Positions 1 through 64,000 of a stretch of 64,000 nt of DNA are shown in pieces. A program made the position numbers and the translations under genes. The notes below the pieces were generated by a model. That model had not been told where the DNA came from. It did not search any database and saw only the letters and a program-made list of their open reading frames with translations. The stretch is from a virus, in the IMG/VR virus record IMGVR_UViG_3300043449_002688, positions 90,802 through 154,801 of that record. One strand, 5' to 3'. Each line of letters opens with the position of its first letter. The first letter of the stretch is position 1.

Positions 1-1099
1 TTAATAATTTTGAGGTAGGTTCCCAAGCTAATGCATATCTGGCCTGAGAATAAGGAGTATTTTTTCTTGGTAAAAAGAATTTTAAATCATCAAAACTGCT
101 TTGAGTTACTCTAAATCTATAATCGTTTGATTCAGGAGGGTCTATATCGGGAGCTGAAGATTTCAGCGCAGTAAAATCTGGTATTTCTATCTCAAAATAT
201 CCTGCATTACTGGCTACTGTACTTAAAGGTGGAAATCCTGATGTAGAAGGTGGAGCAATTTTTGTAACTTCAAAAGTCCCTTCAATGCCATAGCTTTGAA
301 AACCTTGGCCATAAATCATAACATTATCGCCAACAAAAGCTTGATCTAACTTAGGTTTTGGTCCAGATATCCAACGAAATCTATAAGTCGAACCTACGTT
401 TCGAGTAATTTCCCAAACTGTAGTATTGCCTTCTTCTAAAAAAGTATCTCTTATGATAGGGAATTCTAATTGATTTTGAATTCTGCCGCCAAGAATTTGT
501 ATATAAGAATATGGGCCTTTGGCTCCGCCATAAATGCGAACATATTCTAATCCTGATTCTGGGTCAATAATAACTTCTGCGTACCCATTTAACCCAAAGC
601 TTCTGATAAAGTTAGTAATAACATTTGCCAATTCTGGGGCAGTTGCCTGTTGAATGTTTTCAAATTCTGCTTCAGAAATAACTAATGTGAGGATTTGATC
701 ATTTTCTAATGCAAAAGTTAAATCATCTCCATCAGCTAATTGATATGGACCTGCAATACTAGAAGTGCAATGCGCTCTAACGGCTTCATCTCCGTAAAAA
801 GTGCTTAAAATTGCATGAATTGATTCGGTAATTTGTTTTTGGGCGTTTACTTGTATGCCCATTTGCTTAAAGGCTAGATCTTCCATCCCAAGCTCTGGTG
901 GTCTAACAATACCAAGAGCTGACATGTTTTTATCTAAATAAACGCCAGAAGAGGCAGTTATAGTTAATTGGTCGTTAACGGCAATGGAAAGCTGTTCTTG
1001 TTTTTCAGCTTCATCAGCAAGAGCGCCAAGAATAGCATCGAAATTTTCCCCTTGAATAAAGGGGCTAATAAACTGTCTAAGAAACGCCTTTTTGTCCAT
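1..1099 (-). CDS. baseplate J-like tail protein, C-terminus beyond window
   Basis: The frame is open from an ATG at 1099 to the left edge, so only the first 366 residues are visible. It opens MDKKAFLRQFISPF and continues with a helical stretch and a 'TASSGVYLDKNMSALG' segment. That layout parallels the start of the large baseplate-J-like gene at 13201-19776 (helical start, then 'DRASGEALQRLASD'), after which both become beta-rich. By that analogy it is probably a baseplate or tail-tip protein. The ATG is chosen because the shared CCTAATCTT motif ends 9 nt upstream. It lies last in a run of three tiny overlapping genes. Exact role unknown. Confidence 0.6.
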   Translation of the reverse strand, partial: MDKKAFLRQFISPFIQGENFDAILGALADEAEKQEQLSIAVNDQLTITASSGVYLDKNMSALGIVRPPELGMEDLAFKQMGIQVNAQKQITESIHAILSTFYGDEAVRAHCTSSIAGPYQLADGDDLTFALENDQILTLVISEAEFENIQQATAPELANVITNFIRSFGLNGYAEVIIDPESGLEYVRIYGGAKGPYSYIQILGGRIQNQLEFPIIRDTFLEEGNTTVWEITRNVGSTYRFRWISGPKPKLDQAFVGDNVMIYGQGFQSYGIEGTFEVTKIAPPSTSGFPPLSTVASNAGYFEIEIPDFTALKSSAPDIDPPESNDYRFRVTQSSFDDLKFFLPRKNTPYSQARYALAWEPTSKLL

Positions 1100-1108
1100 T
1101 ATTTCAAT

Positions 1109-1117
1109 AAGATTAGG
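1109..1117 (-). promoter_or_regulatory. CCTAATCTT late motif, copy 1
   Basis: Minus strand reads GCCTAATCTTATTGAAATA followed directly by ATG. The gap from motif to start codon is 9 nt, and the motif sits just after the stop of the 73-residue gene. Candidate late promoter or processing site. Confidence 0.6.
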
Positions 1118-1120
1118 CTA

Positions 1121-1342
1121 TTAAAATCTAACCTTTGCAGCTAGTTTGGCAAAATAAACTCGTGCTTCTAAAGAGAATTTAGAGTCTACAGCAAGCAGAA
1201 TTAAAGCCTTGTCTAGGCTTAAGTTATGTTTATGCCTGTAAGCTTCAACTACAGCCCTCAAGTTCTTTTCCATTTCTAAGCCAATTTCACCGAATTTTGT
1301 TATTTTTTGCTGCTCCACTACGGGACACTGTAATTTGTTCAT
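1121..1342 (-). CDS. hypothetical protein, 73 aa
   Basis: Not recognised. A small charged protein with a predicted helical core (EMEKNLRAVVEAY) and a basic C-terminus. Its ATG overlaps the TGA of the preceding 46-residue gene (GAATGA), and a GGTGGAAG ribosome-binding sequence lies upstream, so it is probably translationally coupled. Third gene of a compact small-gene operon that leads into the baseplate-J-like gene. Confidence 0.6.
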   Translation of the reverse strand: MNKLQCPVVEQQKITKFGEIGLEMEKNLRAVVEAYRHKHNLSLDKALILLAVDSKFSLEARVYFAKLAAKVRF

Positions 1343-1479
1343 TCTTCTTCCACCTTAATATACCCAATTTCTTCAGAAATCATAACAATTTTAAGTAATT
1401 CCGACTCTTGCTCGACTAAAGAAGAAATAACTTCATTGCCAACTGAAGTAATTAAAAGCTCGACTTGCTCTTTAGTCAT
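1339..1479 (-). CDS. hypothetical protein, 46 aa
   Basis: A short ORF starting MTKEQVELLITSVGNEV and ending IGYIKVEEE. It is acidic and probably one or two helices. Its ATG overlaps the TGA of the 78-residue gene upstream (ATGA), and its own TGA overlaps the ATG of the next gene. An AAAGGA sequence precedes the start. The double overlap fills an otherwise unexplained gap and is the main evidence that it is real. Function unknown. Confidence 0.6.
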   Translation of the reverse strand: MTKEQVELLITSVGNEVISSLVEQESELLKIVMISEEIGYIKVEEE

Positions 1480-1712
1480 GTATTTTCCTTTGCTTGGTTT
1501 AATTTTTCTTCTAAGTCTTTAACAATTTTTCTTAATTGGACAATTTCTTCAATTAGAGCACAATATAAATGGGCGTCATTATCGACCAAATTTGTATATC
1601 TTGTAACCGTTACTTGAAATGTGCTATCTTTAGCTAAGATAACTTCATCGAAAAAATTTGGTTTTGCAGGAACAACAAAAGTGGTTTTATTTTCTGTTTT
1701 TGGATCTTCCAC
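1476..1712 (-). CDS. hypothetical protein, 78 aa, GTG start
   Basis: Starts with GTG (GTG GAA GAT CCA) behind a GAGGTAATT ribosome-binding site. The C-terminal third (LIEEIVQLRKIVKDLEEKL) has heptad spacing and is a likely short coiled coil. First of three overlapping tiny genes, which suggests a small complex or a virion accessory set. No family recognised. Confidence 0.6.
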   Translation of the reverse strand: MEDPKTENKTTFVVPAKPNFFDEVILAKDSTFQVTVTRYTNLVDNDAHLYCALIEEIVQLRKIVKDLEEKLNQAKENT

Positions 1713-1728
1713 AATTACCTCAAAAAGT

Positions 1729-1788
1729 TAAAAACGTAGGGAACAAGTTTGTTAGAATTCCGTCTTTTTAAATTAACCTGTCCCCTAC
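1729..1788 (-). terminator. long-loop hairpin with U-rich tail
   Basis: On the minus strand GTAGGGGACAGG (1788-1777) can pair with CTTGTTCCCTAC (1747-1736), with one mismatch, around a loop of about 29 nt, followed by GTTTTTAAC. It sits between the 57-residue membrane gene and the GTG-start gene. It could be an intrinsic terminator or an attenuator; the long loop lowers confidence. Confidence 0.45.
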
Positions 1789-1805
1789 ATTTTTGTTAAT
1801 TGTAA

Positions 1806-1979
1806 TTAATTTAAAAGAAAAGCCAATTTCATCATTACAGCTATAAATACTGGGGAAGTAAAGGCTATTATTGCTGATGAGACAACAAAATTTGCAATAT
1901 CTGTTTCTGGCTCAGAAATATATTCATTACCTTCTTTGTCCACAAAAATATAGTCTTCTTTGCAGTATTCTTTAAACAT
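1806..1979 (-). CDS. small membrane protein, 57 aa
   Basis: ORF beginning MFKEYCKEDYIFVDKEG, with a hydrophobic C-terminal half (FVVSSAIIAFTSPVFIAVMM) that can span a membrane once. AAAGG lies 5 nt before the ATG. The acidic N-terminal half would then be cytoplasmic or periplasmic. It lies between the structured non-coding region and the hairpin at 1729-1788. No family recognised; it could be an early membrane effector. Confidence 0.55.
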   Translation of the reverse strand: MFKEYCKEDYIFVDKEGNEYISEPETDIANFVVSSAIIAFTSPVFIAVMMKLAFLLN

Positions 1980-2054
1980 AAAAACCTTTCTGTTTAAAAG
2001 GTACTTATTTAGTGTAGCTTATATTTTTATAAAAACAACAAAAAATAAATAAAA

Positions 2055-2520
2055 GCGCGGCAAATAACGGTTAACGGTCCTTTTACTCTTATATGGGTTG
2101 AAGGTTCACCAAATTTTACGTTACTGCCGCAAAAATAATATTAACAAAAGTGTGGTAGGCAGGGCGCGATTCCTGCTCTAATCGTCATTAGTCAACCGCA
2201 TCGGAACGTCTCCGAGTCTAGGTTAGCGTGTCTCCAGTGGCGGTTCAATTTATTGTTTATAACTGGCTGCCGCCCCAGTCACCACAGCTTTCCACGCCGC
2301 TACCACAAAATAATATTAGCTAAAGCGAGACCAGCCAGACGCGACCCTGGCTACGAGCGTACTGAGGTTCAACAGCTACCAGGGACGTATCCCATGCAAG
2401 TGATTACCCTCGTCTTCGGCTCCGAGTATTGTCTTCTCTCTGCGTGTCCCAGAGTGAGCAGCTAACGCATCTCCTGACGAATTCTGTTCACCACTCAGCG
2501 ACTTCACGCCTTGGTCTCAA
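2055..2520 (-). ncRNA. large GC-rich structured non-coding RNA candidate
   Basis: This stretch is much richer in G and C than its surroundings and has no convincing reading frame, but it contains many perfect stems: 2057-2062 with 2125-2130 (extended by an AACG/CGTT pairing), 2159-2163/2172-2176, 2178-2182/2187-2191, 2194-2199/2240-2245 enclosing 2201-2205/2211-2215, 2333-2338/2347-2352 and 2438-2442/2450-2454. Two parts resemble each other around AAAATAATATTA (2130-2200 and 2310-2375), with the stem bases changed but pairing kept. Minus-strand transcription is favoured because the last stem is followed by GCTTTTATTTATTTTTTG and the region lies directly after the IMPDH-like gene. Size and style recall the large ornate phage RNAs (GOLLD, ROOL), but I cannot assign it to either. 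Confidence 0.55.
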
Positions 2521-2530
2521 GAATAAACTA

Positions 2531-3493
2531 TCACAATCTGCTACCATTTTCAAGAGCAGTATTACTACTAACTTGAACAACAACAGCTTTTTCTCTAAAT
2601 TCTCTAATATTGCTTGCGCCTACATAAGTAAAAGCACTTCGAATTCCGCCTTCAATGTCTTGCATTACATCTTTAACAGTAGAGGTAACTTTAACATGCC
2701 CAGAAACACCTTCTGCCGTTCTCCAGTCAGCCAATTTATTTTGAACAGCATAAGATTCTTGGGAAGCACTGCCCCTATATGTTTTATGTCCATTGATATT
2801 AGGTGCAGCAGATTCTTCTGTTTGGGCAAGCATTTTGCCTACCATTACAGCTTCAGCTCCTGCGGCTAAAGCCTTTACTACATCGCCTGCAGACTTGATT
2901 CCGCCATCAGCAATAACGTAATGCACTTTAGCGCATTCTTTTACGGCACTAAATTGCGGCATCCCTACGCCAGTTTTAATTCTAGTAGTACAAGCCGCTC
3001 CAGGACCAATTCCAACCTTAAAAGCAGTAATGTTATACCCTTTGCTGCGTTTCAAAAATTCTTCTACGGAAGAAGCGGTAGCAAAATTGCCTACAATTAA
3101 TTCTACGTCATAACGATCTAATAGCCATTTTGCTTGATCTACAACCTGTTGTTGTGCCCCATGAGCTACATCAATAATAAAACGATAAGCTCCACTAACT
3201 GCTAAAGCAGCGGCTCGCTCTCGCTCTAATTCTCCCATACCGATTGATACCCAAGTTTCTTTAGGAGAGTTTTTATATAAATTTATGTTTTCTTTAATAT
3301 CGGCAAAACGATGAAGGCAGCCCACACCTCCGGCATTTGTCATAGCATGAGCCATATTAGGTCCAGTAACAGAATCCATATTGGCTGAGATTACTGGTAT
3401 TTTTAAACCAAAACTACTAACGTCTACATCTTTTCTTGAGTTTATTTCTGAAAACTGTGGCAAAATTAGAACATCATCATAGGTCAAAAGCAT
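2531..3493 (-). CDS. IMP dehydrogenase / GMP reductase family enzyme
   Basis: A 320-residue TIM-barrel enzyme of purine nucleotide interconversion. It begins LTYDDVLILP as family members do. It carries the catalytic loop GIGPGAACTTR with the active-site Cys, the phosphate-binding segments IADGG and GAEAVMVG, and the C-terminal GGIRSAFTYVGA. There are no CBS domains, so it is shorter than host GuaB. The GGIRS..TYVGA ending is closer to GMP reductase (GuaC), the ANMDSVT start closer to IMPDH, so the direction of the reaction cannot be decided by eye. A degenerate copy of the late motif (CCTAACCTC, 3506-3514) lies 12 nt before the ATG. It probably adjusts guanine nucleotide pools during infection. 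Confidence 0.85.
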   Translation of the reverse strand: MLLTYDDVLILPQFSEINSRKDVDVSSFGLKIPVISANMDSVTGPNMAHAMTNAGGVGCLHRFADIKENINLYKNSPKETWVSIGMGELERERAAALAVSGAYRFIIDVAHGAQQQVVDQAKWLLDRYDVELIVGNFATASSVEEFLKRSKGYNITAFKVGIGPGAACTTRIKTGVGMPQFSAVKECAKVHYVIADGGIKSAGDVVKALAAGAEAVMVGKMLAQTEESAAPNINGHKTYRGSASQESYAVQNKLADWRTAEGVSGHVKVTSTVKDVMQDIEGGIRSAFTYVGASNIREFREKAVVVQVSSNTALENGSRL

Positions 3494-3544
3494 TGAAGCT
3501 CCAATGAGGTTAGGTTTGGTTAAAAAGTCAAAGAACTGTTTTTA

Positions 3545-4699
3545 TTATTTCACTGAGGTCATTGCATTTTCAATCAAAACTTCATACTTGGAAATATTTT
3601 CAGGATTGTTTATCATATATCTGTAAGCAAATTCTCGTGACTTCTTAAGATACTTTTCATTTGGATGCTCAACGCTATCAAAATGCTTAGCAATATAATT
3701 TATATGCTCTACAGCAATAACGGAATTGTTTTCTGGATAATACCAGCCTAAATCTTTCATCATAGGGCTGTTGTGAACTACAGGCCAGCCAAGCCAAGCA
3801 GCATCAAGATAAAGATAATTTAATTCGCAACCATTTTGATGGCAAAGTAAAATATCTACGTGTTTATACAGTGACCAAACAACTGGATATCGTGCTTCGA
3901 ATGTCATCTTTTTGGCTTTATAAATATCTAGCCCAATAGCAAAGTTAATTAGGTCTTTTTTCTTTTTAACTTCTGCTGCACCAAATACTTTCATGTCGCC
4001 AACTGATTCAGGATATTTTCTGTATAATAATTCCGCAGTAATGATAGGAACTGAGCAAGTTTTAACCATATTTAGGTTGGGCTCCATAGTTGCTATTTTC
4101 TTTGCTTGAACCCCATTTGGCGCATAAACTCCATTGTAATCTGAGTTTTCTTTTTTTAAGACTTCAACGTGATGTTGGATAAACCTTGGGTCCCAGATAT
4201 ATGGTCCTTCTAAAACTGGACAATCAAACATTGCTTCAAAAAAGTAACGATCTCGATCATAAAAATGGCCGCTCATCCAAATAGCGCTCAAATGAGGGTT
4301 TCTTGAATAAATCCCACTAGTAGGAAGATTAAATAACATAACCTCGTTAAACATATTAAGTTCTGCTCCAAGAACTTGCTTAACGATTTTTTTACCTTTG
4401 CTTTTAAAGTGAGCATATTCATCTAAATGTAAACTGCCATGACAAACTACAATTAGATCGCACTTTTCTTCAATCTCTTCTAATGGAATTATGTAATCAG
4501 CGTAAGGCTCCCAAGACGTATTTTTAAAACTTTCTTTTGTTACGTTGGGATGGGCATTGATGATATATGCATTGTTGACGTTTTTACATTTAGAATACAT
4601 TTCTCTAAGCAAAATAACATTTTGCCTAATGCCATTGCTAAATAACGAATCTTCTTTAGGGTTTTTAATAATTATTGTAATGCCAACATTATATTTCAT
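3545..4699 (-). CDS. DUF2827-type glycosyltransferase
   Basis: 384 residues. The start (VGITIIIKNP...SNGIRQNVILL) and the C-terminal GCELNYLYLDAAWLGWPVVHNSP followed by YYPENN match my recollection of the DUF2827 family, GT-B-like sugar transferases of phages and bacteria. The donor-binding half would be the C-terminal part. Likely substrate is a surface glycan or modified nucleotide; nothing here decides which. AAGGCGG precedes the ATG and a sigma70-like promoter lies at 4732-4760. IMPDH-like gene follows 51 nt downstream, so the two may be cotranscribed. Confidence 0.7.
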   Translation of the reverse strand: MKYNVGITIIIKNPKEDSLFSNGIRQNVILLREMYSKCKNVNNAYIINAHPNVTKESFKNTSWEPYADYIIPLEEIEEKCDLIVVCHGSLHLDEYAHFKSKGKKIVKQVLGAELNMFNEVMLFNLPTSGIYSRNPHLSAIWMSGHFYDRDRYFFEAMFDCPVLEGPYIWDPRFIQHHVEVLKKENSDYNGVYAPNGVQAKKIATMEPNLNMVKTCSVPIITAELLYRKYPESVGDMKVFGAAEVKKKKDLINFAIGLDIYKAKKMTFEARYPVVWSLYKHVDILLCHQNGCELNYLYLDAAWLGWPVVHNSPMMKDLGWYYPENNSVIAVEHINYIAKHFDSVEHPNEKYLKKSREFAYRYMINNPENISKYEVLIENAMTSVK

Positions 4700-4731
4700 T
4701 TTGCCGCCTTAGATTGTGTTTATTTATAATT

Positions 4732-4760
4732 AATATACTTGCAAAAAGACTTAAAATCAA
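4732..4760 (-). promoter_or_regulatory. sigma70-like promoter, minus strand
   Basis: On the minus strand TTGATT (4760-4755), a 17-nt spacer, then TATATT (4737-4732). It points at the glycosyltransferase gene, whose ATG is at 4699. It is back-to-back with the plus-strand promoter at 4814-4841, making this a divergent control region. Confidence 0.6.
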
Positions 4761-4813
4761 GTTTAATTGTCTTTAATGAGAATATCTAAAATTGATACAT
4801 TTGTAAAAAATAC

Positions 4814-4841
4814 TTGATTATTTTTGTTAGTATGATATTCT
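4814..4841 (+). promoter_or_regulatory. sigma70-like early promoter (TTGATT-16-TATTCT)
   Basis: TTGATT at 4814-4819, 16 nt, TATTCT at 4836-4841, with an upstream TG (TGATATTCT, extended -10). The same ACTTGATTATTTTT core recurs in the promoters at 8847 and 9347. It drives the plus-strand small-gene region. Confidence 0.7.
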
Positions 4842-4869
4842 ATGTTTGTACCTAACCAAAGGAGCTTTT

Positions 4870-5106
4870 ATGTTTAAGGCAATGGAAGATCTAATTGAAG
4901 AAGGTAAAACTGTTGATTTGCGCCTTCGCCCTTCTTATCGTCTTGGTTTCCTTAAAGGTGCAACTATGGTTACAAAAATTCAGCTTGAAACTCTTATGGA
5001 GAAAATCCAAAGAGGTGACAGCAAAGAAAGCCTTGAAAGATATGTGACTTCTATTTTGGCTGATTTGGCTAGGACTGAAGAAGCTGTAGAAAAAATGGGT
5101 TCTTAA
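4870..5106 (+). CDS. hypothetical protein, 78 aa
   Basis: Starts MFKAMEDLIEEGKTVDLR. ATG 4870 is chosen over an in-frame TTG at 4846 because AAAGGAGC lies 6 nt before it and the TTG falls almost at the transcription start. Probably an all-helical small protein (charged, no Cys). First gene after the divergent promoter region. No family recognised. Confidence 0.65.
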   Translation: MFKAMEDLIEEGKTVDLRLRPSYRLGFLKGATMVTKIQLETLMEKIQRGDSKESLERYVTSILADLARTEEAVEKMGS

Positions 5107-5118
5107 AAAGGAGCATGT

Positions 5119-5316
5119 ATGTCACGTATAAAATGTGCCGTATGCAATAAAAACCCAGTTAAAACTAAAATTTCTAAGCACTGGAAAACAAATAAGATTA
5201 TTAAACTTTACGAAGCTACTTGCAATGGCTCTGATTGCGTTAACCAGTATAACGAAGTTTTAGCCGAGCTTTCTTTTCAAGAAGTATATTTTAGTTCGGA
5301 GTCTAACAATGGATAA
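5119..5316 (+). CDS. Ogr/Delta-like zinc-finger protein
   Basis: 65 residues with CAVC near the N-terminus and CNGSDC about 25 residues later, followed by hydrophobic ELSFQEVYF. The C-x2-C...C-x4-C spacing is that of the P2 Ogr/Delta zinc finger, a family of small activators of phage late transcription. If that holds it could act on RNA polymerase at late promoters of this phage; this is inference from spacing only. Strong AAAAAGGAG before the ATG. It overlaps the next gene by 8 nt. Alternative: a generic zinc ribbon. Confidence 0.5.
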   Translation: MSRIKCAVCNKNPVKTKISKHWKTNKIIKLYEATCNGSDCVNQYNEVLAELSFQEVYFSSESNNG

Positions 5317-5557
5317 CTGCCCTAATTGCAAGTCTAGCTGGATTGGTGAGCCAATTCCTGAAGTCCTTCGTCAGCATTACGGCGATGAAACTCATTGGCG
5401 CAGAGAAATAAACATTGACGGTGGCTACATGGGCATTTATGATGGAATAGTCGCAGTTATATGCCCAGACTGCAAAGAAGAATTTCCCCGAAACGATAGT
5501 TCTTGGGCGTTAGAAATGTTTAAGAAGTACCAAGAGGCTGTAAATGAGAGTAAATAA
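5309..5557 (+). CDS. zinc-ribbon protein, 82 aa
   Basis: Has CPNC at residues 4-7 and CPDC at about 54-57, a four-Cys zinc-ribbon arrangement, with HWRREINIDGG and YDGIVAV between. Proteins of this pattern are common in phage early regions and have no assigned role. The start overlaps the preceding zinc-finger gene and the end overlaps the Ala-rich gene (ATGAGAGTAA), so it is part of a translationally coupled run. Confidence 0.65.
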   Translation: MDNCPNCKSSWIGEPIPEVLRQHYGDETHWRREINIDGGYMGIYDGIVAVICPDCKEEFPRNDSSWALEMFKKYQEAVNESK

Positions 5558-6146
5558 AGAAATAATCTCAAAATTAGGTCCATGTAAAAATAGGTTCGAT
5601 AATTATTTAGAATATTACTCTGACTTTGATGGAACCTTACAAGAATTTATTTTGCTAGATAAAATTACTCATAAAGACAAAATTTGGGTAATTACAAAGC
5701 TTTTTGATGACAAGCAAAAAAGTAAATGGGCTATTAAATGTGCTTTTAGCGTTTTATATATATACGAAAAGAGTTTTCCGTCTGACGATAGACCAAGAAA
5801 AGCTATAGAAGCCGCACAGGAATGCCTAAGTAATCCTGCTGCTCGTGCTGCTGCTTATGCTGCTGCTGATGATGCTGCTCGTGCTGCTGCTTATGCTGCT
5901 CGTGCTGCTGCTTATGCTGCTGCTTATGCTGCTTATGCTGCTGCTTATGCTGCTGATGATGATGTTACTCGTGCTGCTCGTGCTGCTGTTGATGCTGCTC
6001 GTGCTGCTGCTTATGCTGCTGCTGATGATGCTGCTCGTGCTGCTGCTTATGCTGCTGATGATGATGTTACTCGTGCTGCTGCTTATGATACGCAAAAACA
6101 ACTTAATTTAAAGTTTGCTATCGAGGTCTTAAATGAAACGAAGTGA
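5544..6146 (+). CDS. Ala-rich Imm-5-like protein
   Basis: 200 residues. The first 90 are ordinary (KITHKDKIWVITKLFDD, then KWAIKCAFSVLYIYEK and RPRKAIEAAQE). The next 85 are runs of Ala with Tyr, Arg and Asp. This order resembles the family annotated as putative immunity protein (Imm-5), where a conserved PRKAIEAA segment precedes Ala-rich helices. Whether it neutralises a toxin or acts otherwise is unknown. The Ala-rich part is encoded almost purely by GCT repeats. The last codons (AATGAAACGAAGTGA) double as the start of the next gene. Confidence 0.55.
   Translation: MRVNKEIISKLGPCKNRFDNYLEYYSDFDGTLQEFILLDKITHKDKIWVITKLFDDKQKSKWAIKCAFSVLYIYEKSFPSDDRPRKAIEAAQECLSNPAARAAAYAAADDAARAAAYAARAAAYAAAYAAYAAAYAADDDVTRAARAAVDAARAAAYAAADDAARAAAYAADDDVTRAAAYDTQKQLNLKFAIEVLNETK
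5838..6090 (+). repeat. GCT-rich trinucleotide repeat tract in coding sequence
   Basis: About 250 bases dominated by GCTGCT with interspersed GAT, TAT and CGT codons, all within the Ala-rich gene. A larger unit (Asp-Asp-Asp-Val-Thr-Arg-Ala) occurs twice, and a Tyr-Ala-Ala-Ala-Asp-Asp-Ala block also occurs twice, so the tract grew by duplication. The tract makes spurious long ORFs in two other frames. Confidence 0.85.
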
Positions 6147-6366
6147 AATGATTGACCATATTGTCGCTGAGATGGTAGATGCTGAAGCCAATAGAAAATA
6201 TAGCAACGAAGCAGGCGAAGCTTATTTTAAGCGTAGAGCGGTTAGCTTACTAGATATGATTGAAGGGTTCGGTATGCTGCCTCCAGAGGTTCCGACTCTG
6301 ACTATCAATGGCGTCTCTTTTATAGCTAAAAATATTTGGGAGCCTGAAGATGAAAGCACTAAATGA
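6133..6366 (+). CDS. MKRSEM-family small protein, copy 1
   Basis: 77 residues: MKRSEMIDHIVAEMVDAEAN, then RRAVSLLDMIEGFGMLPP, ending NIWEPEDESTK. Its first 30 residues are nearly identical to the protein at 6792-7037 and both end in a WEPEDE tail, so they are recent duplicates. The ATG lies inside the last codons of the Ala-rich gene. Function unknown; probably helical. Confidence 0.7.
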   Translation: MKRSEMIDHIVAEMVDAEANRKYSNEAGEAYFKRRAVSLLDMIEGFGMLPPEVPTLTINGVSFIAKNIWEPEDESTK

Positions 6367-6805
6367 AGCATTGAATGAACTATCTTGGCAATTAAAAAAA
6401 ATTTCGCCATCTTTTAGTCAGGAAATTGATAGGTGTTTAACTGATTGGGCAGAAAAGAATTTTGATGTAATGTCTATCACTACGCATTTAAGCCAAGAAA
6501 TGGAGAATAGCGCTGCTGATCCCAGTTCTTTAAAAGCGCATTTATTGCAAAAAGCTCTATACGAGTCTGCAATTCAAATTGGTGCCAAATACGGTTTTGG
6601 GCAAGAAGAAGTAAAAATGCCTTGGAATCATTTAAGTAGGTCTACCGACTATTATGCTACATGGAAAGTAAATCCACATCAATATTCAAAAGAATTGTCT
6701 TTATCATTTGTTGTTTTGAAAAGACATCCTACATCATGGGGTTCTAATGAAAGCACAAGTGATTGGGTTAAAAAAATAGTAGGGGCTAAAAATGAAACGA
6801 AGTGA
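6350..6805 (+). CDS. hypothetical protein, 151 aa
   Basis: Starts MKALNEALNELSWQLKKI within the final codons of the previous gene (GAAGATGAAAGC) and ends GAKNETK inside the start of the next. It sits between two near-identical MKRSEM-family genes, as if inserted between duplicates. No recognised domain; a central QKALYESAIQIGAKYGFG segment may be a helix pair. Confidence 0.6.
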   Translation: MKALNEALNELSWQLKKISPSFSQEIDRCLTDWAEKNFDVMSITTHLSQEMENSAADPSSLKAHLLQKALYESAIQIGAKYGFGQEEVKMPWNHLSRSTDYYATWKVNPHQYSKELSLSFVVLKRHPTSWGSNESTSDWVKKIVGAKNETK

Positions 6806-7037
6806 AATGATTGAGCATATTGCCGCTGAGATGGTAGATGCTGAAGCCAATAGAAAATATAGCAACGAACCCAAGCAAGATTATTATTTACGTAAAGCTA
6901 CCGGACTATTAGATATGATTCAGGGATTTGGTATGCTGCCTCCAACTGTAGATGGAATTATTGAAGTTGAAAAGACTAATGATGAGGGCCTAGCCTTAAA
7001 GCTTTGGAGTTGGGAGCCTGAAGATGAAACGAAGTGA
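6792..7037 (+). CDS. MKRSEM-family small protein, copy 2
   Basis: 81 residues, starting MKRSEMIEHIAAEMVDAEAN and sharing KYSNE, LLDMI.GFGMLPP and the WEPEDE tail with copy 1. It overlaps both neighbours through the 14-nt sequence ATGAAACGAAGTGA, used once as its own start and once as the start of the next gene. The middle part has diverged from copy 1. Function unknown. Confidence 0.7.
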   Translation: MKRSEMIEHIAAEMVDAEANRKYSNEPKQDYYLRKATGLLDMIQGFGMLPPTVDGIIEVEKTNDEGLALKLWSWEPEDETK

Positions 7038-7461
7038 GATGGTTACATATCTTCATAATTTATTAAATACGTTTGAAAATTGCAGTCTAGATCGAGCAGC
7101 AGTAGATGAAATCCTAGAAGGATTAGAGAGCATGGGCATGCAACTAGTTGAGCAGTTAGAAGTAGTCCCTTGGGAGCCTGAAGAAGGCTGGGATATATAC
7201 TTACAAAAACAAGACGAAAAAGCCGAAGCTCGTGACTTCCATATCGCACCTAGACTGAATCCTTATAAAAACACCTATGATTATGAAATGACTACTCCCA
7301 TGATAATAGCTAATAGGTATTTATGGGGAGAATCTATTAAAGATCTTGCTAACGCATATAATGTGCCTCGTGAACGAATTAGGCAAATAATAGCAAAAGA
7401 ACGGCGTAGATATCAAAATTGGAAAAAAAGCCAACAAGGGTCTGAAGATGAAACGAAGTGA
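7024..7461 (+). CDS. sigma-region-4-like helix-turn-helix protein
   Basis: 145 residues. The N-terminus (MKRSEMVTYLHNLLN, then MGMQLVEQLEVVPWEPEE) belongs to the MKRSEM family. The C-terminus carries a helix-turn-helix, ESIKDLANAYNVPRERIRQI, matching the DNA-reading helix of sigma70 region 4 (V.RERIRQIE) in sequence. It lacks the rest of a sigma factor, so it could be a DNA-binding regulator or a partial sigma-like adaptor acting on host RNA polymerase. The start and stop both lie in overlap junctions. Confidence 0.6.
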   Translation: MKRSEMVTYLHNLLNTFENCSLDRAAVDEILEGLESMGMQLVEQLEVVPWEPEEGWDIYLQKQDEKAEARDFHIAPRLNPYKNTYDYEMTTPMIIANRYLWGESIKDLANAYNVPRERIRQIIAKERRRYQNWKKSQQGSEDETK

Positions 7462-7714
7462 AGTAGTAAAACAATTAACCGAACGATTTGAGCAAATGGA
7501 TTTGAATATTACTCCAGGCGTACTGGCAGAAATCGCTATGAGGATTGTTGAAGATGCAGGCATGCAACCTCCAAACATTACACTAAAAGAAATGTTCCCC
7601 GACTCGCCATTGCTTACAGCAGAAAATCATTATTATGGTGTTTGGGAAGAAGAAGATCTAAGCAGCTATCCTTCAATGACTGAAGATATCGACGACGTTC
7701 CTTTAAAAGGATAA
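7448..7714 (+). CDS. MKRSEV-family small protein
   Basis: 88 residues beginning MKRSEVVKQLTERFEQMDL and including AMRIVEDAGMQPPNI, an analogue of the GFGMLPP segment of its upstream paralogues. The C-terminus is acidic. It starts in the shared overlap sequence and is the last member of the chain; the next gene has a normal ribosome-binding site (AAAAGGATAATT). Function unknown. Confidence 0.65.
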   Translation: MKRSEVVKQLTERFEQMDLNITPGVLAEIAMRIVEDAGMQPPNITLKEMFPDSPLLTAENHYYGVWEEEDLSSYPSMTEDIDDVPLKG

Positions 7715-7716
7715 TT

Positions 7717-7935
7717 ATGAACAAACGTGAGCAAATTTTACTTGATTATGTTATTCAAAAAAGCTACACTGATCCAGAAGCTCAAGAAGTTTTAAATCAA
7801 TATGATGCTGAAAGAACAGGGCAAGAGTACAGCTCTGTAGCTTTAGTTAATTCCCTTATTAGAGATGGAAACATCAAGCTTGCTGAGCGAATTTTACAGT
7901 GTATGACTGGCGGAGATTATAAATATGAAACTTAA
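7717..7935 (+). CDS. hypothetical protein, 72 aa
   Basis: Begins MNKREQILLDYVIQKSY, mostly helical and charged, ending GGDYKYET. An AAGGATAATT precedes the start. The last codons overlap the ATG of the following gene by 11 nt (AATATGAAACTTAA), continuing the coupled arrangement. No family recognised. Confidence 0.6.
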   Translation: MNKREQILLDYVIQKSYTDPEAQEVLNQYDAERTGQEYSSVALVNSLIRDGNIKLAERILQCMTGGDYKYET

Positions 7936-8137
7936 AGAGCAATTAGAACTACAAAAAGACATCGAAGTTCCTTGGCATGTTTTTAGGTTTTTTGATGGTA
8001 ATACAAAAAAGATTGTTTTGGCTGGAGATCAAGCAAGTTTATCTTCAGAAGGCGATTTTGGCAGCTTACAAGAGCTACAAAAAGCCGTACAATGGTATGT
8101 AGAGCAACTGGGCGGTAAAGTTAAGTGGGATAAATAA
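7925..8137 (+). CDS. hypothetical protein, 70 aa
   Basis: Begins MKLKEQLELQKDIEVPWHVF and ends with an amphipathic segment (ELQKAVQWYVEQLGGKV). It is the last gene of the overlapping chain that started at 4870. A hairpin-forming inverted repeat (TTATTC...GAATAA, near 8167-8192) lies downstream without a T tract. Function unknown. Confidence 0.6.
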   Translation: MKLKEQLELQKDIEVPWHVFRFFDGNTKKIVLAGDQASLSSEGDFGSLQELQKAVQWYVEQLGGKVKWDK

Positions 8138-8212
8138 TCCAAGCTAAACATCTAATATTAATAGTTTATTCTATATTGGAATATGGAATAAGAACAGAGT
8201 GTGGTAATTAAT

Positions 8213-8461
8213 ATGGAAAGCGTACTTTGGCTATTTACAGGTACATTCTATTCTGGAGTATTGTTAACTGTAGGCTTGTTTGTATATAAGATTATTAAAA
8301 ATCAACCTTCTAAAAAGCTGTTTATTAATTTCTTAAAAATCTTAGGGATTGGGTTTGTTGCTTCTATGTTTCCTTGGCTTTTGTTTGGATTACTAGGGTT
8401 CCCTTCTGTTTTAGTAGCGAGTATAGCTGTTACCTTTGTCTTTCAAAAAGAACTTTCGTGA
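8213..8461 (+). CDS. small membrane protein, 82 aa
   Basis: Two or three hydrophobic segments: VLWLFTGTFYSGVLLTVGLF, a second around ILGIGFVASMFPWLLFGLL and a third LVASIAVTFVF, separated by a basic loop. ATG 8213 is preferred to an in-frame GTG at 8201. It is likely an inner-membrane protein made early. No holin or exclusion family can be assigned. Confidence 0.6.
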   Translation: MESVLWLFTGTFYSGVLLTVGLFVYKIIKNQPSKKLFINFLKILGIGFVASMFPWLLFGLLGFPSVLVASIAVTFVFQKELS

Positions 8462-8467
8462 GGCTTT

Positions 8468-8566
8468 ATGGAGCTTTTAATTGTTAGCCCTGTAATTCTT
8501 TTCTGTACTTTAGTTTTAGCAGTTGGCTTTTTAAAGTTAACTGAACATTTCGATTCCGAAGATTAA
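8468..8566 (+). CDS. 32-residue membrane peptide
   Basis: ORF MELLIVSPVILFCTLVLAVG with an acidic tail ending FDSED. A GAGGC sequence sits 4-5 nt before the ATG, 6 nt after the stop of the preceding membrane protein. It is a single predicted transmembrane helix, KdpF-like in size. Such peptides often modulate host membrane complexes; no specific role can be claimed. Confidence 0.5.
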   Translation: MELLIVSPVILFCTLVLAVGFLKLTEHFDSED

Positions 8567-8591
8567 TCTTTTAAAAATTAAAGGCAATAAA

Positions 8592-8816
8592 ATGAAAACA
8601 AAGTTTTATGCAAAAGATACAAGTAACGGCGATTTTTTTCCAGAACCTAAATTAATCCAAGCCGATATGGGCATTCTTATTGAGTATGGAAACAAAAAAT
8701 TTACTATTCAAGAAGATAATTTCGGCAGGCTCATTCTAACGTCTGTCGGTTCAGGATTAGGTTTGGTTTTAACGCCCAGAAGCTGGAATTCTGTTGTTAT
8801 AAGTTCTGAAGATTAA
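8592..8816 (+). CDS. hypothetical protein, 74 aa
   Basis: Begins MKTKFYAKDTSNGDFFPEP; strand-rich, with a glycine-rich SVGSGLGLVL segment. AAAGGCAATAAA precedes the start. Its stop lies at the start of the first 86-bp promoter repeat. No family recognised. Confidence 0.6.
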   Translation: MKTKFYAKDTSNGDFFPEPKLIQADMGILIEYGNKKFTIQEDNFGRLILTSVGSGLGLVLTPRSWNSVVISSED

Positions 8817-8901
8817 ATCTCAAAACAATACATATATAAAAAATACTTGATTATTTTTATAGTCATGGTATTCTGTATTTGTAAGTAGGTAATTAACTGA
8901 A
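8816..8901 (+). repeat. 86-bp promoter-bearing direct repeat, copy A
   Basis: Identical to 9316-9401 except at 8886 (T here, C there). The copies are exactly 500 bp apart and each includes a whole promoter and its leader up to AATTAACTGAA. Between them are two coupled small genes, so the unit promoter-plus-genes looks like a cassette duplication. Confidence 0.9.
8847..8874 (+). promoter_or_regulatory. sigma70-like early promoter
   Basis: TTGATT (8847-8852), 16 nt, TATTCT (8869-8874), with TGG immediately before the -10 box. Within the 86-bp repeat. Drives the GTG-start membrane gene and its coupled partner. Confidence 0.7.
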
Positions 8902-8931
8902 ACTAGACATTTTTATTTGATGTGGTGATTA

Positions 8932-9105
8932 GTGGAGATTTATTTTGGCATCGGTTTTGGGGTTTGGCTGGGTTTATTCTCTTACCGACTTAAAAGAGAC
9001 AAGTTTAAGTATATTATGTACCATGTAACCCCTATAAGTTTTTTGAGGGGTTTTATAGGTGCGGTTTTATTTTGGCCCATTTGCATATTTTTAATCCAGG
9101 AGTGA
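8932..9105 (+). CDS. membrane protein, 57 aa, GTG start
   Basis: Translation reads (V)EIYFGIGFGVWLGLFSY, a basic loop RLKRDKFKY, then ISFLRGFIGAVLFWPICIFL. Two transmembrane helices in a hairpin are likely. The GTG start is supported by the full-length hydrophobic pattern and by the exact GTGA overlap with the following gene; no good Shine-Dalgarno precedes it. The position directly after a duplicated promoter suggests early expression. Confidence 0.5.
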   Translation: MEIYFGIGFGVWLGLFSYRLKRDKFKYIMYHVTPISFLRGFIGAVLFWPICIFLIQE

Positions 9106-9350
9106 TTAGAAAAAATATCCAGCGTCCTCCCTGTCCGTTTAATGATTTTGGTAAAAATCGTAATCCAGAAAATGATATGATCGAAAGTTCTGGTGGTCTT
9201 TGTGGCGTTAAGCCTGGACTTAAAAGCATTGGTTGGGATTTTGAAAATCATATTGACAATTCAAAATTTGAAGTTACTTGCCCTAAATGCAAGAAGAAGC
9301 TCGAAAAGTTAGTTGAATCTCAAAACAATACATATATAAAAAATACTTGA
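9102..9350 (+). CDS. zinc-binding small protein, 82 aa
   Basis: From a GTG at 9102 (overlapping the previous TGA) it reads (V)IRKNIQRPPCPFNDFG and carries CPFND near the start and CPKCKKKLEKL near the end, a possible zinc site. A TTG at 9072 would add ten residues; the choice is uncertain. Its end runs into the second promoter repeat, which encodes its last residues (NNTYIKNT), so the promoter insertion replaced the original C-terminus or stop. Confidence 0.5.
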   Translation: MIRKNIQRPPCPFNDFGKNRNPENDMIESSGGLCGVKPGLKSIGWDFENHIDNSKFEVTCPKCKKKLEKLVESQNNTYIKNT

Positions 9351-9401
9351 TTATTTTTATAGTCATGGTATTCTGTATTTGTAAGCAGGTAATTAACTGA
9401 A
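9316..9401 (+). repeat. 86-bp promoter-bearing direct repeat, copy B
   Basis: Second copy of 8816-8901 with a single base difference (9386 C). It overlaps the 3' end of the zinc-binding gene. After the repeat the sequence changes to GGAGGACCC, an excellent ribosome-binding site for the next gene. Confidence 0.9.
9347..9374 (+). promoter_or_regulatory. sigma70-like early promoter
   Basis: TTGATT (9347-9352), 16 nt, TATTCT (9369-9374), same as the upstream copy. Expected to drive the genes at 9412-10018. Confidence 0.7.
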
Positions 9402-9411
9402 GGAGGACCCA

Positions 9412-9570
9412 ATGATCAAAGTAACTTATAAAAGCAATTATAAAGTTAAAGAAGGTCGTAAGTGGGTCGAAAAAACTTCTCAGTGGGATGAAGTGATTAA
9501 AACTGAAGCCGACGCTAGATTGCGAGCTTTGGCCCTTAACTGGCAAATCGTTAAGGTGGAGTCTGTATGA
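9412..9570 (+). CDS. hypothetical protein, 52 aa
   Basis: ORF MIKVTYKSNYKVKEGRKWVE ending WQIVKVESV, a small beta-strand-rich basic protein. AAGGAGGA sits 7 nt before the ATG, the strongest ribosome-binding site in the region, so high expression is expected. Its TGA overlaps the next ATG (ATGA). No family recognised. Confidence 0.65.
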   Translation: MIKVTYKSNYKVKEGRKWVEKTSQWDEVIKTEADARLRALALNWQIVKVESV

Positions 9571-9833
9571 AAAATTTAGCACAAATGATGCAAAGAGTTT
9601 TTCAAATTAAAAAGGGCGATATTTTAACTAAAGGCGACCTTTATATAATGAATCAAGCAACTGATCAAATTTTGTCCGAATATGATACCTTAAATCCTGA
9701 TTCTTTTGATGATTCACAAAAATTAGACGAATATGATTATTTTTTGGATTATTGTGAAGAAAGTCTAACTGATAGCCTAAAAAAGGCTAGGATTAGAGAG
9801 AGTGGTTTAAAGCTCGTAGTCAATAATTCTTAA
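9567..9833 (+). CDS. hypothetical protein, 88 aa
   Basis: Begins MKNLAQMMQRVFQIKKGDIL, with an acidic middle (DSFDDSQKLDEYDYFLDYCEE). Coupled to the preceding gene by ATGA overlap. The acidic, aromatic-rich centre would suit a DNA-mimic or protein-binding role, but this is speculation. Confidence 0.6.
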   Translation: MKNLAQMMQRVFQIKKGDILTKGDLYIMNQATDQILSEYDTLNPDSFDDSQKLDEYDYFLDYCEESLTDSLKKARIRESGLKLVVNNS

Positions 9834-9862
9834 AAAACAATTTTGTCGAATTTGGATATCAT

Positions 9863-10018
9863 ATGAAAAAACAAATTGATAAAAAAGTCAGAGCAAAAGC
9901 TTTAAAGGATTTGACTAAAAACGGCAAAAACCGTTATATGATTGCGCAATTAGACCGTCTCATGTCAGACAAAGAGACCCTAGAAATCCTCAACGCTTTA
10001 TTTGCTGCGACAAATTAA
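9863..10018 (+). CDS. hypothetical basic protein, 51 aa
   Basis: ORF MKKQIDKKVRAKALKDLTKN ending ALFAATN; strongly basic N-terminal half, helical. There is no good Shine-Dalgarno (GGATATCAT), so confidence is moderate. It precedes the tRNA gene. Confidence 0.5.
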   Translation: MKKQIDKKVRAKALKDLTKNGKNRYMIAQLDRLMSDKETLEILNALFAATN

Positions 10019-10055
10019 TATTGCTTTTTTAATTAAACTTTGACAGAATACACAT

Positions 10056-10132
10056 GGACACTTAGCTTAGCTGGTGAAAGCATCCCGCTCATAACGGGAG
10101 GATCGTAGGTTCGAGTCCTACAGTGTCCACCA
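10056..10132 (+). tRNA. tRNA-CAU (Met-type)
   Basis: 77 nt with a 7-bp acceptor stem (GGACACT/AGTGTCC), a D arm with GCTGGTGA, an anticodon stem TCCCG/CGGGA around CTCATAA (anticodon CAT), a T arm with GGTTCGAGTCC, discriminator A and an encoded CCA end. CAU could mean elongator Met or, after lysidine modification, Ile for AUA codons; the latter would suit an AT-rich genome. The first base pair G-C argues against initiator tRNA. Confidence 0.95.
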
Positions 10133-10150
10133 TTTTTCGCTGGAGTTTTT

Positions 10151-10231
10151 ATGCTCTTACTTATGACTTATTTCGTTGCTATCCATACTGCCGCAGTCGT
10201 AATTGATTTGTGTAACAAATCGTTAAATTAA
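10151..10231 (+). CDS. 26-residue hydrophobic peptide
   Basis: ORF MLLLMTYFVAIHTAAVVIDL plus NKSLN, with TGGAG 5 nt before the ATG. It is immediately downstream of the tRNA. Single predicted membrane helix. Real coding status uncertain because of the length. Confidence 0.35.
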   Translation: MLLLMTYFVAIHTAAVVIDLCNKSLN

Positions 10232-10260
10232 AGAGTTATAGCGCCTCAATTTGAGACATG

Positions 10261-10306
10261 GAGTTTAAGGATCTTTGCTTTTAAGCCAAAATATAGATCG
10301 AAACTC
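10261..10306 (+). promoter_or_regulatory. antiterminator-type hairpin
   Basis: GAGTTT (10261-10266) pairs with AAACTC (10301-10306) and GATCT (10270-10274) with AGATC (10295-10299), enclosing a smaller TTTG/CAAA hairpin. The right arm is the same sequence that forms the left half of the terminator at 10294-10325, so the two folds exclude each other. Confidence 0.5.
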
Positions 10307-10325
10307 TAGTTTTAGGTCTATTTTT
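10294..10325 (+). terminator. intrinsic terminator after tRNA region
   Basis: TAGATC (10294-10299) pairs with GGTCTA (10315-10320), and AAACT with AGTTT inside, followed by TTTTT (10321-10325). It would end tRNA transcripts, or act as an attenuator for the genes at 10399-11080. Confidence 0.65.
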
Positions 10326-10398
10326 AAAGAAAATGGAGCGGTCTCTTTAGAAAAGAGCTAATATATAGACTAGTAACAAATGATATTTAGGAGATATT

Positions 10399-10614
10399 AT
10401 GGCAATGGGTATATTAAAATATAAACTGCCGGAAGAAAAATCAGAATTTGAATTGGCTCAAGCTGCCGGAGGTCTTTATTCAGATATTTATACCTTTGAA
10501 CAGTGGCTTCGTTCAGTATGGAAATATTCAGACAAAAAAGAGCTTACAGTTCAAGAAATTCGTGATAAATTTTACGAAGTAATGCAAACGTATCAAAACA
10601 TAGAAGAAGATTAA
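10399..10614 (+). CDS. conserved phage hypothetical protein, 71 aa
   Basis: Begins MAMGILKYKLPEEKSEFELAQ and includes TFEQWLRSVWKYSDK. The LKYKLPEE..EF..A..G..Y......F..WLR pattern is shared by small early proteins of many myoviruses, from memory; none has a known role. Good AGGAGATATT before the ATG. It follows the terminator/antiterminator leader, so its expression may be attenuated. Confidence 0.65.
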   Translation: MAMGILKYKLPEEKSEFELAQAAGGLYSDIYTFEQWLRSVWKYSDKKELTVQEIRDKFYEVMQTYQNIEED

Positions 10615-10625
10615 AAGGTGTTGAT

Positions 10626-10685
10626 ATGAACGGTGTATTGGTGTTATTATTAGTAGTGTTAATCCTCATCTCTCTATCTGACTAA
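10626..10685 (+). CDS. 19-residue membrane peptide
   Basis: ORF MNGVLVLLLVVLILISLSD preceded by AAAAGGTGTTGAT. It is a single hydrophobic helix with a polar tail, like bacterial KdpF-type peptides. It is very short, so coding status rests on the ribosome-binding site and tight packing between genes. Confidence 0.4.
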   Translation: MNGVLVLLLVVLILISLSD

Positions 10686-10695
10686 GGTGGTAAGT

Positions 10696-10920
10696 ATGAA
10701 GCAAGGTTGGGTTCTTATTAATTGGACTGGCAATCGTTGGGTTACTAATGGGCCAAAAGTTTATGAGGACTTAAACGAAGCTAAATACGAAGCTAAGCAA
10801 GCTGAATTGCCGTACACAAGAACTCTACATATTACTTGGTTAGATTGCCTGGAAGAATGGCCTGAACCTGACTTTTTCCAAAAACTAGAAAAAGAAAGAT
10901 TAATCAATGAAAAAGAATAA
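10696..10920 (+). CDS. hypothetical protein, 74 aa
   Basis: ATG 10696 chosen over GTG 10687 because AAGGTGG lies 5-6 nt before it. Begins MKQGWVLINWTGNRWVTNGP, strand-rich at the N-terminus, with tryptophans and a helical C-terminus (FFQKLEKERL). The stop overlaps the next gene's ATG by 14 nt. No family recognised. Confidence 0.6.
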   Translation: MKQGWVLINWTGNRWVTNGPKVYEDLNEAKYEAKQAELPYTRTLHITWLDCLEEWPEPDFFQKLEKERLINEKE

Positions 10921-11080
10921 TGTTTATTACATGTCTGCTTTTATTAGCCAAACTCGTGAAATGGCAGTAAAACATTCCTCTCTTTTGAAAAACATAAAAG
11001 ACTATGCTGAGACTGGCGAAAACAAATATTTGGATAAATCTAAAATGCGCAAACCTAATGGGTCTTTACCTAAGCGCTAA
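10907..11080 (+). CDS. hypothetical basic protein, 57 aa
   Basis: ORF MKKNNVYYMSAFISQTREMA, ending MRKPNGSLPKR. It overlaps the end of the previous gene in another frame (AATGAAAAAGAATAA). Basic and probably helical. Translational coupling is likely. Function unknown. Confidence 0.55.
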   Translation: MKKNNVYYMSAFISQTREMAVKHSSLLKNIKDYAETGENKYLDKSKMRKPNGSLPKR

Positions 11081-11085
11081 TATTT

Positions 11086-11111
11086 ATCTTACGCAAATGC
11101 CGTAAGATTTT
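11086..11111 (+). terminator. short hairpin with T tract
   Basis: ATCTTACG (11086-11093) pairs with CGTAAGAT (11101-11108) around CAAATGC, then TTT. It lies just after the 57-residue gene and would weakly terminate that operon. Confidence 0.5.
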
Positions 11112-11139
11112 ACGCAATCTTAATAAAACAATTTAATTT

Positions 11140-11176
11140 ACAATCCCTTGCAGATGGATTTGCGAGGGTTGTACCC
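11140..11176 (+). other. long leader hairpin with GGA in the loop
   Basis: ACAA/CCCTTGCA (11140-11152, one bulged T) pairs with TGCGAGGGTTGT (11161-11172), 12 pairs, loop GATGGATT. An alternative GGG-TTGTA-CCC hairpin followed by TTTT (11166-11180) would use the same right arm. It may be a terminator variant or protein-binding site. Confidence 0.45.
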
Positions 11177-11201
11177 TTTTGATACGTTCATAAAAATATA
11201 T

Positions 11202-11230
11202 TTGCAAAAGTTACACAGCAATCATATACT
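11202..11230 (+). promoter_or_regulatory. sigma70-like promoter
   Basis: TTGCAA (11202-11207), 17 nt, TATACT (11225-11230). The start site would lie about 20 nt before the ATG of the PIN-like gene at 11259, leaving room for its AAAAGGAGG. Confidence 0.65.
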
Positions 11231-11258
11231 GATTATGCACTAACCAAAAGGAGGAATT

Positions 11259-11540
11259 ATGCGTATCGCTCTAGACAATAATTGCCCAAGCTGTGTAATT
11301 AAAAAACTAGAAAAAAATGGCCACACTGTAGTTTTATATGCTAGACATGAAATGGATGAAGATTGGGTAAGTACAGCTCTTTCTCTTGGCGCAGATCTAT
11401 TTATATCAAATGATCTAGATATCGTTAATATGCTTGATCGTTGGAATGAATCAGCAGCTTTCATTGAGTTGCCTCAACGAGTATCTGGCTACAGACTTTC
11501 AGAATGGATTGTCAAACAAGTAAAACTTTTGGCTGCATAA
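11259..11540 (+). CDS. PIN-like (DUF5615-type) protein
   Basis: 93 residues: MRIALDNNCPSCVIKKLEKN, GHTVVLYARHEMDEDWVSTA, GADLFISNDLDIVNML. The order 'LDNN at strand 1, GH.V, D..V...A, ADLFISNDLD' is the acidic-site layout of the small PIN-like/DUF5615 proteins, which are VapC-type RNase relatives. Candidate catalytic acids are D6, D33-D35 and the D of SNDLD. As a lone gene it might be an RNase toxin or an RNA-processing enzyme. Strong AAAAGGAGG site. Confidence 0.55.
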   Translation: MRIALDNNCPSCVIKKLEKNGHTVVLYARHEMDEDWVSTALSLGADLFISNDLDIVNMLDRWNESAAFIELPQRVSGYRLSEWIVKQVKLLAA

Positions 11541-11548
11541 TAATTGTC

Positions 11549-11577
11549 TTGTTTTGATATAATTGTAAAAATATAAT
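11549..11577 (+). promoter_or_regulatory. sigma70-like promoter (TTGTTT-17-TATAAT)
   Basis: TTGTTT (11549-11554), 17 nt, TATAAT (11572-11577). A second overlapping TTGTTT (11578-11583) with TATAA boxes follows, so initiation may be tandem. Drives the DUF932 gene. Confidence 0.7.
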
Positions 11578-11635
11578 TGTTTTTGAAATAAAAGTATAAT
11601 AATATAAATAAAGAACACAAACAGAGGAGTTTAGA

Positions 11636-12586
11636 ATGGCACATGAAGTAGAAAATATGATGTACGTTGGTTCACGCCCTTGGCATGGTCTTGGCCGCGC
11701 TTTCGAGGTTCCACCTACGTTAGAAGAGGCTATCATTGCTGCTGGACTCAACTGGAATGTCGGTCTGAGAAAGTTACAGACTGTAGACACTATGGAAGCT
11801 GTTTCAGCTATGGCGACTTACCGAGAGACCGATAACCGTATCCTTGGGGTAGTAGGCCCTAATTATCGCCCGCTGCAGAACTCAGAAGCTTTTGATTTCT
11901 TCCGTCCGTTTATTGATGCTAACGAAGCTTCAATTGAGACTGCAGGCTCTTTGCGTGATGGTCAACGAGTGTTTGTTTTAGCTAAAATTAACCGTGACCC
12001 AATGGTTGTAAAAGGTAATGACGTAGTAGACAAATACGTTCTACTTTCTAACTCACATGATGGCACTTTGGCCGTTAGAGTTGGGTTTACGCCAATCCGA
12101 GTAGTTTGCAATAATACTTTGACTTTGGCTCATAACGACAAAGCATCAAGACTACTTCGCGTCAAGCATAGTGGTAATTTGGTACAAAACTTGGAAAAAA
12201 TCCAAGAAGTAATGAACTTGGCTAACGCTGAGTTTGAAGCTACTGCAGAACAGTACAGAGTTTTGGCTTCTAAGCAAATTAGCTCGCAAGATCTGGAAAA
12301 GTACGTTAAAATCGTATTTGCCCAGAAAAAGACTCTGGAAGAAAAGTCTGTAGAAGAAATTAATTCACGAGTTATTAGCAGCGTACTTCCTTTGTTTGAG
12401 CAAGGTCGTGGAAACGACATGCAAGAGATTAAAGGCACTTACTGGGCTGCGTACAATGCAGTAAATGAATACCTTCAATATGAGCGTGGAGAAACAGAGC
12501 AAAGCCGATTTGACAGCTTGTGGTTTGGTTCTTCTGCACAGTTGAACAAAAAAGCTTTGGAAACAGCTTTGATAATGGCTGCTTAA
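11636..12586 (+). CDS. DUF932 / phage-plasmid-like protein
   Basis: 316 residues matching the DUF932 (TIGR03299 phage/plasmid-like) pattern: MAHEVENMMYVGSRPWHGLG, then LEEAIIAAGLNWNVG, VVGPNYRPLQNSEAFDFF, GDGQ-type SLRDGQRVFVLAKI, LLSNSHDGTLAVRVGFTPIR and VVCNNTLTLA. The length is normal for the family. The biochemical role is unknown; relatives are early, often abundant proteins of phages and plasmids. Promoter at 11549, AGAGGAGT before the ATG. A GGA-loop hairpin terminator follows. Confidence 0.9.
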   Translation: MAHEVENMMYVGSRPWHGLGRAFEVPPTLEEAIIAAGLNWNVGLRKLQTVDTMEAVSAMATYRETDNRILGVVGPNYRPLQNSEAFDFFRPFIDANEASIETAGSLRDGQRVFVLAKINRDPMVVKGNDVVDKYVLLSNSHDGTLAVRVGFTPIRVVCNNTLTLAHNDKASRLLRVKHSGNLVQNLEKIQEVMNLANAEFEATAEQYRVLASKQISSQDLEKYVKIVFAQKKTLEEKSVEEINSRVISSVLPLFEQGRGNDMQEIKGTYWAAYNAVNEYLQYERGETEQSRFDSLWFGSSAQLNKKALETALIMAA

Positions 12587-12619
12587 TTAATTGATTTTTA
12601 AAATGTGATGGATTACACT

Positions 12620-12639
12620 AAACCCATGGATGGGTTTTT
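12620..12639 (+). terminator. hairpin with CATGGATG loop and T tract
   Basis: AAACCCA (12620-12626) pairs with TGGGTTT (12631-12637) around TGGA, followed by more T. It could stop part of the DUF932 transcripts. Loop context CATGGATG fits the CsrA/RsmE consensus CANGGANG, and the hairpin lies 20 nt before the next ATG, so it could instead be a translational control site. Confidence 0.55.
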
Positions 12640-12658
12640 AATTAATGAGGTAAAAAAA

Positions 12659-12850
12659 ATGAGCGATAAGGTTCCAGATTTTAATCCAGAAGATGCAGTT
12701 GAACTAAGCGAACAGGAATCGGCTGCATTTGGAAATTTAGTTAAACAAATGGATGAAGCTATGAAAGCTGGCGATGATGAGCTTTTGGTATCATTGAGAG
12801 GTCAAATGGACGAGTTCTTCAAGCAAGTTTCTGAAAGCAGAACAAAGTAA
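12659..12850 (+). CDS. hypothetical acidic protein, 63 aa
   Basis: ATG 12659 (MSDKVPDFNPEDAVELSEQE) is used, since the upstream in-frame ATG at 12605 would place the terminator hairpin inside the gene and GAGG lies before 12659. The C-terminus MKAGDDELLVSLRGQMDEFF resembles NGNEELLLAMEDELEELL of the next protein, so the pair may be paralogues or partners. No family recognised. Confidence 0.65.
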   Translation: MSDKVPDFNPEDAVELSEQESAAFGNLVKQMDEAMKAGDDELLVSLRGQMDEFFKQVSESRTK

Positions 12851-12896
12851 TATGGCTAAACGCGCCTTTGAAGTTTCTTCTGTTTTCGGAGTTTTC

Positions 12897-13091
12897 ATGG
12901 GGAAAGTTATTTCATTGGATGAGTTTAAACGCCTCAAGGAACGAGGCGAATCTATTCAGAAGCTACTAAAAATAGCCATGGAAGCGGCGGAGAACGGTAA
13001 CGAAGAGCTACTTTTGGCCATGGAAGATGAGCTAGAAGAATTATTAGAATTAGAATTAGAATTAAATTTAATTAAAGACAAGGATGAATAA
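12897..13091 (+). CDS. hypothetical acidic protein, 64 aa
   Basis: Begins MGKVISLDEFKRLKERGESI; start 12897 is favoured by GGAG six nt before it. An upstream in-frame ATG at 12852 would add 15 residues without a good ribosome-binding site. Helical, with a Leu/Glu-rich C-terminus (ELEELLELELELNL). Last coding gene before the GGA-hairpin RNA, probably on the same transcript. Function unknown. Confidence 0.6.
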   Translation: MGKVISLDEFKRLKERGESIQKLLKIAMEAAENGNEELLLAMEDELEELLELELELNLIKDKDE

Positions 13092-13200
13092 CAGGGAGCA
13101 AGGAAGCTCCCGTTGTAAGCATTTAGCAGGACGCTATTTTGAGCAGGACGCTCAGTGCTTATGGTTCCCCAGCTCCGTAAAAAGAGCTGGGTTTTTATTT
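13079..13200 (+). ncRNA. CsrB/RsmZ-like GGA-hairpin RNA (CsrA sponge candidate)
   Basis: After the last gene come three hairpins whose apical loops present GGA: GGGAGC-AAGGAA-GCTCCC (13094-13111), TAGC-AGGAC-GCTA (13124-13136) and TGAGC-AGGAC-GCTCA (13140-13154). The latter two sit inside a TAAGC/GCTTA stem (13116-13120/13157-13161), and all are followed by an intrinsic terminator. Their cores read CAAGGAAG, CAGGACG and CAGGACG. From established knowledge, CsrB carries repeats CAGGA(U/C/A)G in loops and CsrA/RsmE prefers CANGGANG. A further linear CAAGGATG lies at 13079-13086 in the preceding gene. I infer a 3'-end RNA that titrates host CsrA/RsmA. Alternative: a ribosome-binding decoy, since AGGA also resembles Shine-Dalgarno. 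Confidence 0.55.
13168..13200 (+). terminator. intrinsic terminator of the plus-strand region
   Basis: CCCAGCTC (13168-13175), loop CGTAAAAA, GAGCTGGG (13184-13191), then TTTTTATTT (13192-13200): an 8-bp GC-rich perfect stem with a T tract. It separates the plus-strand small-gene region from the convergent baseplate gene, whose stop is at 13201. Confidence 0.95.
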
Positions 13201-16200
13201 TTAATTTGAAATTAAACTAACTGTAATATCTGCTGTAGGGTCAACAATGTAAGCTTTTTCAAATGCAGCAACTGGTATTAGATCATTTGCAGAAGAGTAG
13301 GACGGAGAAGTTACAGCTACTGCTACAACGCCAGGAATATAGTTGGCTGCAGATACCATTTCGCTGATAGAAACAGATTGACCTACTCCAAGAGCATTAA
13401 CATAACCAGCAATTGCAGCTTTTACGTTTTCTCTAATTTCAGAGAAAGGTACTCCAGTTTTAACTCGAACTGTAAATGCAGCAGTAATTCTACGAACAAT
13501 TGCTTGTTTAATATCAATGTCAGTACCTGCTGCCCTAACACCAGGATAAGTTAATGGATCTGATGAATCGCCATAAATAATACGGTTAAGCTCTTTAACA
13601 AGACCTTGATAATAAATATAAGAATCTATACCAAAATTAAGCGATTGATTAAATCCAAGCTTTCCAGATACAGACAATGTTGCACCTAAAGAAGCACTGA
13701 CTTTATCCATCAGTTCTGGGGTATTAAAAAGAACTGTAGCTTGAGAAGCATTGGTCGGTCCAACTGCAAAGACTTTTTTGTATAAAGTTATCGGATCTTT
13801 TTCTTCTACATTTACATTTAAATATTCTCCGCCCAATGCAGCAGAAATGCTTTGGTTGAAAGTAGGAGATATGTAAATTCTACTAGGAGTTGGGAATGGA
13901 GTGTTATTATCTGCAGGTCCCAATACTGTATATCTGCCATAGTTTTGTGGACTCAAAATGTTTGTAGCAATATTTAAAACATCTCCTGGCATAACTGAAT
14001 CGTATGAATAAAAATTGATATTGTTTACGTCGCCAACTTGAGCAATTTCTTCTACGCCATTGTCGTTTTTAATCCAGAAGGCATTTCCAAACACTCGAAC
14101 AACTTGGAAAGTTCCTAGATTGCCTTTGTTGAATTCGCGCTTTTCCCAATAAGTGCTATTTGCAGCATCAGGAAGATTGCCAATATTTCCGTTAACGAGA
14201 GAAGCATAGATAGTTCCAGCATAGAAAACTCTTTGATCAACTGCATAAGTAGTAGAATTAGACCAATCAGTTGTAGCGTTTTCTTCTGAAATTCTTACCC
14301 AATCACCTTCTTTTACTCCGCCAGCTAGCAAACCAAGAGAACTTCCAGCGATTGGAATATAAGCCATGAAGTCGCCATGTTTTTCTATCTTAAACTTAAC
14401 AGTAGTATTTAGAGTAATAGTGCGTTTAGTCTGGAAAGTACCAGGACCAGTGATATCGACCCATCCTCCGGCGTTATTTAAAGAAAGGGTTGTTGTGGTG
14501 TCAAACCCAAGAGATTTGTTTTGTCGAACTGTATTTTTTATAGTTACCCATTGATTAGGCAACAAACCTTTTTTAGTTTCAAAAGGTACTTGTATTGCAC
14601 CAAGTTTATTGTTAACTTTTCGGCCTGAGCCTGAAGTAGCGATTTCAACTCTATTAGAAGTTCCACCAGCAATTTGAATGCTGCCAGTTGTACCAAATGT
14701 TTTAGTAGAAATCTGTAATTGCTTTCCGTATTTTGAAAGATTAATATTAGCTACATTTGAAAGACCAGTAACTGATAGTTTATTCCAAAACCTAACAAGT
14801 TGTTCAGATGTAACTGCTACAAGTCTAATTTCTTCGCCAATTTCAGGCTCTGTTACCCAAGATTTTTTAACCTGGAACATTGGGTCATATTGAGCGGCAG
14901 CAAGGTTAGTAGTTTTGATCGAGTTTTCGCCATCGCTCATCATTAAATATTTAGTTGAACCGATTACAGTTCCAACAATAGTATTCGTAGAACTGCTCGT
15001 AGCAATTATTGAAGATTGAGTCTCTATAATGTTTTTAGCTAAAGCAGGGTCATAATAAGAATCTATAACCACATAGCTGCCACTATAAGATTGATAAGAA
15101 GGTGTGGCTATTGTTATCTTAATATCTGCTCCTTTTGGAAGCAGAGTATTTGTTGCAAATCTTACAAATCTAGAGCTAGATCTAATGTAGAGATTTGTAA
15201 CCGTAGTGCTTATGTATCCGCTAGAAAGTAATATATCTTCAGTAGAAAGATCTATTATATCTTCTGTCGTTCCATCAGGGCCGATTTCTGCCAAAGCTCT
15301 ATTTGGTAAATAAGTTGCTACATAATCTACTATATCTTGAGCTGTAGTGTTACATGAACCAAACTGTAGGTTTTCGTCAGCTTGCCCGCCTAAACATCTA
15401 GCTAGATAACCTTGATCTACACATTCACCGTAAGTACCTCCAGTAGCCGAAGCATTTCCACCAACTGGGTAAGTAAATGTAAACATGCTTGAGTTGTAAG
15501 TATTTACTGTAAAAGTTCCATTCAAAGATTCAACAGTAGTTTGCCAGTAAGCAGTTGCAGAACTTGGTATGTTGTTTGTGTTGCTTGCCTGTAATGAGAT
15601 ATAAGTTTGGCCTAAATATTCAACTAAATCATTAACTCCATAAGTTGTAGCACTACTCCAATCCGCCAAATCACTATTACTAATACGAACAATATCTCCA
15701 ACTAATAGACCTACAGTTGAAGCTGTATTAACTGTAACAGTATTACCTACTTTAGTAATAGAAGTAATATTTGTTAGCGCAGAAGGTGCTTTAGATTGGA
15801 AGTCTACTCGTCCAGTGTTAATGCTTCCAGCAGTAGATCCAGGTTTAATGTACTGAAATTGATTTGTTCCCAAAACTCTATAAACTGCAGTTAATCCATT
15901 ATAAGGAGTGCCTGCATTTGAGACTAAAATAACATTTCCTTCGCTTAAATTATGGGCCGTAGAAGTTGTAATAGTTACAAGATTGTTGGAATGAACACCG
16001 TAAGTAATGTTACTTCCAATTCCTAAACTAGGAGCTTTAACTGTGAACTTAGTTGAGTTTACTATACTGTCAATAGCATAAGTTCCATTAATTGGGCTAT
16101 TAATTCCATCAGAAAGTACAGTGCCTGCTAAGCCAATTCTTTGTCCTTTTATAGCATTGTGAGCAGCAGTTGTTTCTACAGTAATAACCCCATTTTTATT

Positions 16201-19200
16201 TTCTAAGCTAGTAAAGTATAATTTATCAGAAACATAATCGCCAGTTGGAACTTCAACAGTAAATGAAGTTGGGGTAACATTTGTAACTTTACCTGTAATA
16301 TTTTTATTAGCAGCTAAGAAATCCGTTGTTCCGATATTAACGACATCGCCTACATGAACTTCTGCTGCGCCAACGTCAAATCCAGTGAATGTACCTACTT
16401 CATAAGTAAAGGTAAGAATATCTTTTGCTCCGCTAGTAGTTTTTTCTATAGTAAAGGCTGTAGTATTATCCCAATTTGGAAGTCTTGGCTCTACGATTGG
16501 TAATGTAATGGCTAAATCAATTACTTCTGAAGCAGTAAGAGTATGAGTAAGTCCGGTTACATCGTTTGATTTAGGGTAAATAAAGCCTACTCGCATTTTA
16601 TTGCCAGAAGGACCAAAGTCTGCTGCCTTCATCTTCAAGCTAAAAGTATCTCCTGTAAGATTTACATTTGCTTGTCTAAATACTTTAAAGTTATCAAAAA
16701 CAAATCCATTAAAAGAAGATGGACTGTTTAAGGGTAAGTTTGATTCTAAGTCTGTTGCTGAAAAATCTTGTTGCGTAGGAGCTGAATTACCTGATACTAA
16801 AAGTTTACGTGAAACTGGTAAAGTATAAGTTTTAACTTGAGCGTCTTGATCGGCAACAACTAAAGAAGAATCTTCAGAATCAAATTTATAAGAAGACCTT
16901 AAGAAATACCTGTCAGAACTTTGTATATATGATCTTTTAGCAAAATTAGGTAAATTACTGTTATATGTACTAGGAACCAAATTTGGATTTAAATATGAAG
17001 GTGGTAAATAATTCAAATAATTATTAGCATCGTTATATTCAACTGCAAAAATCCTTTCATTTTTATTGCTTTCAGGAATAATAGTTTCAGTTGTAGTATT
17101 ATTTTTTGGAACTATTTCCAAGAAGTCTGCTTCATCTCCACCTAAATTTTTGTAATTAGAAACAGTAATAGTTGTTCCGTCAATTCCAGTCCCAAGCGTA
17201 CCATATGTAAATGACGGAAACCCAACTTCAGAATCTGTTTTTGCCACAAATCCGTAATGTGATGGGATGTTTTTTCTAGCCACATTTAATGGTAAGTTCA
17301 ATGCTTGTCCGCCTTGATCCATTGCTGCTATAAAAATTTCACCATTTGAATCTAAACTTATTGTAGAAAATCTAATTTTAGAGCCAATGATTTCTGCATC
17401 TACTCCAGATAGCTGTATTTTTGTTTCATTAATAAAATCAACTAATGACCCTGGAGTAAAGTTAAGCTCTTGCATAGGGGCAGAAGATCTAATGATAGCT
17501 ATTCGGTTTGTATTAACAGTAACAGAGCCAGAAATTGGGCGAGAAACTGCACCGTCATCAACAATAATTTGACCTAATGAAGCTTCTTCTATTCTCCAGA
17601 ATCCTTGAAAATTTTTTAAAACAGTTGGATCATCTGGATTAGCCCAAACTAATAACCAATCATTTTTTTCTGCTAGATCAAATCCTTCAGGAGAACCGCC
17701 CAATGATTCAGAATTAATAGTAAGTTTTGTTCCTGATTTACTAAAAGTAAGAGTAGAATTTATATTTAATTTATTTGGAATATTTACACTATCGCCATCC
17801 ATCAAAAACCATATTCTACCATAAGAAGAAATACCATTTAAAGGTGCGCTAGTTACATTTCCTCTTGCGTATTGAGACCCAGCAGTAATTTTGTCTTTTG
17901 GTTCTAATGGAATAGTAAATCCGATTTGCCCAGTTTGTTTGTTAAGAGTAAAATCTGATTGTTGGCCTGTTGAGCTTAAATCTGCTTCAGCATTAAAGAT
18001 TTGAGGTAAGAGTGTTCCGCCTGTAAAAAGTAAAGAAGCTTCACTGCTAACTCCTCTGGCAGAAGTAAATGCCAATCTCTCACCTACTATTGTTGTAATA
18101 ACCCCAGGCATTTTAGCGTTAAATACTTTAGCCCAAGTTTCCAGAGAAGTTGTTGATGAAACAGAAGCTTGTGGATCAATTTTTTGAAAATCTACGTTAT
18201 TAAATGTAACTGTAATTTCTTCTGTATTATCTACAATATAAGAAAGAGTTACACCGGCTGAAATACCTACTAACCAATCTGATTTTAAATTAGTATAAAT
18301 TCTAGCAACTTTGCCATCTTGGAATAAAGGTATGTCATTTTTATAAAGTCTGATTGTTAAAATTTCTTCTTTTGGAAAATTAAAGATGTCGTTAGCATCT
18401 TCGCCTTGTGTATAATCTACAACTTTAATTGAGTTAACGTCTCTGTCTCTTGGATAAAGTGCTAGGCTAGTTCCACCATTTAATGTAGCAGCGTTAAAGT
18501 TTAGTGAAGTATTTCCATTAATACTGGACATAACTTCAAAACAAGTTGCAGAACTTGGTACTGTAAAGTCTGCAATATTAAAATTATGCACAGTTTGAAC
18601 GCCGTTTATTTCTACTGCTAAAGAAGGTGAGTTTTCTAAATTATAAGGACCTGGAGTATAATTTTGTACAGTAGCTTGAGCGATTGGTTTTTGTCGAAGC
18701 TGAACTTCTATTTCTCCACCTACAGCTTCATCTACTACCGTTTCAAATTTTGAACCAACAAAATTAGGCTCGTATCCAGTTCCGTCATCAAATATTAATG
18801 CTGCTGTAGAATCAGGATATTCAATTACTTTTGCTGAAGCGACTTTTTTTAGCTCATCTTTAGCGATTACTCCAATTGAATAATATTCAATTGCAGAAAT
18901 AATGCCTTTTGCTTTTGCTTGTTCATAGCTTTTAATTCTAGCTCTAATATCGTCATCAGTATCAGCATCTTTACCGTTAATAAATGCATTTTCGTTAAAA
19001 ATAGAAGCAGAGAAAGACATTCCAACAGCTTCTTTAATTGCACCGCGAGGTACATTCCCTGATGTTCCTGGTTGTTCACATTTTACAGGAACATTCGTTA
19101 TGGTAGTTTCTCCATCAATGATTGTAACTTTTGTAGTTGTTTTAAATACAGAAGGACTACCATTAACATCAGGTGCAGTTCTAACAGAAGCTCCTACATT

Positions 19201-19776
19201 AATAATTCTATTTCCGCCTTGAGCTAAAACTACAGCCTCTCCAATATTATGAAATTTAGTAGTAGGAGAAGTTGGGGCAAGGTTAATAGACCAGAAAGCG
19301 CCGCCTGATTCAGGTTGTGCGCTTATGTAATCTAAAGGACCTTCAGAGTTAGCTGTTCCGCGTCCTATGTAAATTTTTCCAGTAGGACTAAAAGTAGATG
19401 CATCAGAAACGTATATAACAGATGAGCCAGCAATTGGAGCTGGTTGACCTGAATAAACTCTAGTGCTTCTTTTTTGAAAAGATGTATCTGTAATAGTTAC
19501 TTGGCCAGTAGCTGCAGTTGCGGCAAAAATTGGCACTTTTTTATCAGAAGCCAATCTTTGTAAAGCTTCACCACTAGCTCGATCTACTGAAAGAGCATCG
19601 ATCATCCCAATCATGTCTGCCGAAGCCTTGAACATATTTTGAGAAATTGCTTCTATAAGCTGAGCAAGAACTGAACTTTGGTTAAGGTCAATATCTTTTC
19701 TAAGTCTCGCAAGAATTCCGTCAATTAAATCGCCTGCAATTTGTTCTTTAGACCGTAGCTGTGGAATTTCAGACAT
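13201..19776 (-). CDS. giant baseplate J-like protein with carbohydrate-binding modules
   Basis: 2191 residues, several times a normal baseplate J. Residues 1-120 look like the gpJ/gp47 start (LIDGILARLRKDIDLNQSS, then DRASGEALQRLASD), and the last 110 like its end (VRVKTGVPFSEIRENVKAAI, then IPGVVAVAVTSPS). The intervening 1700 residues are beta-rich modules; two (near 1374 and 1837) have the pattern DWS..TTY...D.V.Y.G..Y.S......N.P....YW of CBM5/12-like chitin-type binding modules. Inference: a wedge protein that also carries surface-glycan-binding domains. A GAGAGGC site and a late motif 35 nt upstream support the start. Confidence 0.8.
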   Translation of the reverse strand: MSEIPQLRSKEQIAGDLIDGILARLRKDIDLNQSSVLAQLIEAISQNMFKASADMIGMIDALSVDRASGEALQRLASDKKVPIFAATAATGQVTITDTSFQKRSTRVYSGQPAPIAGSSVIYVSDASTFSPTGKIYIGRGTANSEGPLDYISAQPESGGAFWSINLAPTSPTTKFHNIGEAVVLAQGGNRIINVGASVRTAPDVNGSPSVFKTTTKVTIIDGETTITNVPVKCEQPGTSGNVPRGAIKEAVGMSFSASIFNENAFINGKDADTDDDIRARIKSYEQAKAKGIISAIEYYSIGVIAKDELKKVASAKVIEYPDSTAALIFDDGTGYEPNFVGSKFETVVDEAVGGEIEVQLRQKPIAQATVQNYTPGPYNLENSPSLAVEINGVQTVHNFNIADFTVPSSATCFEVMSSINGNTSLNFNAATLNGGTSLALYPRDRDVNSIKVVDYTQGEDANDIFNFPKEEILTIRLYKNDIPLFQDGKVARIYTNLKSDWLVGISAGVTLSYIVDNTEEITVTFNNVDFQKIDPQASVSSTTSLETWAKVFNAKMPGVITTIVGERLAFTSARGVSSEASLLFTGGTLLPQIFNAEADLSSTGQQSDFTLNKQTGQIGFTIPLEPKDKITAGSQYARGNVTSAPLNGISSYGRIWFLMDGDSVNIPNKLNINSTLTFSKSGTKLTINSESLGGSPEGFDLAEKNDWLLVWANPDDPTVLKNFQGFWRIEEASLGQIIVDDGAVSRPISGSVTVNTNRIAIIRSSAPMQELNFTPGSLVDFINETKIQLSGVDAEIIGSKIRFSTISLDSNGEIFIAAMDQGGQALNLPLNVARKNIPSHYGFVAKTDSEVGFPSFTYGTLGTGIDGTTITVSNYKNLGGDEADFLEIVPKNNTTTETIIPESNKNERIFAVEYNDANNYLNYLPPSYLNPNLVPSTYNSNLPNFAKRSYIQSSDRYFLRSSYKFDSEDSSLVVADQDAQVKTYTLPVSRKLLVSGNSAPTQQDFSATDLESNLPLNSPSSFNGFVFDNFKVFRQANVNLTGDTFSLKMKAADFGPSGNKMRVGFIYPKSNDVTGLTHTLTASEVIDLAITLPIVEPRLPNWDNTTAFTIEKTTSGAKDILTFTYEVGTFTGFDVGAAEVHVGDVVNIGTTDFLAANKNITGKVTNVTPTSFTVEVPTGDYVSDKLYFTSLENKNGVITVETTAAHNAIKGQRIGLAGTVLSDGINSPINGTYAIDSIVNSTKFTVKAPSLGIGSNITYGVHSNNLVTITTSTAHNLSEGNVILVSNAGTPYNGLTAVYRVLGTNQFQYIKPGSTAGSINTGRVDFQSKAPSALTNITSITKVGNTVTVNTASTVGLLVGDIVRISNSDLADWSSATTYGVNDLVEYLGQTYISLQASNTNNIPSSATAYWQTTVESLNGTFTVNTYNSSMFTFTYPVGGNASATGGTYGECVDQGYLARCLGGQADENLQFGSCNTTAQDIVDYVATYLPNRALAEIGPDGTTEDIIDLSTEDILLSSGYISTTVTNLYIRSSSRFVRFATNTLLPKGADIKITIATPSYQSYSGSYVVIDSYYDPALAKNIIETQSSIIATSSSTNTIVGTVIGSTKYLMMSDGENSIKTTNLAAAQYDPMFQVKKSWVTEPEIGEEIRLVAVTSEQLVRFWNKLSVTGLSNVANINLSKYGKQLQISTKTFGTTGSIQIAGGTSNRVEIATSGSGRKVNNKLGAIQVPFETKKGLLPNQWVTIKNTVRQNKSLGFDTTTTLSLNNAGGWVDITGPGTFQTKRTITLNTTVKFKIEKHGDFMAYIPIAGSSLGLLAGGVKEGDWVRISEENATTDWSNSTTYAVDQRVFYAGTIYASLVNGNIGNLPDAANSTYWEKREFNKGNLGTFQVVRVFGNAFWIKNDNGVEEIAQVGDVNNINFYSYDSVMPGDVLNIATNILSPQNYGRYTVLGPADNNTPFPTPSRIYISPTFNQSISAALGGEYLNVNVEEKDPITLYKKVFAVGPTNASQATVLFNTPELMDKVSASLGATLSVSGKLGFNQSLNFGIDSYIYYQGLVKELNRIIYGDSSDPLTYPGVRAAGTDIDIKQAIVRRITAAFTVRVKTGVPFSEIRENVKAAIAGYVNALGVGQSVSISEMVSAANYIPGVVAVAVTSPSYSSANDLIPVAAFEKAYIVDPTADITVSLISN

Positions 19777-19811
19777 AAGCCTCTCGTTTTAATTTAGTGT
19801 GGAATACTAAA

Positions 19812-19820
19812 AAGATTAGG
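19812..19820 (-). promoter_or_regulatory. CCTAATCTT late motif, copy 2
   Basis: Minus strand ACCTAATCTTTTTAG, overlapping the stop of the LysM-gp25 gene, 35 nt before the baseplate-J start at 19776. Confidence 0.6.
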
Positions 19821-22800
19821 TTTTATTTTTTTTTGAAGTAACAGTAATTCTTGGTAATTCTGCCGAAATTGGCAATCTTATATCAGTATTTGTAATATTT
19901 AATAAACTGTTAATTGTAATAGCAGGACCGCTTTTTTGAATTTCTACCGCTACCAATCCTGCAAATCTAGGATCATTCTTAAAGCTTTCGTTTATTGAAT
20001 CAGCTATAGATTGAGCTTTAACTTCTGAAGTATTTTGTCCAATAAGATCTGGAATACCAAAATTAGGATCTTGCAATAAAGAATTTGAATTAGTTTTAAG
20101 AATCATGGTTGCTGCTTGAACTATATTCGTTAATCCTGCTGCGTATTTTATATCTCCTCCGCCAGTAAGAATTAAATCACCTTCGCTATTTAACAAAAAA
20201 TCTATTTTTGCTATTTTTGCTAAATTGTTTAAATCTTTTAATTCTGGGGTTATTTTATAAATAGGCTCTTGATCGGGAGGAAGATTAGATGGCATTGCTA
20301 TTATCATGTCTGAATTAACAGTATGGGGCTGATAAATTCTTATATAAGCATTATCTGACGGTTTGTAAGAGGTTATTGGAGTAAAATTGCCCGCTTCAAA
20401 AGTTATAAAAGTTTGAGCAGTATTAATTATATCGATTGATTTAATTTTTCTTATGCTTATCGTAGAAGTATTTGACCCAATTTTAACTATTTGTCCTACA
20501 TAAAGCTTTTCCCCAGAAGGTATAGAGATAGTATCTCCACTAAATGAGGCTAAAATTTTAACTTTTTTTCCTTCTTCATCTACGTATGGAGCTTTTAATT
20601 GATTTAATGCTGCTATTTCAATCCATTTTTCAGGATCTCCCAAATATTGGGTAGCTAATTGCTCTAAAGTTGCATTATAAGGAAAAGGAACATAAATTTT
20701 TGAAGTATATTCGCCTGAAAAAGTTAAACCTTCATTAGTAGCAAGATCTTTGTAATATGTATAATAATCTTCTTTATATTCTGAATTAGCAGAATCCATT
20801 AATTGAACAAAAGAATTTAATTGCATTATAATATTATTAAAATAGGAAAGCAGTTCAATGTCATTGGTTGATAATTTTTTCTTTACCAAAGGAGTTGAAA
20901 CTAGATTAACCCTGTTATAAGTTTTAGAAGCTCCACCCAATGCAGCAGAAATATAAGCGGCAAAGTTAGATGATTGTTTGATTAGGTTAATAAGATCTTC
21001 AGTTGTTTTATCTTTTGCGGCCTCAATTGCTTTAGTTATAGAAGCTCTTTGCTCGTCCGTAAGAGGCAATTCATCTATATTAATTTCTTCTAATAACGCT
21101 GCATTTGCAGTGGGGTCATCAAATATTTTTGATAAAGGGTCTGCTGTTTCCTGCTCTTTGCTTTCTTTTGGCACATTAGTAGGCTTATTTGATTCCTCGG
21201 CTTCCGCAGATTGATTTGCGCTAGCTTGTGCATTAGCTTCGTCGGTTTTTCCATTATCACTTGGAATACTTTCCCCAGTTTTAGTTTTAGCTTTGGGTAT
21301 TTTTACTGTAAATAATATAGGATTTGTAATTTTTTCTTTTAATCCACTATTGTAATATCCTTTAATTCTTAAATAATAAACACCGTTATCTTCTAATTGA
21401 TTGTCGGGGATTTCACTTTCGTTTATATTTTCCCAACCATTAATAGTTCCTTTATAAGTTGCAAAAAAACCAGTTGTTGTTTTTTTTCTCCAGTAGCTAT
21501 TAAATTGAATATTTTTTGAAATTTCAACATAAAAAAAATTAAAAGCACCTATTGCAGACCATTTAAAAGTTGGAGTTAAGCTTTCAACAATACTATTAGG
21601 AATAGTTATACTTACTGAATTTGTTTTATCCGCTTCAAGTTCTGCAATAGTTTCTGTACTGTAGCTAAGTCTAGTTCCTATAGGCTTAGCTTTAGGGTTA
21701 TTTTTAACATACTTATCCAATATTGAAGAATTTTGATTTATATATTTGCCAATTGGATCTGAAAGATCTTTAATAATACTTTCTTTAAAATCTCCTACAG
21801 AAAGTGCTACACCGGCTATATCTTTCATAAGAAGTAAAACTTCGCCTATAGGATTAATAAAAGTTTGCTTAATATCAGATCTTATTCCAGAAAGAATTTG
21901 TAATGAAGAAGATATTGCTCTACGGGCTTGGCTTATTCCAGCGATAATATTAGAAAGCTTATTTTTGTCAGTTGTAACAGACGATAAACGAGGTTTTACA
22001 AAAATATCTCCTGTTAATGGCGCTCGTCTCCAAGCTGTCAATTCAATACTATAGTTGTATTCTAAAGATCCTGCTACTTTTTGAATAGAATAGCTGTTTA
22101 ATGTACAATAATATTTTTCACGATCTTTTTTCATCCAAAAAGTTAAACGCCATTTATTGTTTTTGCTTTCTTTTTTTGCCGATATGTAAAAATCAAGAAA
22201 TCTTTTTAGATCATGAACAGTTGCAAATCCTGTTGATTTTAAAACTTCAGCATTTGCAGTAAACTTTCTAGTTAAAGGAGAGTTATAAAGATTTTGTTGT
22301 GGTCCCCCCTCCTCAAAAGCTGCAAACTTTTTAAATTGATTTACGGTATTCCCAGCAGCTTTTATAGTATTTTTAAAAGCATATTCTAAAATTGGAAAAT
22401 CAGAACTATTAGTGCTAGAAGAGCTTTTTAAAATCGGCCAAACCCCTGTAGTTCCGCTAATGCTAATTTTTCTTAAAGGAGCACCATTATGTGTTTCTAC
22501 AATACCTTTCATGGTAACTTCTGTTAAAGTTGCGGTAGGGGTTTGAATGCTGATTGCTGATGGATTTATAGGAAATGTATAAATTGCTGGAATCTTTTCT
22601 ATTTGAACAGTAGAGCCGTTTTGTTCAATCTGAAAACCATAACCATAGTCTGCATTAAAATCGTTTAAATCTAATTTAGCATAATTAAAAAAGTATGCTG
22701 CGTCAGAAAATCCATTATAATTAGGTCCAGTAACTATGCCAGTAAATGAATCTTCAAGAGGATTTTTTCCATATATAATGCCGTCTTTTTTGCTGATTGC

Positions 22801-22851
22801 ATTTGCGCCAGTCGGAATTTGTGGTGGTATTCTTGAAATATCGATTGCCAT
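19816..22851 (-). CDS. baseplate protein: hub-like, LysM and gp25-like fusion
   Basis: 1011 residues. The N-terminal 270 (FPINPSAISIQTPT, then GTTGVWP) resemble gp53/LysM-type baseplate assembly proteins. Residues around 430-530 form an Ig/FN3-like segment (TPTFKWSAIGAFNFFYVEIS). A LysM-like segment near 725-790 reads LEQLATQYLGDPEKWIEIA. The C-terminus (about 885-990; DIKYAAGLTNIVQAATMIL, then LQDPNFGIPDLIG) matches GPW/gp25, the baseplate wedge. In most phages gp25 is a separate gene of about 130 residues, so this is a fusion. It connects wedge and hub in the tail tip. Confidence 0.75.
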   Translation of the reverse strand: MAIDISRIPPQIPTGANAISKKDGIIYGKNPLEDSFTGIVTGPNYNGFSDAAYFFNYAKLDLNDFNADYGYGFQIEQNGSTVQIEKIPAIYTFPINPSAISIQTPTATLTEVTMKGIVETHNGAPLRKISISGTTGVWPILKSSSSTNSSDFPILEYAFKNTIKAAGNTVNQFKKFAAFEEGGPQQNLYNSPLTRKFTANAEVLKSTGFATVHDLKRFLDFYISAKKESKNNKWRLTFWMKKDREKYYCTLNSYSIQKVAGSLEYNYSIELTAWRRAPLTGDIFVKPRLSSVTTDKNKLSNIIAGISQARRAISSSLQILSGIRSDIKQTFINPIGEVLLLMKDIAGVALSVGDFKESIIKDLSDPIGKYINQNSSILDKYVKNNPKAKPIGTRLSYSTETIAELEADKTNSVSITIPNSIVESLTPTFKWSAIGAFNFFYVEISKNIQFNSYWRKKTTTGFFATYKGTINGWENINESEIPDNQLEDNGVYYLRIKGYYNSGLKEKITNPILFTVKIPKAKTKTGESIPSDNGKTDEANAQASANQSAEAEESNKPTNVPKESKEQETADPLSKIFDDPTANAALLEEINIDELPLTDEQRASITKAIEAAKDKTTEDLINLIKQSSNFAAYISAALGGASKTYNRVNLVSTPLVKKKLSTNDIELLSYFNNIIMQLNSFVQLMDSANSEYKEDYYTYYKDLATNEGLTFSGEYTSKIYVPFPYNATLEQLATQYLGDPEKWIEIAALNQLKAPYVDEEGKKVKILASFSGDTISIPSGEKLYVGQIVKIGSNTSTISIRKIKSIDIINTAQTFITFEAGNFTPITSYKPSDNAYIRIYQPHTVNSDMIIAMPSNLPPDQEPIYKITPELKDLNNLAKIAKIDFLLNSEGDLILTGGGDIKYAAGLTNIVQAATMILKTNSNSLLQDPNFGIPDLIGQNTSEVKAQSIADSINESFKNDPRFAGLVAVEIQKSGPAITINSLLNITNTDIRLPISAELPRITVTSKKNKT

Positions 22852-22904
22852 AATAATCTAAATCCTACAAACCCTTAAATACTTTAATTAATTGTTTAAT
22901 TCAT

Positions 22905-22913
22905 AAGATTAGG
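22905..22913 (-). promoter_or_regulatory. CCTAATCTT late motif, copy 3
   Basis: Minus strand CCCTAATCTTATGAATT, 1 nt after the stop of the 185-residue gene and 53 nt before the LysM-gp25 start. Confidence 0.6.
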
Positions 22914-22914
22914 G

Positions 22915-23472
22915 TTATACTGGGATAAGGCATTTGCATAAATCAAAAACTGCCTCCCCTAAAGCTAAAGAAAGCGAATTCATGGCTGCGGCTGGCAATC
23001 CCAAGCTTGCTCCAGCGCTTATAATAATACCTTTTATAGATCCTAAACTGGGTAATTTAGGAGAAAGGCCAATTATTGAATTGATTATTTCTGTAAATAT
23101 TTTAAAAGGTATCATTGCAAAAAGTTCCAACATTTTCGGTATAGCAACTGGATTAAAATTTAAAATATTAGGAGTATTTAATGGACCAATTTTACCTAGA
23201 CTTACAGGGCCAACTGCTAAATTAGGAATAATCGCTGGAATTGCTAAAGTAGAAAGAAATGGTTTTAAAAACAAATCAAAGCTTGGTAAAGATGGTAGGT
23301 TTTCTGGGTTTGGAGGTAAAAAACTTAGAACGTAGCTAGCTCCAGCAGAAATAGACATAAAAAGACCGGCACATAAACTTGGTAATCCTGGTTCAGATAT
23401 TGAAGGAAAGGTAAAAGTAGGATTCATTTTTACTGTTATTTTGGAAACAAAACCATCTAAAGTACAATTCAT
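22915..23472 (-). CDS. hydrophobic Pro-rich baseplate-region protein
   Basis: 185 residues, rich in Pro, Leu, Ile and Ser with repeated short hydrophobic runs (LPPNPENLPSLPSF, AIPAIIPNLAVGPVSLG). No charged core and no clear transmembrane topology. It lies between the spike and the LysM-gp25 gene, so a tail-tip role is inferred from position. An ACGGAG site precedes the ATG. Not recognised. Confidence 0.6.
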   Translation of the reverse strand: MNCTLDGFVSKITVKMNPTFTFPSISEPGLPSLCAGLFMSISAGASYVLSFLPPNPENLPSLPSFDLFLKPFLSTLAIPAIIPNLAVGPVSLGKIGPLNTPNILNFNPVAIPKMLELFAMIPFKIFTEIINSIIGLSPKLPSLGSIKGIIISAGASLGLPAAAMNSLSLALGEAVFDLCKCLIPV

Positions 23473-23474
23473 AT

Positions 23475-24215
23475 TTACTCCGTTTTAACTTTTTTGCTCA
23501 AAGCAGAATTTGGCATTGGTGTCATCGGTGGAGACGTAGGTGCTCCTAGATTACCAATGTGTGTATGGCTATCAAAAATAGCCTTAAAGCTTTCTCCTTT
23601 AACTAAAGATTCTGCCGCTGCTTTTCCTAATTTAATGGAAGATCCTTCTATATTTGTATTACCTTTTGCAGTTATATTACAATTGCCATTGATTGTAATA
23701 TTTGTATCGCCGCTAACATTTACTGTCCATTTATTTGCATTTATTGTTATACTCTTAGCTTCTTTATCTAAAACTATGTTATCTCCCGTAGAGTCATCTA
23801 TTACTATCTTATTAGTATTAACTTGAAAATTTGGCCCAGAATCCGATTTTACAGAATAATTAAAATTTTTATCAATACCAAATTCTACTTTGTTAAATCT
23901 AGTTAAAAGATATTTTCCTTTACTAGAATCTTGAGATTTAGGGTAAAATCTTCCTCCTCCCATAATTACGCCCATGTTTGGGTCTCCTTTTGGGAAAAGC
24001 ACGAATACATTTGTATTAACTGATAGAATTGCATCGGTATAATCATCTGCAGTAGCAAATTCATCTATACGGATTGCTCTGCAAGGCATTTGAGCATAGC
24101 TATCTCCAGTTATTAAAACTTCATATTCAGTTTGGTATTTAGTTCGGTTATTAACATGATTTATTGGAAAAACTTTGGTTATTTTACCAAAATAAAATTC
24201 ATTCATTCTTACCAT
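23475..24215 (-). CDS. baseplate spike protein (gpV/gp5 C-terminal type)
   Basis: 246 residues. An OB-fold-like N-terminal part (FYFGKITKVFPINHVNNRTK...VFVLFPKGDPNMGVIMGGG) is followed by beta-helix-type repeats alternating T, N, I and G (NVSGDTNITINGNCNITAKG) and a C-terminus with SHTHIGNLGAPTSPP. This is the layout of gpV/gp45 trimeric spikes that pierce the outer membrane. His-x-His near the tip could bind iron as in other spikes. AAAGGAATAACTT before the ATG. Confidence 0.75.
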   Translation of the reverse strand: MVRMNEFYFGKITKVFPINHVNNRTKYQTEYEVLITGDSYAQMPCRAIRIDEFATADDYTDAILSVNTNVFVLFPKGDPNMGVIMGGGRFYPKSQDSSKGKYLLTRFNKVEFGIDKNFNYSVKSDSGPNFQVNTNKIVIDDSTGDNIVLDKEAKSITINANKWTVNVSGDTNITINGNCNITAKGNTNIEGSSIKLGKAAAESLVKGESFKAIFDSHTHIGNLGAPTSPPMTPMPNSALSKKVKTE

Positions 24216-24227
24216 AAGTTATTCCTT

Positions 24228-26330
24228 TTACTTTTTCTTATCGGTATTTGGGATTTTTTCACCAAAATCATCTCTATCTTTGGCTTCCCCAGTATTTTGA
24301 ACGTCTGTTCTACCTTTTAGGTCATAAATTGCATTTACAGAATCTGTAAATTGGCCAAAATTTCTTGGATATTGAGGTTGATCGTTTGGAGATTTTAATG
24401 ACCTTGCTAATATACCATTTTCTACTTCTAAAGTGGTAATAAAACTTTTTATTCCATTAGCATTTAAAGACGCTTGATGGTTGACTCCAGTAATATGAAA
24501 AACGATACCATTAAATTCAATATTATCACCTTCGCATATAGGTTCTTGAATCCCCATTAAAGTTATTGTTCCAGAAGGTTTTAAGTGACCATTAAATAGC
24601 CAATCAGCTCTCATTCTTGCAAAAACATTAGAAAGTGAACCAGTTTCACCAATTCTTATGTCATAAAGAGTTTCTTTAACATCAGCTCTTAATCCGCTTC
24701 TAGCTATATCTGATTCATCAGCAACAAAATTTTTATTAAAATATTGGGCTTGTTTAAACGTTTCTTGGTCCCAAATTTGTCCTACTGAATATTCTACAGA
24801 TGAAGCTCTTCCCCAAACTTGCACAAAATTTACTCGCCTATTTTCGTCTAATACAAAACTAAAAGATATAATTTTTTCGTCAGGTACAGTCCATCTAGGT
24901 AAATTACAATAAAAAGCTCTTTGCTTTAAAGGCAATCCAGCCCTAACTTCTTCTTCTTGCAATTGTTGTTTTTTTTCTGATTGTTCAATTAATTTTTTAT
25001 TTTTTTCTCGGTTTTCATCTAATTTTTTCTTTAAGGCATCAACATCTGGGCTTTTTTCTGTTCCTTTTGGCAAAGACTTAAGCGAAAAGGTAGTGGCTTT
25101 TCCATCTAATTTGTTATACATTCCAGTTCCAAAAGGCTTTTCTCTAACTATTAATGTAGGAACAATTTCATTAAATTTATTAACTCGTAAACAAGTGTAC
25201 ATTTCATTTACGACATCATTCAAAAATGAAGACATAATTTGCCATAAACTTCTGTTGTCCCAAATTGGTGGAATTTGCAAAGGAACAGAGCCTTTTGTAG
25301 AAAAAGGCGTTTTAAAAAAAACACTTGTTCTTCCTAAATTTGCAGAATCTGAATCTAAATTAGGAAAAAGAGACCGATGAAGCTCTTTATTTGTTTGGTA
25401 GGTTTGTAAACCAAGAATTACATTGTACATTTGCCACAGCTTGGTTTTATTTGGTCTTTTTAATATTTTAGCTACTTCTTTTGGAACTCCTATTGCATCG
25501 CTGAAGCTGCCGCTTAATCCTTGGATAACATTCACTACAGAATCTTCTTTATCTACTCCCATTATCAAAATAAACATTAAAGCTATCATTTCTTCTGGAG
25601 CGACTGCACCAGAACTTTTTGCTATACCTAAAAATTTATCAGCTATATTAGTCATAGCCTTTTCCATTCCATTTTTACCTTCTTGCTTAGAGTCAATTCC
25701 TAAAGATCTTAAATTTTGCTGGGTTAAAGCTTGAGAGCCTTCAGCTTTATTATCCGGATTTCCTCCAGTCATTAGTTCTTGTGCAATATAAGTATAATAA
25801 ACGGAATTAGCCATTTCTAAGAAAGCTTGACAAGAAACGTTTTGAGTTATGCTTATAACGCCATTTGATTGAACAGAAATAGCACTTCCTAATCCAATTA
25901 CTCTACCAACAAATTTTAACCCAGAGTTATAATGATTTGCAGACAACTTTTCATCATTTCTAACACTTTTGGCTAAAGTATAAACAATGTTCATTATATC
26001 GACCGATTCTTGCCTTGAATTAACCATCCAAACAAAAACCCAATCGCCAGGAGAAACAGCATTTTGATACCAAACCTCTCCAGTTCTCATGGTTAGATTA
26101 CAAGTTTTCGCAAAAGAAGATTTTTTATTGCTTATTGTAAGATTTATGCAATCGTTTTCTACGACCAAAAGTTTTTCAGTTGTTTTAAAAGCTTCACTGC
26201 TTTTACCAGAATACATAGCGCAAGGTTCTTCGAATCTTACAAAACAAACAATCCAATGCGGATTACGATTTACAACAGAAATCTCTCTATCTGAATTTTC
26301 TGAAGGTATGTTAATTTCTGGTCCGTTCAT
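24228..26330 (-). CDS. baseplate hub protein (gpD/gp27-like)
   Basis: 700 residues. The N-terminal half reads CNLTMRTGEVWYQNAVSPGDWVFVW... and FVGRVIGLGSAISVQSNG-type strands, which resemble hub proteins of the gp27/gpD late-control type that hold the spike. The C-terminal part has ENRRVNFVQVWGRASS and GTITLMGIQEPICEGDNIEF. A Lys/Glu-rich linker (KKKLDENREKNKKLIEQSEKK) splits the protein. Position between tape measure and spike supports the assignment. Length exceeds T4 gp27 (391), suggesting extra domains. Confidence 0.65.
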   Translation of the reverse strand: MNGPEINIPSENSDREISVVNRNPHWIVCFVRFEEPCAMYSGKSSEAFKTTEKLLVVENDCINLTISNKKSSFAKTCNLTMRTGEVWYQNAVSPGDWVFVWMVNSRQESVDIMNIVYTLAKSVRNDEKLSANHYNSGLKFVGRVIGLGSAISVQSNGVISITQNVSCQAFLEMANSVYYTYIAQELMTGGNPDNKAEGSQALTQQNLRSLGIDSKQEGKNGMEKAMTNIADKFLGIAKSSGAVAPEEMIALMFILIMGVDKEDSVVNVIQGLSGSFSDAIGVPKEVAKILKRPNKTKLWQMYNVILGLQTYQTNKELHRSLFPNLDSDSANLGRTSVFFKTPFSTKGSVPLQIPPIWDNRSLWQIMSSFLNDVVNEMYTCLRVNKFNEIVPTLIVREKPFGTGMYNKLDGKATTFSLKSLPKGTEKSPDVDALKKKLDENREKNKKLIEQSEKKQQLQEEEVRAGLPLKQRAFYCNLPRWTVPDEKIISFSFVLDENRRVNFVQVWGRASSVEYSVGQIWDQETFKQAQYFNKNFVADESDIARSGLRADVKETLYDIRIGETGSLSNVFARMRADWLFNGHLKPSGTITLMGIQEPICEGDNIEFNGIVFHITGVNHQASLNANGIKSFITTLEVENGILARSLKSPNDQPQYPRNFGQFTDSVNAIYDLKGRTDVQNTGEAKDRDDFGEKIPNTDKKK

Positions 26331-26338
26331 TTTATGCC

Positions 26339-28756
26339 TTATTGTTTTTTGCCTGTTGAATTATTTGTCGTATTATCTTGTGGAGGGTTAAGAACAGGGC
26401 TAACAGTAGTAGGAGAGACATTGGGGAAAAAAGTATTTTGTAAAGCATTTTGTACGCCTTCAATAAGACCTGTGCTTTTTTTAGAATTAAATAAAAAGCC
26501 ACCTGCAGAAGCGATTTGGTCGCTCATATTTCTAAATCCATCTACAGTTGCCTGCCTAATAATATTTGCAACAGAAGCTCCTTGTTCATTTGCTAATTTT
26601 TGCATGACAGCTTCTATATCTGCCGAAATCTGCGCTCTAAGGCCAGATTTTTCATCTTCTACCGAGATACCACCTTGAACTTTCGTGGTATCTATTTTAG
26701 TTTCTTTTTGACTCATAAACTCTTGATAAGCTTTATCTGCTGTCATATTACCAAGAAATACATCTGCGGCCAATTTTTTATTTCTCGTTAGTAACCAAGT
26801 TTTTGGGTCTAATTTAGCTTTTTTAAGTTGCTCCCAAGCTTCTGATCCTTCTTTGATTCCTGTAGTTTCGCCGATTGCTTGATTTTCAGCTTGAGTTGCT
26901 TCATCTAAAATAGCATCTACATCAACTCCTTCTGCTACCATTTCTTTAATACTGTTTCTTACATCTTTATTATTTAATCCTTGCTCAATTAATGCGGTTT
27001 GAACAAAAGGACTAGTTATACCCATTTTTGATAAAGCCATTTTTAATAAAGTATTAGTTATACCGCCAGATCTTGTTTGTCTTTCTCTAAATACGTTTGA
27101 AAGGTCTACGGCAGTTGTTGCTGCTACTTGTGAAGGAAGATTTGCTCCAATTGCAGATGCTATATTTGCTGCTCCAGCTCCGGTATAAGAAACGCTTGTT
27201 TGACCAAATCCTTGTTGTAAGGCTAATTGAGAAGCGTAATCAGCTAAAATTTGTCTTCCTGGCATTGATTCTTGTGAAGAAAATCCTGCTCTTGCAGCTA
27301 AATCCTTATAACTTTCTATTGCAAAATATTCACCAGCTTTTCCGCCTCCCAAAGCGGCAGCAGTTCTTGCTAATTGAGATTTAGCTGCTTCAGAAGACAT
27401 ACCGTATCTTTCAGAAAAAACCCCAAATGTAGCGTCTCGCATTTCTCTTATTCCATATTGCCCAAGCCTATTCCTCATATCAGCCAAATCTGACATATCT
27501 GCAACTTTTTGCTGCATTAAGTTTGCAGTATTAATGTGAGTCTGATCTATGCCAAACATTCTTTGCAAATTACCATGCAATGAACTTTCTTGATCTAAAT
27601 TTCTTCCAGCTTGACCTAAAGTAATATCATAAAGTTGTTTATCTTTTTCAGCTAATTGTGAAATTCTTTTAGCATAAGCTTCTTGTTGACTGATGGGCTT
27701 AGCAGACATATATCCATATGTGCCTCCAACAGCCACACCAGCCGCAATAAGAGGTAAAGCTACTCCGCCAGTAGCTACTGTAGCTAATCCAGCTACCCCT
27801 AGTTTAGCAAGAAGTGCGGCAGTTCCTACTACTCCTGCTACACTTGCTCCACCTAATAAACCGCTTATTGTTGCTTGAAATCCTCTACTGCTCAATGTGC
27901 TTTCTGCTCTATCTGCCATTAATCCAGAAGGAGAAGATGCCTCTCTTGCTTCTACGCCCAAACCAGCTCTTCTTAAAATTGCATTTGTGTAATCTCCTTG
28001 AATTGCTGCAGCAGTATATTGTTGTACAGCTCTTTGAGCCAATAACTGATTGGCTGGCTGGAGAGATCTTTCGTAAGATTCCATTCCATAATAAGCTCCA
28101 GGAAGTTGTATGCCTGTTTTGAGAGCAGAAGCTGTGGAAGCCATTAAAGCCCCAGCTAGGCCAAATCCTGCAACATTTGTCATAGCACCTAATTGAGCAC
28201 CAGGACCACCAAATTTACTTAGAAAATTAATAGCATTTTGGTTAAAAAAAGGTGATTGTTGCCAAATTTGATTTTGAGCTTTTACTAAATCAACTGTAGC
28301 TGCAATATTTTGAGATTTTAATTTATTAAGATTGTTGGCCCAAACGGTTTGGTTTGCAATGTCTTCTTTTGTTAAAGAATCTTTTCTTCTGTTTTCAAAT
28401 TCGCCTAATTTTTTTTGAAGCTGATCTATCTGAGTTTCATTAGTTTTAATAAAAGATTCTAAATCTTTAGACTTATCTTTATAAGCGTCTAGAATTTTCA
28501 TTCTAGTCTCGCTTGTAGCCTTATAAGCTTTAGTCGAAATATCGTCAAAAAGTTTAGATACGCCGCCTAAACCTGATTGCTGTTTTGCTAAATATTGAAG
28601 GGAGGTTTCAAAATCTTTTAAAGAGCGGTTTAACGCATCAAATGCTGTTCCACCAGATTCACCAAGTCCTTTTGTTTTAGCCTCTATTTTAGATAGAACT
28701 TCAAGGAGCTTTTCTCCTCCTTCTATCTTGGCTTCAAAAGTTAACTTACTGTTCAT
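26339..28756 (-). CDS. tail tape measure protein
   Basis: 805 residues, with an N-terminal coiled-coil region (KIEAKTKGLGESGG and onward), a long Ala/Gly-rich hydrophobic stretch near 295-350 (VAGVVGTAALLAKLGVAGLA), and Gln/Ala-rich helices afterwards. It lies directly downstream of the chaperone-like pair and upstream of the hub, as in other tailed phages. At roughly 0.15 nm per residue it would specify a tail tube near 120 nm. GAGGATT before the ATG; late motif 77 nt upstream. Confidence 0.8.
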   Translation of the reverse strand: MNSKLTFEAKIEGGEKLLEVLSKIEAKTKGLGESGGTAFDALNRSLKDFETSLQYLAKQQSGLGGVSKLFDDISTKAYKATSETRMKILDAYKDKSKDLESFIKTNETQIDQLQKKLGEFENRRKDSLTKEDIANQTVWANNLNKLKSQNIAATVDLVKAQNQIWQQSPFFNQNAINFLSKFGGPGAQLGAMTNVAGFGLAGALMASTASALKTGIQLPGAYYGMESYERSLQPANQLLAQRAVQQYTAAAIQGDYTNAILRRAGLGVEAREASSPSGLMADRAESTLSSRGFQATISGLLGGASVAGVVGTAALLAKLGVAGLATVATGGVALPLIAAGVAVGGTYGYMSAKPISQQEAYAKRISQLAEKDKQLYDITLGQAGRNLDQESSLHGNLQRMFGIDQTHINTANLMQQKVADMSDLADMRNRLGQYGIREMRDATFGVFSERYGMSSEAAKSQLARTAAALGGGKAGEYFAIESYKDLAARAGFSSQESMPGRQILADYASQLALQQGFGQTSVSYTGAGAANIASAIGANLPSQVAATTAVDLSNVFRERQTRSGGITNTLLKMALSKMGITSPFVQTALIEQGLNNKDVRNSIKEMVAEGVDVDAILDEATQAENQAIGETTGIKEGSEAWEQLKKAKLDPKTWLLTRNKKLAADVFLGNMTADKAYQEFMSQKETKIDTTKVQGGISVEDEKSGLRAQISADIEAVMQKLANEQGASVANIIRQATVDGFRNMSDQIASAGGFLFNSKKSTGLIEGVQNALQNTFFPNVSPTTVSPVLNPPQDNTTNNSTGKKQ

Positions 28757-28758
28757 CT

Positions 28759-29256
28759 TTAATCCTCATCAAAAGTCGGAGGCGGATCGTCAAACTCTAC
28801 AAATTCTTTATCTTTTGCATTATCTGTTTTATTAAGATTAGGCTCTTGATTGTTTTTTAAGTTAGCGTTTTTATTTTCTTTTTCTTCAAATTGCTTGTTA
28901 AGCTTTTCTATTTCTTTTTCATACCATTCATCATCTTCTTTTTCTCGTTGAGATTTTTCCATTTCAGCTTCTAATGGATTGGTTTTAAATCTAACCAAAG
29001 ACTCTATTTCCTCTTGGATAGCCTTTTGAGCATTTTCTTCTGAAGAATTGATTAATTTATAAAAAACATCATCATAATATGTCTTTAAGACTACTTCAGG
29101 TGGCATTTCTTCTACTTGAAGTAATGGTGTATAAAAATTACGAGAATACCATCTACAAATATTTGAATACCAAGATTTAAAGCCGTTTTCAACGGCTTCA
29201 TTTAGGCTTAAAGTTTTAATATTACTAATGTTTTCAAAATTAAATAGTTTACTCAT
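28759..29256 (-). CDS. tail assembly chaperone, second ORF (gpGT-like)
   Basis: From ATG 29256 (MSKLFNFENISNIKTLSL) to the stop 3 nt before the tape measure. The C-terminus is a very acidic/Lys coiled stretch (EEKENKNANLKNNQEPNLNK). The frame is open further upstream to 29277, inside the preceding ORF, so it may be expressed as a frameshift fusion. Slippery A-runs occur in the overlap. The position just before the tape measure is that of the lambda G/GT pair. The EPNLNK codons contain the late motif. Confidence 0.55.
   Translation of the reverse strand: MSKLFNFENISNIKTLSLNEAVENGFKSWYSNICRWYSRNFYTPLLQVEEMPPEVVLKTYYDDVFYKLINSSEENAQKAIQEEIESLVRFKTNPLEAEMEKSQREKEDDEWYEKEIEKLNKQFEEKENKNANLKNNQEPNLNKTDNAKDKEFVEFDDPPPTFDED
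28834..28842 (-). promoter_or_regulatory. CCTAATCTT late motif, copy 4
   Basis: Minus strand GCCTAATCTTAATAAAAC, located inside the second chaperone ORF, 77 nt before the tape measure start. Confidence 0.5.
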
Positions 29257-29641
29257 TTTTTGAAACTTTTTTAGCAAGCGTTTTAACGGCTTTGTCAGCT
29301 TCTTCTTTTAAAGACTGAGATCTTTCTTGTTCTTTTTGCATAGTTAATTCAAATACTTCTGCGATTACATTAGTATCTTCAAGATCTAATCCGTTATCAG
29401 AATCTGTCCAAAATTTAGGAGCTTCCAAGATTCTTACATAAAGCTGCCCAAAAAGATAAGCTTCCCCCTGTACGGTGGGAGTTGCTGCCTGTGCGTTTGC
29501 TCCGAGAATCATTCGGCGGCGTTCATCTGCTGTAAAATAATCTCTGCGAGAAATGACTGTTTTTACCAAAAATTTTCCAGTATAAACTCGACCTGTATTT
29601 TCGCCAACCGTATTGATAGTAAAAGTAGCTGTGGTTTCCAT
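29249..29641 (-). CDS. tail assembly chaperone, first ORF (gpG-like)
   Basis: 130 residues: METTATFTINTVGENTGRVY, then FTADERRRMILGANAQ, a segment common in phage tail chaperones and assembly proteins, and a helical acidic C-terminus (QKEQERSQSLKEEADKAVK). Ends KKVSKNE over A-rich codons that overlap the next ORF. Good TAGGAG ribosome-binding site. The chaperone assignment follows from position and size. Confidence 0.5.
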   Translation of the reverse strand: METTATFTINTVGENTGRVYTGKFLVKTVISRRDYFTADERRRMILGANAQAATPTVQGEAYLFGQLYVRILEAPKFWTDSDNGLDLEDTNVIAEVFELTMQKEQERSQSLKEEADKAVKTLAKKVSKNE

Positions 29642-29723
29642 TATATTCTCCTAAAAGTAAATTAAAATGGCAAAAATACCATTTTGATACTTATTTTAAC
29701 ACTATTTTTTTTGGATTACAAGC

Positions 29724-29732
29724 AAGATTAGG
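29724..29732 (-). promoter_or_regulatory. CCTAATCTT late motif, copy 5
   Basis: Minus strand GCCTAATCTTGCTTG, 82 nt before the start at 29641; it lies in an intergenic divergent region with the plus-strand promoter at 29734. Confidence 0.6.
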
Positions 29733-29733
29733 C

Positions 29734-29762
29734 TTGTTTTTAAAAAAATATAATGCTAAAAT
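29734..29762 (+). promoter_or_regulatory. sigma70-like promoter (TTGTTT-17-TAAAAT)
   Basis: TTGTTT (29734-29739), 17 nt, TAAAAT (29757-29762), with TGC before the -10 box. Drives 29793-31611. Confidence 0.6.
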
Positions 29763-29792
29763 AAAGCGTAACTCATTAATAAAAGGCAAATT

Positions 29793-30230
29793 ATGCAAGA
29801 AAATCAAACATATCATGTTCTTGGTTTAACTTCCAGAGAACAAGTCGCTTTAAGGGCGCTTCTTTTTAATTCTTTTGCAGGTTGGATAGATAAAACCATT
29901 AGAGAAGTGGTTGATTCTACTGAAGAAAATGCTCAAAATAAAGCTTCTTATACTTATAAATTATTTTGTAAATATAACGACATTATTGATTTGTTAATTA
30001 GCGAAGATTCTTTAGGAAAGGCTAAGCCTACTTTTTTGCTTATTACAGCAGATACAATGAAACTTTTAAATATTGCAATACGAGCATTTGATGAAAAGAA
30101 CAACTTAATGGGTCCTAAAAAAACTCAGCAAGTTAAGCTCTGCTTTATGGATTTATCTAAAAAAATTTTGCAATCCTCACAATATCTATACACAAAAGCT
30201 GAAATAGATTTGGTTAAACGAGAAAAATAA
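29793..30230 (+). CDS. hypothetical protein, 145 aa
   Basis: Begins MQENQTYHVLGLTSREQVAL, mostly helical, ending KAEIDLVKREK. AAAAGGCAAATT precedes the ATG. Its stop overlaps the exonuclease start (TAATG), implying translational coupling and a possible joint role in DNA or RNA metabolism. No domain recognised. Confidence 0.6.
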   Translation: MQENQTYHVLGLTSREQVALRALLFNSFAGWIDKTIREVVDSTEENAQNKASYTYKLFCKYNDIIDLLISEDSLGKAKPTFLLITADTMKLLNIAIRAFDEKNNLMGPKKTQQVKLCFMDLSKKILQSSQYLYTKAEIDLVKREK

Positions 30231-31126
30231 TGAAAAAACTTTTAATAATTGATGTAAGTAATTTATTTTATAGATGTTTTTACGGATCAACTCCATTGAT
30301 TACATCTAAAGGCATACCAGTTCAAGCTTTGCATGGATTTGTTCGAGGTATGAATTCTTTAATTAAAGAACGTGCTCCAGATTACATAGCTTTAGCCATG
30401 GAAGGGTCTGGCCCGTCTTTTAGGAAAGCTATAGAGCCTCTTTATAAGGCAAATAGATCTGAACTACCTAACGAATTAAAAGGACAGCTTAAGTTGCTTC
30501 CGGACCTTATCGAAGCTTTAGGGTTTAAGTCTTATCGCTATCCTGGATTTGAAGCTGACGATGTAATTGGTACTTTAGTTATTGAAGCAAGAAGAAAGTT
30601 TCCTGATATTGAAGTAGAAATTGTATCTTCTGATAAAGACTTTTCGCAATTAGTAGATGAAAAAGCTAATATTTTTGATTTAGCAAAAAATTTAACATTA
30701 GGTGTAAAAGAAATTCATAATAAATATGGTATTTGGCCGGAACAGTTTGTTGATTATTTGGCTATTGTCGGAGATACTTCTGATAATATTAAAGGAGTTC
30801 AGGGTATTGGACCAAAAGGAGCTTTAAAGCTTTTGCAGCAGTTTAAAACACTAGAAGGAATATACGTTAACTTATCTTCTATTAAAACTTCTATGCAGGT
30901 AAAACTTCTTCAATCTAAAGACGAGGTTTTTAAAGCTAAAAAGCTAGCTAAAATTAACACAGAAGTTCCTTTAACTTTAGATTTAAACGAAGTTGAATAT
31001 CAGGGTCCCATAGAGCCTAAATTACGTAAAATGTTCAGAGAGCTTGAATTTAAAGATTTAGAAATTTCAATGTTAGGACCAGGAGTACAAATTCTAGGTG
31101 GAATTGAAATAGGAGTAAGATCATGA
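30230..31126 (+). CDS. 5'-3' exonuclease / flap endonuclease (FEN, RNase H type)
   Basis: 298 residues. Acidic metal sites typical of the Pol I 5' nuclease/T4 RNase H family are visible: IIDVSN (D8), YPGFEADDVIG (around 105-110), VSSDKDFSQL and GDTSDNIKGVQGIGPKGA, the last being the helix-3-turn-helix DNA clamp. The usual 'FDG..PTFR' segment reads MEGSGPSFRK, so one common Asp is Glu. It removes RNA primers or flaps during phage replication, with no polymerase attached. Coupled to its neighbours by 1-4 nt overlaps. Confidence 0.9.
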   Translation: MKKLLIIDVSNLFYRCFYGSTPLITSKGIPVQALHGFVRGMNSLIKERAPDYIALAMEGSGPSFRKAIEPLYKANRSELPNELKGQLKLLPDLIEALGFKSYRYPGFEADDVIGTLVIEARRKFPDIEVEIVSSDKDFSQLVDEKANIFDLAKNLTLGVKEIHNKYGIWPEQFVDYLAIVGDTSDNIKGVQGIGPKGALKLLQQFKTLEGIYVNLSSIKTSMQVKLLQSKDEVFKAKKLAKINTEVPLTLDLNEVEYQGPIEPKLRKMFRELEFKDLEISMLGPGVQILGGIEIGVRS

Positions 31127-31611
31127 AGCAAATTTTGATTAAAGAAACAAATACTATTGATAAGATGGCTGGAACAAAATTTTCTCTTTTAATTAGCAAA
31201 AATATTTGCCCTAATTTAATTTTTAATGCAAAAAATATAACTAAAATTGAAATTCCTTTAGATTTAAAAGTTTTAGCTGGAGGCGAAGATTGGTCTCTTG
31301 TTTTTAACATTACTCCCATTCTTGCTGAAAATGGAATTGCTTTGCTTTCTGCTGAAAAAACTAAAGATAAAGTAAATGCCGTTTTTATGAATCTTACAGA
31401 TACAGATATTTCTTTAGAAGAAGGATTGCCTATTGTTGAAGTTACTCTAGCTCAATTAGTTTCTTTTAGACAAATTAAAGAAATGTCTAAGGTTGGAAAT
31501 GGATCTGCAGTGGCTATTTTTGATGCAGATGGAATCGCTAAAATTCAAACAGTAAAAGAAGAAAGAAGATCTGAAGCTCAGGCTAAAAAGACAAAAAAGA
31601 AGAAAGATTAA
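31123..31611 (+). CDS. hypothetical protein, 162 aa, possible dUTPase-like fold
   Basis: The segment VNAVFMNLTDTDISLEEGLP, then IVEVTLAQLVSF, recalls the dUTPase strand pattern 'N.....I.L..G..I.QL', and LPLDLKVL- and PILA-type strands precede it. dUTPase catalytic motifs are not evident, so this would be a fold-level guess only. The C-terminus is Lys/Arg-rich (QAKKTKKKKD). Overlaps the exonuclease by 4 nt and the convergent gene by 4 nt. Confidence 0.35.
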   Translation: MKQILIKETNTIDKMAGTKFSLLISKNICPNLIFNAKNITKIEIPLDLKVLAGGEDWSLVFNITPILAENGIALLSAEKTKDKVNAVFMNLTDTDISLEEGLPIVEVTLAQLVSFRQIKEMSKVGNGSAVAIFDADGIAKIQTVKEERRSEAQAKKTKKKKD

Positions 31612-31916
31612 TCTTCATCTTTTGAATTAAGTTCTATAGATTTGTCTTCTAAAGAAATTTTTGCGTTATCTAGTTTTCTTATCCTATAAAACACATAAGA
31701 AAGAACCCAAAATAGCATGGCAAAAGAAGTTGGTATTACCGATTGCGGCTTATAATGAAGCCATAACACAGAAGCTACTGTTATATAAAGCGCAATATAA
31801 TATGTAAGTAGGGTTACAGAAGGTTTTTTGTTTACCGGGTCATGAGCAAAAGGAAATTTTAATCCTTTCTCACATGCTTCGTCAATCCATTGTGCAATTT
31901 TGTAAAAAAAATTCAT
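31608..31916 (-). CDS. two-TM membrane protein, probable lysis component
   Basis: 102 residues: a short amphipathic start, then LLTYYIALYITVASVLWLHY and SFAMLFWVLSYVFY as two transmembrane segments, with an acidic C-terminus. The start overlaps the previous stop (TAATG). Paired with a coiled-coil/TM protein directly upstream, this looks like a holin or holin-partner; that is inferred from topology and pairing. It ends tail-to-tail with the plus-strand gene. Confidence 0.5.
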   Translation of the reverse strand: MNFFYKIAQWIDEACEKGLKFPFAHDPVNKKPSVTLLTYYIALYITVASVLWLHYKPQSVIPTSFAMLFWVLSYVFYRIRKLDNAKISLEDKSIELNSKDED

Positions 31917-32344
31917 TACATAATACCAAAAAATTTAACTAAGGCAGCGACACTTAGTATTGCTGCCGAAATTGCTCCAATCCATTTAATAAAAACACCA
32001 GTTGTTTGTATCCATTTGATTGGTTTTTCTGCAATATCTAAACGCTGAGACCATTCTTTTTCTCTTAGCGCGTTTTCTTCTCTTATTAGTTGGTTTTGTG
32101 TTTTAAGCTCTTGAACGCCTTGAATATGAACTTTTAATTGATGATTGTATTCAGATAGTCTCTCATTAACTTCTGTTAACGCAAAATTAATTTGATCTTG
32201 TTGTTTTGTATAAATACTGAGAATTGCTTTTTGGGTAGCTAATTCCTCTTTTACTTCTGTTAAAGCTAGCGTTTGAGAATCTTGCTTTTCGTGAAGTAAA
32301 TCTAAAGATCGACCGACTTTTCCGTTTTGCTCTGAATTGCTCAT
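31916..32344 (-). CDS. coiled-coil protein with C-terminal TM (XhlA-like holin candidate)
   Basis: 142 residues from ATG 32344 (MSNSEQNGKVGRSLDLLH). Long heptad region, then one C-terminal hydrophobic segment (TGVFIKWIGAISAAILSVAALV). This matches the coiled-coil plus TM layout of XhlA-type holin accessories. A late motif lies 40 nt upstream. The TTG at 32371 is less likely because GGGG precedes the ATG. Confidence 0.5.
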   Translation of the reverse strand: MSNSEQNGKVGRSLDLLHEKQDSQTLALTEVKEELATQKAILSIYTKQQDQINFALTEVNERLSEYNHQLKVHIQGVQELKTQNQLIREENALREKEWSQRLDIAEKPIKWIQTTGVFIKWIGAISAAILSVAALVKFFGIM

Positions 32345-32384
32345 AAAACCCCAAAACCTTAATGATAACAAAGACGTGTTATAT

Positions 32385-32393
32385 AAGATTAGG
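32385..32393 (-). promoter_or_regulatory. CCTAATCTT late motif, copy 6
   Basis: Minus strand TCCTAATCTTATATAAC, 40 nt before ATG 32344, in a 105-nt intergenic stretch after the virion gene's stop at 32450. Confidence 0.6.
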
Positions 32394-32449
32394 AAATGTT
32401 TTTAAAAAACAATAATATAAACCAAAAAGTGCTTAAAATATTAGAATTA

Positions 32450-34147
32450 TTAAACTATTTCACGCCATTGAAGGCTTACAGCTACGTTAGCAGTAGCATT
32501 TGCTTGCGAAGAAAGGGTTCTAGCTAAAACTACATAAACTTCTGAATCTGTAGAATCCATGTTTTGGTATATGATATTTTTGACAGCGGAAGAAAGCGAA
32601 GTTGCAGAAGCTGATGTTGTAGAGTTTTGACTGGTTCCTGCTGTAATAAATCCAGTAGATAGAGGATCTAAAACAACAGGAAGAAGGCTTGTAGCATTTA
32701 AACAGTATTCGGTAGCGCTTACATTTGGCTCTGTAGAAGTCCAAACGAGACCACCTGGGGCAGTAGTTGCAAGATAGCTTGCATTAGGTATTTTAACTAT
32801 TACATATTCTATGCTGGTAACTTCTGCATAAATAGAAGAATTAATAATTTTTACTCCAATTCTGTTTGGAAGCCCATTATAAGTATTGCTAAGTCTAACG
32901 GCCAAAACGGGCAAATAAGTGCGGCCTGGAGTTAATGTAGTTCTTATTCCAGTTGAAGCAGAAAAGTCTTTTCCTGCCTCGATATATCCACCTTCACTTA
33001 TAACCGTAGAGCATATTTGTTCCATTTTACCGCCAGCAGTTTCTCCTGTATTAAAAATTTCACATCTGACAGGTAGATTTGGATTGCTTAAATATGGAGT
33101 TTCCAAAACATTTGAATGATAATATTCATGAGCTACAATTACTTGTCCATTGTGAACAAAACCGCATCGAACTCTACCAACTCCTAACCATTGAAAGTCA
33201 ATATAAATAAGTTGCGTTTTGCTAGTATTAATATTGAATTTACTAGGGCCAGTCCCATCACATCTATCTATATTCCAATTTTGTTGAGGAACCCTTCTTA
33301 AATAAGAACCTATGTTAGCTTCGCTTGGAGTGCCGCCTATCTTAGATCTAATGACAAAATTAAGTTGACCGTTATCGGTTTTATTTGAAGTGTTTGAGCC
33401 AACTTGTTCAAAATAAATTCCATTATTATTATCAAAATATCCAGTTCTTTTTGTTACATTTTTTTCAGCATATCCAAAACAAATAGAAGAATAAATTAAT
33501 TGAGATTTCCCAGGCTGATATGGATGATATGCTTTGGTTTGATGTTGAACCGAGGAAGCAGGGTTACTGCTTGTTGTTAAAGTTACTGAAGCATTATTGG
33601 CAGTTGTTGTTGCTGTTCCGCCATTTAAGGTTTTTACATTATGATCTGTATCGTCGTATATATGTTTGTAATCGCCAAGAGAAAATACTTCTGAAATTCT
33701 AGTTCTTCCAAAGGCATCGTCATTTGATGGTTTTGAAATTATTGGAAAAAAATTATTAGAATTATAATATCTTCCAAATTCATCTACAAGAACATTTCTT
33801 AAAGCAACAGTAGGTTCTTCATCGTAAACTGCACGAATTATAAGTTCAGAACCCATCTTATTGCGTTCTTGTTCGTACATTTCTAAAGAACCGCCATCAT
33901 ATTCTGTTGGGTTTTCTAGTCGATTAAATTGAGGGTCTATTAAGCCAATTTGCAGTTGAGTGTCCGATAAAACTCTTTTAATTACATAATTTTTTGCTAC
34001 AATTCCAGTTTTCTTTAAAGTAACAATTTGCCTAACTTTAAGCCCAACTGTAGAAGTTACAGTTATAATATGATTAGAAACAAAAATAGGAGCAAGCAAT
34101 ATAGTTGGCCACTTGCTTTCTAATACAGAATACAAAGTTGACTGCAT
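32450..34147 (-). CDS. virion structural protein, 565 aa
   Basis: Beta-rich protein containing DAFGRTRISEVFSLGDYKHI, a pattern known to me from many marine and T4-like virion proteins (DAFGR.R.SE..). Later sections (LNGGTATTTANNASVTLTT) are Ser/Thr-rich like fibre or decoration proteins. AAAAGGAGCG before the ATG. Lies at the end of the MALING operon. It is probably an external tail or head protein; exact role unknown. Confidence 0.65.
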   Translation of the reverse strand: MQSTLYSVLESKWPTILLAPIFVSNHIITVTSTVGLKVRQIVTLKKTGIVAKNYVIKRVLSDTQLQIGLIDPQFNRLENPTEYDGGSLEMYEQERNKMGSELIIRAVYDEEPTVALRNVLVDEFGRYYNSNNFFPIISKPSNDDAFGRTRISEVFSLGDYKHIYDDTDHNVKTLNGGTATTTANNASVTLTTSSNPASSVQHQTKAYHPYQPGKSQLIYSSICFGYAEKNVTKRTGYFDNNNGIYFEQVGSNTSNKTDNGQLNFVIRSKIGGTPSEANIGSYLRRVPQQNWNIDRCDGTGPSKFNINTSKTQLIYIDFQWLGVGRVRCGFVHNGQVIVAHEYYHSNVLETPYLSNPNLPVRCEIFNTGETAGGKMEQICSTVISEGGYIEAGKDFSASTGIRTTLTPGRTYLPVLAVRLSNTYNGLPNRIGVKIINSSIYAEVTSIEYVIVKIPNASYLATTAPGGLVWTSTEPNVSATEYCLNATSLLPVVLDPLSTGFITAGTSQNSTTSASATSLSSAVKNIIYQNMDSTDSEVYVVLARTLSSQANATANVAVSLQWREIV

Positions 34148-34168
34148 TGCTCGCTCCTTTTAACTTGA

Positions 34169-36856
34169 TTATGCTATAGCATTATCTTTAACTGCTATAA
34201 ATCTTTGATAAATAGTGTTATACATAGAGAACGTTCCACCAATGCAAACTTTTCCATCATTTTTTACAAGCACAGCATTAACTATACCGATAATTTTTCC
34301 GCCATCAACTATAGCAGTCATGAATGTAGAATCAAGCACACCAGAACTGTTAACTTTAATTAAACAGTTTCTATTAGTTGCGCCTGGATATCCTGTAAAT
34401 CCTCCACCAACGTAAATAACATTATCTGAATCAAGAACTATAGAGTTAACAGCTCCATTAACAATCTTACTTCCATCAACTGCATTGGTCATAAACGTAG
34501 TGTCAAGATTTCCAGAGCTATCAGCTTTAATTAAGCGACTTCTTCCAACTGTACCGCCATAAGTAATAAAATCTCCTCCAATGTAAACGTTGTTGTTTGA
34601 GTCTGCAATAATCGCATAGACGATATTGCTAAACTTTGTGCCATCAACTGCATTGGTCATAAATGTAGTATCAAGTACACCAGAGCTATTAACTTTAATT
34701 AAACGATTTCTTCCTGATGTACCAGCATAAGAAGTAAATGCTCCTCCAATGTAAACATTGTTGTTTAAATCTTTAGCAATTGCAAAAACCGTACTACTAA
34801 ATTTTGTGCCATCGACTGCATTAGTCATAAATGTAGTATCAAGCACACCGGAGCTATTAACTTTAATTAAACGATTTCTTCCTGATGTATTGTTATAATT
34901 AGTAAAAGCTCCACCAATGTAAATATTGTCATTTGAGTCAATTGCTATTGCTCGAATAGTGCTGCTAAATTTATTTCCATCAACTGCATTAGTCATGAAT
35001 GTAGAATCAAGCACACCAGAGCTATTAACTTTAATTAAATAGTTTCTAAAATTTGTTCCACCATAAGTAATAAAATCTCCACCAATGTAAACATTGTTGT
35101 TTGAATCAATAGCAATAGAATAAATTTGATTATTAAATTTACTTCCATCAACTGCATTAGCCATGAATGTAGCATCAAGCACACCAGAACTATTAACTTT
35201 AATTAAACGATTTCTTCCTGATGTATTGCCATAATTAGTAAAGTTTCCACCGATGTAAACGTTATTGCTTGAATCTGTAGCAATGGCAGAAATTTGGTTA
35301 TTAACAAAAGAAATCCCAATAACATTTGTTACAAAAGGTTCAGATAATACTCCGCTAGTTGAAACTTTAGTTAAATAATTAAAAAACAATCCGCCTATAT
35401 AGATATTATCGTTTAAATCTTTAACAACAGTGAAAACTGTATTATTTAATTTAGCTCCATCAACTGCGTTGGTCATAAATGTAGTATCAAGTACACCAGA
35501 GCTATTAACTTTAATTAAACGATTTCTGTTAGTTGTGCTGGCGTAGTTAATAAAATCTCCTCCAATGTAAATGTCGTTGTTTGAGTCAATTGTAATAGAA
35601 TTAATTACTGCACTGATCTTGCTTCCATCAACTGCATTAGTCATAAATGTAGTATCAAGCACCCCAGAGCTATTAACTTTAATTAAACGATTTCTTCCTG
35701 ATGTACCAGCATAAGAAGTAAAGTTTCCTCCAATGTAAATATTAGAATTTGAATCTACAGATATGGCAAAAACAGCTCCTCCAACAAATTTAGCTCCATC
35801 AACTACATTAGTCATGAATGTAGAATCAAGAGTACCAGAGCTATTAACTTTAATTAAATAACCTCTACCTGAAGTTCCTCCGTAAGAAGTAAAAGCTCCA
35901 CCAACATAAACATCATTGTCAGAAAGGATAAGGACTTTGTTAACCCCAAAATTAAATTTACTTCCATCAACTGCATTAGTCATAAATGTAGTATCAAGCA
36001 CACCGGAGCTATTAACTTTAATAAGACTATTTCTACCTGCTGTACCACCATAAGTAATAAAATCTCCACCAATATAAACGTTATCGTTTGAATCAATAGC
36101 TATAGTAGCTACCAAACGGTTAACTGCTCCAGGAAACTTTCCGCCATCAACTGCATTAGTCATGAATGTAGAATCAAGCACACCAGAACTGTCAACTTTA
36201 ATTAAACAACTTCTGTTAATTCCGCCGTAGTTAGTAAATTGTCCACCAATGTAAACATTATCGTTTGAATCAATAGCAATAGAATAAATTTGACCATTAA
36301 ATTTAGCTCCATCAACTGCATTGGTCATAAATGTAGTATCAAGTACACCAGAGCTATTAACTTTAATTAAATAGTTTCTAAAAGTTGTATTATTGTAGTT
36401 TGTAAACCCTCCACCGATATAAACGTTACCATTTGAATCAGTAGCAACAGCCCGAACGGTACTGGATATCAAAGATTTTCCCGCAATGGCTTGAGTAAAA
36501 GTAATTAAACTTTCAAGCTGCATAGTTAGCCCAGGAGGAATATCTGACTTACTAACAGCAAAAGATCCACCATCAAAATCCACTAAGATAATTTTTAAAA
36601 CATTAAATTGTGCTCTGGCTTTTTGCGAAAAAAGTATAAAAGTTTCAGGAGTAGCTTGAGACAAATCAAAGATAATATTTTTAAGCTGTTCGCCTTCAGA
36701 GGACTTATAGATTACTTTTGCAAGTTTAACGTTTTGTGGATCTGAAAAATAACTATCTGCAACAACTGACGCTAAATCAAATAATGCAGTTTTATCTAGT
36801 GTTACAGAAAACACTACGTTTTTAGCTGCAGACTCTGTTCCGTTTATTAATGCCAT
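34169..36856 (-). CDS. MALING-module protein with about 14 propeller-type repeats
   Basis: 895 residues. The first 115 (MALINGTESAAKNVVFSVTL...) are homologous to the two downstream-listed MALING proteins. From about 130 on there are about 14 repeats of 52-60 residues with the core 'IDSN.NVYIGG.FT.Y....RN.LIKVNSSGVLD.TFMTNAVDG'. This is the delta-60/NHL-like blade pattern. Repeat 7 is shortened and diverged (IGGLFFNYLTKVSTSG) and repeat 14 is incomplete, which fits two seven-bladed propellers in tandem. Probably a surface-exposed receptor-binding or decoration protein. Confidence 0.75.
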   Translation of the reverse strand: MALINGTESAAKNVVFSVTLDKTALFDLASVVADSYFSDPQNVKLAKVIYKSSEGEQLKNIIFDLSQATPETFILFSQKARAQFNVLKIILVDFDGGSFAVSKSDIPPGLTMQLESLITFTQAIAGKSLISSTVRAVATDSNGNVYIGGGFTNYNNTTFRNYLIKVNSSGVLDTTFMTNAVDGAKFNGQIYSIAIDSNDNVYIGGQFTNYGGINRSCLIKVDSSGVLDSTFMTNAVDGGKFPGAVNRLVATIAIDSNDNVYIGGDFITYGGTAGRNSLIKVNSSGVLDTTFMTNAVDGSKFNFGVNKVLILSDNDVYVGGAFTSYGGTSGRGYLIKVNSSGTLDSTFMTNVVDGAKFVGGAVFAISVDSNSNIYIGGNFTSYAGTSGRNRLIKVNSSGVLDTTFMTNAVDGSKISAVINSITIDSNNDIYIGGDFINYASTTNRNRLIKVNSSGVLDTTFMTNAVDGAKLNNTVFTVVKDLNDNIYIGGLFFNYLTKVSTSGVLSEPFVTNVIGISFVNNQISAIATDSSNNVYIGGNFTNYGNTSGRNRLIKVNSSGVLDATFMANAVDGSKFNNQIYSIAIDSNNNVYIGGDFITYGGTNFRNYLIKVNSSGVLDSTFMTNAVDGNKFSSTIRAIAIDSNDNIYIGGAFTNYNNTSGRNRLIKVNSSGVLDTTFMTNAVDGTKFSSTVFAIAKDLNNNVYIGGAFTSYAGTSGRNRLIKVNSSGVLDTTFMTNAVDGTKFSNIVYAIIADSNNNVYIGGDFITYGGTVGRSRLIKADSSGNLDTTFMTNAVDGSKIVNGAVNSIVLDSDNVIYVGGGFTGYPGATNRNCLIKVNSSGVLDSTFMTAIVDGGKIIGIVNAVLVKNDGKVCIGGTFSMYNTIYQRFIAVKDNAIA

Positions 36857-36902
36857 TTTAAAATTCTCCCTATATTTTTAATAATAATGTTAATGTTACA
36901 GA

Positions 36903-37247
36903 TTAAAAAGTGATGTTTAATCCTGAAGGAATTTGAGCGCCTTCTAAAGATAAAATATCTTTTTCGTAATCAATTAAAACAATCTTTTCTACCTCAAAAG
37001 AACTTCTTGCTTTTATTGAAAAAAGTATTTGACAAGAAGGAGTTGCTTCTGCCAGATTAAAGGTAAAGGCTTTTTTTTGATTTCCTTGAGTTGATTTATA
37101 CATTATTCTTACGGATTTTACATTTGTTTGACTAGAAAACCAGTCATCTGCTAAAACTCCAGAAAGGCCAAATAGAGTTGTTTTATCTAGAGTTACTGTA
37201 GCTACTACACCTTTTTGTAATCCTGTTATTCCATTTAATAAAGCCAT
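36903..37247 (-). CDS. MALING-module virion protein, 114 aa
   Basis: MALLNGITGLQKGVVATVTL, then DDWFSSQTNVKSVRIMYKS and ARSSFEVEKIVLIDYEKD. Homologous over its full length to the protein at 37274-37624 and to the N-terminus of the propeller protein. A small beta-sandwich is likely. Conserved leader (GAGGAGAATTTAAAA). Gene order implies successive duplications of one module. Role inferred: virion decoration or fibre anchor. Confidence 0.65.
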   Translation of the reverse strand: MALLNGITGLQKGVVATVTLDKTTLFGLSGVLADDWFSSQTNVKSVRIMYKSTQGNQKKAFTFNLAEATPSCQILFSIKARSSFEVEKIVLIDYEKDILSLEGAQIPSGLNITF

Positions 37248-37273
37248 TTTTAAATTCTCCTCGTTATTTTAAA

Positions 37274-37624
37274 TTAAGGTGTAAAATCAATATCTAATCC
37301 AGCAGGAAGATCTGCTCTTCCTACGGAAAGTTGATCGTCTTCATAATCAATTAAAATTACTTTTAATAAGTCAAAATTATCTCTTGCTCTGGCAGAAAAG
37401 CTAATATTTGCCGCTGGATTAGCAAGCGTAAGATCAAAAATAACTGTTTTAATTTGAGACCCAACTGAAGACCTATAAATTATTTTTGCAAATCTTACGT
37501 TTGATTGAATTGAAAACCAATCATCTGCGGCTACTGGAGTTAAGGCAAATAATGCAGTTTTATCTAGAGTTAGAGCAGTAGTTTGTCCTTTGGCTACCGA
37601 ATTTAGCCCATTTATTAATGCCAT
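37274..37624 (-). CDS. MALING-module virion protein, 116 aa
   Basis: MALINGLNSVAKGQTTALTL, DDWFSIQSNVRFAKIIYRS, ARDNFDLLKVILIDYEDD. It is the first gene of the MALING operon, closest to the motif at 37691. It shares nearly all conserved positions with its 114-residue neighbour. AAGGAGAATTTTTAAA precedes the start. Likely a structural protein. Confidence 0.65.
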   Translation of the reverse strand: MALINGLNSVAKGQTTALTLDKTALFALTPVAADDWFSIQSNVRFAKIIYRSSVGSQIKTVIFDLTLANPAANISFSARARDNFDLLKVILIDYEDDQLSVGRADLPAGLDIDFTP

Positions 37625-37690
37625 TTTAAAAATTCTCCTTGTTCTTACAATAGTTTATCTTTATTTTAATTTTACCTTTTCTTGCTTAAT

Positions 37691-37699
37691 AAGATTAGG
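37691..37699 (-). promoter_or_regulatory. CCTAATCTT late motif, copy 7
   Basis: Minus strand GCCTAATCTTATTAAGC, 66 nt before the MALING operon start at 37624, back-to-back with the plus-strand promoter at 37785. Confidence 0.6.
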
Positions 37700-37784
37700 C
37701 TTATAGTACCTATGATGCCTAAAAAATATGTATAATTTACATTTTTTATTAAATTCTCAAAAAAAGACATTAAAGATAAAATCA

Positions 37785-37813
37785 TTGTTTTGAAATATCA
37801 AAAATGCTATAAT
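37785..37813 (+). promoter_or_regulatory. sigma70-like promoter (TTGTTT-17-TATAAT)
   Basis: TTGTTT (37785-37790), 17 nt, TATAAT (37808-37813), with TGC before the -10 box: a near-ideal extended promoter. Drives the small genes, the tRNA-like RNA and thyA. Confidence 0.75.
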
Positions 37814-37837
37814 TAAAGAATAACAAAGGAAATAAAA

Positions 37838-38113
37838 ATGAATCAAAATATGGCTAATCAATACGGAATGCAGTATCTGGAAATTTCAGCAGAAATCTCT
37901 CGCCTAGAAAAGAAAAAAGAAGAGCTTAAGAAAATGCTTCTTCAAGAAGGCAGTTTTGAAACTGATATGTATTGTTTTGACGTAAAAGATGTTGATCTTT
38001 TTAGGGTTGTAGACGCCAATACTTTGCTAGAGAGATTGGGTATGATGACTGTAGAAAAAAATGGTCTTATTCGCCAATCTAGTTACAAAAAACTAACTGT
38101 AAAAGCTAAATAA
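37838..38113 (+). CDS. hypothetical coiled-coil protein, 91 aa
   Basis: Begins MNQNMANQYGMQYLEISAEI; residues 15-38 (EISRLEKKKEELKKMLL) form a heptad helix, followed by a small beta part (DMYCFDVKDVDLFRVVDANT). AAAGGAAATAAAA before the ATG. No family recognised. Confidence 0.6.
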   Translation: MNQNMANQYGMQYLEISAEISRLEKKKEELKKMLLQEGSFETDMYCFDVKDVDLFRVVDANTLLERLGMMTVEKNGLIRQSSYKKLTVKAK

Positions 38114-38118
38114 AAAAC

Positions 38119-38199
38119 GGGCAAGCGAGGTGGTGTGACACCTTGGCGAAAGCTGGTCCTTGGTAAGACAAGGCAGGGTTTAAATCCCTCTTGCCCACC
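38119..38199 (+). ncRNA. tRNA-like RNA without canonical anticodon arm
   Basis: A 7-bp acceptor stem GGGCAAG (38119-38125) with CTTGCCC (38190-38196), then A and CC, plus a T-arm-like hairpin AGGG-TTTAAAT-CCCT (38175-38189) with a 4-bp stem. Between them are AGGTG/CACCT, a GAAA-capped hairpin and CCTTG/CAAGG with a 6-nt loop, none of which is a 7-nt anticodon loop. This could be a degenerate tRNA, a tRNA with an unusual fold, or a tRNA-mimic. It follows the promoter at 37785. Confidence 0.45.
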
Positions 38200-38212
38200 T
38201 TTTGAGGTTTTT

Positions 38213-38443
38213 ATGAAGAAACGTCGCCCTAGTCACGAAAATCCTTTTTTAACAAAAAATACAAAATACGAAAAACAATGTAATCAGCTTATGGGCGATA
38301 ATTTGCCAAAATCTAAAAAAAGACAATGTAAGATGGTTAAAAGCGGTAAAAAATGTAAAAATGCTGTGCCTGAAAAGCGTTATTTTTATTGCAAAGATTG
38401 TCAGCCTTTGTTGCCAGTCGAAAATGGATTTGATACATTTTAA
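38213..38443 (+). CDS. Cys-rich basic protein, 76 aa
   Basis: Starts MKKRRPSHENPFLTKNTKYE at ATG 38213 with TTTTGAGG before it; an upstream in-frame start would cross the tRNA-like RNA. Four cysteines in the C-terminal half (QCKMVKSGKKCKNAV, then YCKDC) may bind zinc. Strongly basic, so possibly nucleic-acid binding. Unknown function. Confidence 0.55.
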   Translation: MKKRRPSHENPFLTKNTKYEKQCNQLMGDNLPKSKKRQCKMVKSGKKCKNAVPEKRYFYCKDCQPLLPVENGFDTF

Positions 38444-38465
38444 TAGCTAAAAAAAGGAATATTGA

Positions 38466-38711
38466 ATGCAAGATAGTTCTAATAATAAGCCAACCTTTGA
38501 GTCTCGTGATTTTATTAAAATTGCCGATTTTGCGCAAAGTTTTTTCTTAGAATCTAAAAAATTGCCTCTTAATTCTAGGGAATTGCAAATTTATTTGGTT
38601 TTAAATGGATTAAAACAATATTGCGCTCAAATGAATTTAAATCTTCCTTTTGAAATTGAAGACCTTAACAAAGAACGCCTTGATGCTGGAGGCTTGGATG
38701 ACATTGGCTGA
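38466..38711 (+). CDS. hypothetical protein, 81 aa
   Basis: Starts MQDSSNNKPTFESRDFIKIA, helical (ADFAQSFFLESKKLPLNSRE), and ends DAGGLDDIG. The AAAAAAGGAATATTGA site is acceptable. The end overlaps the next ATG (GGATGACATTGGCTGA). Not recognised. Confidence 0.6.
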   Translation: MQDSSNNKPTFESRDFIKIADFAQSFFLESKKLPLNSRELQIYLVLNGLKQYCAQMNLNLPFEIEDLNKERLDAGGLDDIG

Positions 38712-38937
38712 TTTACAATTTAAAATAAAAGTTTTAGCCAATTTTCAACTTAATCTAAAAAGATCAAATGGAAATATATCTTTTGAAAAGCTTTTAATTA
38801 ATCAAGCTAAAAAAGTAGTATTTGAAATAGATCAGGCAATTCATAAAAAAACAGTTAAATCTTCTGATGCGATTGATCTTGTTAAAAAATACAAGTTGCA
38901 AAAAATTATGAGGCTTGTTAGAAATGACAAAAACTGA
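38698..38937 (+). CDS. hypothetical protein, 79 aa
   Basis: Starts [20 protein letters not shown] at ATG 38698, which has TGGAGG 6 nt upstream, rather than an in-frame start at 38650. Basic and helical ([15 protein letters not shown]). The last codons overlap the thyA start (AATGACAAAAACTGA). Unknown function; probably coupled to thyA. Confidence 0.6.
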
Positions 38938-39736
38938 TAACGAATATGAATATTTGCGTTTTTTAAAGCATATCTTAGAAAATGGTAAAGAAAAAACTGA
39001 TCGAACTGGAACCGGAACTATTAGTGTTTTTGGGTATCAAATGCGTTTTGATCTAAGGAAAAGCTTTCCTCTTTTAACTACTAAAAAAATGTTTTTTAAA
39101 GGAGTAAAAGCTGAGCTGCTATGGTTTCTTTCTGGCTCTACTAACATTAAATATTTAAAAGATAATGGAGTTGGCATTTGGGACGAATGGGCGGATGAAA
39201 ACGGAGAACTTGGGCCGGTTTACGGTAAACAATGGCGCTCTTGGCAGACTCCAGATGGCAAAACAATCGATCAGATCTCGCAAGTCATTGAGCAAATTAA
39301 GACCAATCCCGATTCACGCCGACTCTTAGTCGTTGCATTTAATCCTGGCGAAATTGACAAAATGGCTCTTCCGCCCTGCCACGCTTTTTTTCAATTCTAT
39401 GTACAAAATGATAAGCTTTCTTGTCAATTATATCAAAGATCGGGCGATGCTTTTTTAGGAATACCTTTTAACATTGCTTCTTATGCTTTACTTACCCATA
39501 TGATTGCGCAAGTTTGCCAATTAAAAGTAGGCGAATTTATTCACACTATTGGTGATGCACACATTTATTTAAATCATTTAGATCAAGTTAAAGAGCAATT
39601 AACCCGTATTCCAATCGAAGGCCCTGAACTGTTTATTAATCCTAAGATCAAAGATATTGATAATTTTACTTTAGATGATATTACAGTTGTAAATTATAGT
39701 TCGCATCCTGCGATAAAAGGAAAGGTAGCTGTTTAG
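38924..39736 (+). CDS. thyA: thymidylate synthase
   Basis: 270 residues. Methylates dUMP to dTMP with methylenetetrahydrofolate. The nucleophile is Cys152 in [10 protein letters not shown], preceded by [12 protein letters not shown] (the phosphate-binding Arg pair), and [17 protein letters not shown] and [13 protein letters not shown] follow. The N-terminus has [19 protein letters not shown]. The length is that of a full ThyA. Start ATG 38924, with the upstream in-frame codon (38915) lacking a site. An intrinsic terminator overlaps its stop. It supplies dTTP for an AT-rich genome. Confidence 0.97.
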
Positions 39737-39748
39737 GCTACCTTTTTT
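39721..39748 (+). terminator. intrinsic terminator overlapping thyA stop
   Basis: AAAGGTAGC (39721-39729), 7-nt loop, GCTACCTTT (39737-39745) and a T6 run to 39748. The TAG stop of thyA lies in the loop. It may also work in reverse for the convergent tube operon. Confidence 0.85.
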
Positions 39749-39774
39749 AAAAAACAACAATTATTAATTGTTAA

Positions 39775-40266
39775 TTATGTAGAAGAAGAACCGTCATCTA
39801 AGTTGGCTGCAGTGATATCATTTTGCTCATCACTTTCATCTTCGCCAAGCAATCCAATTATATCTAATCTGATATCTGAAACGCCTCGCGCAGCAACACC
39901 AGAAGACCAGCCCTGAACTCTGCATCCTAAAGCTTTAAAAATAACTAATTCGTTGCCGGTAGTATCATCTTTTGTAGCTCTATCAGTTACTTCTACAGAG
40001 AAATCATTTTCTGTAAGAAGGTTTTGCAAAAGTGTGGCATTTGCAACTGCATAGGGTCCACTATTTACTACTCGGTATCCACTTAAAGTAAGGGCTACTG
40101 CTTCTTGTGTAGTAGGAGTAATTTCTGCTGGATTAAATCTGCCTAAAATAAAAGCAGGTTCTTTTCCTTGTCTGATTTGCCAAGTGCAATTATTAAATAA
40201 TCCAACTAACTTACCATTAATGTAAATTTTCGCCCTCGCACCTGTTAAAATTTTTGGTGTACTCAT
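39775..40266 (-). CDS. tail tube protein
   Basis: 163 residues: ILTGARAKIYINGKLVGLFN and NCTWQIRQGKEPAFILGRFN, then SGYRVV, the beta-rich pattern of phage tail tubes with an N-terminal 'GA.A.i.inGk.vg.f'. Follows the sheath gene with a 15-nt gap; tube and sheath are adjacent in contractile-tail phages. AGGAGAATA before the ATG. Confidence 0.8.
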   Translation of the reverse strand: MSTPKILTGARAKIYINGKLVGLFNNCTWQIRQGKEPAFILGRFNPAEITPTTQEAVALTLSGYRVVNSGPYAVANATLLQNLLTENDFSVEVTDRATKDDTTGNELVIFKALGCRVQGWSSGVAARGVSDIRLDIIGLLGEDESDEQNDITAANLDDGSSST

Positions 40267-40281
40267 TTTTATATTCTCCTA

Positions 40282-43035
40282 TTAAGCTGTTTGCTGTACT
40301 TCACTGATGCTCAATGAAATTGGCACAAAATAGATTAATCCTGCAAGTTTAATTTCTACGCTAATTTCAAGGACAGGCCCATTAATTCTTGCTGTCGCAT
40401 TTTTAAATCCTTTAATAGCATCGCTAGAAGGAGCAATCCAACGCAATCGTAAAAAGTTAAACATTTCTGCTTCTAGTATAGAAAGTGCAGCGTTTGCAGA
40501 AACTTGAGCTACAGACTTTCCTACTACCAGTGTATCGAATCGTTCTATGAGAGTTAGAACCATAAGATCTGATAGATAAACGGCCTGCATACTGTTATAA
40601 ACAAAGTTATTATCTATAGTGTAAGTAGATTGGTCTGAGACCCAACGGAATCCACCTGTAGGTACTCTTTCCATGAACAAAAGACCTGATTTTAAAGCAT
40701 CTTCGGTACTACCTGGATTGCCTGAATCAAAATCTCCGCTTTCCATTACAGTGCCAGAAACATTAGCAAATTTTTTGACAATCCCCTTGTATCCTGCAGC
40801 GGCTTGCATTCCAGCTGCTACTACAGCTCCCATCCAAGGTTGGAATAGAACTATATTACCTGAAGCATCTACTGATTTTACTGACTCAAAGCACATGTAA
40901 GTACGGAAAGAATTTAATTCTCCTGCTGCATCTTTTGCATCTGAATAACTAGTTTTTTTAGAAACAACAGCAATTCGATTTTTACGCATTTTTACAGATG
41001 ACATCTTTAATATATGAGCTTGAGTGTAAGCATTAATTGCATCAATTGTATAAGTAGAAGAGCTTTCTGTTTCTCCATTTGCAATATCTTCATCTGCATC
41101 GACGGAGAAAAGAGGTACTATGAAGTTGGTAGTTAATTTTTCTGCTGCATCAATTGCTGCAGCTATTAAAGCAGAAGTAGTTCCACCTTTTGATCCGCCA
41201 GACAAAAACTGATAAGTTTCTGTAGTAGCTGGCAGCCCTGATTTAACGCTTAACTGAGGTTTAATTAAAGCAGATTGTGAGTTTTGAGCTAACCAATCTG
41301 CAGAGTCTTTTTTCAAACGGCCATTTTTATGAGTTGCTAAACCTGATATGCCAAATGTCCCTTGATCTAAAGATGAAGGAGCTACGTTTGAAAATCTTGG
41401 AGATACTAACGATGCTGAAAAGTTTGTTTGAGAAGAAATATAGGCTGCAAGATCATTTAGTGTTTTAAATTGTTTAAACGTAGCTGAAAATCTGACTGTT
41501 GATCCAACTTTAAAATCAATTTTATCTGAACCTATAACCATAGTTGCGTTTTCTTCAGAACATCCAACTGCAAGAATAACGTCTCCACCAGATACAAAAG
41601 TTTCTGCTGAGTTATCTTTAGAATATGTCATTTGATTTTTAAGTTCGCTTGCGGAAACAATCTGTAGATTTGCAAGACCTGCGCTTAATCCAGCAGAAGT
41701 TTTTGCTATAACAGCCATAGTTCCAGAAACTTGTTCTTCAATGCAAAGAGTTTTGCCAAGCCCTTGAACTACAGGAGATATTACCTTAAACGGTTCAGAG
41801 GCTTCTGTTGGAGCAGAAATTGTAGCAGAAGAACTTGAACCTGCGCTTCCATTTGAAAGTCTTACCATTTTTAATGTTTGAGAAGTTGAAGCTGTAATTT
41901 GATAAAATCCGGCTTCAATTCCAGCAAAAGTTGCCTCTACTTTAACGATGTCATTGATTGAAGGCTGATTTGCCCAAGCTGCCTGAGCTGTAATTGTTAC
42001 TTCTGAACCAGTAATAACAGATTGATACTGGCCTCCAACTCCAACTGTAGAAAGCTTTCTGTCTCCAGACATATTTTTAATTTCCATTTGAGAAACTAAA
42101 ATTAAATCTTTTTGAGTAGTTGAAGCAGATGAAGCAGAAGTTAAAGCTCCTACAGTTGAAATTTTCTTAAGCGTAAGAGTAGCTGAAGTTGAAGTATTAG
42201 TTACTCCTTGAACAATGTAAACGCCAGCATTTACTTCACCTGAACCTGCAATTACTGAAGCAGTAGCTCCAATAGAATATTCATTTGCGTTTGGAATAAT
42301 AGCTGTATCTCCTACTGCAGGAGAGTTTGCCCAAAGTTGGCCTGAAGGTAAACTAACCAACAATAAATCTGTAGTTAAAGAAGCAGCGGAAAGTACCTGT
42401 CCTACAGGTAAAACTTCTTTTACTGTTCCGCCTTTACACATAATACCAGCAGCAACGTCTTCTACTAAAGGTTGAATAGTATCTGTTTTAGCTGGAACAG
42501 ATACTGATTTTAAAGCTTGTCCATTTACGCGAATTCCAAATGAAACAGAGCTAGAAGAAGGAGTATATGTAAATAGTCCTGTTGTAGGAGCTGTTTCTAT
42601 TTGTGAGATATCAGATTTAAATTTAATTAAATTACTGTTTACACCTGCTTTAATTGCTTGAAAGCTAGCAAAATCGCCAGAAACGCCTTTTAGTAAAGCA
42701 GAGCCTTTTTGAGATTGATTAGTTTTAATAACTCGAATCAAAGTTGCTGCACCAACAATATTAGGGTCATTAGCTGCAGAAATTACTGAGTTGAAAGCAT
42801 CAACAAGACGACCTGAACCGTATTTTTGCAATACTTGAATATATTGAGATGGAGAATATGCAACTTCAGAAAGATCGGCTTCATCTAAAAACCCAGGACC
42901 TTCTTCGGCTTCTCCAATAAGAGTAACTACTCCTGCCGTAGCAATATTTCCTTGTCCAGGTTTAACACTTACGCTTACGTAAGTTCCTGGATTAATTAAT
43001 GTAATACCGTCTTGTGTTGTAAAAGATTGAGCCAT
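40282..43035 (-). CDS. tail sheath protein
   Basis: 917 residues. The N-terminus (LINPGTYVSVSVKPGQGNIA, GVVTLIGEAEEGPG) and C-terminus (SDLMVLTLIERFDTLVVGKS, FLRLRWIAPSSDAIKGFKNA) show the conserved sheath pattern of contractile tails. The middle 350 residues (Ser/Thr-rich SASSASTTQK-type) are an insertion relative to a typical 400-700 residue sheath, probably displayed on the outer surface. GGAGGAATAAAA before the ATG; late motif 24 nt upstream. Confidence 0.9.
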   Translation of the reverse strand: MAQSFTTQDGITLINPGTYVSVSVKPGQGNIATAGVVTLIGEAEEGPGFLDEADLSEVAYSPSQYIQVLQKYGSGRLVDAFNSVISAANDPNIVGAATLIRVIKTNQSQKGSALLKGVSGDFASFQAIKAGVNSNLIKFKSDISQIETAPTTGLFTYTPSSSSVSFGIRVNGQALKSVSVPAKTDTIQPLVEDVAAGIMCKGGTVKEVLPVGQVLSAASLTTDLLLVSLPSGQLWANSPAVGDTAIIPNANEYSIGATASVIAGSGEVNAGVYIVQGVTNTSTSATLTLKKISTVGALTSASSASTTQKDLILVSQMEIKNMSGDRKLSTVGVGGQYQSVITGSEVTITAQAAWANQPSINDIVKVEATFAGIEAGFYQITASTSQTLKMVRLSNGSAGSSSSATISAPTEASEPFKVISPVVQGLGKTLCIEEQVSGTMAVIAKTSAGLSAGLANLQIVSASELKNQMTYSKDNSAETFVSGGDVILAVGCSEENATMVIGSDKIDFKVGSTVRFSATFKQFKTLNDLAAYISSQTNFSASLVSPRFSNVAPSSLDQGTFGISGLATHKNGRLKKDSADWLAQNSQSALIKPQLSVKSGLPATTETYQFLSGGSKGGTTSALIAAAIDAAEKLTTNFIVPLFSVDADEDIANGETESSSTYTIDAINAYTQAHILKMSSVKMRKNRIAVVSKKTSYSDAKDAAGELNSFRTYMCFESVKSVDASGNIVLFQPWMGAVVAAGMQAAAGYKGIVKKFANVSGTVMESGDFDSGNPGSTEDALKSGLLFMERVPTGGFRWVSDQSTYTIDNNFVYNSMQAVYLSDLMVLTLIERFDTLVVGKSVAQVSANAALSILEAEMFNFLRLRWIAPSSDAIKGFKNATARINGPVLEISVEIKLAGLIYFVPISLSISEVQQTA

Positions 43036-43053
43036 TTTTATTCCTCCAAAATC

Positions 43054-43326
43054 TTATTTAAGATTAGGTATATTATATCCAAAGTCTTTTAGACCTTGTT
43101 CGAACTTTGAGCTATCGTTAATAAATCCGCGAGCCATAAAATGTTTTTTAATAGCTTCTTTAAGTTCGGGTTTAAATTTATATTTACTTTGAGTTTGCAA
43201 CCACCAAGCGTCAAAAGAAATAGGTATGTGCAAATCTTGTTGTTCTTGAACTTGGTTTTGTGCAACTGGAGCTTGTTCTCCAACTACAAGAAAATCTTTT
43301 TTAATCTCTTTACGTTTTTGACTCAT
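43054..43326 (-). CDS. hypothetical protein, 90 aa
   Basis: Begins MSQKRKEIKKDFLVVGEQAP, with KYKFKPELKEAIKKHFMARG and ending NIPNLK; these last codons carry the late motif. Basic, helical at the C-terminus. Between the Lys-rich gene and the sheath gene, so possibly a tail assembly or sheath-related factor. Not recognised. Confidence 0.55.
   Translation of the reverse strand: MSQKRKEIKKDFLVVGEQAPVAQNQVQEQQDLHIPISFDAWWLQTQSKYKFKPELKEAIKKHFMARGFINDSSKFEQGLKDFGYNIPNLK
43060..43068 (-). promoter_or_regulatory. CCTAATCTT late motif, copy 8
   Basis: Minus strand ACCTAATCTTAAATAAG; it encodes the final PNL of the 90-residue protein and ends 24 nt before the sheath ATG. A codon-embedded copy argues for a functional site. 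Confidence 0.65.
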
Positions 43327-43329
43327 AAA

Positions 43330-44508
43330 TCATCCTTTTTTATATTTAGGTTTCCACTCTTTTTTAAGATCTTCTTTAATTTCTTTTTTTGACATTTTCA
43401 TAGAACCACATTTTTCCATATCTTTATCGGCTTTTTCCATATCTTTTTTAATTTTAGGAAGGTTTGGCTTAATTTTGCGTTCTTGTGAAATATTTTGTCT
43501 TTGAGCTTCTTTTGCTGAAACTCGCGCAGACGCCGCCGCTCCTCGTAAGGTAGCGCCAGCGCTTCCAACTTTATCATGATAAGGAAGTTTATTTTGAATA
43601 TCTTTAATTGCTCGACCGTATTCCAAGTGTGGAGATAAAGGGTTAGTTTTTTGGCCAGCCATAGAACTTGCCGCCCTTGCTTCTCTTGCATGCATTTTTT
43701 GTCTAGGAGTTTTTCCTTCGTCAATGCGAGCTTTTTCCATATCTTCTTCTTTTTCATCTTCTTCAGATTCTTCTTTTTCCTCTTTCATCATAGGAGGAGC
43801 TTGCATTTTAGGTGGTTTTGGTACAGACATTTTAGGCTTAGGCATTCCCATTTTAGGAGCAGGAGCTGCAGCAGGAGATATAGCTTTTGAAAGCTCTTCA
43901 AATTGTTCAGGGTTTTCTTGAGCCGCTTTAAGCAGCTCTTTAGCTAATTCTAAAGCTGTTTTTTCTGATTTGTTCATATCTTTATCTCCTTTTTCCGTAT
44001 TTTTTTCTGATTTAGGAAGATTTGGTTTTTTCATATCTTTAAGTTCAGATAAAACTCTTTTATGCTCTTTTTCAATATAATCTTTTGTTGTTCCCGAAGG
44101 TTTTACCCCAGACATAAGTCTGGCCCCGACATCTGAAGTTCCGGTTTTTTTTCCTGCTCCAAAATGAGGTTTATGTACGCCTTTTTCATTTTCTTTAGCA
44201 AAAAGAGGATTGGACTGTTTTTCCATATGCTCTTGCCCAACTTCTTGGTTTTCAGGTGAACGCAAATCAGCTTCTTCTTGAAGAGATCTGAGATGTTCTA
44301 GCATTTTACTTCTTTTTTCTGGAGTATCCAATAAAGATAAAGCTTGTTTTAAGCTTTCGTTTTCTTCTTTTACATCATGAGCTTTATCTTCAGGAGAATT
44401 AGCTGGATGAGGTTGATCATCTTTAAGCAAAAGAGCAAATTGCTCTGGTGCAGTTTTTGCTGCTTTTAATAAAACTAAAATGTCTTGTAAAATTTTTGTT
44501 TTTTCCAT
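43330..44508 (-). CDS. Lys/Glu-rich low-complexity protein, 392 aa
   Basis: Contains two LLKAA..(A/N)PEQF..L-type helices (near 12-28 and 193-209), KPNLPKSEK and KPNLPKIKK motifs, and blocks of Pro/Lys/Met and Glu/Asp. A KPNLPKSEE copy also occurs in the next upstream gene. No enzyme domain. Mostly disordered, it may be an internal virion scaffold-like or adaptor protein. GAGGATAT before the ATG. Confidence 0.5.
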   Translation of the reverse strand: MEKTKILQDILVLLKAAKTAPEQFALLLKDDQPHPANSPEDKAHDVKEENESLKQALSLLDTPEKRSKMLEHLRSLQEEADLRSPENQEVGQEHMEKQSNPLFAKENEKGVHKPHFGAGKKTGTSDVGARLMSGVKPSGTTKDYIEKEHKRVLSELKDMKKPNLPKSEKNTEKGDKDMNKSEKTALELAKELLKAAQENPEQFEELSKAISPAAAPAPKMGMPKPKMSVPKPPKMQAPPMMKEEKEESEEDEKEEDMEKARIDEGKTPRQKMHAREARAASSMAGQKTNPLSPHLEYGRAIKDIQNKLPYHDKVGSAGATLRGAAASARVSAKEAQRQNISQERKIKPNLPKIKKDMEKADKDMEKCGSMKMSKKEIKEDLKKEWKPKYKKG

Positions 44509-44517
44509 ATATCCTCA

Positions 44518-44526
44518 AAGATTAGG
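44518..44526 (-). promoter_or_regulatory. CCTAATCTT late motif, copy 9
   Basis: Minus strand ACCTAATCTTTGAGGATATATG; motif ends 9 nt before the ATG at 44508, with the GAGGA ribosome-binding site in the gap. Confidence 0.6.
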
Positions 44527-44573
44527 TATTTAAAACTTTTTTTAACCTATTTTAATTGTTATAAAAATTACAA

Positions 44574-47500
44574 TTATTCTTTTAATTTTGGGCCTATACC
44601 AAGTAGTTTAGATGACATTCTTTCGCCTTCGACCCTGTTTCTTCTCCATACATCTGTTACAAATTTAACGGCAGTTTCCCTATTTTTATGATCATAAGGA
44701 ACTACTTGCCCTGAATGATAGTGATCATGTAATTCTAATGGCAAATCTACTCCAGCTACGTTAACTGGTTTAAAAGCTGGGGGTTCATCGCTCTTTTTAA
44801 TTGGAGCACAAGAGCCTTTTGAATAAGGTTTTTTGCCAGGAACTGGTTTATACCCTTCCCAACATCTTTTTTCTATATCTTGTTCTTCTTTAGAACATTT
44901 CCAGCGTTTTAATGCTGCACCTTTAGGAGTAAGCTTTCCTTCTTTTGAAGTTGGACCTTTTACTCCAGACATTCTAGCGCAAAAACTTTTTTTTCTAGAA
45001 CCACCTTCAGGTTGAGGGCGCTTTAAATCTCTACCTTCTTCACGGTTAATTCTTTCACGTTCTTTATCGTTTAATCCGCCAGTTTTAGCATGTTTTTTAG
45101 GATTATATCCATGAAAAGGTTTATCTTTTTTCTCCATATCTTCTTCTGATTTAGGAAGATTTGGTTTAATTTTTTTAGACTCACCTAGAACTCTTTTTGC
45201 TTCTTTTTTAGCATCTTTGTTTTGTAAAAAAGTTTCTTTATCTTCATGTACGCCTTCTGCTATAGCAGGCTTTCGTTCGGTCCTAATATCTTTGATGGCC
45301 CGTTCATAGTCTTCTTGACTGCCGCCAGCAGAGCGAATCGCTGATTTTACTTTTTCATCAACTCGTGCTTTATTTAAATCTTTTTCTTTTTTAAGCTCAT
45401 CAGCTAAGTTTGCTTGTTTTAATTTAGAATAATATTTTGCATCTTCACTCAAATGATCGGCTACAATTTCTTCTGCTGTTTTTTTATCATTTGTATGTTC
45501 CATTTCAACTTGTAGGCCCATTTTAACTTCTTTTTCATCAAAAGATTTTATATCTTTTTTATCGCCTTTTCCGCCTACTAATTCTTCTTTTTTCATTTCT
45601 TTTTCAGAAGCAGCTAGTTTTTCTGGTTTTTGCAATAAAGATTTAAAATAGCTGTTTGGGCCATTTTTTGCAGCTAATCTTGCCCTTCTATTAATTTTAG
45701 CATCAATTGAAGTCCCTGGAACCCAAGTATCTTTTTCAGGACTATATTTAAGTTCACCAGTATCAATCATTTCTGTTCTTTCTTTCATTTCTGGGGAAAG
45801 AAGTTTTCCGGCTTTTAATTGATCAACTAACTGTCCTTTTTTATCTTTATATCTAACTGCCGCAGGTTCTCCGGTTACTAAAACTTTTCTTTCTCGTGCT
45901 CCTTCTTTAATTTTAACGTGAGTAGTTAATTTAGGAAGGCCCATTCTTGCTCTTAATTTATTTTCAGCGGCTCTTGCTTGAACTTCGCTTCGGTGTCTAA
46001 AAGGAGAACCTTTAAGTTTGGAAGCCTCTCCTACTTCTTTATCCATAATAGTTTGATGTTGCGATGGAGTTCTACCTTCAGGCATTTGCTCTAAATGTGC
46101 AAATTCATGAGTAATTGCGCCTGGATTCCATTGAACTTCCAATTCCTTACTTCTCCAGTCTGGTTTACTAACTCCTTCTATTGCGCCCTTTTTCCTTTCT
46201 CCAGTTTTTTGATTAATTTTTCCTTTTGATGTAACAATTTCTTTGCCATATCTTTTTAGGCCAAATTTTTTATGTTGTTCTATTTGTTTTTGCCCAAATG
46301 GAGATTTAGAAGAAGGATTTCCTTGTATGCCAAAAAGTTTTTGTCTTTGTTCTCTGACGTTTTTAGAAGCTTTTTCCAAACTTTCAAATTTGGCTAACAA
46401 GGTTTTAAAATAATTTGCACTTTTTTTCATAAAACTTCCTATTAACTTTTGTTTTTTAGTTAATTTTTGAGTATGCGTATTTTTTAAAGCTAGAATTGGG
46501 CTAGTTTGAGTTTCTATGTCTCCATACCTTCCGCCTGATTTATATCCAAGCTTAGGTAAAGACTGTTTATAGGTTTGTTGCATATGAGCAGGTATTGGTT
46601 TGTTTAAGTCCATACCAGAAATTCCTGCTTTTGATTCTGCGTCCCAAATATGAACTTGCTTCCCTACGTGGCCTTTATTCCTTAAATGCTGCAAAAGAGA
46701 TTCATGAATAACTTCATTTGGGTTATTTTGATTAAAAAGTATTTTAGATATTGTATTAAAATGCTCATCGGGATATTTTTCTTTTAATTTTTTAAGATAA
46801 TTTTGCCCTTCTTGAGGAGACATTCTAATTATCTGTCCGTTAGCATTAAATCCTTCCGGAGACATTGCTTGCTTAATTTGGGCAGCACCTTGCTTTACGA
46901 AAGATTGGCCAAAATCAGATTGAATTTCATCTATATGAACATTTCCATCTTTACCTTTAGTATATCTTGCCCATCCAAGAGTTTTATCTGAAACAGGATG
47001 TCCACTGTTTTTAGAAGCATTTAACATTTCTTGAAATGTATTAAAAACGCCAGCCTGTTTTAATTGTTTTTCATGCTCAGGAGTATAGTTTAATTGAAAA
47101 ACTTGAGACGGTTCCACGGAATGCCTTTGTTCGTCATAAGCATCTTCATAAGCTGTACTTTTTTTAGGAGTGTATTTAAAATTATTACGATGTTCTTCTT
47201 TTGCATTTTCTATATCATCTCTATATTGATTAACGCTAGGATAATTACTTCTATATACGCCGTAATCTGCTGGGTCAAAAGCATCCATATGTTCATCTAA
47301 TTGCTGTTCTTCTTCTGACTCAGAGTCCATAGCTTCTAATGGTTCGCCATAAGTTGTATGAGAAATGCCAAATTTCATTTTTGGTGAGTTATTAATAAAT
47401 TCACTGACGCGAGAATGATGTAGATTACCTTGACCATCTAAATATTTGCTTAATCCTAATGATTTTAAATCATGTCCTAAGCTTTCTAATTTTCTTTTAT

Positions 47501-48446
47501 GTAATTTTCCTTCAGGATGAGATTCTAACAGCTCTCTTAAAGCTCTATGCCTATTTAATCCTAAAGATACGTCAACAGACTCATCTTCTGGGTCTGCTTT
47601 TTGTAAAAAACTTACATCAAAATTATTTTCTTTCTTTTTAAGCATTTTTTTAAAATACTTAGATGGAGTTAAGCTTGGAGCAGGAGTTCCTTGGCCTTGC
47701 GTTGGGTCAACTCTTTGCATTCGGTCTGCTTGCTGTACCATTCTTTCAGCTTCAGCCATTTTCCTTTCTATTAAAGACTGATCTAGTTCACCTTCGTCGT
47801 ATTCTTGGCCGCCTTCGCCAATATAATTGTCTTGTTTTATTTGTTGAAGCCTTTTCCATCCAATATGTTTAGAAGGAGATTTAATGGACTTCGACATAGG
47901 ATATCCAACATTTAATTGAAAACGAACCTTTTTACCATTTGGTAAAGTAATTTCTGAATAATTATCTTCAATATGATCTCCAATTATGTGGCCGCTGCCG
48001 CCTTCTGGCGGATTATGTTTAGGATCATGAGAATGTTCTTTATGAAATCCTGTATTAGATTGTATGTGAGCTTGTTGATTATATTTTTTAGCAAAATTAG
48101 AAGCTTCTTCTGGAGAAATATCATGAACCATAACTGTAGGTTCAGCTTCACCGCCAAGCCATTTACCGCCAACATGTTGCCAACGATGTCCGGCAGCTTC
48201 AAGATCAGCAATTAGATCATTATGTTTTTGTTCTGATTCTTCAGGAGACAGTTTGTCTTTTTTGTGCCCAGTTAAAAGAGCAAATTTGCCTTCTTTTAAG
48301 TATTTATCTACATCTTGTTCGGTTTGAAAAGGATTATGTTCAGCTTTTTTTAAAGCTTTTTGTTTTTTAGTCAAATATTTTTCTCGCAATGCCAAACCAG
48401 GCATTGTAGAAAGTCCATAATCTTTAGAAAGTCTTTTCTTTGCCAT
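44574..48446 (-). CDS. polyvalent-type multi-domain protein with zinc metallopeptidase
   Basis: 1290 residues. Residues 48-190 (LLTGHKKDKLSPEESEQKHN, then WLGGEAEPTVMVHD) resemble a DUF3293-like domain. Residues 460-670 hold a large-polyvalent-protein-associated type module with HIDEIQSDFGQSF. Near 780 a zinc site HEFAHLEQ indicates a metallopeptidase domain. Near 1154 is SFCARMSGVKGP, a motif of other phage virion proteins. Between domains are three YFK linker motifs (264, 679, 932). Known theme (Iyer et al., polyvalent proteins): such fusions are thought to enter the host with DNA and carry several counter-defence or host-modifying domains. No Shine-Dalgarno precedes the ATG. Confidence 0.65.
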   Translation of the reverse strand: MAKKRLSKDYGLSTMPGLALREKYLTKKQKALKKAEHNPFQTEQDVDKYLKEGKFALLTGHKKDKLSPEESEQKHNDLIADLEAAGHRWQHVGGKWLGGEAEPTVMVHDISPEEASNFAKKYNQQAHIQSNTGFHKEHSHDPKHNPPEGGSGHIIGDHIEDNYSEITLPNGKKVRFQLNVGYPMSKSIKSPSKHIGWKRLQQIKQDNYIGEGGQEYDEGELDQSLIERKMAEAERMVQQADRMQRVDPTQGQGTPAPSLTPSKYFKKMLKKKENNFDVSFLQKADPEDESVDVSLGLNRHRALRELLESHPEGKLHKRKLESLGHDLKSLGLSKYLDGQGNLHHSRVSEFINNSPKMKFGISHTTYGEPLEAMDSESEEEQQLDEHMDAFDPADYGVYRSNYPSVNQYRDDIENAKEEHRNNFKYTPKKSTAYEDAYDEQRHSVEPSQVFQLNYTPEHEKQLKQAGVFNTFQEMLNASKNSGHPVSDKTLGWARYTKGKDGNVHIDEIQSDFGQSFVKQGAAQIKQAMSPEGFNANGQIIRMSPQEGQNYLKKLKEKYPDEHFNTISKILFNQNNPNEVIHESLLQHLRNKGHVGKQVHIWDAESKAGISGMDLNKPIPAHMQQTYKQSLPKLGYKSGGRYGDIETQTSPILALKNTHTQKLTKKQKLIGSFMKKSANYFKTLLAKFESLEKASKNVREQRQKLFGIQGNPSSKSPFGQKQIEQHKKFGLKRYGKEIVTSKGKINQKTGERKKGAIEGVSKPDWRSKELEVQWNPGAITHEFAHLEQMPEGRTPSQHQTIMDKEVGEASKLKGSPFRHRSEVQARAAENKLRARMGLPKLTTHVKIKEGARERKVLVTGEPAAVRYKDKKGQLVDQLKAGKLLSPEMKERTEMIDTGELKYSPEKDTWVPGTSIDAKINRRARLAAKNGPNSYFKSLLQKPEKLAASEKEMKKEELVGGKGDKKDIKSFDEKEVKMGLQVEMEHTNDKKTAEEIVADHLSEDAKYYSKLKQANLADELKKEKDLNKARVDEKVKSAIRSAGGSQEDYERAIKDIRTERKPAIAEGVHEDKETFLQNKDAKKEAKRVLGESKKIKPNLPKSEEDMEKKDKPFHGYNPKKHAKTGGLNDKERERINREEGRDLKRPQPEGGSRKKSFCARMSGVKGPTSKEGKLTPKGAALKRWKCSKEEQDIEKRCWEGYKPVPGKKPYSKGSCAPIKKSDEPPAFKPVNVAGVDLPLELHDHYHSGQVVPYDHKNRETAVKFVTDVWRRNRVEGERMSSKLLGIGPKLKE

Positions 48447-48455
48447 AACTTATCT

Positions 48456-48464
48456 AAGATTAGG
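48456..48464 (-). promoter_or_regulatory. CCTAATCTT late motif, copy 10
   Basis: Minus strand CCCTAATCTTAGATAAGTT then ATG; 9-nt gap, no ribosome-binding site. It lies just after the stop of the GNAT-2H gene. Confidence 0.6.
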
Positions 48465-48465
48465 G

Positions 48466-49374
48466 TTAGTATTCTTTAACTATTTCATTGCCAGATTTTA
48501 ATTGAGCAGAATGTATTTTTAGTCCAATTTTATCGGCGGTTAAAACAGGTCCCATTTTACTAAATTTTTCCCAATCTTCTTTATCTATTGAAATATGGGG
48601 AAGGAAATTTTTTAAATAAGGCCCATATTTAGCTGAACCTTCTCTTATATGATCTATATGAGGCGGAGCGCCATAAGCTAAAAGCACATGATGAACTCCT
48701 CCATCTGCTGCTGGTAATTTATGGGGCATAAACAACAATTTATTTTCATTAATTGAATTTGGTATTGAAAATTTTTCAAGATGTTTTTGTATTTCTTGAG
48801 GATTTATTTTGCTGTTATCGCCAAAAAATTTAACAGTCATATGCATGGGTACGCCATCGCTTCTGTGAGTTTTACCTGAAAGACTTATTGGATGTAAAAG
48901 TATTACTCCAGTTGAGGCTTTTTTAGCATAAGATTCGGATTTAATTAAATCTTGTAAAAAAAGTTTAATTTCTTCTTTTTTAATTTTAACAGATTTTGCC
49001 TTTAACCAAGTGTCGTGCCATTTTTTAGCATCTTCGGTCATATCTGGAGATGGGATTATATTTTTTTTAGATATTTGCTCTGCATGTTCGGCAAGTTTTG
49101 TGCCTATTTTTTTTCTTCGATATTCTTTTTCTACTTCAAATTGGAAAGGCATTATTCCTTGTTTTTTGTGAGTTACAGCAATAAAACCAAGCTGTTCGCC
49201 ATCTTTTGTTGCTTTTACAGTAAAGTCATGTTTTTTAGGGTCAAAATATTTTGCATCAACAGTAAAAGGCTCTACCGTAATTTTAGTCCGAGGTTTTTTA
49301 TTAACTTTTTTTTCAGGAAAAGTTTGCTGTAATTCTTGTTGGTATTCTTGTGTTAGTCTTTTAAACTTATTCAT
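48466..49374 (-). CDS. GNAT acetyltransferase and 2H phosphoesterase fusion
   Basis: 302 residues. Residues 40-125 look like a GNAT fold (GFIAVTHKKQG, VEKEYRRKKIGTKLAEHAEQ). Residues 150-302 have two His-x-Ser/Thr motifs: MHMTVKFFG near 178 and LPHISID near 258. This spacing is that of the 2H phosphoesterase superfamily, which includes ligT-like enzymes and the Acb1 anti-CBASS enzymes. Inference: it may degrade cyclic nucleotides or nucleotide-derived signals. The start overlaps the preceding endonuclease stop. Confidence 0.6.
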   Translation of the reverse strand: MNKFKRLTQEYQQELQQTFPEKKVNKKPRTKITVEPFTVDAKYFDPKKHDFTVKATKDGEQLGFIAVTHKKQGIMPFQFEVEKEYRRKKIGTKLAEHAEQISKKNIIPSPDMTEDAKKWHDTWLKAKSVKIKKEEIKLFLQDLIKSESYAKKASTGVILLHPISLSGKTHRSDGVPMHMTVKFFGDNSKINPQEIQKHLEKFSIPNSINENKLLFMPHKLPAADGGVHHVLLAYGAPPHIDHIREGSAKYGPYLKNFLPHISIDKEDWEKFSKMGPVLTADKIGLKIHSAQLKSGNEIVKEY

Positions 49375-50146
49375 TTGAATTTTTCCTTACATATTCAAAT
49401 GTATAACCTTTGCACGATTTTCTATGTCCTATTAAAACATTTGAAACTGAAGATCTTGATACATTAAGATCTTTTGCTGCATCTGTAACTAATCTATAAA
49501 CTTTTCCATTTTGATGACAAAGAATTGAAGGTAGGTTGTCAATTCTTTTTTGTTGAGCTGTTTTAATATTTTGCAATTGTTTTTTATTTAATTTTTTTCC
49601 AAACATTGGATTTTTTTCACCAAGTTTGGAGTTTGATATATTTTTTTTAGATTCTTCAGATAGTTTTTTGCCGCGTTTTGGATGGAATCCTTTTTCTATT
49701 TGAGCCTTATTCCAGTTTTTAAGTGCTATAATTGGTAAAATTAACTTTTCAGGATTTTTCCTAAAGACACTTTTTACCGAGTTTGAAATATTAATTTTAT
49801 GTTCTTGAGAAAGTTTTTTACCTTTATGGGAGTTAGACATTTTAATTTTTGAAAATTCAGACCATCTTTTATTTAAACCGCCTGTATTTAAATTATAGCC
49901 ATTTGGATACACTGTATTTAATTTTAAAATCCATTCATTTTCTTTTTTATTAAGCTCTTCAATTGTTTCCGCCGAATCTATCTGCTCTATTTTGAAAGAT
50001 TCTATTCCGTATTTTTTAATAGCGGAAGATATAGCAATGCAATCACTTCGTTTTAAATGCTGGTTTATCCTTTTTTCCAAAGACCTAACGGTTTGGCCAA
50101 CATAAATTTTATTATTAATTAAATTTGTTAATATATATATTATCAT
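49367..50146 (-). CDS. GIY-YIG homing endonuclease
   Basis: 259 residues from ATG 50146: MIIYILTNLINNKIYVGQTV gives the Y-I-L / Y-V-G core, with the downstream R..H..K pattern, E at ELNKKENEWI, and NG-N after it. C-terminal NUMOD3-like repeats (SNSHKGKKLSQEHK, SNSKLGEKNPMFGKK) and a NUMOD1-like HTH (AAKDLNVSRSSVSNVLIG) bind DNA. It is wedged between two genes with 4-8-nt overlaps at both ends and is free-standing (no intron seen). A selfish element that can mobilise its flanks. Confidence 0.9.
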   Translation of the reverse strand: MIIYILTNLINNKIYVGQTVRSLEKRINQHLKRSDCIAISSAIKKYGIESFKIEQIDSAETIEELNKKENEWILKLNTVYPNGYNLNTGGLNKRWSEFSKIKMSNSHKGKKLSQEHKINISNSVKSVFRKNPEKLILPIIALKNWNKAQIEKGFHPKRGKKLSEESKKNISNSKLGEKNPMFGKKLNKKQLQNIKTAQQKRIDNLPSILCHQNGKVYRLVTDAAKDLNVSRSSVSNVLIGHRKSCKGYTFEYVRKNSNE

Positions 50147-53100
50147 TTGTGCCACTCTGTTTCTAATATGTTTTCAGGAAGTAATCCAGCTTTTTGCTCT
50201 GCATAAATTGTTTTAGAAGGATTTTTACGATTATGTTCTCCAGCTTTTTCGGACCAATTAACCCAATTATTTTGGCCCATAGTCTCTGAAGCTAAAGCCT
50301 TCTGCGCTAATGGGCTAAACATTTCTTTATGGGCTAAGTAGCTCATATGCTCACCTTTAGGGCCAAATTGACTGTTAGTTAATCCATGGCCAAAAGCATC
50401 ATGTACAATTCTAAACACATCATTAGCTAAAAGTGGAGTGCCATCGTGTTTAAATTCTGTTTGCGTTAACATTGGATGATTTTGAGATTGCCCTTCTGAA
50501 CCAAACCCTTGCTCTGTAGGATAATACCATAAATGATTGTTAACATGTAGATCATGAAGCATATCCTTAGAAGATTTATATGGATTTTCTTGCCCAGGCT
50601 GCATTCTAGAAATTTTAAGACCACTATTAATTAAATGTTTAAATTGTTTTCCGGTTTCACCAATTAATGCATTATAGGCAGCTTTAGTCTCATGATGCTC
50701 AGGTTGATGCTGCATTGACTCATATGCTTGAGCTATTGTTTTTCCATGCTCTGGGTTAAGATTAACTTTATAATTATGGCTTAGTTTGATGTTATTTAAC
50801 TTGGCATAACTATCAGCTATATTTTTTATATTGGTAGTATTTTTTTGTAGATCTTCTGATTTACCAAATATTTTTTGCCATTCCCATTGATCAGAATGCC
50901 GTCTTGTATCTTTATGAATTTGATGAATTTCAGCATCAATTCCAGGTCTAACAATAACTTCCTGTTCTTTTGCCGCTCTAGAGCTTAAAGGTCCAACTTT
51001 TTGTTTTTCTATAAATTGGCCATATTGAGGTAAGAATGATTTAATTTTATCTTCTGGAATCCAAGCTGAAACTATATGATTATAGCTTTGTGAATCTTCT
51101 GGATCAAAACTGCTTTTAGGGTAAATGCCTGAAGATTCTGTAATATTTGTTAAAAATGGAGTCCAAGAAGAATGTGTTTGTTGGTTAAAAAATTTACCAT
51201 TTTTATGGTATTTATCCATTTCCGATTGAGATAACTGTCTATGTAATAAAAATTCTCTTTGTTTTGTATTTGGGTTTATTCTTGATTCAGTTCTGCCAGC
51301 TAATTTATTTGTCATTCTTAATTTTGCATGTTTAGACGGATCAGGGATTTTAGCGCGAGGGTCATACCCTGCAAATGTTTCGCCAGATGTTCCACCTGTC
51401 CAACGCTCTACGTTTTTTGCTGCATCTGTAGTTAGTTCTGAATGAGGTTTAAATGGGCCATAAAGTCTGCGAGCAGCACCTTTATTTAAATTTTCTGGTT
51501 TTTGCAATAAATTTTTAAAATAATAAGAAGCTTTTTTAAGATTAAGTTCTATATTTTTTTCAGAAGCAGCAAGCTTTTCTTTTTTTCGTTTTATATAATT
51601 TGGATTTTCTGTAACTTTTTGCTTTATTCTAGTATCGTTAGTTGTATTATATATATATTCTAAAGTATGAGAATTGGTATTTTTATTTTGAGCTATTGCC
51701 CATTGAATATTGTTATTTCTACCATTTTTACTTTTAGCTAAATAATCTAAATCATTTGAATCAGTTTTAGAATTTTGAGATAATCTCAATTGTATATCAA
51801 AATCATCAGTCGCTCTAGTCAAATAATTTAAAGTATTTTTAGAAGCACCGGTATTACCGGCGATCTTTTTTTGCATATTAATATCATTATTTTTAATAGC
51901 TATGTCAGCTATGTTATGTATAAAATTTTCGCCAAGTGCGGGATTTTCAGCTATTGTTTGTTTTATATTATCATTATTAGTCTTGTTATAGACATCATAT
52001 AAAAAAAATGGGTCAGCGCCAGTATTTGATGCTACCGATTGTTTTATGTTATGGTCATTAGTTGTAGTATATATATGGCGCATAAAATCTTTATGAATAT
52101 TTGGATTTTTTGCTACTGATTGTTTTATGTCATCTTGATCAGTTTTATTGTATATGTCATATAAAAAATCTGGATGCGTATTTGGATTTTGCGCTACCAG
52201 TTTTTTTTGCCAAGATTTAGATGTATTGTATATGTGCTGTAAAGTATCTTGATCAGTTTTAGGATTTTCTGCTATTTCAGAAATAATATTTATATGTTTT
52301 TCAGGTATTTGTAGATTTTGAATTTTTTTAATATTTTTTAATGATTTTGTATCAGTAATTAAATTAGGGTTATGTCTTAAAACTTCCGCTTGATGTTCTG
52401 GAGATAAATCTGAAAATTCAAAGTTATTTTTAAGTTCATAATCATCAAATCCTCCACCAAAAATACCTTTAATTTCAGGATTTTTAAGTAATTCAACAAT
52501 ATCTTTATGATATTCTTTGGTAGGCTTAAGATTGCTTTGACCCTTCATTTCTCCTAAAAATCCATTATTTAAAATAAAACTTAAATGAGGCTCATGAAAA
52601 GTTTTATTGTCAAAACTACGAGATGTGCGTAGGCTTAATATTCTATCATCTGGATGATAGTCTTCGTTTCCGCAATGTCCTAAAGCTTTACCTTCTGCTT
52701 CACATGATGGAACATTTAAATTAAACCAATCTCTATTAAATTTAATTCCATTAATTATTTTTTTTGTTTTTTCGGTAGGTATAACTAGTTCACGGTTTTG
52801 AGATAGCTTGTTAATATAACTTTGTTTCGCTTGGTCAAGTAGTTTAATACCTGAATTTAAATCATGTTCTTTATCAAATCTTACATCAGCTATATTTGGA
52901 ATATGCTGTGAGCTAGAAAAATCTGATATTTTTTGTTTTATCTCAGGTGTGAATTGTTTTGGATTTTGTCTATAATTTTTTGTAGCCCAAGTTTGCCAAT
53001 TTGAATTAGGTAGCTGTGAAGCCCAATTGACGAATTCTACATGTTCAGGTTTTGCAGAATCTGCGCCTAGCATTTGTAAAATGTCTTTTTTACCTTTTTC

Positions 53101-53946
53101 AAGATCTTCAAATTTATTTTGCTGTGATTTTAAAGCTTGCTCTTCATGAACAGCTTGTGGATGATATAATTGTACTACATGAGTTTTTGGACTAATCGAC
53201 CATTTAACTCCATTAAATCCTTTTTGCTTTAAAAGGCTATGGAAAAGATCTTCGTTCCAAGCACCAGGACCGCCAGGATTTTTAGCTTTGACTTCTTGTA
53301 TGATTTTTTGCGGATCTTTGCTTAAATCATAAATATTTTCTGGCATTTTAATCTTATACTTAAAGCTAGCCCTATCGGAAACTAAACTTTCTGGTTCTGA
53401 ATCTTCGGTGTAAAAAAAAGATGTTTTATTTTCTGGAATACCTCTTTTTGTTTGTAAACCTTTAACGCCTGTACCCATTTTTTCTGGGTCAATTTGCTTT
53501 AACCCTTTTTGAGAACTGTAATGAACTAAATATTTAGGACCTTCACTTAAAGATTTTTTAAGAGGTTTTTTATTAAGCCAAAGTATTAAAATGTTTCTAT
53601 TTGCTGGTACATGTAAATTGTTATGCGCTGTAGGGTCAAGCCATTTAAATAAAGTAAATTCACTATCTGGATCATTGCTTGCGTCAGGAATAAAATCCGC
53701 TGGGCAATCACAGCAATATAAATGAACATCATTATTGCCAAATCTTTGATTAGCTAATTTATTCAATTTAACGCCACTTAAGCCCGTTTCTTCTTCTAAT
53801 TCTCTGCAAGCAGCTTCATAATCTGTTTCGCCGTTTTCAGCATGCCCACCAGCCAAAGCCCATTTTCCATTGTCTTTTCTAAGACCATGTAAAAATAAGT
53901 TTGGCTCAGTCGGATGTTTTATGGCTACAACAGAAACCTTTACCAT
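50143..53946 (-). CDS. polyvalent-type protein: Nudix, ART-like and repeat domains
   Basis: 1267 residues. A perfect Nudix box (G34-x5-E-x7-REL-x-EE-x-GL) opens residues 1-125. Residues 139-300 (YLVHYSSQKGLKQID) form an unrecognised domain. Residues near 410 (CEAEGKALGHCGN) recall PcfJ. About 530-790 has LRV-like 25-residue repeats (NPN...FL..IY..T.D..IKQSVA). A YFK linker is at 807. About 880-1000 has the R/S/E-type ADP-ribosyltransferase signature (LLHRQLS, HSSWTPFLTN, KEQEVIVRPG). The end (LLANDVFRIVHDAFGHG, SETMGQNNWVNW) is a further HD..GH-type domain. Likely delivered with DNA; predicted to act on NAD-linked or nucleotide chemistry. Confidence 0.65.
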   Translation of the reverse strand: MVKVSVVAIKHPTEPNLFLHGLRKDNGKWALAGGHAENGETDYEAACRELEEETGLSGVKLNKLANQRFGNNDVHLYCCDCPADFIPDASNDPDSEFTLFKWLDPTAHNNLHVPANRNILILWLNKKPLKKSLSEGPKYLVHYSSQKGLKQIDPEKMGTGVKGLQTKRGIPENKTSFFYTEDSEPESLVSDRASFKYKIKMPENIYDLSKDPQKIIQEVKAKNPGGPGAWNEDLFHSLLKQKGFNGVKWSISPKTHVVQLYHPQAVHEEQALKSQQNKFEDLEKGKKDILQMLGADSAKPEHVEFVNWASQLPNSNWQTWATKNYRQNPKQFTPEIKQKISDFSSSQHIPNIADVRFDKEHDLNSGIKLLDQAKQSYINKLSQNRELVIPTEKTKKIINGIKFNRDWFNLNVPSCEAEGKALGHCGNEDYHPDDRILSLRTSRSFDNKTFHEPHLSFILNNGFLGEMKGQSNLKPTKEYHKDIVELLKNPEIKGIFGGGFDDYELKNNFEFSDLSPEHQAEVLRHNPNLITDTKSLKNIKKIQNLQIPEKHINIISEIAENPKTDQDTLQHIYNTSKSWQKKLVAQNPNTHPDFLYDIYNKTDQDDIKQSVAKNPNIHKDFMRHIYTTTNDHNIKQSVASNTGADPFFLYDVYNKTNNDNIKQTIAENPALGENFIHNIADIAIKNNDINMQKKIAGNTGASKNTLNYLTRATDDFDIQLRLSQNSKTDSNDLDYLAKSKNGRNNNIQWAIAQNKNTNSHTLEYIYNTTNDTRIKQKVTENPNYIKRKKEKLAASEKNIELNLKKASYYFKNLLQKPENLNKGAARRLYGPFKPHSELTTDAAKNVERWTGGTSGETFAGYDPRAKIPDPSKHAKLRMTNKLAGRTESRINPNTKQREFLLHRQLSQSEMDKYHKNGKFFNQQTHSSWTPFLTNITESSGIYPKSSFDPEDSQSYNHIVSAWIPEDKIKSFLPQYGQFIEKQKVGPLSSRAAKEQEVIVRPGIDAEIHQIHKDTRRHSDQWEWQKIFGKSEDLQKNTTNIKNIADSYAKLNNIKLSHNYKVNLNPEHGKTIAQAYESMQHQPEHHETKAAYNALIGETGKQFKHLINSGLKISRMQPGQENPYKSSKDMLHDLHVNNHLWYYPTEQGFGSEGQSQNHPMLTQTEFKHDGTPLLANDVFRIVHDAFGHGLTNSQFGPKGEHMSYLAHKEMFSPLAQKALASETMGQNNWVNWSEKAGEHNRKNPSKTIYAEQKAGLLPENILETEWHK

Positions 53947-54956
53947 TATTCTTCTTCCTTGTATTCTGTCGGCGTAAGATTAGAGTTGGTATTTTCAGGA
54001 AAATCTTCGTTCATTCCCCATCCTTGATTTTTTGCATACGATTCCATGCTATCAGGAGTTTTTGGACCATCCATAATTTTTATTTGTCCAGTTACTGCTT
54101 GTATTTTTGGAGCTGCAAATTTTATAAAATTAGCTTGAGTTTGCCCATTGACATTCATTGGGCAAGTCCAAATAAGCTCTACTCCTTTAAATTCTGGGTT
54201 TTCTCCAATTGCACCTACGCTAAAGGTAGATAGCTCAAATCCCCTTCTATCAAGATAAGCTTCTTTATATCTTAAAAAAATATATTGCATTAGCTGTCTA
54301 AGCCAAATTGCTTGATTTAAGTCAGATTGAGTGTGTAATCCAATAATAAAACTTTCTAACATAAAAGTAAGTTCTTTATGTAAATTCCAAATAGATGTTG
54401 GAGGAGCAATGTAGCAATCTGTAAAATTTTCTTTTATATTTGCAGCAACTTGAAATTTTTTACTATCTATAACATCTTGTATCACATAAGCTTTTTGTGT
54501 TTTTGATGAAACCAAAAATTGACCTTTAATTATATAATTAGTATTCATATGTTCTGGAACAGTAACTATACCGTCCGTTGAATTAAAAGCTAATGGCGTA
54601 AAATTATCATAAACTTTTTGAACTCTTTTTGTGATAGCATAAGGTTCTATTTCGTTTATAAACCCTTCATCCGAAAGGGAAGTTCTTTCCGTCATTTCCC
54701 TTGAATCTGTTTGTACAATAGTAACGCAGGGGAATCGTGGTGTATCAACTCGGTTAACTAAATACACATCAATGTTGTTGTTTAAAAACCATTGTTTTGC
54801 TGCAGAAACTTCTTTGTATCCATAGTGATCTTTTGCTAAAGAATCTGTTGCCAATTCAGCATATACATCATCTAATATCCAAGAATTTTTGCGTAAGTCA
54901 GCAAAAGCAGCTTCGATCATTGTTTTTAATAATACATCGGAAGATAAAATTCCCAT
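53946..54956 (-). CDS. virion/neck protein, 336 aa
   Basis: Begins MGILSSDVLLKTMIEAAFAD and has FIIGLHTQSDLNQAIWLRQL and ELIWTCPMNVNGQTQ. The size and place after the connector-like protein suggest a neck or tail-completion protein. The C-terminal codons TNSNLTPTEYKEEE contain a variant late motif for the next gene. AGAGGTTTC before the ATG. No family could be named. Confidence 0.5.
   Translation of the reverse strand: MGILSSDVLLKTMIEAAFADLRKNSWILDDVYAELATDSLAKDHYGYKEVSAAKQWFLNNNIDVYLVNRVDTPRFPCVTIVQTDSREMTERTSLSDEGFINEIEPYAITKRVQKVYDNFTPLAFNSTDGIVTVPEHMNTNYIIKGQFLVSSKTQKAYVIQDVIDSKKFQVAANIKENFTDCYIAPPTSIWNLHKELTFMLESFIIGLHTQSDLNQAIWLRQLMQYIFLRYKEAYLDRRGFELSTFSVGAIGENPEFKGVELIWTCPMNVNGQTQANFIKFAAPKIQAVTGQIKIMDGPKTPDSMESYAKNQGWGMNEDFPENTNSNLTPTEYKEEE
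53976..53984 (-). promoter_or_regulatory. late motif variant (TCTAATCTT), copy 11
   Basis: Minus strand CTCTAATCTTACGCC inside the 3' end of the 336-residue gene, 29 nt before the polyvalent ATG at 53946. One base differs from the consensus. Confidence 0.5.
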
Positions 54957-55867
54957 TACCTAGAAACCTCTTCTTCTATAGATTTTACTATTTTTTCTAA
55001 TTCTTTTAAAGCCCAATCATAAGCTTGCGGGAAAATATTGGCAGCAGTAACTTTAGGATACATCCATCTGTTTTCGGCTTTATGTTTTGAAGAAATTACT
55101 CTAAATACCACAGTTTCTCTTTTAACTTTTCCTTTTTTATTTTTTCTTTGAACAACTACCGCTCCTTCAAGTTTGTAAATTCCTCCATGAGGCTTAAGAC
55201 CTGTTTCCGCAGCTTGTTCTTCAGTTCTTGGTCTACTAAAAAGGCTTGGAGCTTTTTCTTGAGTTGAAGTTGGTATCATTCTTAATTTATGTAAAGTTCC
55301 AAGCTTAGGAGCACCACTTTCGTCTCTTTCAATATTCCTTAAGCTAATTCCTTGTCTTTTGGCTTGTTTTTTAACTAATTCAGCAAATAAAGGTTTTGCT
55401 CCTTCTGCTTGCTTATTGCCTTGTGTTTGTTTAAAGGGAATTACCCTGTAAGAAGAACCATCTTTAGCTGTTTTAACTCCAGAACTTCCTGGTTTTAAAA
55501 GCCATTCTCCCATAAAAGTAGGCTCACGTCCTTCTTCTAGCCATGTAGCTTTTTCATCTAATTCTACCATCCAAATATTATTTGAAAGCTTAATCCATCT
55601 AACATGTTTTGCAGTATTATCAATTCTTTCGTCATGAGTAGATTCTTTTTGAGCTTCATTTCTAGGCAAATTTAAACCAAGATAATATTCTCTTTTAAAT
55701 TTTGAATCCTTAAAAGTTTCGTTTGCTTTATTAACAATAAAAGCATGAGTTGCAATTGAAAGATTTTCTATTGCAGGCTTAAGTTTTGTTTCTACAACTT
55801 CTTTTGTCTGCGATATTTTGGCCGCAATTTCTGATGCGTCTACTTTTAATCTAAAATAACTGTTCAT
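54956..55867 (-). CDS. neck/head-completion protein candidate, 303 aa
   Basis: 303 residues. N-terminal helices (SEIAAKISQTKEVVETKLKP), basic middle, and a C-terminus VFRVISSKHKAENRWMYPKV followed by FPQAYDWALKELEKIVKS. The architecture resembles HK97 gp10-type head-tail connection proteins, from memory. It overlaps its upstream gene by 4 nt (ATGA) and abuts the next. Assignment is by pattern and position. Confidence 0.45.
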   Translation of the reverse strand: MNSYFRLKVDASEIAAKISQTKEVVETKLKPAIENLSIATHAFIVNKANETFKDSKFKREYYLGLNLPRNEAQKESTHDERIDNTAKHVRWIKLSNNIWMVELDEKATWLEEGREPTFMGEWLLKPGSSGVKTAKDGSSYRVIPFKQTQGNKQAEGAKPLFAELVKKQAKRQGISLRNIERDESGAPKLGTLHKLRMIPTSTQEKAPSLFSRPRTEEQAAETGLKPHGGIYKLEGAVVVQRKNKKGKVKRETVVFRVISSKHKAENRWMYPKVTAANIFPQAYDWALKELEKIVKSIEEEVSR

Positions 55868-57048
55868 TTTGCACCAATATTGCCTTCGTCGGCTTGAGCA
55901 TTATGTGATGCAACGGAAATAGCGTTTCCTTCGTTATCTTTAACCATTCCCGACCTTACAGATCTCCAAACTGCTCTACCATTTTTAATAACTTTTTTTC
56001 TTCCTTTTTTAACAGTTCCAACTGGATAAAAAAGTTTTATAGCTTTATTTAAATTTTCGGTAAGGTCATCAACTTCTGATTTAGCTACTTCTTTCTTTTT
56101 ATCTTTAGCCATATCTACAATTTTATGTACTAATCCAATTACTTTTTTAAAAGCTTCTGGATTTTTATCAGCTAAATCAGTAAGTTTTGGAATTTTTTCA
56201 TTTACCATTTCAAGAAGATTAGCAATTTTGTTTGCTTGCTTAGCATGATCTTCATCTTCTTTATCGCTTTGCTTAGCTTCTTCTACTGCAGAAGCTCCCA
56301 TCTTTTCTTTGGGTTCAGATCGTTCAGATTCAAGCTGTTGTTGAGCTTGTGGGTTAGATTGTTGGCCGCTTAAAGCTTCCATTAAATTATTTGGTTGAAA
56401 TTGTTGAGCCTGCTGTTGCATTTGTTGTTGCATTTGTTGTTGTGATTGTTGAGCCGGAGCATTTATTTGTTGAACTGTTGCTTGAATAAATTGAGATTCT
56501 AATTCTAATGCCTGCTTTGCATCTGGGCCTGCTACAAATTTACCAATTTTAGCAGCTTCAGCTACAGGTTCTGGAGATTTTGGTTGATGTCTATCGTAAA
56601 GATTTGGCGGTAAATTTAAATTAAATAAATCATTTTCAAGAGTAAGCTCGTCCTTTTGCATTTCTTGATATTCTTGTTGTTCTGGATCATACATTTCAAT
56701 ATTTCCAGTGTAACCTGAAAGATCTGAAGCTTTTTTGGCTTCGATTAAAGTTAAACCAATTCCAACTTTCATTTTTTGGCCAAATAAAGATTTGTACCCA
56801 TCTATTAAAAATGGAAGATTTTCTGCTATTGAAATAGGAAGAAGTAATACTTGTCTTTCGTAAGTAGAAAGAAGAACTTCGCCTCCTCTTTCTATTACTA
56901 TAGATTTAACTTTGTCAATTAAAGACCAAATTTGATAATCTAAGCTTTTTGCATCTTCAAAATAGCCAGCATCAATTAAAGAATTAATTTTGTCGGAAAC
57001 ATCTTCTAGCGATATGAGGATATAAACTTTGTTTTCTGTAGATGCCAT
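55864..57048 (-). CDS. virion-associated protein with degenerate cyclase-palm-like domain
   Basis: 394 residues. Residues 8-125 (VYILISLEDVSDKINSLIDA, ERGGEVLLSTYERQVLLLP, KVGIGLTLIEAKKASDLSG) follow the strand-helix-GG-hairpin order of GGDEF/GTP-cyclohydrolase III palm folds, but the acidic metal residues are not clearly kept. Residues 195-235 are a Gln-rich tract. A basic C-terminus (KKGRKKVIKNGRAVWRSVRS) follows. It could be a head-associated structural protein. GGGGAGTTT before the ATG. Confidence 0.4.
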   Translation of the reverse strand: MASTENKVYILISLEDVSDKINSLIDAGYFEDAKSLDYQIWSLIDKVKSIVIERGGEVLLSTYERQVLLLPISIAENLPFLIDGYKSLFGQKMKVGIGLTLIEAKKASDLSGYTGNIEMYDPEQQEYQEMQKDELTLENDLFNLNLPPNLYDRHQPKSPEPVAEAAKIGKFVAGPDAKQALELESQFIQATVQQINAPAQQSQQQMQQQMQQQAQQFQPNNLMEALSGQQSNPQAQQQLESERSEPKEKMGASAVEEAKQSDKEDEDHAKQANKIANLLEMVNEKIPKLTDLADKNPEAFKKVIGLVHKIVDMAKDKKKEVAKSEVDDLTENLNKAIKLFYPVGTVKKGRKKVIKNGRAVWRSVRSGMVKDNEGNAISVASHNAQADEGNIGAK

Positions 57049-57065
57049 ATTTTAAACTCCCCATA

Positions 57066-58730
57066 TTAAATATCAAATTTACGTTTAACAAGAAGATGTG
57101 CTTTTAGTGTTAACAAAAATACTTTTACTGCATCTTCATCTGCGTTTGGATGAAATTTTAAATCCCAAACTCCGTTTTCTGTTTTTTTAATAACTTCAAC
57201 AAATTTATAAGGATTTCCTTCTTCATCTTTTTTCATTACAGAAAAACATGCGCAAGGATTAAATGCTGGATTACCATCTTTATCTTTTTTAAATTCAGGA
57301 ACTAAGCAGTGTGGGCAGTGAGATTTATAAAGCTCTTCTTCTGTAGTCGTATATTTTTCAGATTTATTTAATTTTGATTTAAAATAATCTGATTTAATAA
57401 CAGAACCTGCAGGTTTTGGTGCAGCAGTAGCTTTTGGTTTTGCTGTTGGATTTTTAGGCATTTTAGCCCCTGGTGTTTTTGGTGGGGTATAATTGCCTTT
57501 AGCAGAAGACTGCGCTTGCTTTGCTGCTGATGCTGCCGGATTATTGCTAGCAGGAACCGGAGGCTTAGGTTCTTTCGGCATAGATGGTTTTACAGGTTGG
57601 CCAGCGCCTTTTGGCATTTCAGCTTTAGATACTTTTTCTGGCAAATCCTTGCCTTTTGATTCTCTATCCCATTCTTTAACTTTTTCTTTTCCGCCTAAAG
57701 CTTTAGTGCCAGTTTTAGTGTGCGCCCAGCGACGTTGTGCTTCAGAAGCATAAGGTTTCATTAATAGCTCTGCTTTTTTCTTAAAATAAGAATCAGCTTT
57801 TGTCATAGGGGTTTTTGGAGCCGGAGCTGTATGGGAAGGAGAAACTCCTTCAAGAGAAGTCATTGGAGCTTCTACTTGAGCTTCTGGTAAAACTTGTTTT
57901 TTAATTTCACCTTGTTTTGTATCAATTACTTTTTCTTTCGGAACTTTTTGTTCATCAGTAGGTTTGTTTTTAATTTCAGCAAGTTCTTTATAAGAAATAG
58001 ATTCTTCTGTAATATTAGAATCAGTTTGTTTTGCTTTAAGTTCTTTTTTAAATTTTTCTTCTGGGGTTATGCTTGTTTCTAGTTTGTTTTCAACGTCAGC
58101 AACTTCTTTTTCTGAAATTTTATCTAAATCTTCTTCTATTTTTTTTCGTCCCATTTCTTTTGTCATTAAAGCATCAACAAGTTTACCAATAACTGAAGTC
58201 AATTCTTTAATATTGGCATGAGACATTTGCCATTTAACGCTTTCACTATCTAAAGAAGGTTTGATTTCATTTAAATTAATTATTTCTTTTATTACACTTA
58301 AATCAGGTGTAGTTGAATCTGAAGATATTTTACTTTTGACTTCATCTATTTTTTCTTCAAAAAAATCATAGGTTTCGCCGACTGTCATCATATGACCAGA
58401 AACAGCAGGCAAACTTTGTTTTTCAAACGAATGTATAACTTTTCCGTTTTGAACGAATTCAGCTCGATATTGATCTATATCTTGTTTATCAAATTGAATA
58501 ACAATATCGTCTTTACCAGGGAATTTAACAACCTTAGATTCTCCTCGTTTCATTGGTTTAATTGTCTGAATTAACCAAGATAATATTGTTCGAGGAACTA
58601 CAATTAAGGGTAAATAAAACTCAAGAGGATCGACTACCGAAGAAGTTCCTCTTTTAAAAATAGCTTTTTCCAAGACTTCATAGCCTTGGTCTCCAATTAT
58701 AGATTTAAGGAGTTTTTCGCTAGTATTCAT
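57066..58730 (-). CDS. virion protein with YFK linkers and Cys motif, 554 aa
   Basis: The N-terminal 110 residues (FYLPLIVVPRTILSWLIQTI, HMMTVGETYDFFEEKIDEVK) look like a folded domain. A long Lys/Glu/Pro linker follows, with SYFKKKAELLMKPYASEAQR, WAHTKTGTKALGGKEKVKEW and DYFKSKLNKSEKY, then CPHC and CACF near 490-515 (possible zinc site) before a C-terminal domain. QRRWAHT/KALGG motifs recur in other phage virion proteins. Ribosome-binding site weak (AACGAGCC). Confidence 0.5.
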   Translation of the reverse strand: MNTSEKLLKSIIGDQGYEVLEKAIFKRGTSSVVDPLEFYLPLIVVPRTILSWLIQTIKPMKRGESKVVKFPGKDDIVIQFDKQDIDQYRAEFVQNGKVIHSFEKQSLPAVSGHMMTVGETYDFFEEKIDEVKSKISSDSTTPDLSVIKEIINLNEIKPSLDSESVKWQMSHANIKELTSVIGKLVDALMTKEMGRKKIEEDLDKISEKEVADVENKLETSITPEEKFKKELKAKQTDSNITEESISYKELAEIKNKPTDEQKVPKEKVIDTKQGEIKKQVLPEAQVEAPMTSLEGVSPSHTAPAPKTPMTKADSYFKKKAELLMKPYASEAQRRWAHTKTGTKALGGKEKVKEWDRESKGKDLPEKVSKAEMPKGAGQPVKPSMPKEPKPPVPASNNPAASAAKQAQSSAKGNYTPPKTPGAKMPKNPTAKPKATAAPKPAGSVIKSDYFKSKLNKSEKYTTTEEELYKSHCPHCLVPEFKKDKDGNPAFNPCACFSVMKKDEEGNPYKFVEVIKKTENGVWDLKFHPNADEDAVKVFLLTLKAHLLVKRKFDI

Positions 58731-58739
58731 GTTGGCTCG

Positions 58740-59135
58740 TTATAAAATGCCAGCTTGTGAACTATATTTTAAATCGTCAACAATCAAATAGGCAAATACT
58801 GTATTGACGTTTGCAATTATCCCTTGATTTGGGCCAACTGAAATAATAGTATAATCGTTTGGCTTAAGGCAAACTCCATCAGCGCCTCCAGTCGGAGCAG
58901 TCAATGTGGCTGGGTCTCCGATTTTGGCAAAAGCTGTTGTGCCTGTGCTGTTGTAAAGAGCAATTAGGCTTCCTGCTTCAACTCTTAAAAGAGTGTTTGC
59001 AGCACCTAAAACTTGAACGTGCCCTAAAATTGGACCTACTACTTTTAAACCGCCTGCATATTGGTTAAAGCTGTAATCTGTAGCGTCGTGTCCACTGTAT
59101 CTATTATTTGATGCTTTTGATCTTGCTCCGTTCAT
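58740..59135 (-). CDS. head decoration or small structural protein, 131 aa
   Basis: Gly/Ala/Thr-rich beta protein: GPILGHVQVLGAANTLLRVE, SLIALYNSTGTTAFAKIGDP, NDYTIISVGPNQGIIAN. This is the look of phage decoration/stabilisation proteins. AGGAGTTT before the ATG; the late motif 21 nt upstream implies strong late expression, fitting an abundant capsid part. Confidence 0.6.
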   Translation of the reverse strand: MNGARSKASNNRYSGHDATDYSFNQYAGGLKVVGPILGHVQVLGAANTLLRVEAGSLIALYNSTGTTAFAKIGDPATLTAPTGGADGVCLKPNDYTIISVGPNQGIIANVNTVFAYLIVDDLKYSSQAGIL

Positions 59136-59156
59136 GATAAACTCCTATTTTTACTT

Positions 59157-59165
59157 AAGATTAGG
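59157..59165 (-). promoter_or_regulatory. CCTAATCTT late motif, copy 12
   Basis: Minus strand GCCTAATCTTAAGTAAAAAT, 21 nt before ATG 59135 and just after the stop of the 301-residue gene at 59168. Confidence 0.6.
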
Positions 59166-59167
59166 CT

Positions 59168-60073
59168 TTACAGCTTGCCACCTTCAGAACCGTTATTGTC
59201 AGAACCTATAAATCCGCCAGTAGAAGCATTTTGATATCTAATATCCATAATATCTTGGTTAGGGTCATTATTTAAATCACTTAGCACATGTTCTCTTATT
59301 ACCATACATTGATATGGCATTCTTTCTAAAGTCCTTTGAAAGGTATTGGGATTTGTTACTTGAGAAACCCTAACCTCGTGTAAAAGTCTTGCTACAATAA
59401 AATATGGAGTATATCTGTATCTAATTGAATATACTGTGCCTTTCATAGTTTTTGGGTTATATCCAGGTCGGTTTTGAGTAAGCCATTTAATAAAGCCTTC
59501 TGCTGTTATTGAAAAATCTACATTCTCCTGATATTCTTTCCCATCTGCATCAATCAAATGTTCTACGCAAGTTGCAGGATATTGTAGCTTATCTATTCCT
59601 ATAGTATTTGCTTCAACATATTGCATAGCAACAACTCGCATTTCAATATCTTCTAGGTAGAATCTATCGTAAGGTGCTAAAAGCACTGGCTTATCGCAAT
59701 TTTCATATTGCATTTGTGGAGTGCAAATAGAAACATCATGCTTAACCATACCTTCTACTTCTATGTTCCAATCTGATGTATTATTGCTAAAGGAAAGGTA
59801 AAGTTTGCCGATTTCTTTGTAAATAAAGCCATCAGAAGATCTTTTGTCGGATTGAACGGCATGTACATCTCCAATAGAAGCCATACCAGTAGGATCTGGA
59901 ATAGCCCTGTAATGAGTTACATAAACGCCTTGTCCTTCAATTAGGCGATTAAAAGCTTGAACGTCAAACGACTGTTGCCATTGATCTAATTTAAAAACCT
60001 GCTGACCACCAGTTGGTGATTTCAGTCTTTTTTGTCTTGGCCCGCCTTTTCGTTTTGGAGTTCCTACATTCAT
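59168..60073 (-). CDS. virion structural protein, 301 aa
   Basis: Basic start (MNVGTPKRKGGPRQKRLKSP), then WQQSFDVQAFNRLIEGQGVY, KHDVSICTPQMQYENCDKPV and IRYRYTPYFIVARLLHEVRV. No enzyme motif. It lies between the metallopeptidase-type protein and the decoration gene, so head or head-proximal location is inferred. AAAGGATT before the ATG. Confidence 0.5.
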   Translation of the reverse strand: MNVGTPKRKGGPRQKRLKSPTGGQQVFKLDQWQQSFDVQAFNRLIEGQGVYVTHYRAIPDPTGMASIGDVHAVQSDKRSSDGFIYKEIGKLYLSFSNNTSDWNIEVEGMVKHDVSICTPQMQYENCDKPVLLAPYDRFYLEDIEMRVVAMQYVEANTIGIDKLQYPATCVEHLIDADGKEYQENVDFSITAEGFIKWLTQNRPGYNPKTMKGTVYSIRYRYTPYFIVARLLHEVRVSQVTNPNTFQRTLERMPYQCMVIREHVLSDLNNDPNQDIMDIRYQNASTGGFIGSDNNGSEGGKL

Positions 60074-60075
60074 TT

Positions 60076-61494
60076 TTAATCCTTTTTAAGATCTAATAAG
60101 CATATGGCATCTTCAGTTCCATTTATTTCTTTTGCCAATGCATATGGGCTTAAAGTTTTATTTTCTAATCCTTCAATTATTTCGCTTTTTTTCATGAAAG
60201 AAATTTCATTTAAGTCTGCGTTATATACAACATAAATGTCAGAAGATTTTTTATTTTCTGCTTTTTTTGTATTTGAAAAAATAAACTTACGAAGAATTTC
60301 AAACTGTTCTTCTTCTGATTTATTTGTATCTTCAGGTTTTATTTTTTTTGCCCATTCATAAGCTTTTTGGTGCCCTTGTTTGATTTCTTTAATATTTTTT
60401 TCAGCATTTTCTTTTGCGTATTCTTTGTATTTTTTTCTTTTAACAGGATTAACTAGAATATCTCTAGCGTGAGCTAAAATTTCTTCAGTAAATTTAGGGC
60501 TTTTAGGATTGTATCCATATACATCAGTAATAAAGCTGCCAACTGAAACCAAAGCATCACGAGAAAAATTTGAAAGCAGTCCAGAATGGATTTTTTTAGC
60601 TTGCTCTTTTCCATAATGACGCTCTAATTGACTCATGATATTATGAAAACCTTCATGATAAATAGTAGAATCTACCGCTCGCCCTCTTTCTTTTTGTTTT
60701 TCAGGGGTTAATTCAGTAGTTTCTTTTTTTTCTTTTGAAGGCTTTCTTGGCATTCTTGGTTTTTTAGGTTTTTCTCGTAAAAGCCTTTCATGTTCTTCTT
60801 TGTTATCTCCTAAAGATGCTGCATACATTTTTTTGTACCAATCATTATAGCGTAAGTTATAATCTTTTATTATCTCTTTCTTTTTTTGGGCATGTTCTGT
60901 AAGTTTTTGTTGATAATCGTCATCGCCTTCTTCAAATTTAGATCTTAATTTCCCTACTAAAGCTGCAGATTTTGGACCATGTGGAGTAGGAGCATTTAAG
61001 CCTAAAGTATTTCGATCAAATTTATTAGATATAGTTTTTGCTGCAGCGTCTAACCCAGATTGTTTTGTATGTTTTGTCGCACTTCCGCTTAATCTAAAAA
61101 CTTGTTTTTGATCTAAATCTTTCAATTGAGCGTTAGCCACTCTTTTTCCATATAAATCTTTTTGCCTTTTAGTTTCAATAGGCTGAACTTCTTGATCTGG
61201 TCTTGTAGAAGTTTTAGGAAAAAATGGGAACGTAATCTGGGGCCTAGACATTTTGCCTAGTTCTTCTGATTTATCAAGCTCTTCATTCCATTTAATTCCA
61301 GATTCTTTTTTTTCTGCTAAAAATTTAGCAATAGATTTATGTGGAGCAGCTCCTATAGCAGAAATATCGCCATTTTCATCTTTACAAAAAAAGGCATGTA
61401 GCCCACCATGAGTTGCTACATAAACAATATTTTTACCGTCTTTAGTTTTACCGGCAATAAAAGTTTCTGCTATTTGATCTTTGTCTATTTTCAT
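60076..61494 (-). CDS. polyvalent-type zinc metallopeptidase protein
   Basis: 472 residues. Near 283 a zinc-binding helix DSTIYHEGFHNIMSQLERHY (HExxH) is followed about 60 residues later by SPKFTEEILAHARDIL, a plausible third ligand Glu. The N-terminal 90 residues form a small domain (NIVYVATHGGLHAFFCKDEN), the middle is a Lys-rich linker, and the C-terminus (SSDIYVVYNADLNEISFMKK) is a further domain. A late, virion-linked protease is likely; it could process virion proteins or act on the host. Confidence 0.6.
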   Translation of the reverse strand: MKIDKDQIAETFIAGKTKDGKNIVYVATHGGLHAFFCKDENGDISAIGAAPHKSIAKFLAEKKESGIKWNEELDKSEELGKMSRPQITFPFFPKTSTRPDQEVQPIETKRQKDLYGKRVANAQLKDLDQKQVFRLSGSATKHTKQSGLDAAAKTISNKFDRNTLGLNAPTPHGPKSAALVGKLRSKFEEGDDDYQQKLTEHAQKKKEIIKDYNLRYNDWYKKMYAASLGDNKEEHERLLREKPKKPRMPRKPSKEKKETTELTPEKQKERGRAVDSTIYHEGFHNIMSQLERHYGKEQAKKIHSGLLSNFSRDALVSVGSFITDVYGYNPKSPKFTEEILAHARDILVNPVKRKKYKEYAKENAEKNIKEIKQGHQKAYEWAKKIKPEDTNKSEEEQFEILRKFIFSNTKKAENKKSSDIYVVYNADLNEISFMKKSEIIEGLENKTLSPYALAKEINGTEDAICLLDLKKD

Positions 61495-61496
61495 TT

Positions 61497-62552
61497 TTAC
61501 TTCTGCTTATTGACAACTTTAATATTATCTTTAAGCTTCTCCTCGGAAGTTTTTTGAGAATTTGATTTAATTTTATCTAAATCTTCATCTCTTTTTCTGC
61601 CTGTATCAGGCACAAAATTTCTATCTCTCATAGGCTCTTTTGTTTTTTCATCAATTCTTTTTTTATACCAACTTTGAAAATTAGTTGAAAAATTAAATTC
61701 TGTAGAATCTTGATTCTTTTTTACGCTAGCTGGCATTCTACCTGATTGAATGTTAAATGGGCTATTTTTGCTATATTTTTTATATTTAATTACATAAGGT
61801 TCATTATGTAATTTATTTTCAGGGATATCGCTGGGGTAAAGATTATGCCCATATAACCATGCGTATGCAGCCCTATGATAATCTCCTTTTTGCCGCCTAA
61901 CAATATGGTCAGCTAAATGTCTTGCCAAATCTAATTCCATTTGAGGCTTTTCTTTTAAAAAAGATTCTGCCTGATCTCTATTCATGGCTTTTAGTTTTTC
62001 ATATTCTGGTGTAATTTTTCCAGCAATTTTCATTCTATTGACAACTTCATCAATAGTATTTTTCATTAATCCCCATTTTCCTATTGCAATTTGACCTTTG
62101 TTTGCCCCACCGCCTGGAGCAGGCTTATGTTTAACATTTTTTCCGCCTGAACTTTCGATTTGCATGGTCGTCCATAAAAAAGAATCCATAGGATGAGACC
62201 CAAAATCTGTAGAAGCAGTTTTAGTTTCTACTTTAGGCGTAGGAATTGATGGAGTATATTCAGGTTTGTTAATTTGAGTTAAAGTTGGACTTAGCATGGT
62301 AGCTAAAGAAAATCCTACTGCTGCAGCTTTTTCTTTAAGTCCTTTTTCTAGGTCATTAAACTCTACCCAAGAATGAGAATGTCCTGTAGAAAGATATTTA
62401 GAAATTTTAATAGCTGCATCTTTTAAGTTTTTAGATCTTAAAGCAATTCTTTCTGTTCTAGGAAACATTGCAAATAAAGGAGCTAAATCCTCATAAGAGT
62501 TGATTTTAAATTGTTTCCTATTAAAATTATGCGTTTCAATATACAAAAACAT
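61497..62552 (-). CDS. lytic transglycosylase-like virion protein
   Basis: 351 residues. Residues 125-235 read MDSFLWTTMQIESSGGKNVK (catalytic Glu in IESSGG), then GKWGLMKNTIDEVVNRMKIA, QMELDLARHLADHIVRRQKG and AAYAWLYGHN, the SLT lysozyme-like layout. The N-terminal domain is small and basic; the C-terminus is charged and disordered. Cuts peptidoglycan locally during DNA entry, rather than for final lysis. Its start overlaps the previous stop; GGCGGGATA precedes. Confidence 0.7.
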   Translation of the reverse strand: MFLYIETHNFNRKQFKINSYEDLAPLFAMFPRTERIALRSKNLKDAAIKISKYLSTGHSHSWVEFNDLEKGLKEKAAAVGFSLATMLSPTLTQINKPEYTPSIPTPKVETKTASTDFGSHPMDSFLWTTMQIESSGGKNVKHKPAPGGGANKGQIAIGKWGLMKNTIDEVVNRMKIAGKITPEYEKLKAMNRDQAESFLKEKPQMELDLARHLADHIVRRQKGDYHRAAYAWLYGHNLYPSDIPENKLHNEPYVIKYKKYSKNSPFNIQSGRMPASVKKNQDSTEFNFSTNFQSWYKKRIDEKTKEPMRDRNFVPDTGRKRDEDLDKIKSNSQKTSEEKLKDNIKVVNKQK

Positions 62553-63853
62553 TATCCCGCCTTTCTAGTAGCTTTTCCCATTAATTTTTCTAATTTTTTG
62601 CCTATAAGCTTATGAACAGTGTGATCACCTTGCGATTCATCAATAGTATCAACAATTGATTTTATATGATTTAGCTTATATGCTTTTTTATTTTTATTGT
62701 ATTCTTTTGGCTTAACCAAATGATCAAATATCATGTTGTTAATAGAAGTTAATCCTGGATGGTCCCAATTTGGGTTTGACATTCCGGCTTTATAAACATC
62801 TGCCATTTCTTTTGGAGACATTTTATCTATTAATCCATCAAAAAGATTTGTTAAATATTTTTTTTCTCTAGGAGAGAGCATAGCTTTTCGATTGGCTACA
62901 TCAAAAACAGCAGAAACCGCATCTCTTGGGTTTTTAGGTAATGATGAAAAAATTTCTTTATTAATTGGCTGTTTAAATTGTTTTATTAAAGCAGGATTAA
63001 AATGTTCATGAGCAAATTCGTCGTTATAAAGATAGTTTTTATCGATAAAATTTGCCCATTCATCCATTCTTTCCCATCTAGATATAAAATTATTATAAAC
63101 GTGTTTTCGTATTGCCGGATCTTTAATATGAGATACTTGATTAGCTAATTGTTTTTGAATTTTCATTCCGTTTTTTTTCCACCAATCAACTAAAGGCTTA
63201 TGTGAAGATATTTGATTTTGGCTAATATTAGAAAGAGCATTAAGCCCATGCGATTTTAAATAGCCAAAAGGAGTTTCCGGTTCATCATAGTCCACATCTT
63301 CCAAAGAATCTTTGTACGCAAAACTTCTTTCATGATCAATTGCCAAAGGTACGGTATTGCCTTTTTCTTTATAAATTAGAAGGTTGCCTAAATGCCGATC
63401 TAAATTATTTGTCAAATAATCCATAACTCCAATTTGATGAATATGTAAAGGATTAATATTATGTTCACCTATTTCATATTGTCTTTCAAATATAGGGTCA
63501 GCATTGTTTTTAAATTTATGAACAGTAAAAGGATGATTTTCATGCTCATGGACAGAGACATCTTCACAAAGATGACCGATACCGGCAGCATTAAAAAGAC
63601 TTTTAGTTGCGATTGTTGCCCAACCATGCAAAGGAAAGTCTGTCATGTCTGTTTCGTCATTAACTGGATGATATGGTTTTGCCATATAAGTTTCTGGACT
63701 AGAGAGTTTTTTAGTTTTTTTATTTGAAAGATATTGTACTGTATGCGTATGTACCAATTTAGGGCTAATGCCTTCATCAAAATATTTTGAATTTTGTTTT
63801 TCTGGGTGCTTAATAAAATTAACGTAATTAGCATGCGCAGGAAAATCTTTCAT
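62552..63853 (-). CDS. kinase-like protein (PI3/4-kinase/HipA-type core)
   Basis: 433 residues from ATG 63853. Residues 149-156 (LDRHLGNLL) match the kinase catalytic loop D-R/H-x-x-N, and 174-180 (IDHERSF) the metal-binding Asp; YMAKPYH near 56 may hold the ATP Lys. The rest is helical. It resembles kinase-like virion proteins of marine myoviruses, from memory. The frame stays open upstream to 63994 with protein-like codons (AKNLCETLYYLSAFDLKKA) but no start codon, before a TAA at 63995-63997. The true N-terminus is uncertain. Confidence 0.6.
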   Translation of the reverse strand: MKDFPAHANYVNFIKHPEKQNSKYFDEGISPKLVHTHTVQYLSNKKTKKLSSPETYMAKPYHPVNDETDMTDFPLHGWATIATKSLFNAAGIGHLCEDVSVHEHENHPFTVHKFKNNADPIFERQYEIGEHNINPLHIHQIGVMDYLTNNLDRHLGNLLIYKEKGNTVPLAIDHERSFAYKDSLEDVDYDEPETPFGYLKSHGLNALSNISQNQISSHKPLVDWWKKNGMKIQKQLANQVSHIKDPAIRKHVYNNFISRWERMDEWANFIDKNYLYNDEFAHEHFNPALIKQFKQPINKEIFSSLPKNPRDAVSAVFDVANRKAMLSPREKKYLTNLFDGLIDKMSPKEMADVYKAGMSNPNWDHPGLTSINNMIFDHLVKPKEYNKNKKAYKLNHIKSIVDTIDESQGDHTVHKLIGKKLEKLMGKATRKAG

Positions 63854-64000
63854 ATGTTGTTTATGGTCAACAATGTTCTTTCCTTCAGGATGAGTGTTTT
63901 GTTTTATTGATTCGTTAAAATCTTCATCATCAAAAGCTTTTTTTAGATCAAATGCAGAAAGATAATATAGTGTTTCGCATAAATTTTTAGCGGATTAAGG

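Follow-up and report, generated by a model that had tools for sequence, protein, structure and literature searches.

The tRNA-like sequence between ORF91 and ORF76 of the phage DNA analysed here (a stretch of 64,000 nucleotides, hereafter the window) belongs, as judged from a comparison of nine related elements, to a conserved family of phage RNAs built like class II tRNAs, and the substitutions that separate its members indicate that its structure is under selection. The family is new in being a structured RNA without an Rfam match; as a kind, it belongs with the known tRNA-like leaders. Decoding, by the same comparison, is not its conserved function. We give slightly better than an even chance to the reading, drawn from sequence and gene context, that the element works in cis, as a tRNA-like leader on the mRNA of the operon containing ORF81, where it would aid translation and/or shield the 5′ end of the message. 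Features of the window copy are listed in Table 1.

Table 1. Coordinates of the tRNA-like element, its parts and the surrounding genes in the window.
Feature	Position	Strand	Basis or remark
Likely operon promoter: TTGTTT, 17-nt spacer, TATAAT, TG one base upstream (extended −10)	37785..37813	+	By eye
ORF91, orphan protein family	37838..38113	+	Directly upstream of element in 5/9 lineages
tRNA-like RNA element	38119..38199	+	Fold, family, covariation
Acceptor stem, 5′ strand GGGCAAG	38119..38125	+	Pairs 7/7 with 38190-38196
Hairpin 1 (D-arm position) AGGUG-GUGUGA-CACCU	38128..38143	+	Fold
Hairpin 2 (anticodon-arm position) GGC-GAAA-GCU	38145..38154	+	Fold
RGUYC motif (window: GGUCC)	38155..38159	+	Kept in 9/9 members
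Hairpin 3 (variable-arm position) CCUUG-GUAAGA-CAAGG	38158..38173	+	Fold
T-arm-like hairpin AGGG-UUUAAAU-CCCU	38175..38189	+	Fold
Acceptor stem, 3′ strand CUUGCCC	38190..38196	+	Fold and covariation
Shine-Dalgarno-like GAGG	38204..38207	+	Sequence; within the 16-nt spacer from acceptor end to start codon
ORF76, small protein, Cys-containing C-terminal half	38213..38443	+	First gene after element
ORF81, orphan family	38466..38711	+	Same operon in 9/9 element-bearing lineages
ORF95, TTG start as listed	38650..38937	+	ORF list
Thymidylate synthase	38924..39736	+	Pfam PF00303; last gene of the plus-strand run

The virus record that contains the window is 154.8 kb long and derives from a tailed phage; the sheath proteins of this phage and of Myxococcus phage Mx1 are 35% identical. 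Two tRNAs are found in the record with RF00005. The element lies on the plus strand between the ORF91 stop at 38113 and the ORF76 start at 38213, in the order ORF91, element, ORF76, ORF81, ORF95 and thymidylate synthase, and the run is flanked by minus-strand genes including that of the tail sheath. The likely promoter of the operon is absent from the listing of our promoter scan, which needs four of six matches in each hexamer. Searches of Pfam, PHROGs and NCBIfam returned nothing convincing or above a curated cut-off for ORF91, ORF76, ORF81 or ORF95. The AlphaFold model of ORF91 consists of a long helix plus β strands, and ORF81 is predicted to have a two-helix core. Elsewhere in the window, three adjacent proteins encoded at 34169-37624 (minus strand) begin with a common MAL(L/I)NG sequence, the 895-aa member of this trio having 12 stretches that match the DUF5122 β-propeller repeat, and a 200-aa ORF at 5544-6146 contains long A/Y/D-rich repeats.

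The minimum free energy fold of the element is a closed five-way junction in which the acceptor is joined by three internal hairpins, whose loops are GUGUGA (6 nt), GAAA (4 nt) and GUAAGA (6 nt), and by a T-arm-like hairpin with loop UUUAAAU that abuts the acceptor; the 3′ end reads ACC. This is the structure drawn in the preliminary description, and it is borne out both by its energy (−35.4 kcal/mol, z −2.87, equalled by 3 of 200 shuffles) and by pairs that are supported by covariation. All stems are intact, the G+C content is 57% as against 34% for the window, and of 14,206 folds sampled on both strands (81 nt long, at 9-nt steps) the one at the element position was the most stable. Two of the folds that rank next lie at gene boundaries, at approximately 13078-13203 and 34084-34164, and are perhaps terminators.

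Simple similarity searches did not reveal the family. Blastn against 50,697 phage records returned one 26-base match, ORF91 alone as query had no relative in IMG/VR, and exact DNA patterns of the element yielded nothing, or one stretch whose surroundings by eye were not tRNA-like. Relatives were gathered via the tail sheath (80 of 155 kept) and then searched with covariance models built from the window copy only (R1), from the window, L070 and L074 copies (R2), or from eight members excluding G035 (R3). R1 found the unseen L070 counterpart at 69.2 bits, in a locus with the gene order of the window (ORF91, element, small ORF, ORF81, ORF95, thyA). Reading the matching gene slot, that is, the intergenic sequence following an ORF91 homologue or preceding one of ORF76/ORF81, disclosed closed multi-hairpin folds in L071, L074, L002, L073, L090 and L091, and all of these except L090 were first found in this way and not by a model. 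In a search of 1.13 Mb, R2 found the unseen L090 (E 1.9e-4) and missed L071, L073 and L091; given short stretches only, it aligned all eight. R1 missed five members in whole-locus searches, and distant members were also out of its reach in whole-record searches. Membership of L071, L073 and L091 is based on position, fold and small-locus matches, their R3 scores being high by construction.

With R3, a search of 77 records, which left out ten records behind loci already examined, returned 11 records at E≤6.4e-11 with one place each. They represent nine distinct elements (window, L070, L071, L074, L002, L073, L090, L091 and G035), all scoring at least 54.7 bits, and the last of them had not been seen before (54.7 bits, E 6.4e-11). 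L005, whose element has the same letters as that of L002, and L092, judged by an R3 score equal to that of L091, were not counted as separate lineages. No strong second copy was present in the 77 records. A further 14 places were listed at 13.7-26.1 bits, and the five inspected were tRNAs or lay in a tRNA-rich contig: those in L186, L190 and L191 overlap tRNAs called by ARAGORN, one is the annotated tRNA-Gln of Mx1, and G083:C185 (26.1 bits), in a contig that holds 17 ARAGORN tRNAs, was kept out of the family. The sequence concerned, G083:C185:13466-13556 (L189), comes from a Saccharibacteria metagenome-assembled genome; it looks by eye like a tRNA-Ser(gga), is uncalled by ARAGORN, and has a GUAAAA variable-arm loop with GGAGG shortly after.

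A descriptor scan had L002, L005 and L073 among the matches listed, amid many chance folds, and a degenerate pattern combining GGCGAAAGC with a T-loop retrieved 54 stretches, many of them tRNA-like by eye, of which the best reached 20.7 bits with R3 (E 0.056). Over the same stretches R1 matched L053 with 26.4 bits (E 7e-4) and L059 with 23.7 bits (E 0.004), both rejected as ordinary tRNAs by eye. Weak matches of this kind on tRNA-looking stretches show that R1 and R3 cross-react weakly with tRNAs, at scores below the 54.7 bits that are the minimum among the nine elements.

These searches also brought up other unusual tRNA-like sequences. Two AT-rich phage contigs, L018 (about 4073-4150, minus strand) and L034 (about 5577-5648, minus strand), carry related sequences with a common acceptor (GGGCGTG/CACGTCC) and T-arm, in which an arm containing GGCGAAAGC replaces the normal anticodon arm; possibly they form another anticodon-poor class of phage tRNA-likes. 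ARAGORN calls neither of them, its tRNA-Met in L018 being at 3918-3990. By eye, tRNA-looking phage sequences in L024, L025, L036, L061, L029 and L047 seem to have a GGCGAAAGC hairpin inserted in the D-arm region, and those in L014, L017, L020, L035, L038, L040, L045, L054 and L064 have in common a GCCG(A/T)AGTGGTA-like stretch before a tRNA-like 3′ half. The latter stretch may correspond to the 3′ terminus of small group I introns inserted in phage tRNA genes.

Aligned elements are between 33 and 79% identical. The model alignment of all nine comprises 24 pairs in five helices with 95.3% of pair cells paired, and 21 of the 24 base pairs have changed on both sides, a count that is inflated by the fitting of the alignment to the model structure. 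The covariation score was 0.929 as compared with 0.218 after column shuffling (0 of 500 as high), which does not keep relatedness, and at most 0.159 with slid partners. Another alignment (A7) contained spurious rows and was excluded from the counts. In G035, which was added after model building, the acceptor (7/7), hairpin 1 (5/5) and the T-arm (5/5) pair on inspection, and only two pairs of hairpin 3 are kept.

Individual parts of the element are conserved to different degrees. The acceptor is fully paired (7/7) in seven members and has 6/7 pairs in two. Hairpin 1 has a GUGUGA-type loop in six of them (GUGUGA, CGUGCGAC, GUAGGAA, GUGUGAA twice, and GUGUAA) and loops of other kinds in L074, L002 and L073. 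Most variable is hairpin 2, which ranges from the compact stem-loop of the window copy to a 28-nt stretch in L002. The RGUYC motif precedes or opens hairpin 3 in every member, and the first four positions of the hairpin-3 loop fit NUNA in all nine. A T-loop-like pattern, with loop positions 1 and 5 occupied by U and A respectively, is present in 6/9. Only L090 encodes A-CCA straight after the acceptor, the base at this point being A in five members, and acceptor plus T stem amount by eye to 11-13 bp.

The order of acceptor, D-arm, anticodon-arm position, long variable arm and T-arm is that of class II tRNAs (Leu, Ser, Tyr) and of tRNA-Sec, and R3 also weakly matches true tRNAs, Leu among them. 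Unlike class II tRNAs, the element has an anticodon loop that is not conserved or is absent, and CCA is the exception. At gathering thresholds neither ARAGORN nor Rfam called it, the only call in the window being a tRNA-Met at 10056, and no tRNA match was obtained between 38000 and 38350 at E≤10; the covariance search that had been proposed as a check thus returned no standard tRNA fold at the element. Relaxed Rfam searches gave only sub-threshold candidates nearby, such as STnc480 (27.8 bits against a cut-off of 72), which we rejected. When all nine elements were compared with Rfam 15, no family matched at E≤1; this includes yjdF, whose model is presumably part of the library searched. None reached the 29-bit threshold of the tRNA family RF00005 (a search at E≤10 listed only G035, with 19.1 bits), and none matched tRNA-Sec (RF01852) at E≤10. 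ARAGORN calls two of the nine as tRNAs, with differing anticodons (G035, Met-cat; L090, Ala-tgc), and the window copy has a GAAA tetraloop, so that a consistent anticodon in a 7-nt loop is not a property of the family. For the window copy the preliminary description, of an RNA that resembles a tRNA and lacks a normal anticodon loop, is right; some other copies may be closer to true tRNAs, given the two ARAGORN calls. The element is likely derived from a tRNA.

What the nine lineages have in common beyond the fold is location: the element stands directly 5′ of the operon holding ORF81 in every case, as a tRNA-like fold immediately upstream of a gene start region. It is followed by ORF76 in the window, L074, L002, L073 and L091, by ORF81 itself in L071, L090 and G035, and by a small ORF ahead of ORF81 in L070. 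ORF91 is in front in five lineages, with a gap of 5-10 nt after its stop codon. ORF81 homologues in L072/L075, L088, L093, L099 and L104 (L093 and L104 being short fragments) have no detected element, which indicates that the element goes with the operon and not the reverse.

In the four lineages without ORF91 in front (L073, L090, L091 and G035), the end of the best σ70-like site falls exactly 6 nt ahead of the acceptor's first base (G1), its −35 and −10 hexamers being separated by 17 nt each time. A best site with a score of at least 9/12 at this distance occurred in 0.15-0.45% of shuffles per locus. Promoter scores as such were modest, with 1.4-9% of shuffles scoring as high at any distance, so it is the common distance that carries the case for a start site. 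A site of this score and distance is absent from all five ORF91-led copies. We infer that the transcripts of these four lineages begin at the first acceptor base; in L091, where a same-strand 103-aa ORF terminates 39 nt in front of it, read-through is possible as well. An inverted repeat with the common sequence TTGCGACCCGTGTCGC was noticed by eye upstream of the operon in two diverged relatives, L070 (6934-6949, minus strand) and L073 (15677-15692, minus strand); it is perhaps a terminator or an operator.

Downstream of the element, the start codon follows the acceptor by approximately 14-23 nt in all nine members (for L091, 14 nt if GTG is used and 18 nt with the ATG of the listed ORF). For L071 and G035 the spacer and promoter computations used elements that lack the last 3′ base, which leaves the promoter distances unaffected. 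A clear Shine-Dalgarno sequence is not evident by eye in L070. Pairing between element and Shine-Dalgarno spacer was no stronger than in shuffled sequences (p 0.09-0.95, 0/9 below 0.05), and thus gives no support to a switch that sequesters the Shine-Dalgarno sequence in the manner of yjdF.

Based on this arrangement, we propose that the element constitutes the mRNA 5′ end of the ORF81 operon or, in five lineages, an intercistronic leader. Where a promoter leads the element, transcription would start at the first acceptor base. Two effects, alone or together, may follow. First, the fold could leave the ribosome-binding site accessible, within a short unpaired spacer, and increase translation, as tRNA-like leaders do in vitro. 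Second, an mRNA 5′ end buried in a helix would resist decay that starts at this end. In the window-type layout (ORF91, element, ORF76), RNase P might generate the same 5′ end, which is a guess. For the first effect, passages of PMC9142559 report that translation in vitro rises 2- to 6.3-fold when tRNA-like leaders are located before a Shine-Dalgarno sequence, and that the 3′ ACCA matters little to this gain. As to the second, RppH and RNase E depend on single-stranded 5′ ends according to the relevant part of PMC3997798, and a helix that begins with the first base would be expected to hinder both. One point against the leader reading is that close spacing of this kind is usual in the compact genomes of phages.

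The nearest precedents for the element are the yjdF riboswitch and cis-tRNA leaders (PMC9142559), which likewise do not decode and could raise translation. The phage element differs from them in that an extra hairpin makes it a five-way junction, in occurring in phages and in being placed at the inferred transcript start in four lineages. The tRNA-like mascRNA and menRNA are likewise parts of longer transcripts, as outlined in portions of PMC11693755; these are human lncRNAs, whereas the element is at the 5′ side of phage genes. Among the papers listed by searches of open-licence PubMed Central, none pointed to a tRNA-like mRNA leader of a phage. The stable RNAs C and D of phage T4 are a possible precedent.

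The main rival to the leader reading is a free RNA, which we hold to be unlikely and nevertheless a serious contender. Here the element would be excised, mature like a tRNA and act in trans: it would not decode but occupy EF-Tu, the CCA enzyme, a host anticodon nuclease or some other defence that targets tRNAs. Its class-II-like cloverleaf, the U1/A5 signature of most T-arm loops, the A-CCA of L090 and the two ARAGORN calls are all consistent with such a role, the inferred 5′ end in four lineages would already be the mature end, and a missing anticodon loop would suit a decoy immune to nuclease cutting. However, phage tRNA genes tend to move, and the element is found solely ahead of the ORF81 operon in all nine lineages. 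Moreover, the window scan revealed no terminator-like site between element and gene, and the rarity of CCA, the inconstant base after the acceptor and the length of acceptor plus T stem also argue against a free product. The earlier suggestion of a tRNA mimic is supported in shape only, A-CCA being encoded by one of nine members. A comparable case is the Y RNA YrlA, likewise a non-decoding tRNA mimic encoded with protein genes, for which the pertinent part of PMC7790460 names inhibition of an anticodon nuclease as a possibility. In contrast to YrlA, the element has no Ro60-binding stem that we could see, and the 154.8-kb record, which may be incomplete, contains no Ro60/TROVE gene.

Second among the rivals is an autoregulatory operator: the product of ORF81 or ORF76, or a host tRNA-binding protein, would bind the leader and repress translation, as ThrRS does on its own mRNA. 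The constant presence of ORF81 in the operon would suit this model, as would the RGUYC motif and NUNA loop kept in every member and the GUGUGA-type loop kept in six, and a precedent is provided by the thrS leader, a tRNA-like element in a bacterial mRNA leader to which, in the account excerpted from PMC5723415, ThrRS binds and represses translation. The thrS leader mimics the anticodon arm for ThrRS, however, and exactly this position is most variable in the phage element. A fold search found no PDB relative at E≤0.001 for the ORF81 and ORF91 models, and ORF81 also occurs without the element. We thus regard an operator as improbable.

Lower still we rank an intercistronic signal by which RNase P would separate ORF91 from the ORF76/ORF81 genes. 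A 7-bp acceptor with adjacent T-arm is the kind of substrate that RNase P takes, and in five lineages the element does lie between two genes, just behind the ORF91 stop. The processing signal between neighbouring mRNAs that was initially considered is accordingly possible for these lineages; as a general role it is unlikely, since in four others the inferred promoter starts the transcript at the element (with possible read-through in L091). RNase P processing could nonetheless add to any of the readings in the ORF91-led layout. That the element is a decaying or pseudogenised tRNA, another early proposal, can be practically dismissed despite its atypical loops and the two relatives that still pass ARAGORN, because the stems are intact and maintained by compensatory changes across lineages (21 of 24 pairs covary) and because its position is fixed among phages whose sheaths are about 49-65% identical to that of the window.

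Returning to the cis-acting leader, a bolder formulation is that in some tailed phages an operon mRNA opens with an entire tRNA-like body, the first transcribed base being acceptor base 1 and the ribosome-binding site following directly, so that one structure would serve as 5′ shield and as ribosome-recruiting leader. We put this forward tentatively, as a possibility about which we are rather doubtful. If true, the 5′-placed tRNA-like body would be the DNA-phage counterpart of viral tRNA-like structures. Our analysis adds to phage biology a structured RNA family that combines strong covariation and a fixed gene context with the lack of an Rfam match, and it illustrates that a broken-looking tRNA-like phage sequence can be a conserved RNA. 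Should the free-RNA reading apply, the element would be a phage tRNA decoy without anticodon. If it is the leader reading that holds, phage mRNAs would have co-opted the tRNA fold, at their 5′ ends, as a module for translation or stability, outside riboswitches and RNA viruses.
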